Source of the DNA: Chamaesiphon sp.
GTDB lineage: Bacteria > Cyanobacteriota > Cyanobacteriia > Cyanobacteriales > Chamaesiphonaceae
Assembly: GCA_026786125.1 (NCBI GenBank)
Contig: JAJAYU010000241.1
Coordinates: 1 to 16,682 of the forward strand
Direction of reading: 5' to 3'
DNA: 16,682 nucleotides
The notes under the pieces were generated by a model that was given only the letters and a program-made list of their open reading frames with translations, did not search any database and was not told the origin of the DNA. Positions 1 to 16,682 of this stretch are shown here, piece by piece. The translations under genes and the position numbers were made by a program. The stretch's first letter is position 1. Each line of letters opens with the position of its first letter.

Positions 1-47
1 CTGGCATGATCCCGATTGAGTCGCTTTTGGCTCGTGGCTTTAGGCAT
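1..47 (-). CDS. 5' end of an unidentified minus-strand gene, cut by the window edge
   Basis: On the minus strand an ATG at 47 opens a frame with no stop down to base 1. It reads MPKATSQKRLNRDHA, short and rich in basic residues. A Shine-Dalgarno-like GGGGAG lies 7 bases upstream of the ATG, which is the main reason to believe the start. Fifteen codons are too few to name a family. Because the other edge of the window carries a transposase start, another mobile-element gene is possible, but nothing in these residues shows it. Confidence 0.4.
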   Translation of the reverse strand, partial: MPKATSQKRLNRDHA

Positions 48-169
48 GGTCAAACTCCCCAAACTTCTACCTAGTCTCAGTTTGACACATTTTCCTTACC
101 CTCTTGACAACCTCTCGACTTTCTTAACTTGTTACTGATGGGGGGATGATGGCATCTTAGATAATTCGG

Positions 170-192
170 ATTAGCTTTAGAAAGCTAATTTT
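170..192 (+). terminator. hairpin followed by a short T run
   Basis: TTAGCTT (171-177) pairs with AAGCTAA (182-188) around a four-base loop; A170 can pair with T189. The stem is followed by four T (189-192). It could end a transcript entering from the left or act in the leader of the first precursor gene. The stem is short and AT-rich, so the call is weak. Confidence 0.3.
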
Positions 193-263
193 GCAGAGCT
201 ATAGGAGAAAATCATTGATAAAAAAACGTGTTTCCCGAGTGAAATAAAATTATTTATCCTGTC

Positions 264-282
264 AATTTAGGTAGATTTAGCC
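264..282 (+). promoter_or_regulatory. conserved leader and ribosome binding region of the precursor genes
   Basis: The bases AATTTAGGTAGATT directly before the ATG recur before the other short precursors: AATTTAGGTAGATTC at 7759-7773 and AATCTAGGTTGATTC at 8100-8114. AGGT, 9-12 bases from the ATG, is the likely Shine-Dalgarno core. The conservation supports the ATG starts chosen for all three small genes and shows that they were copied together with their upstream DNA. Confidence 0.55.
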
Positions 283-462
283 ATGAGCCAAAACTCTAAA
301 AAAAATAAAAATCAGCTTGATAAAAATATCGATATCGATAAAATTATCGATTTAGCGGTTGAGAACGCTAAGGTCAGAAAAGAATTGTCTGATGCTGAGT
401 TAGATGAAATTAATGGCGGAATAATTAACGCTGGTAGTTTCTTAATTTGTAATAAAGACTGA
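283..462 (+). CDS. short double-glycine precursor peptide (59 aa)
   Basis: Likely bacteriocin-like or RiPP precursor exported by the NHLM-type system further along. An acidic, helical leader (residues 1-46) ends in ELSDAELDEINGG, a typical double-glycine cleavage motif for C39 peptidases. The predicted mature tail is IINAGSFLICNKD, 13 residues with one Cys and one Ser. The last part of the leader matches the precursors at 7778 and 8119 (RKELS.AELDEI.GG), so all three are paralogues. The start is supported by the conserved upstream sequence. The gene is about 7 kb from its paralogues and next to a decayed copy. Whether it is expressed or the tail is modified cannot be told from sequence. Confidence 0.75.
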   Translation: MSQNSKKNKNQLDKNIDIDKIIDLAVENAKVRKELSDAELDEINGGIINAGSFLICNKD

Positions 463-482
463 GATTTTGTAATCAATGTTGA

Positions 483-550
483 GATTAATTTAGCCACAAA
501 CCAAAACTCTAAAAAAAAATTAGCTTGGTAAAATTATTGATTCAGCAATA
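483..550 (+). pseudogene. decayed copy of the 283-462 precursor gene
   Basis: The run TTTAGCC, then CCAAAACTCTAAAAAAAA, matches the start of the 283-462 gene and its upstream bases almost exactly, but the ATG is changed to ACA. After a small deletion the match continues through TTAGCTTGGTAAAA and AAATTATTGATT, against CAGCTTGATAAAA and AAATTATCGATT in the intact copy. The rest of the leader and the whole Gly-Gly and tail are missing. With no start, no cleavage site and no core, it cannot make a precursor. Confidence 0.6.
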
Positions 551-592
551 ACTAAAAAAAAGAGAGTATTAACCTAATAAAGATACATTGTT
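551..592. repeat. 42-base element, copy 1 (pairs with 7664-7705)
   Basis: Aligned base for base without gaps, this element and 7664-7705 agree at 36 of 42 positions, with a shared core AGAGTATTAACCTA and a shared end TACATTGTT. Copy 2 lies 72 bases before the ATG of the precursor at 7778, so the element probably belongs to the promoter region of a precursor cassette. Copy 1 sits next to the decayed precursor. Confidence 0.6.
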
Positions 593-632
593 CTCCGACA
601 TAATAAAGTTTAAACTGTTAGTACTCTGAATG

Positions 633-669
633 AAGATATAAAATTATTCTGTTGAGAATTTTATATCTT
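633..669. terminator. AT-rich hairpin, possible terminator
   Basis: AAGATATAAAATT (633-645) is perfectly complementary to AATTTTATATCTT (657-669), a 13-base-pair stem with an 11-base loop, followed by TT. It has almost no GC pairs, so it would be a weak terminator. It could end transcription from the first precursor region before the 785 gene. Confidence 0.4.
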
Positions 670-784
670 TTAGCTAAAGAGTCGAGTTTTTAAGGCTAGT
701 CTCAACTTCCTGATGTCAAAAAAATTCGCTAAGATCATATCTGTAGTATTGTATCTAACTAAAATAACATAAGGAGTCATTATC

Positions 785-958
785 ATGCCTACCCCAAATC
801 AAGACGCTCGACCACAAGATTTTGAACTCAATGAGAACGGTGAATTAGTTGTCAAAAATCCTGATCTAGCTCGGGCCTTAGAGGAATTGAATGACGAAGA
901 GCTTGATGCAATAGCCGGAGGACAACGAATTACGATGATTTCAATAGCGGACCAATGA
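785..958 (+). CDS. double-glycine precursor leader with an abnormal tail (57 aa), junction product
   Basis: The first 46 residues look like a RiPP precursor leader. It is acidic and ends in LEELNDEELDAIAGG, and it differs from the leader of the 283/7778/8119 family. The 11 residues after Gly-Gly (QRITMISIADQ) are probably not a true core. The same bases, read in the +1 frame, give NYDDFNSGP, which continues straight into the maturase gene. The likely history is a deletion that removed the original core and the start of the maturase and joined the leader to the remnant. The stop overlaps the next ATG (ATGA at 955-958). AAGGAG at 771-776 is a fitting ribosome site. The gene may still be translated, but its product is probably not the ancestral peptide. 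Confidence 0.6.
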   Translation: MPTPNQDARPQDFELNENGELVVKNPDLARALEELNDEELDAIAGGQRITMISIADQ

Positions 959-1824
959 AGCCAGAAACCATCGATGGAATAAAATCCTTGATTGAAAAAC
1001 GATCTTCAAAATTAAGATATTTACATATATCTTGGTTCGGTGGTGAGCCGCTCCTTGCTAAAGATATAGTGATGGATATTTCGGCATATGCTCAATCTTT
1101 AGCATCTCAATATTTCGATCTAACTTATTCAGGAGGTATGACTATCAATGGATATTTACTAGATGTAAATACACTACATGCACTAGTTGATGTGGGGGTT
1201 ACACAATATCAAATATCTCTGGATGGACCAAAAGAAATTCACGATCGTACCCGTATTCGTGCTGATGGCAAGAGTACTTTTCAAAGAATCTGGTCTAATT
1301 TGATGGCGATTCGTGATAGCTCTTTGCCTGTGTCTATACTGTTGAGGCTTCATTTGACTGCTGATACATTTCAGCTAATAGATCCGTTGCTAGAAGACAT
1401 TAAAAGAGAGCTATTGCCAGATCCTAGATTTTCTGCTTTCTTCAAGCCGATCGAACACTTGGGTGGACCCAACGATCCCAATATCAACACTGTGTCCGAG
1501 CATGACAAAAAAATAATTATTTCATCTTTGGAGTATAAGTTATTTGGTGACGGTAGCAATAGTATAGAGTACCAGAAGAATGCGGCCCCTTCAGATGATT
1601 ACGTCTGCTATGCGTCGCGTCCTAATTCACTGATAATTCGCGCTGATGGATCGATTGGTAAATGCACCGTCGCTCTAACGGATAAGCGCAATCATGTTGG
1701 CACCCTAACATCTGATGGAAAGCTTGAACTTAATCCCGATCGTCTGCGTCCGTGGATGCGCGGTATTGAAACACTGGATCCGGAAACATTAGGTTGCCCA
1801 CTGGTATCTTTGCCTTTGGAATAA
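928..1824 (+). pseudogene. N-terminally truncated radical SAM/SPASM peptide maturase
   Basis: Related enzymes use an N-terminal CX3CX2C [4Fe-4S] cluster and S-adenosylmethionine to modify RiPP precursors. Open reading from ATG 955 gives 289 residues with hallmarks from the middle of such a protein: WFGGEPLL (residues 27-34), QISLDGP and IHDRTR (from about 86), and a C-terminal region with YVCYASRP, IRADGSIGKCT and GCPL that resembles a SPASM-type end. The frame extends upstream of the ATG as NYDDFNSGP, the sequence expected just after the third cluster cysteine. No cysteine triad occurs there, because the frame instead runs into the precursor leader. About 100 N-terminal residues, including all cluster ligands, are absent, so the enzyme should be inactive. 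The C-terminal part is otherwise uninterrupted, which suggests a recent deletion. A separate role for the fragment is possible but unsupported. Confidence 0.75.
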
Positions 1825-1960
1825 AGTAAGTCTATACCAATTGATTTGAAAAATCGAATAAATCAAGTGATATAAACCTTGAACTAGCTAAAGATTTATT
1901 CTTTACTTATTGACAATAAAAAAGATTAAATATTGACACTATTGACTAAGGAGGTTCAAA

Positions 1961-2026
1961 TTGCGTCACTTTGATTCATCCTTGATTGGATTAACATTTG
2001 AGAATAATGGAATAAAACAATCATAA
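1961..2026 (+). CDS. possible TTG-started micro-ORF of 21 codons
   Basis: An ideal Shine-Dalgarno AAGGAGG (1948-1954) lies 6 bases before TTG 1961. The frame reads MRHFDSSLIGLTFENNGIKQ and one more residue, then TAA. It has no leader-type Gly-Gly motif and resembles nothing I recognise. It may be the surviving 5' end of a gene that once followed the maturase, since the region around it is eroded. The ribosome site is the only real support. Confidence 0.25.
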   Translation: MRHFDSSLIGLTFENNGIKQS

Positions 2027-2144
2027 AATGCCCATGAGATATCTATTCTCTCATACAAGGAAGGTGAGTTTTATCTAAAAATCCACTCTAATTAAGAATC
2101 TAGCCTTTAGCGAAGAATAATTGAATATATTATTTAGCTCAAGC

Positions 2145-2175
2145 ATACTAATCATAAAATCTTTATGATTAGTAT
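2145..2175. repeat. perfect 14-base-pair inverted repeat
   Basis: ATACTAATCATAAA (2145-2158) and TTTATGATTAGTAT (2162-2175) are exact reverse complements around a three-base spacer. There is no T run on either side, so it does not look like a simple terminator. It lies about 180 bases before the regulator gene and could be a protein-binding site or the remnant of a small mobile element. Confidence 0.5.
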
Positions 2176-2357
2176 ATATGGGCAAGCTATACAAACTTTG
2201 TAGTAGCAGATCGGTTGATTCTTGACAAATTAGCGTTTATTTTTAGCAAATTCATTCATCATTACCGATGGTTTCAGTTGCAGTATTTTGGGTAAAGATG
2301 ACTGTTATTTTGTGCATGACGAAAAGCTTCACCTAGTCGTTTATCTACCAAAAACTC

Positions 2358-3113
2358 ATGTTGTTAAGTATTCCTGCTGAAATTACAAGGTCAGAATACA
2401 TCTCTCCTTTCACGGTTAGGCTACTAGAACGATTACAAGATGCTGCATTTTTACTCGACGATCGGGGATATTTTATTTACGCTAATCCCGCTGCCTGCGA
2501 TCTATTAAATAGCTCAATGCAGGAGATAATGGCAATAAATGTAAAGGATTTACCACTAGTAAGTTTTACTCAAATTTGGTCAGCACAACAGTCTCAAGTA
2601 TCACAACCTCTTTGTTTTACAGATCGATACAGTAAGCCGACAGGTGATGAAGTAGCTGTTGAAATCACTATGATTTACGAGCAGGATCGAGATCGGAAAT
2701 ATCGCTGTCCGATCGTTCATCAATTGGATGTAAATACTGGCAAAAATATCCTGACACAGGATGAGTCTATATTGCCTAATACTCCTCATTTAGCTGGAGT
2801 ATTTCAGTTTATTGAAGAAAACTATGCTCGATCGATCAGCCTCAAAGATGTGGCTGGAGCGATGGGCTATTGTCCATCCTATCTTACCGATTTAGTCCGC
2901 CGTTGCACTGGTCAAACAGTTAATTATTGGATTATCAAACGTAGGATTGCCCTAGCTTGTAGTCTGCTACGGGAGACGGATCGGAGTGTGAACCAAATTG
3001 CCTTGGAAACTGGCTACCAGAATGAAGGACATTTCTTTAGGCAGTTTCGCCAGCACTGCGGGACAACTCCCTTAGCTTGGCGAAAATCTCAACAAATCAG
3101 GGTGGTGTCGTGA
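2358..3113 (+). CDS. PAS-domain AraC-type transcription regulator
   Basis: Cytoplasmic DNA-binding regulator of 251 residues. Residues about 20-110 look like a PAS sensor domain (LQDAAFLLDDRGYFIYANPA is a typical PAS start). Residues about 145-245 form an AraC-type double helix-turn-helix: LKDVAGAMGYCPSYLTDLVR (162-181) and VNQIALETGYQNEGHFFRQF (211-230), ending with the family's GTTPLAWRK. It lacks the sugar-binding cupin of AraC itself, so the PAS domain probably supplies the signal input. The stop overlaps the next start (GTGA), so it is translated together with the membrane sensor, and the two probably act as partners. No strong ribosome site is seen before ATG 2358; an in-frame stop close upstream (TAG in CACCTAGTC) limits other starts. 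The likely targets are the precursor and export genes of this locus, by position only. Confidence 0.8.
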   Translation: MLLSIPAEITRSEYISPFTVRLLERLQDAAFLLDDRGYFIYANPAACDLLNSSMQEIMAINVKDLPLVSFTQIWSAQQSQVSQPLCFTDRYSKPTGDEVAVEITMIYEQDRDRKYRCPIVHQLDVNTGKNILTQDESILPNTPHLAGVFQFIEENYARSISLKDVAGAMGYCPSYLTDLVRRCTGQTVNYWIIKRRIALACSLLRETDRSVNQIALETGYQNEGHFFRQFRQHCGTTPLAWRKSQQIRVVS

Positions 3114-4414
3114 AATCATTTATTGGTTCTTTTTATTCAAATTGGTCGATTGGCTACAAGATTGCGGTGGCGATGATTTTAGCAGTGGTTGTGCCCATGA
3201 CAATTTCGGCTTACCTTAACTTGCAACAGGTAGCAGAGATCGCGACCAACGGTGAATATCGGCAATTGGAATTGTTAGCTAGTAATGCCGCACAGCAGTT
3301 CGATCGACTGTTACTAGCACGGCAAGACCTGGTGACAGCAATCGGCAACCGAGTTGATGTGCAGAGATATCTAGCCACGCCACAATCTGATGCACTCGTG
3401 CTACCACAACTTACCGAGCTAGTAGCTGTCCATCAGGACATCGAGGCGATTTTACTCCTAGATCCCCAAGGCAATTGTGTGACTGCCACCAAACATCAAT
3501 TTGTCGGACAGACGTACATCCTGCCGGAAACTAAGGTGTTCCCTCACTTACACGGCAATGTGCGGGATTATCTCGGTCTGTTTGTCACTCATCAATTAGC
3601 TGCGAATCATCGGTCTGGCGCGGTGTTGTTGAAATTGAAAGAGGCAGCAATCTGGTCGGGGGTAAGTCGCGTGTTGCCGCCCAAAACTGCTGGACAATTT
3701 TTTCTCATTGACGAACGAGGGACGAGGATCGGTCAGCCTCAATTGTCTTTAGTCGATCGACCGATCGCTAATGTTACGCCAGACTTACCGCCGATTGCGG
3801 CAACTAACACCTCGGGACATATCAGCTATCAGCCTTCATTAGAGCGATCGCCCCAAATAATTGGCTTTACAACCTTGGCTACTCAGCCTTGGGTGCTGGG
3901 GCTTATTCGCTCTCAGTCTGAGTTTCAGGCTCCACTATCAGACATTACTCGGCTGAATTTGCAGGGTGCGATCGTTGTAGGGATCGTCGCAGCATTTATC
4001 GCGATGTTATTGGGAACCTGCATCTCTCGTCCGATTCAGGGGTTGACGATCGCGGCTCAGTCCTTGGAACGATCGGAAGATGAAATCTCGATCGAGCAGA
4101 TTCATCAAGATTTAGCTAAGTTTGCCGCCACTCCTGACGACCTGGGACAGTTAGTGCGCGCTTTCTTGAAAATGGTTGACGAGCGGCACCGTCGGGATCT
4201 TCAACTCAAGCACCAAGTCCAGTCTTTACGAATCCAGATCGATCGGCAGCAGCGCGAACAAGATGTGGCGGAAATTACTGAAAGTGATGGATTTATGCAG
4301 CTCCAACAAAAAATTCGGCAGCTACGCAACCACAAGCAGAGCGGAGCAGAAACGGAAACTGATTACTTTCAGCGGCTCCAAAATCGGGTGCAGTCGATTA
4401 AAGAGCGGGTCTAA
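3110..4414 (+). CDS. membrane sensor with Cache-like periplasmic domain, HAMP-like region and coiled coil
   Basis: A 434-residue inner-membrane protein. TM1 is at about 16-36 and TM2 at about 284-306. The roughly 245 residues between them face the periplasm and resemble a Cache-type sensor (EAILLLDPQGNCVTATKHQF, then a second lobe with FFLIDERGTRIGQ). After TM2, SRPIQGLTIAAQSL starts a HAMP-like linker, followed by a charged coiled coil to the end. No histidine kinase, cyclase or methyl-accepting region follows, so its output is probably by protein contact. I chose GTG 3110 because it overlaps the previous stop (TGA 3111-3113), the usual sign of coupling. A TTG at 3077 would add 11 residues that merely read through the regulator's end. 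The partner is most likely the PAS/AraC protein. Confidence 0.75.
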   Translation: MKSFIGSFYSNWSIGYKIAVAMILAVVVPMTISAYLNLQQVAEIATNGEYRQLELLASNAAQQFDRLLLARQDLVTAIGNRVDVQRYLATPQSDALVLPQLTELVAVHQDIEAILLLDPQGNCVTATKHQFVGQTYILPETKVFPHLHGNVRDYLGLFVTHQLAANHRSGAVLLKLKEAAIWSGVSRVLPPKTAGQFFLIDERGTRIGQPQLSLVDRPIANVTPDLPPIAATNTSGHISYQPSLERSPQIIGFTTLATQPWVLGLIRSQSEFQAPLSDITRLNLQGAIVVGIVAAFIAMLLGTCISRPIQGLTIAAQSLERSEDEISIEQIHQDLAKFAATPDDLGQLVRAFLKMVDERHRRDLQLKHQVQSLRIQIDRQQREQDVAEITESDGFMQLQQKIRQLRNHKQSGAETETDYFQRLQNRVQSIKERV

Positions 4415-4582
4415 ATATGTCCTTCATGGTAATTTACTCTACGTGAATGTCATGAGGATAAGGACAAGATCCGCATAAAGGCGATCGCCTGTGTAAAGTC
4501 TGTGTTTTTTTACGAACCCTCAATCTTCAATTGCTCCGATCGCCTTACATTCAAAAATTAATATTTACTACAGGAGTTAGTT
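4415..4582. other. 168-base gap inside the control module
   Basis: It holds the palindrome AGGCGATCGCCT (4479-4490), an octamer-centred repeat common in cyanobacterial genomes, and a T7 run at about 4505-4511. No classic hairpin terminator is visible. A good ribosome site (AGGAG, 4572-4576) precedes the ATPase gene. The gap may contain a second promoter, but no clear -35/-10 pair was found. Confidence 0.4.
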
Positions 4583-5359
4583 ATGGCAGAAATCATTGCG
4601 GTACATTCGTTTCGAGGTGGAACGGGCAAGTCGAACACGATCGCTAATCTGGCGGCATTAATCGCGCTCCAGGGGCTACGAGTAGGCATCATCGATACGG
4701 ATATTCAATCACCAGGCATTCATGTGATTTGGGGTCTGACTCCAGAGGAAATAAATTTTACCTTAAATGACTATTTGTGGGGGCGGTGCGGGATGAAGGA
4801 TGCCGCAGTAGATTTAACGCCAATACTCAAGGCAGCTACGACAACAGAAGTTAAAGGAAGTCTGCATTTAGTACCTGCAAGTATTAAGGCCAACGAGATC
4901 GCCAGAATTTTACGTGAAGGTTATGATGTGATGCATCTGAATGACGGTCTCCAGGATCTGATTCGGAGTTTGAAATTGGACTATTTGTTAATCGACACCC
5001 ATCCGGGGCTGAATGAGGAAACCTTGTTGGCGATCGGGATCGCCGATCTGCTGCTAATCTTACTGCGACCAGATAATCAGGATTTCCAGGGCACGGCAGT
5101 AACGGTGGATGTCGCTCGCAAATTGCAGGTATCGAAGATGGCTTTGCTGATTAATAAGGCATTACCAGAAATGTCTGCTCCAGATTTACAACGACAGGTG
5201 GAAGAAATTTATCAAGTACCTGTAGTGGGCGTATTGCCATTAGCGATCGAGGTCGCACAGATGGCGAGTCAAGGTGTATTCTGTCTACACTATCCCGAAC
5301 ATCCGATTTCTATTACCATGCGTGGAGTCGCAGAACGACTGGTGGGGGTCTGTGTGTGA
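4583..5359 (+). CDS. ParA/MinD-like P-loop ATPase
   Basis: A 258-residue cytoplasmic ATPase of the deviant Walker A family, whose members form ATP-dependent dimers that position cargo in the cell. The P loop is RGGTGKS (11-17), the A' motif is DTD (38-40) and Walker B is LLIDTHPG (135-142). The signature Lys at the start of the P loop is Arg11 here. The N-terminus VHSFRGGTGKSNT is of the kind seen in cyanobacterial relatives of uncertain role. No DNA-binding N-terminal domain and no clear C-terminal amphipathic helix like that of MinD are seen. AGGAG six bases before the ATG supports the start. The stop overlaps the next ATG (TGATG). There is no ParB-like gene nearby, so plasmid partition is unlikely. 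A role in placing or gating the exporter or sensor is a guess from context. Confidence 0.8.
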   Translation: MAEIIAVHSFRGGTGKSNTIANLAALIALQGLRVGIIDTDIQSPGIHVIWGLTPEEINFTLNDYLWGRCGMKDAAVDLTPILKAATTTEVKGSLHLVPASIKANEIARILREGYDVMHLNDGLQDLIRSLKLDYLLIDTHPGLNEETLLAIGIADLLLILLRPDNQDFQGTAVTVDVARKLQVSKMALLINKALPEMSAPDLQRQVEEIYQVPVVGVLPLAIEVAQMASQGVFCLHYPEHPISITMRGVAERLVGVCV

Positions 5360-6537
5360 TGGTGACAACAGTTGATGCTTTAACAGCTACGGCTCAGGTG
5401 CGGTTAGAACAGCGGCGGCAGGTGTTGGTAGACCTTAGGGCTGGCGATGCGGAGATTTTAGAGTTATTAGCTTACAACCAAAATATTTTCGACCACGATC
5501 GCGACTGGGATGCTCGACCAGAGGCTCATGTAGCAATATGGCGAGAATATCTGGCTGATGCTGCCGAGCTAGGGGTGTGGGAGAGTCTGCGACGGCGGTT
5601 GGTGCAGTTACGCTGGCCGATCTCAGCGGGACTGTCAGATCTGCCAGAGTATCGAGATAGTACCAGAAGGGGATTGCCGATCCCCGATCGAATCGTAGGG
5701 TTGGAATTACGATCGCCAGAGCGATTAGAGCTATTTATCCATGAAACTTGGGCGGGGCCGATTCCAGTCATTTTTGCGGGGGATCGAGTGGATTTTGAGC
5801 GGTTGGTGCAAGCATTGAGCCGCCGTAACGAACCCCTACCGATTCCAGCGGCGATGGGAGCCTGTATGGTAGCAGGTTTGAATAACTGGGATCGGGTCGA
5901 GCGTTACCGCACTGAGTGGGTGTTGCAAGGAGGAACCGAGAGCTGGGAGCAAGCTTGGCAGCGACTGCTATCCCAAAAAGAACTTTATCAAGATCGATTG
6001 ATGATTTTGAGCGATAGTCCTTATAGCAATGTTGCTGCATCAGAATTGGGATTGACAGATGATGTGTGGCGGAATCGCTCGCGCCAAATTCGGCTAGAAC
6101 ACGAGTCGATTCACTATTGGACGAAGCGATGCTTGGGAGCGATGCAGAACAATGTGCTCGATGAGTTAATCGCTGACTATTGGGGGTTGGTGAGAGCGAT
6201 GGGGGATTACCGCGCCGATTGGTTTTTGTACTTTTTAGGTTTGGAATCTTACCCACAATATCGATCGGACGGTCGGTTGGGTAACTATCGCGGTAAACCA
6301 CAACTCTCTGACGGGGCTTTTGGAGTCTTGCAAGATTTGGTCGTAGCAGCAGCGCGGAATTTGGAAGCAGCCTATCGATCGATCGGGGATCGAGTAGCCG
6401 CTCGCTATTTAGTGTTGGTACTAAGCTATCTCACCCTGGAGCAAATTGCATCTGGTGATGGAGTCAAACTGCTGACAGGTTTAGCAATCGATCTACAAAA
6501 TAACTCGGGAAAACATAATCAATTCATGGGAGTCTGA
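5359..6537 (+). CDS. conserved hypothetical protein with an HExxH...E..AD metalloprotease-like signature
   Basis: A 392-residue soluble protein without signal peptide or membrane segments. Near residue 248 it carries HESIH, fitting the zinc-binding HExxH motif. DELIADYWG starts 16 residues later (268-276), so Glu269 could be the third zinc ligand and Asp273 its support, as in ExxAD-type metallopeptidases. The N-terminal half is rich in Arg, Glu and Trp and gave no recognised fold. I chose ATG 5359, which overlaps the preceding TGA as TGATG; a GTG three bases earlier is possible. The next gene starts 3 bases after its stop, so it is tightly coupled to the ATPase and the two-domain cyclic-nucleotide-like protein. 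It might process a regulator or the precursors, or be a catalytically silent scaffold. The motif is seen; the activity is inferred. Confidence 0.7.
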   Translation: MVTTVDALTATAQVRLEQRRQVLVDLRAGDAEILELLAYNQNIFDHDRDWDARPEAHVAIWREYLADAAELGVWESLRRRLVQLRWPISAGLSDLPEYRDSTRRGLPIPDRIVGLELRSPERLELFIHETWAGPIPVIFAGDRVDFERLVQALSRRNEPLPIPAAMGACMVAGLNNWDRVERYRTEWVLQGGTESWEQAWQRLLSQKELYQDRLMILSDSPYSNVAASELGLTDDVWRNRSRQIRLEHESIHYWTKRCLGAMQNNVLDELIADYWGLVRAMGDYRADWFLYFLGLESYPQYRSDGRLGNYRGKPQLSDGAFGVLQDLVVAAARNLEAAYRSIGDRVAARYLVLVLSYLTLEQIASGDGVKLLTGLAIDLQNNSGKHNQFMGV

Positions 6538-6540
6538 GCG

Positions 6541-7626
6541 ATGACGGAAGTATTGTTACGCGAATTAATGACCGATGATATCGCTTGGCTGAAGCAGGCA
6601 GGGGTACAGAGAACGATACCAAGTGGGATGGTTTTGGTTTCAGCAGGGACAGTCGAGGAAAGTTTCTGCTTATTGCTAGATGGCTGGGCAACGGTGATGA
6701 TGCCGAGTTCGGAGTTAGATCCTTTGCAGCGGGCGTTTGCGGCAATCGAGGGGGAAACGACCGATCGAGAAATTTTCACATTGGAGTGCGGGGATATTTT
6801 TGGGAGCCTCCCTGGTTTGGTGGCACCACTACCGCAGGGGGCAGTAGTGGCGAAAGAAGATTGTACTGTTTTGGCCGTACCGCTCGCAGGGCTGGTTGCA
6901 AAGATCATGATGGACATAGGATTTGCAGGACGATTTTATAAGTTTCTGGCAATATTGTTGGCGGGGCGGTTGCAGGTGATGCTGCGCCGCTTGGAGCGGC
7001 GTAGTTTGGCTCAGGGGAAGCTGTTACGGGATGTATGGCTGGTGTTTGGGGAGTTTCACGATAGCGATGTGGAATGGTTGATGGCGATGGGTGAAGTCCG
7101 ACATGTAGCCACGGGAGAGGTGTTGGTACGGGCGGGGAATGCGATCGACTCTCTGTACCTGCTATTAGATGGCAGGTTGTTAATGCTGTGGGAGGAGGCA
7201 AGAATGAATCCTTTGTTACAGGCTTTTGCCGCGATCGAGGGCCGGGAATCGATCGGTCAGGCGGTGGCAGAGTTAGGTCAAGGAGCGTTGTTTGGCGAGT
7301 CGCCATTTTTGGATGGGCAGTTGGGACGGGTAACGATCCAGACGTTGACTGACGCTGTTGTTTTGGCAGTACCAAGGCGTGTGTTGTTAGCCAAGTTGCA
7401 GCAGGATTTGGGCTTTGCTGGCAGATTTTATCAGGTGTTGAGTGCCGTCATGGGCGATCGATTGCAAGGGGTCTATGGGCGGCTGGGCTATGGGCGATGG
7501 GTTTATACAGGGGGCGAAGAGGACGAATTAGAGATGGAAACGATCGATCGGATGGGCTTGGCAGGACGACGGTTTGAGTTGCTGCTGGGGCAGATGATGA
7601 AGAAGTTACACTGTGGGGCAATTTAG
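6541..7626 (+). CDS. bacteriocin-type transport-associated protein, two cyclic-nucleotide-binding-like domains
   Basis: 361 residues with two homologous halves. Each has a roll ending in a loop plus LLLDG (residues 44-48 and 207-211), then AFAAIEG (65-71 and 228-234) and GFAGRFY (127-133 and 291-297). This tandem architecture matches the family annotated as bacteriocin-type transport-associated protein (TIGR03896, from memory). The second half keeps FGE and an Arg in the phosphate-cassette position (ALFGESPFLDGQLGR, 249-263). The first half has FGS and no matching Arg, so at most one half should bind a nucleotide. There is no effector domain; a short acidic tail (residues 325-338) ends in a helical stretch. 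It follows the HExxH gene by 3 bases. It probably regulates export through contact with the exporter, whose second ABC protein has a similar N-terminal barrel. Confidence 0.8.
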   Translation: MTEVLLRELMTDDIAWLKQAGVQRTIPSGMVLVSAGTVEESFCLLLDGWATVMMPSSELDPLQRAFAAIEGETTDREIFTLECGDIFGSLPGLVAPLPQGAVVAKEDCTVLAVPLAGLVAKIMMDIGFAGRFYKFLAILLAGRLQVMLRRLERRSLAQGKLLRDVWLVFGEFHDSDVEWLMAMGEVRHVATGEVLVRAGNAIDSLYLLLDGRLLMLWEEARMNPLLQAFAAIEGRESIGQAVAELGQGALFGESPFLDGQLGRVTIQTLTDAVVLAVPRRVLLAKLQQDLGFAGRFYQVLSAVMGDRLQGVYGRLGYGRWVYTGGEEDELEMETIDRMGLAGRRFELLLGQMMKKLHCGAI

Positions 7627-7663
7627 GATCGACAGCTAATCATTGTGTTGCAAAATACGTTCG

Positions 7664-7705
7664 ACTAAAAATAATAGAGTATTAACCTAGAAAAATTACA
7701 TTGTT
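7664..7705. repeat. 42-base element, copy 2, in the precursor promoter region
   Basis: Same element as at 551-592 (36 of 42 positions identical). It ends just where the inverted repeat 7703-7720 begins and lies 72 bases before ATG 7778. Its place directly ahead of an intact precursor gene makes a promoter or activator-binding role likely. Confidence 0.6.
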
Positions 7706-7720
7706 ATCGATTTAGATAAC
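7703..7720. promoter_or_regulatory. palindrome, possible operator
   Basis: GTTATC (7703-7708) and GATAAC (7715-7720) form an inverted repeat with a six-base spacer, about 58 bases before the precursor ATG. The location suits a dimeric regulator, but short AT-rich palindromes are frequent here. Confidence 0.3.
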
Positions 7721-7777
7721 GACGTATTATCTAATTATCGAAAGAACATATATTAATTAATTTAGGTAGATTCAATC

Positions 7778-7948
7778 ATGAGCGAACATCCCAAAGAAAA
7801 TAAAAATCAACCCACTGAAAATATTGATGAAGTTCTCGATGCTGCGATCGAGAATGCTGAAGCTAGAAAAGAACTGTCTGAAGCTGAGTTGGATGAAATT
7901 GCTGGAGGAATAATCGGTGGTCACACAGTTGGACTATATCAGGCGTAG
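7778..7948 (+). CDS. double-glycine precursor peptide (56 aa), first of a tandem pair
   Basis: Exported peptide precursor. Leader residues 1-44 end in ELSEAELDEIAGG; the predicted mature tail is IIGGHTVGLYQA, 12 residues with no Cys and only one Thr. A second Gly-Gly two residues into the tail offers an alternative cleavage site, giving HTVGLYQA. Between Pro12 and the first Gly-Gly the DNA is identical to the next gene at 93 of 99 bases, while the tails are unrelated. The start is supported by the conserved upstream sequence at 7759-7777. Cleavage by the C39 domain of the 11320 exporter is expected. Confidence 0.8.
   Translation: MSEHPKENKNQPTENIDEVLDAAIENAEARKELSEAELDEIAGGIIGGHTVGLYQA
7811..7909 (+). 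repeat. 99-base leader repeat, copy 1
   Basis: Codons 12-44 of the first tandem precursor. It matches 8152-8250 at 93 of 99 positions with no gaps. Similarity falls off sharply right after the Gly-Gly codons, so the duplication has kept the leader while the secreted part changed. Confidence 0.8.
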
Positions 7949-8118
7949 ATAAATTGCCCTCGAACGTGTGAGACAGTCCATGTCTTACTTAATTATGCAC
8001 TAGTAGGCAAAAATACTTAACGAATTTGTAAGTAATTGTATTACTGTAGAATTGGGTAGTAACTTGCGGTCGAAATTTTATAAAAATGTAATTTCAATTA
8101 ATCTAGGTTGATTCAATT

Positions 8119-8283
8119 ATGAGCGTACATCCAAAAGAAAGCAACAATCTTCCCACTGAAAATATCGATGAAGTTCTCGATGCTGCGATCGAGAATGCTG
8201 AAGCTAGAAAAGAACTGTCTGAATCTGAGTTGGATGAAGTCGCAGGGGGAGTAATCTTAGGTGGTATCTCCAGAGACTGGTAG
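8119..8283 (+). CDS. double-glycine precursor peptide (54 aa), second of the tandem pair
   Basis: Paralogue of the 7778 gene with the same leader layout; the leader ends in SESELDEVAGG at residue 44. The predicted tail VILGGISRDW is 10 residues long, lacks Cys and Thr, and ends in Trp. As in the first copy, a second Gly-Gly lies a few residues into the tail and could leave ISRDW. The ribosome region AATCTAGGTTGATTC (8100-8114) is a variant of the conserved one. The two genes are 170 bases apart and may share a transcript. Confidence 0.8.
   Translation: MSVHPKESNNLPTENIDEVLDAAIENAEARKELSESELDEVAGGVILGGISRDW
8152..8250 (+). repeat. 99-base leader repeat, copy 2
   Basis: Codons 12-44 of the second tandem precursor; six differences from copy 1, four of them in the last five codons before the cleavage site. 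Confidence 0.8.
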
Positions 8284-8525
8284 GATTCCTTGAAGCTTAG
8301 ATCGAGTTTTAGCAGAGTTAGATCTGAGTCATTAATTTTGGGAGGCAGTCAATATGTCTCCCGACAATAGATAAGTCAGCAAAAGTGTTTTATCAAGTTG
8401 TCATGAATATTTTTATGGCTGCTTCGATCTCATTTGCAATATTATGGGAAAACATTGATTATCAATTCATCCTTATAACTTTTAATATTTTAATCAAGCA
8501 TTTCTCGATCTCATAGGATTAGACA

Positions 8526-8981
8526 ATGACAGATTTAAAAAAAGCTAGTGTTGCCAATCTATGTCCGAGTGCTCCATCTGACTCAGAAGAAGGTTTTGTC
8601 TTTGGAATGGTCAGCGGCACGATAGACGAACCAAAAATCAGCTATTTAAAAGAATCCCAGCCATCTCATAAGTTGATATCAAAGGTGGGAAGTAGAGTCG
8701 AACCTGGAGAAGTTCTACGTATTGCTGCTCCTTGTGAAGAAAAAAGTTGTCAGCATTTAAATGGGCAGGATTGTCGATTGGTGAAGAGAGTAGTCGAGGA
8801 TCTGCCCGTAGTTGCAGAAAACTTACCTCCTTGTGCTATTCGTCGCCATTGTCAGTGGTGGAATCAGGAAGGAATATCAGCATGTCTTCGCTGTCCGCAA
8901 GTTATCACTCGCAATTATAGACCATCAAAGTTAATGATTAAAGTTGCAGCTCCTCAACCATACATTGAAAAGAATTTTTGA
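8526..8981 (+). CDS. conserved cysteine-rich protein of unknown function, possible metal or Fe-S site
   Basis: 151 residues with no membrane segment or signal peptide. Cysteines fall at 13, 70, 75, 83, 103, 109, 120 and 123. They group as C-x4-C-x7-C in AAPCEEKSCQHLNGQDC and C-x5-C-x10-C-x2-C in the part ending SACLRCPQ. Such spacing, with His77 and His108 near by, suggests a zinc or iron-sulfur site, or disulfides if exported. The N-terminal part (FVFGMVSGTIDEPKISYL) is probably a beta domain. I recall similar uncharacterised proteins beside cyanobacterial peptide clusters but cannot name the family. AGGA seven bases before ATG 8526 supports the start. It sits between the short precursors and the Nif11-type precursor, so it may serve peptide maturation, redox control or immunity. 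Confidence 0.7.
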   Translation: MTDLKKASVANLCPSAPSDSEEGFVFGMVSGTIDEPKISYLKESQPSHKLISKVGSRVEPGEVLRIAAPCEEKSCQHLNGQDCRLVKRVVEDLPVVAENLPPCAIRRHCQWWNQEGISACLRCPQVITRNYRPSKLMIKVAAPQPYIEKNF

Positions 8982-9269
8982 TTATTTGTTGAATGAAATT
9001 AATAAAGTAATTTCATAAAAGCCTGTATTCTACAGATACCATAACTCGCTTGTTTTACCTCGCTTATTTTACAATGTAAATCCTCGGTTTAATAAGAATG
9101 GCTTACAAGTTACAGAATGTAGAATTTTTTATACCACAGTAGAGATTGATTAAAGTGTTTGTCAAAACGAAAATAAAGTGAGTTTCGATCTAAAAATAAT
9201 GTATTGATTACATGAATGAATTGACTTATATTGTAAAAAGTTCCTCCTACTGTATAGTAGTTAATAATT
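8982..9269. other. intergenic stretch with hairpin and tandem repeat
   Basis: No gene is seen. ATGAAATTA (8993-9001) pairs with TAATTTCAT (9008-9016), a 9-base-pair hairpin 12 bases after the Cys-rich gene that may end its message although no T run follows. CTCGCTTGTTTTAC (9045-9058) is followed at once by CTCGCTTATTTTAC (9059-9072), a tandem repeat with one difference that could be a binding site. No clear promoter for the Nif11-type gene was found. Confidence 0.45.
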
Positions 9270-9551
9270 ATGTCTCATAAAACAGTTGCTGATTTCTTCC
9301 AAGATATTAAAACAGACAGCGAATTGAAAGAATTAGTGAAAAATGCTGGTTCGACAAGTGCTAATGACTCTCAGCCTACAACCCGAATCGCGCCCGAAGA
9401 CATTCTCCGGATTGCATGCGATAAAGGTTATGAATTTAATGTTGAAGAACTACAGGCATATGTTCAGAAATCTCGTCAAAATGGAGAACTCAGCATGGAA
9501 GAACTGGAGTCTGTAGCTGGGGGAAGAATGATTATTATTATAATATTCTAA
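9270..9551 (+). CDS. Nif11-type leader precursor with an isoleucine-rich core (93 aa)
   Basis: Long-leader RiPP precursor. Residues 1-85 resemble the Nif11-like leader family (TIGR03798, from memory): ADFFQDIKTDSELKELVK near the start, DILRIACDKGYEFNVEELQA in the middle, and ELSMEELESVAGG before the cleavage point. The predicted core is only RMIIIIIF, coded by an ATT/ATA-rich run (9529-9548). It lacks Cys, Ser or Thr, so lanthionine or azoline chemistry is impossible on this core. The run could come from repeat slippage that put a stop early, or be a genuine hydrophobic peptide. The start is the first ATG consistent with the family; no strong ribosome site is seen. A hairpin with a T-rich tail follows. 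Export by the NHLM system just downstream is expected. Confidence 0.8.
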   Translation: MSHKTVADFFQDIKTDSELKELVKNAGSTSANDSQPTTRIAPEDILRIACDKGYEFNVEELQAYVQKSRQNGELSMEELESVAGGRMIIIIIF

Positions 9552-9602
9552 TCCTATCGATCTCTACCAAACTTGATACATAAGTCATTTTTATGATATT
9601 GC

Positions 9603-9646
9603 AAGGAAGTGAGTGGACACTATACCCATCCACTTCTTTAATTTTA
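9603..9646 (+). terminator. terminator-like hairpin after the Nif11-type gene
   Basis: AAGGAAGTG (9603-9611) pairs with CACTTCTTT (9631-9639) with one G-T pair, followed by AATTTTATAATTT. An alternative inner pairing AGTGGA/TCCACT also exists. It separates the precursor transcript from the export operon that starts at 9720, so the exporters probably have their own promoter between 9650 and 9720. Confidence 0.5.
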
Positions 9647-9719
9647 TAATTTATGAATATGAGTTAGCCTTTGTCATGGAATCGTTACAAAATAATGCTC
9701 ATAAAATATTGTAAAATCT

Positions 9720-11333
9720 ATGCTCAATTCCAAACGCAAGATCTTTCGTGATGAATCACTAGAGCGGCTATCCTCACCAGAGGCACTAGACCAACTGATG
9801 AAGGTAATTAGTCCCAAAAGTCTATTACCAGTTGCTGCGATCGGTATTATCTCGATCGTTGGTGGAACCTGGAGTGTTTTTGGGAGAATTCCTGTAACAG
9901 TTGAAGGTCAGGGCATTCTAATGCACCCTAGTAATGTCGTTCCTTTACAAATCAAAAGTGCCGGACAACTCAGCACCATTAACATCAAAGCCAATGACAT
10001 TGTTAAAAAAAATCAAGTAATCGGTACGATCGATCAAAGCGAACTACGAAAACAGCTCCAGCAGCAAAAAAACAAACTCCAAGAACTCCAATCCCAAAAC
10101 CTCGCCAGCAAAACCCTCCAACTTCAAGTCCGCGATCGTGAAAAACAATTAATCGCCCAACAGCGTAAAATCACCACCGCCCGCATCCAAGAACTTCAAT
10201 CCCTCGCTCCCATCCTCAAATCCAAAAGCCAACAATCGATTCGAGAACAGCGTCGCCAACTCGAACAAAAAGTCGCTGGACTACAGGCACTCAGTCCCAT
10301 TCTCAAACAAAAAGGTCAAGCTGCGATCCAGCAGCAACGGCTCGCTATAAAGCAGCAAATTAGAATGGATACTAGCCAGCTCCCCGTCCTCCAGAGTCGC
10401 GCCACCAAATTTAAGGAGATCTTCGCTAAGGGCGTAATCAGCCAAGAAACATACTTACGTGCCGAGCAAGAATACCAGAAAAAGCAAGAAGACATCGCCC
10501 AACTCAACACCCAGCTTAGAGAAGCCGACACCAAAGAAAACGACGTTCAGGAGCGATACATTAACAACCTAAATGACATTACCCGTAGCCAAGCCGATCT
10601 GCAAAAGCTCGAACAAGACGAATCCATCACCCAGGAAACCTATCTGCGGAACCAAAACGAAATCGCCAAGTTACAAACCGAACTTGAAGACCTCAATAGC
10701 CGCGAAGCTACGCAATCCAAACAAAGCTTCCAAGACACAACCACCCGCGACAATCAAGTCGCCGAACTCCAGCGGGAAATCACCAAACTCGAAATCCAAA
10801 TCGGCAATAGCAGTCAACTTATCAGTCCCTATAGCGGTCGGGTGTTAGAAGTCACGCAAAGACCAGGCGAAGTTGTCGCAGTTGGAGGGAGATTAGCAAC
10901 GATTGAAGTAGAAAACTCTACCAAAGCTCTTTCTAGTATTACCTACTTCACTGTGGCAGAAGGTAAAAAAATCCAGCCAGGGATGTCGATCCAACTTACC
11001 CCCCAAACCGTCAAACGCGAACGCTTTGGCGGTATTGTTGGCAAAATCATCGCTGTCTCGCGCTTCCCTATCACCAGCGAAACAGTTGCCCATGAAATTG
11101 GCAACTCCGATCTAGCCTATACGCTGGCAAAAAAACGTGAAGGATTAATTCAAGTTACCGCCCGACTGGAACGCGACTCCAAAACCCCTAGCGGTTATCA
11201 ATGGTCTTCCTCCACTGGGCCAGCGGGGAAGATCACCCCAGGTACTACCACGGTCGTCCGCGTCAAAGTCGAAGAACGCGCCCCCATCACCTTTGTATTA
11301 CCAATCTTGAGGTCAGTCAGTGGTTTGGACTAG
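9720..11333 (+). CDS. HlyD-type adaptor of the NHLM peptide export system
   Basis: Membrane fusion protein of a type I peptide exporter. It is anchored in the inner membrane and spans the periplasm to an outer-membrane channel not found here. A short cytoplasmic N-terminus (FRDESLERLSSPEALDQLMK) precedes one TM segment at about 36-52. Lipoyl-type halves follow, at about 60-105 and again near ISPYSGRVLEVTQRPGEVVA (364-383). Between them lies a very long coiled coil of about 250 residues. It includes an internal duplication: LQSLAPILKSKSQQSIREQR is followed about 35 residues later by LQALSPILKQKGQAAIQQQR. At 537 residues it is longer than the roughly 400 I expect for the family. It overlaps the next start by 14 bases. 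No Shine-Dalgarno is seen; the start is chosen by the family-like N-terminus. Confidence 0.88.
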   Translation: MLNSKRKIFRDESLERLSSPEALDQLMKVISPKSLLPVAAIGIISIVGGTWSVFGRIPVTVEGQGILMHPSNVVPLQIKSAGQLSTINIKANDIVKKNQVIGTIDQSELRKQLQQQKNKLQELQSQNLASKTLQLQVRDREKQLIAQQRKITTARIQELQSLAPILKSKSQQSIREQRRQLEQKVAGLQALSPILKQKGQAAIQQQRLAIKQQIRMDTSQLPVLQSRATKFKEIFAKGVISQETYLRAEQEYQKKQEDIAQLNTQLREADTKENDVQERYINNLNDITRSQADLQKLEQDESITQETYLRNQNEIAKLQTELEDLNSREATQSKQSFQDTTTRDNQVAELQREITKLEIQIGNSSQLISPYSGRVLEVTQRPGEVVAVGGRLATIEVENSTKALSSITYFTVAEGKKIQPGMSIQLTPQTVKRERFGGIVGKIIAVSRFPITSETVAHEIGNSDLAYTLAKKREGLIQVTARLERDSKTPSGYQWSSSTGPAGKITPGTTTVVRVKVEERAPITFVLPILRSVSGLD

Positions 11334-13545
11334 TACAGCCAGTGTCGCCGTTACTACAAAAAAAATCCTCCCCAAAACCAGGCGGGTCAGGACTCCTACT
11401 GTCTTGCAAATGGAAGCTGTTGAATGTGGTGCTGCCGCCTTGGGTAGCATCTTGGCTTACCACGGTCGCATCGTACCGCTGCCCGAACTTCGCTACGAAT
11501 GTGGCGTATCGCGGGATGGGAGTAAAGCCTCCAATATGATTAAGGCTGCCAAAATGTATGGCATGGAAGCCAAGGGCTTCAAGAAAGAACTAGCCCAACT
11601 AGCCGAACTTAAACTCCCCTACATTGTATTTTGGCATTTCAATCACTTTGTCGTGGTAGATGGCTTGTGTGGCGATCGAGTCTATATCAACGATCCTGGT
11701 AGCGGTCCGCGTCAAATTACCGCTGAAGAATTTGACGAAGGCTACACTGGTGTAGTTCTGACCTTTGAACCTGGGATAGAATTTCAAAAGCAAGGGCACA
11801 AAGGTAATATGGTTGCCGCCCTTTGGAAAAGACTGCGCGGCTCGACTGGAGCCTTGCTTTACTGCATGGTGACTGGCTTATTTCTGACCATGCTTGGGAT
11901 GGTAATTCCCGTCTTCAGTCAGATATTTGTCGATGATATTTTAATCGAAGGGCGACGGGCTTGGTTGTTTCCACTGCTATGGTCGATGGGCATTGCAGGC
12001 ATTCTTCAAGCTGCAATTACGCTGCTGCGCCTCCGCTACCTCCGCAAACTGAGGGTCAAACTGCATGTTGGGATGTCCAGTCGCTTTCTGTGGCATATTC
12101 TGCGATTGCCGATGAGTTTCTATGCCCAACGATATGCAGGTGAAATTAGCAATCGCGCTCACCTCAACGATTTTGTCGCCGACATCCTGTCAGGTAAATT
12201 AGCCACTACGGCGATCGATAGCCTCATGGTAATCCTGTATGCTGCGATCATGGTGCAGTACGACTGGGTACTGACCGCAATCATCGTCGGATTCGCGGCG
12301 ATTAACGCGATCGTCTTGCAAAAGATTTCCCGCCAACGGATCGATGCCAATCAAAAGTTAATGCTCGAACAGGGTAAGGCAATCGGTGTCTCGATCGCTG
12401 CTCTCCAAAGCATCGAAACCCTTAAAGCATCCGCCCTCGAATCGGACTTCTTTGGCCGCTGGTCTGGCTACTATACCAAAGCCCTCAACTCCCAACAAAC
12501 GCTAGAAGCTACCAACCAGACTTTTTCAGTTCTCCCCGTGCTGCTCTCGGCGCTTTCCGCCGCTGGACTGCTGGTCGTCGGTGGTTTGCGAGTAATGGAT
12601 GGGCATCTGTCGATCGGGATGTTGATTGCCTTCCAAGGTCTGATGCTCAGCTTCCAACAACCCGTTAACAATCTCGTCAGCTTTGCCACTACGCTCCAAG
12701 AACTAGAAGGCGATCTGGTGCGACTCGATGATGTACTCGACAACCCAATCGATCCTATTCTGTCTTCCCAACATCCTACCCAGCAAAACACCACACTTCA
12801 ATACGCTGTACCCAAACTTCAAGGTCGCGTCGAACTTCGCCAACTGACGTTTGGCTACAGTCGCCTTGCACCAGCATTAATTACCGATTTCAACCTCACG
12901 ATCCAACCAGGCCAACGGGTGGCTCTAGTCGGCAGTAGCGGCTCTGGCAAATCCACCGTCGCCAAGCTAGTTAGCGGACTTTATCAGCCGTGGGCTGGGG
13001 AAGTTTTATTTGACGATCGACCCAGATCGACGATTCCCCATCACATCCTCACTAACTCGATCTCGATGGTCGAACAGGATGTCGCCCTATTCGGCGGCAC
13101 CATTCGCGACAACTTAACCCTCTGGGATACCACTATCCTACAGAAGCAAATTCAAGCTGCCTGTGCCGATGCCGCGATCGATAGCACGATTTTGGCACTA
13201 TCGAGTGGCTATGACAGCCTACTCAATGAAGGCGGTGCGAATCTCAGTGGCGGACAACGTCAACGACTGGAAATCGCCCGTGCCCTAGTCAGCAATCCCA
13301 GCATCCTCGTCATGGACGAAGCTACCAGTGCCCTCGATGCTGAAACCGAACAATCGATCGATGGGCACCTGCACCGCCGAGGTTGCACCTGTATCATCGT
13401 CGCTCACCGCCTCAGCACAATCCGAGATTGCGATGAAATTATCGTATTCGATCGGGGTAAAGTCGTTCAACGTGGTACCCACCAATCGCTCTGGTCGGTA
13501 CCAGGTATCTATGCCAAATTAATTAGTACCGAAGGAGGAACATGA
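11320..13545 (+). CDS. NHLM-type ABC exporter with N-terminal C39 peptidase
   Basis: 741-residue inner-membrane transporter that cuts double-glycine leaders and exports the tail. The C39 peptidase domain (about 22-150) has Gln30, catalytic Cys36 in MEAVECGAAAL, His109 in HFNHFVVVDG and Asp125 in NDPGSG, a complete active set. A six-helix membrane domain follows (about 175-465). The ATPase domain has Walker A GSSGSGKST (538-546), Q-loop Gln586, signature LSGGQ (642-646), Walker B ILVMDE (662-667) and His696. GTG 11320 lies inside the end of the adaptor gene; TTGAGG 7 bases upstream supports it. It should recognise both the short leaders and the Nif11-type leader, all ending in (A or N)GG. It ends in an overlap with the second exporter. 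Confidence 0.92.
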   Translation: MVWTSTASVAVTTKKILPKTRRVRTPTVLQMEAVECGAAALGSILAYHGRIVPLPELRYECGVSRDGSKASNMIKAAKMYGMEAKGFKKELAQLAELKLPYIVFWHFNHFVVVDGLCGDRVYINDPGSGPRQITAEEFDEGYTGVVLTFEPGIEFQKQGHKGNMVAALWKRLRGSTGALLYCMVTGLFLTMLGMVIPVFSQIFVDDILIEGRRAWLFPLLWSMGIAGILQAAITLLRLRYLRKLRVKLHVGMSSRFLWHILRLPMSFYAQRYAGEISNRAHLNDFVADILSGKLATTAIDSLMVILYAAIMVQYDWVLTAIIVGFAAINAIVLQKISRQRIDANQKLMLEQGKAIGVSIAALQSIETLKASALESDFFGRWSGYYTKALNSQQTLEATNQTFSVLPVLLSALSAAGLLVVGGLRVMDGHLSIGMLIAFQGLMLSFQQPVNNLVSFATTLQELEGDLVRLDDVLDNPIDPILSSQHPTQQNTTLQYAVPKLQGRVELRQLTFGYSRLAPALITDFNLTIQPGQRVALVGSSGSGKSTVAKLVSGLYQPWAGEVLFDDRPRSTIPHHILTNSISMVEQDVALFGGTIRDNLTLWDTTILQKQIQAACADAAIDSTILALSSGYDSLLNEGGANLSGGQRQRLEIARALVSNPSILVMDEATSALDAETEQSIDGHLHRRGCTCIIVAHRLSTIRDCDEIIVFDRGKVVQRGTHQSLWSVPGIYAKLISTEGGT

Positions 13546-16448
13546 TGGCGATCGACCTACGCGGCACCAGCTCCCAACTACATGGCTCCCAACCCCTACC
13601 CCTCAACGATCCCCAGCAAGTTTGGGTCGTCGAAGCTGGGTCGATCGCCATTTTCGTCATCACTACTGAGTCGATCGACAATCCCCAAGAGGGGAGCGCC
13701 ATCGGTCAACGTCAATACCTCTGCACCTTAGAACCACAGGCTGCCATGTTTGGAGCCACCGATCCTTCAGTTCGACTCCTTGCCGTCCCCCTCGGTTCCG
13801 CTCGAATCCTGAAACTAGATCCTCAATGTTGGGTAGAACTCTGCCAGCAAAGCGATCCGCGCATCTCCACTTGGCTTCAGAATTGGTTCGATCTCCTCGT
13901 GCCGATTCTGGCTACCCAACCATTTCCCACCGCGCCAGTCCAAGCGGAATTAACAGCCCACTATTCATTAATCGATCGCCAAACCTTACAAACTACTGAT
14001 GTGTGCTGGGTCGAAATGCAATCGGGTACCGCTTGTTTGCAAGGGATTGAAGAACTAATACTCACCGCTGAAGCCCTACCCTTACCTGCCAAAATCTGGC
14101 TATCATCTGTAGGCGAGGTGCAAATTGCTACCCACCCCCTCAATAATATTTCGCCAACGGCACTGCTGTCTGGGCTAGAGCGATTTCATCGTTGTCTATT
14201 CCAAAGTATTCGCCTGAGTAATGCCTGTCAGCTCCAGGTCGAGCAAGCTCGCCTTACCGCTCGTACTCAATTAAACCAAGAAGTTACCCTCCAAACTCTC
14301 GAATCTCTAGCAGGTACGTTACCCAATCCTCAGCGGCGATTTATGACTACTGGCGACCCATTGCTTCAAGTCGTCGGTGCAGTCGGGCATATCTTAGGCA
14401 TGGAAATCCGCCCCCCAGCGCGTTCAGATCGAGCCATCCAGAGCAAAGACCCCTTAGCAGCGATCGTCAGAGCCTCCCGCCTGCGGATGCGGCGCGTACT
14501 CTTGCGCGATCGCTGGTGGGAGCAGGATAACGGCTCACTGATTGCCTACACCAAAACCGATCTACAACCGATCGCCTTACTCCCCACACAGGGTCGTCGC
14601 TATGAAGTTTTTCAGCCTCCATTCGCCCAGCCCCAGCCTATTACCGAATCACTCGCCGCTACTATTTCGCCTGTAGCTTACATGCTATATCGCTCCCTAC
14701 CCGATCGAGCGATACGAGCGTTCGATATTCTAAAATTCAGCTTGCAGGGTCGGCAGGGCGATATTCTCGCGATCGTTTTTACAGCTGTTCTGGTAGCTCT
14801 GTTAGGTTTAGCGATTCCTTATGCCACTCAGATTATTATGGATAGTGCGATCCCCGATAGCGATCGGGGTCTGTTACTGCAAATCGGCCTGGGATTATTA
14901 GTAGCTGCGCTCGGTACGGCTTGTTTTCAACTGGCTCAGGGTTTCTCGTTGCTAAGATTGGAAACAACGACCGATCATGTTGCCCAAGCTGGTGTTTGGG
15001 ATCGATTATTGAATTTACCAGTCTCTTTTTTCCGCCAATACACGACAGGCGACCTCCAATCCCGCGTCTCTTCAGTCAGTGCCATCCGTCGCCAGCTCAG
15101 CGGTCGAAATTTAGTCAATCTGGTTAGTAGTTTTTTCACTCTGTTTTACCTCGCTCAGCTCTTTTATTACAGTTATGAATTAGCTCTAGTTGCCGTCGGC
15201 ATTGCTTCAGTCACGATCGTCGTGACGATCGCTTGTGGTCTGCTGCTCCTATCCAAAGTCCGCCCCCTTCTGGAAGTGCGCGGTGAAATCTTCGGTCAAA
15301 CCGTCCAACTAATGAATGGTATCGCCAAGCTCCATATTGCGGGAGCCGAAGAACGAGCTTTTGCGGCATGGAGTAAGAAATTTTCTCGGCAAGTCAAACT
15401 AGAATCGAGCACTCAGTCGATCGAGGATTTTGTGGTGCTATTCAATACGGTGATGCCGATCGCCAGTTCCGGTCTACTATTTTGGTTTGCCATTCGCATG
15501 TTAGATCGCCCAGTACCTGTAGGGACGGAAGCGATTGCCTTTTCGTTGGGTACGTTTTTGGCTTTTAATAGTGCATTCGGTCGCTTTACTCAAGGCACGA
15601 CACTTTTGAGCAATACGGTCACTGAAATTCTCCAAGTTATTCCCCAGTGGCAGCGGACTCGTCCCATTCTCCAAGCCGTTCCAGAAATCGATCTCACTAA
15701 GGCCGATCCTGGTAGATTGTCTGGTCGAGTGTCGATCGAACGAGTCACCTTTCGCTATCAACTCGATGCACCATTAATTTTGAACGATATTAGCATTCAG
15801 GCAGCACCAGGAGAATTCATCGCTTTGGTGGGAGCATCTGGCAGTGGTAAATCGACCATTCTTCGGTTGTTACTTGGATTTGAATCGCCCCAAAATGGGG
15901 CGATTTTCTATGATGGGCAAGATTTAGCGGGATTAGATGTCGATGCCGTGCGGCGACAGTTTGGGGTAGTACTTCAGCAAGGACAATTGACCTCGGCTTC
16001 GATATTTGAGAATATCAGTGGTAGCGGTCAAATAACTTTAGATGATGCCTGGTCTGCCGCACGGATGGCTGGTCTAGCAAAGGATATCGAAGATATGCCG
16101 ATGCAGATGCATACAATGGTCAGTGAGGGCGGCGGGAATATCTCTGGCGGTCAACGGCAGCGACTCTTGATTGCCCGTGCCTTGGTACATAAACCACGAA
16201 TTCTATTATTTGATGAAGCCACAAGCGCATTGGATAACACCACACAAGCGATCGTCAGTCAGAGTTTGGATCGGCTCCAAGTGACACGGATCGTCATCGC
16301 CCATCGATTGAGTACGATTCAAAATGCCGATCGGATTTATGTGCTAGAGAAAGGACAAATCGTTCAGCATGGCAAGTTTAGCGAGCTAGCTGCCAACTCG
16401 ACTGGTTTGTTTGCACGATTGATTTCCAGACAAGTCGCGAATGCGTAG
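13545..16448 (+). CDS. NHLM-type second ABC transporter, without peptidase domain
   Basis: 967-residue partner of the C39 exporter; the two probably form a heterodimer. The first 390 or so residues hold no peptidase. They start with a barrel-like stretch (QVWVVEAGSIAIFVI, then MFGATDPSVRLLAVPLGSAR) resembling a degenerate cyclic-nucleotide-binding fold, followed by an unassigned region. Membrane helices lie at about 408-700. The ATPase has Walker A GASGSGKST (763-771), signature ISGGQ (866-870), Walker B ILLFDE (886-891) and His920, so it looks active. AAGGAGG (13532-13538) is 6 bases from ATG 13545 and only 3 from ATG 13542, hence the start chosen. The preceding stop is TGA 13543-13545. The N-terminal barrel may talk to the two-domain protein of 6541-7626. 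Confidence 0.9.
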   Translation: MAIDLRGTSSQLHGSQPLPLNDPQQVWVVEAGSIAIFVITTESIDNPQEGSAIGQRQYLCTLEPQAAMFGATDPSVRLLAVPLGSARILKLDPQCWVELCQQSDPRISTWLQNWFDLLVPILATQPFPTAPVQAELTAHYSLIDRQTLQTTDVCWVEMQSGTACLQGIEELILTAEALPLPAKIWLSSVGEVQIATHPLNNISPTALLSGLERFHRCLFQSIRLSNACQLQVEQARLTARTQLNQEVTLQTLESLAGTLPNPQRRFMTTGDPLLQVVGAVGHILGMEIRPPARSDRAIQSKDPLAAIVRASRLRMRRVLLRDRWWEQDNGSLIAYTKTDLQPIALLPTQGRRYEVFQPPFAQPQPITESLAATISPVAYMLYRSLPDRAIRAFDILKFSLQGRQGDILAIVFTAVLVALLGLAIPYATQIIMDSAIPDSDRGLLLQIGLGLLVAALGTACFQLAQGFSLLRLETTTDHVAQAGVWDRLLNLPVSFFRQYTTGDLQSRVSSVSAIRRQLSGRNLVNLVSSFFTLFYLAQLFYYSYELALVAVGIASVTIVVTIACGLLLLSKVRPLLEVRGEIFGQTVQLMNGIAKLHIAGAEERAFAAWSKKFSRQVKLESSTQSIEDFVVLFNTVMPIASSGLLFWFAIRMLDRPVPVGTEAIAFSLGTFLAFNSAFGRFTQGTTLLSNTVTEILQVIPQWQRTRPILQAVPEIDLTKADPGRLSGRVSIERVTFRYQLDAPLILNDISIQAAPGEFIALVGASGSGKSTILRLLLGFESPQNGAIFYDGQDLAGLDVDAVRRQFGVVLQQGQLTSASIFENISGSGQITLDDAWSAARMAGLAKDIEDMPMQMHTMVSEGGGNISGGQRQRLLIARALVHKPRILLFDEATSALDNTTQAIVSQSLDRLQVTRIVIAHRLSTIQNADRIYVLEKGQIVQHGKFSELAANSTGLFARLISRQVANA

Positions 16449-16599
16449 AATAAACGTGAGTTCGACGGATTAAAAAATGGCAAGAGATAGAACAGGTAAT
16501 CCCTTAGGTTGTAAATCGAGATGAGATGTTGTCGTTGCTGGGCACTGGCTCTTAGATTAGTGATGGGGTAAAATAGAGTCAAGAAGGGAGGAATAAACG

Positions 16600-16682
16600 A
16601 TGAACTGTCCACACTGCGAGAGCGAAAGGATAAGCAAGAACGGAAAATATCGACTAAAAGCAGGAGTAGAGATTCAGCACTA
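16600..16682 (+). CDS. 5' end of a zinc-ribbon transposase-like gene, cut by the window edge
   Basis: Twenty-seven codons are visible: MNCPHCESERISKNGKYRLK, then AGVEIQH and the start of one more. The CPHC pair followed by S.R..KNGK.R matches the N-terminal zinc ribbon of IS1-like transposases, where a second cysteine pair comes a few residues later, beyond the edge here. A strong ribosome site (GGGAGGA, 16587-16591 with flanks) precedes ATG 16600. The left end of the element must lie between the exporter stop (16448) and this ATG; I could not identify its terminal repeat. Confidence 0.6.
   Translation, partial: MNCPHCESERISKNGKYRLKAGVEIQH

Follow-up and report, generated by a model that had tools for sequence, protein, structure and literature searches.

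The closest described systems are the NHLM/NHLP exporters and the group V bacteriocin clusters of Wang et al. 2011 (PMC3140520), with which the present locus shares a C39 peptidase-ABC protein, a peptidase-less ABC protein, an HlyD subunit, a bimodular protein with two CAP_ED domains and GG-leader precursors. Proteins with 'two CAP_ED' domains are already on record from group V clusters (PMC4558948, PMC3140520), and the name of NCBIfam model TIGR03896 ties the family to bacteriocin transport while giving no mechanism. HetC of Nostoc is a peptidase exporter with a cNMP-like domain that is reported to bind ppGpp (PMC10986499); in HetC this domain is part of the ABC protein itself, whereas here it occurs in a separate double-domain protein. 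A further comparison is offered by ParC/PpfA and other ParA/MinD positioning ATPases, in which an ATPase likewise acts with a charged-segment partner, some of these partners lying in sensory arrays; many ParA/MinD ATPases are termed orphans whose partner is not known (PMC10241942). In the main text of the group V paper the words 'ParA', 'AraC' and 'hypothetical' do not occur, and neither DUF7005 nor the pairing of a ParA-like ATPase with a sensor tail seems to be described there.

The window (the whole 16,682-nucleotide stretch of Chamaesiphon sp. DNA that was analysed) holds an NHLM peptide export cluster of the Wang group V type carrying two add-ons (Table 1). Both TIGR03796 and TIGR03797 score over cut-off, and an HlyD subunit, assigned by HlyD_3, is present.

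Table 1. Features of the window, with positions counted from its first nucleotide
Feature	Position	Strand	Remarks
AraC-family regulator, PAS + HTH_18	2358..3113	+	optional neighbour
dCache-HAMP membrane sensor	3110..4414	+	no output domain of kinase, GGDEF or MCP type found
Sensor C-terminal tail	4166..4411	+	conserved; second DYFxxLQ repeat copy; proposed ParA partner segment
Sensor-to-ParA gap	4415..4582	+	168 nt; ~865-aa protein sits there in many relatives
ParA/MinD-like ATPase	4583..5359	+	Arg replaces signature lysine
Variant Walker A HSFRGGTGKSN	4604..4636	+	within ParA-like ATPase
DUF7005 (PF22541), putative zincin-type metalloenzyme	5359..6537	+	alternative GTG start 5356
HExxH-x16-ExxxD motif (HESIH ... 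DELIAD)	6100..6177	+	in DUF7005
TIGR03896 cyc_nuc_ocin, double cyclic-nucleotide-binding-like protein (cNMP2)	6541..7626	+	244.4 bits vs cut-off 161.05
GG-leader precursor-like peptide	7778..7948	+	
GG-leader precursor-like peptide	8119..8283	+	
Nif11-type precursor peptide	9270..9551	+	TIGR03798 49.9 bits vs cut-off 32.3
HlyD-like exporter subunit	9720..11333	+	HlyD_3 24.3 bits vs cut-off 22.2
NHLM1, C39 peptidase-ABC exporter (TIGR03796)	11320..13545	+	1132.6 bits vs 853.3
NHLM2, peptidase-less ABC exporter (TIGR03797)	13542..16448	+	1000 bits vs 709.4

The original prediction took the first five genes as one control unit for the exporter, packed by GTGA, TGATG and 3-base junctions. All five are real ORFs, and three of the four junctions are tight: a 4-nt GTGA overlap joins the AraC and sensor genes (the sensor starting with GTG at 3110), TGATG joins ParA to DUF7005, and 3 nt separate DUF7005 from the double cNMP protein. 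The genes and the named junctions are thus as predicted, but 168 nt separate the sensor gene from ParA, which makes the packing 2 + 3. The ~865-aa protein that many relatives have between sensor and ParA (MP870, with no Pfam family) is present in 27 of 68 named cyanobacterial loci; it had no match within the window or in its source assembly (77% complete), and a PDB sequence search with it gave nothing convincing.

Gene content was compared across 98 DUF7005 loci, a count from which the fragmentary L040 had been left out beforehand and in which a few strains appear twice (L054/L035, L074/L031, L101/L038 and L051/L052, with L113 and L117 from one genome); one comparison took in 80 of 96 loci. 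Sensor, ParA, DUF7005 and cNMP2 genes occur together in 41 of the 98 loci and all five genes in 24, although in some of these the AraC gene is on the opposite strand or at another place. Named cyanobacterial loci keep both order and strand: ParA immediately precedes DUF7005 in 41 of the 49 that have ParA, and cNMP2 immediately follows it in 50 of the 52 that have cNMP2. MP870, AraC and rSAM genes are variably present, several loci are plasmid-borne, and PADLOC returned no convincing defence match.

ParA/MinD proteins carry a deviant Walker A motif with a signature lysine, KGGxGK[ST]. The ATPase of the window scores over the Pfam cut-offs (PF10609, 60.2 bits; PF13614, 59.7; PF01656, 54.5) and under those of the MinD models (TIGR01968, 65.1 vs 212.9 bits; TIGR01969, 85.3 vs 201.75). 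Its best PDB sequence relatives are MinD-type structures, and FleN is among the matches. The signature lysine is absent, Arg replacing the first Lys of the motif. The same replacement is found in relatives: [FY]RGGTGKSN is invariant in all 58 ParAs of DUF7005 loci and RGGTGKSN is present in 17 of 17 rows of a second ParA alignment. A literature search for the RGGTGKS motif, which covered few subscription journals, found no paper.

The membrane sensor had been predicted to be output-less. It has a dCache fold by AlphaFold (pLDDT 75.6, pTM 0.55) and Foldseek, the matches being DctB and amino-acid dCache domains (E about 1e-8 to 1e-6). In Pfam, its dCache and HAMP matches fall short of the curated cut-offs. 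No HisKA/HATPase or MCP signalling domain was found, Pfam matches at E≤1 consisting of dCache and HAMP plus two weak ones to unrelated families, and weak NCBIfam histidine-kinase matches (16.5 vs 725 and 16.1 vs 194 bits) cover only the membrane and HAMP part, at about residues 266-358. The description nevertheless fails because the C-terminal tail is a conserved element paired with ParA. This tail (consensus IEIDxxKKxxxVAEITESDYFxxLQxKAxxLR) has a basic end whose net charge is positive in 22 of 25 rows, is mostly C-terminal, and co-occurs with dCache, CHASE2, Tll0287-like, sCache-PAS, PAS, GAF and kinase-FHA domains. A PDB sequence search with the tail gave nothing convincing.

In 386 genomes of the phylum, ParA is found in 53 and the tail (E≤1.5e-5) in 52, and both are found in 52 (Fisher p=4.9e-64); four genomes with marginal tails (E 9e-4 to 9e-3) and no ParA are kept out of the 52, and the searches score the best first-look candidates only, possibly missing weak members. 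When the 13 source genomes of the tail profile are removed, the tail is present in 39 of 40 ParA genomes and in none of the ParA-free genomes at E≤1.5e-5. Copy numbers of the two genes are correlated (Spearman 0.71 over 53 genomes). Co-inheritance also holds within each of ten genera, which were picked for having both states and whose tail column was filled from the genome-wide equality of the tail and ParA sets. Among 11 non-cyanobacterial genomes, ParA is in three and the tail in the same three; a plasmid of Rhizobium jaguaris encodes a tail protein of 145 aa whose gene shares 4 nt with ParA, and in Deinococcus a plasmid carries a tail gene two genes downstream of ParA.

Physical linkage is looser, which weighs against the pairing. 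ParA lies within 5 kb of only 45 of 78 tail places, and a tail within 5 kb of 43 of 67 ParA places. At DUF7005 loci the tail is present in 48 of 58 with ParA versus 2 of 41 without; it is missing from the stretch in the other 10 (the L059 and L067 stretches begin at ParA). Stretches around 20 of the 67 ParA places were examined, with a tail protein in 13 and none seen in 7; among plasmid ParA stretches three of six have no tail, including the Pseudanabaena galeata NHLM locus L165. No tail lies within 6 kb of the P. galeata ParA (57% identity), the Nostoc NIES-3756 ParA (55%) or the one Streptomyces copy inspected of five matches (~40%), and none was found at E≤0.01 anywhere in genome G360, whose ParA is 42% identical. 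Because of these copies, the pairing cannot be claimed for all ParAs of this type. Taken together, the data show that tail and ParA genes are co-inherited and are often neighbours, and that the input domains vary around a constant tail and ParA.

Most ParA places are away from exporters. No over-cut-off NHLM2 lies within 20 kb on the same contig at 55 of 67 ParA places, and the sensor-ParA pair is therefore a signalling module of general use, employed at this locus too; one dedicated export module, as first predicted, was rejected on this ground. Seen from the exporter, ParA is within 20 kb at 12 of 37 NHLM2 places, three of them without DUF7005. DUF7005 is the reverse case, an exporter companion. 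It occurs with over-cut-off NHLM2 in 11 of 386 genomes against 0.9 expected (p=1.4e-13), and 11 of 12 same-order DUF7005 places are within 20 kb of NHLM2; the G064 fragment is included in both the 11 DUF7005 genomes and the 12 places, and 8 genomes with divergent DUF7005, in which NHLM2 falls below that cut-off, are not counted. Where the stretch around DUF7005 held no exporter (26 loci), 13 genomes were searched (11 in which each flank spans 8 kb or more, and two short ones) and all 13 have NHLM2 over cut-off. Outside cyanobacteria, DUF7005 lies beside NHLM exporters in 10 of 12 loci, mostly without ParA or cNMP2; it can do without ParA, which is absent from 11 of these 12.

The five genes are accordingly three separate parts and not one dedicated module. 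As the original prediction had it, an exporter locus does bring together a sensor, a ParA-type ATPase and a likely metalloenzyme, and their association beside NHLM exporters is far above chance. The outcome it named as contrary, a module common without any exporter, is observed for the sensor-ParA part but not for DUF7005.

Gluzincin metallopeptidases are marked by HExxH plus a downstream Glu (ExxxD). DUF7005, identified by Pfam at 442.4 bits against a gathering cut-off of 27, has both elements, and HExxH-x16-ExxxD is present with the same spacing in 98 of 98 loci. The x16 spacing followed by xxxD distinguishes it from other zincin-like metalloenzymes, that is, gluzincin peptidases, alpha-ketoglutarate-HExxH oxygenases and PolE/DUF6421. 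Its AlphaFold model is confident (pLDDT 90.1, pTM 0.88); Foldseek with this model gave no match at E≤0.001, no clear structural relative emerged, and a PDB sequence search yielded no convincing relative. A literature search for DUF7005, PF22541 and TIGR03896, again covering few subscription journals, found no paper. The motif suggests that DUF7005 is probably a zincin-type metalloenzyme, either a peptidase or an oxygenase; most likely it would act on the exported peptides as a metallopeptidase or a related metalloenzyme. We consider it unlikely that it is instead a non-haem iron oxygenase (alpha-ketoglutarate-HExxH, or PolE-like with Fe/pterin) by which the precursor is oxidised before export, the rest being ordinary group V export.

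The double cNMP protein has two PF00027 stretches, and in our reading most of the TIGR03896 rows that were inspected appear to have another residue in place of the Arg with which cNMP domains usually bind phosphate. Beyond what the TIGR03896 name conveys, gene order ties the window protein to DUF7005 and ParA. It probably either tunes export via a nucleotide-like ligand or serves as an inert scaffold.

The scheme that we favour, to which we give a shade better than an even chance, joins these parts. The first add-on would be a portable signalling pair, in which the transmembrane dCache-HAMP sensor relays a periplasmic signal via HAMP and a coiled coil to the tail, and the tail binds or stimulates the arginine-variant ATPase. 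We infer that tail and ParA are in direct contact and form an ATP-dependent switch. ParA would then pass the sensor state to the exporter, placing or licensing it; in the window, going by gene order only, such a relay is the most likely one. The second add-on would be DUF7005, associated with the exporter and acting on its peptides.

ParA could alternatively position the exporter, or exporter-sensor clusters, as ParC/PpfA does with chemoreceptor arrays, with no switching of activity. ParA/MinD ATPases use charged segments of their partners to position chemotaxis clusters, flagella and carboxysomes (PMC10241942), and the basic tail end would fit such a role. Partners described in that source usually have the charge at the N-terminus, however, whereas the segment here is mostly C-terminal; the signature lysine is Arg; several unrelated sensor domains are involved, the tail also occurring on proteins with PAS or GAF only, which name no obvious cargo; and most ParA places are distant from exporters. 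On balance we regard positioning as rather unlikely. The idea that ParA is a FleN-like anti-activator of the adjoining AraC regulator, so that the sensor-ParA pair controls cluster expression only, gains something from the AraC/sensor overlap and from FleN among the PDB matches, but only 22 of 68 named cyanobacterial loci have an AraC gene, which may be on the opposite strand or elsewhere, and the ParA-tail linkage is far tighter, which makes this reading quite doubtful. Mere accretion, with signalling genes hitchhiking in a mobile RiPP-gene island without joint function, would account for the variable gene content and the plasmid-borne loci; it would not account for the conserved order and strand around DUF7005 or for tail-ParA co-inheritance genome-wide and in ten genera, and we think it very improbable.

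Returning to the switch scheme, the sequence comparisons suggest that tail-ParA pairing is a widespread, apparently undescribed signal relay in bacteria. The exporter link of the double cNMP protein was already known through TIGR03896. More broadly, it seems to us an evenly balanced matter whether tail and RGGTGKS-ParA constitute an undescribed class of signal transduction, in which interchangeable sensors (dCache, CHASE2, Tll0287-like, PAS, GAF, kinase-FHA) with one short tail would have a dedicated arginine-variant ParA as their target instead of a kinase or cyclase. The pair is seen in cyanobacteria, Chloroflexota, Deinococcus and Rhizobium; in this reading NHLM export would be one of its clients, and DUF7005 would be a new metalloenzyme belonging to NHLM exporters of different phyla. 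If true, bacterial sensors that look output-less would have a new type of output, and a conserved, checkable metalloenzyme would be added to a class of peptide exporters. The sequence names a candidate partner segment, with near-perfect co-inheritance in one phylum and pairing in three others (few genomes each).

Among 10 proteins near ParA-tail pairs away from exporters, nothing obvious emerged as a common neighbour; a CLC channel, CHAT/TPS and a histidine kinase with a permease-like part were among those seen. In the L031 AraC regulator, a receiver domain seems by eye to stand in for PAS. The window's sensor differs from its relatives in that the FREYF stretch of the Cache domain is missing, and it may sense something other than they do.

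The five genes ahead of the exporter were found where the original prediction had placed them, in a window that is an entire contig of a 77% complete assembly. The tight packing described for them applies to three junctions (GTGA between the AraC-type regulator and sensor genes, TGATG between the ParA and DUF7005 genes, and 3 nt between the DUF7005 and double-cNMP genes), but the sensor and ParA genes lie 168 nt apart. Downstream of the five genes are GG-leader peptides, a Nif11 precursor, HlyD, and the exporter proteins TIGR03796 (NHLM1) and TIGR03797 (NHLM2); further NHLM2 and TIGR03896 genes lie on other contigs of the same genome.

Features of the window and of related fetched loci (L) or other contigs of the same genome (C)
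Location	Feature	Observation
785-958	GG-leader peptide ORF	terminates just within the start of the maturase gene
955-1824	radical SAM/SPASM maturase gene	lacks the N-terminal CxxxCxxC part
2358-3113	AraC-type regulator	PAS and HTH_18 (family search); overlaps sensor by GTGA
3110-4414	sensor	dCache and HAMP scores, both sub-threshold (family search)
4166-4411	C-terminal tail of sensor	
4583-5359	ParA-like ATPase	ParA domain (family search)
5359-6537	DUF7005 (Pfam)	442 bits
6541-7626	double-cNMP protein (TIGR03896)	244 against a cut-off of 161
8526-8981	Cys-rich protein, 151 aa	no Pfam family
C299:902-2971	second NHLM2	
C28:4613-5665	second TIGR03896 gene	
L030:6608-8422	Nostoc dCache sensor ORF	starts with Nif11-type leader (Pfam Nif11, 3.2e-13) ending GG
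L083:2634-4463	Nostoc dCache sensor ORF	starts with Nif11-type leader (by eye) ending AG
L034:5770-8448	~865-aa protein, with relatives	hydrophobic segments; no Pfam family
L050:9908-11173	DUF7005 ORF	N-terminal extension like the start of the L030 LanM-like ORF (by eye)

The sensor had been described as output-less, which was not borne out: a tail of ~60 residues is conserved among sensors that adjoin ParA. In an AlphaFold model of the sensor (pLDDT 76), the Cache domain is followed by a second long, membrane-spanning helix, a HAMP-like region, a further long helix and, at the terminus, a pair of short helices; Foldseek matched the Cache domain to DctB and amino-acid chemoreceptors. The tail was also present in 13 of 20 ParA stretches fetched outside DUF7005 loci, where the proteins that carry it beside ParA are quite different (CHASE2, Tll0287-like, sCache-HAMP-PAS, dCache-HAMP and PAS). 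It occupies the C-terminal end of most proteins, whereas in CHASE2 proteins another ~100 to 150 residues follow it. Among DUF7005 loci, L111 encodes a tail-bearing GAF protein at a distance of ~11 kb from its ParA, and L064, which lacks ParA, has a kinase-FHA protein with the tail between its two domains.

The tail is co-inherited with ParA. ParA (E≤1e-30) was found in 53 of 386 cyanobacterial genomes, and the tail, searched with a 25-row profile drawn from 13 genomes, in 56 at E≤0.01, 52 of them at E≤1.5e-5. All 52 carried ParA (p=4.9e-64); in the sole genome where ParA was not accompanied by a tail, the ParA copy is at 42%, and the four marginal tail matches were in genomes without ParA. For comparison, 21 of the 53 ParA genomes also have NHLM2, and 23 have a member of the double-cNMP family. 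After removal of the 13 profile-contributing genomes, the tail was detected in 39 of 40 ParA genomes and in zero ParA-free genomes at E≤1.5e-5. Copy numbers of the two were correlated (0.71), and presence and absence agreed within ten genera, picked for holding both states. Physical linkage was partial: of 78 tail places, 45 had a ParA no more than 5 kb away. At DUF7005 loci the tail was present in 48 of 58 with ParA versus 2 of 41 without.

The pairing extends beyond cyanobacteria. Among 11 non-cyanobacterial genomes, chosen for carrying DUF7005, ParA was found in three (titled Anaerolineales, Ardenticatenaceae and Anaerolineae) and the tail in the same three; in two of these genomes (Chloroflexota loci L152 and L153), three tandem ParA-like genes, the middle copy reading RRGTGKT, adjoin one tail sensor. 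Six of 13 plasmid ParA matches were opened, and the tail was found in three: a 145-aa protein with a 4-nt overlap with ParA in Rhizobium jaguaris (L162), a Deinococcus protein of 341 aa (L163) that lies two genes downstream of ParA and overlaps a second ParA-like ORF, and Nostoc sp. C057 (L167). It was not found in the other three stretches, from Streptomyces (L164), Pseudanabaena galeata (L165) and Nostoc NIES-3756 (L166). AGE epimerase, GlgX and STAS/anti-sigma-antagonist genes are common to the Deinococcus, Streptomyces and Nostoc NIES-3756 stretches, the first two of which additionally carry a SpoIIE phosphatase.

By its sequence, the window ATPase is assigned to the ParA/MinD-like proteins. 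Arginine replaces the signature lysine in all 58 ParAs of DUF7005 loci and all 17 rows of the ParA alignment, and hence it is better kept apart from canonical ParA and MinD proteins. A ParA with a partner is of a known kind: ParA/MinD ATPases are described as working with charged partner segments, many having no known partner (PMC10241942). The basic end of the tail, net-positive in 22 of 25 rows, would fit such a role, although known partner segments are N-terminal and the tail is C-terminal in most proteins.

DUF7005 is distributed differently. It was found in 19 of the 386 genomes: 11 share the window's gene order, one of these having only a fragment, and the remaining 8 have divergent copies and belong to one family. 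NHLM2 exceeded its cut-off in 31 genomes, including all 11 of the former (0.9 expected, p=1.4e-13) and none of the 8 latter, two of whose loci (L041 and L042) have exporter-like ABC genes at 33-35% identity. Of the same-order copies, 11 of 12 lie within 20 kb of NHLM2. DUF7005 is not needed by every NHLM2-type exporter, since 20 of the 31 genomes lack it. A named scan took in 80 of 96 loci found. NHLM1 or NHLM2 lay within the stretch in 44 of 68 cyanobacterial loci and in 10 of 12 others, both misses being on short contigs; these 12 loci come from 11 genomes with the titles Chlorobiaceae, Anaerolineae, Anaerolineales, Ardenticatenaceae, Acidobacteria, Acidobacteriaceae, Desulfobulbaceae and Heliobacteriaceae. 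In 26 loci the stretch showed no exporter; the genomes of 13 of them were searched whole, and NHLM2 exceeded cut-off in 13 of 13, one being the same strain as another surveyed genome (G376). Where present in named cyanobacterial loci, ParA is directly upstream of DUF7005 in 41 of 49 and the double-cNMP gene directly downstream in 50 of 52. Outside cyanobacteria, the ParA, sensor and double-cNMP genes were each present in 1 of 12 loci; therefore DUF7005 is a companion of the exporter and not of the signalling pair.

DUF7005 is likely a zincin-type metalloenzyme. HExxH-x16-ExxxD has the same spacing in 98 of 98 loci, relatives at ~30% identity included, and in a confident AlphaFold model (pLDDT 90) helix 234-259 contains HExxH and helix 266-281 contains the Glu. 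Foldseek gave no match at E 0.001 or better. In VIA, with weak scores, the Fe/pterin oxidase SnPolE ranked top, and of the 13 entries at ranks 3 to 15, 12 were metallopeptidases. The PolE family, likened to DPP III, has HE/DxxH-x(21-23)-E (PMC12614342), a spacing that differs from that of DUF7005, and alpha-ketoglutarate-HExxH enzymes are described in RiPP clusters (PMC12636437). We favour a peptidase over an oxygenase only moderately.

The exporter half of the locus, with its double-cNMP gene, belongs to a known kind. Wang et al. 2011 (PMC3140520) and a 2015 survey (PMC4558948) describe group V clusters in which a two-CAP_ED protein accompanies a short C39-ABC transporter and an additional ABC transporter, and the NCBIfam name of TIGR03896 is that of a bacteriocin-type transport-associated protein. 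'ParA' and 'AraC' have zero occurrences in the main text of the 2011 paper. The proposal that the locus holds an undescribed control system is partly upheld, for the tail-ParA pair, but not as an exporter-specific module, as the pair is wider than peptide export; the export-bound novelty is DUF7005.

We infer a tail-ParA contact, ATP use, a ligand and an effect on export. In the probable mode of action, ligand bound by the Cache domain would change the HAMP part and coil so that the tail is exposed or aligned; the tail would engage ParA-ATP, which would then place or license either the exporter or DUF7005 and TIGR03896, partners of the exporter whose genes follow ParA directly in conserved order.

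The window copy may be a reduced version of the unit, because its Cache domain lacks a stretch that most relatives have and the ~865-aa protein, found in 27 of 68 named cyanobacterial loci and usually between sensor and ParA, is missing.

Separately, the window maturase gene looks truncated beside nine relatives of >50% identity that have the CxxxCxxC part (L032, L062, L067, L073, L081, L082, L089, L102 and L119); the copy in a tenth locus, L125, runs into the edge of its locus and is incomplete. Longer relatives of the Cys-rich protein (46-48% identity, 9 Cys) occur in four DUF7005 loci (L031, L065, L074 and L085), L031 and L074 being one strain. The two Nostoc sensor ORFs read as fusions of a precursor leader with a sensor.
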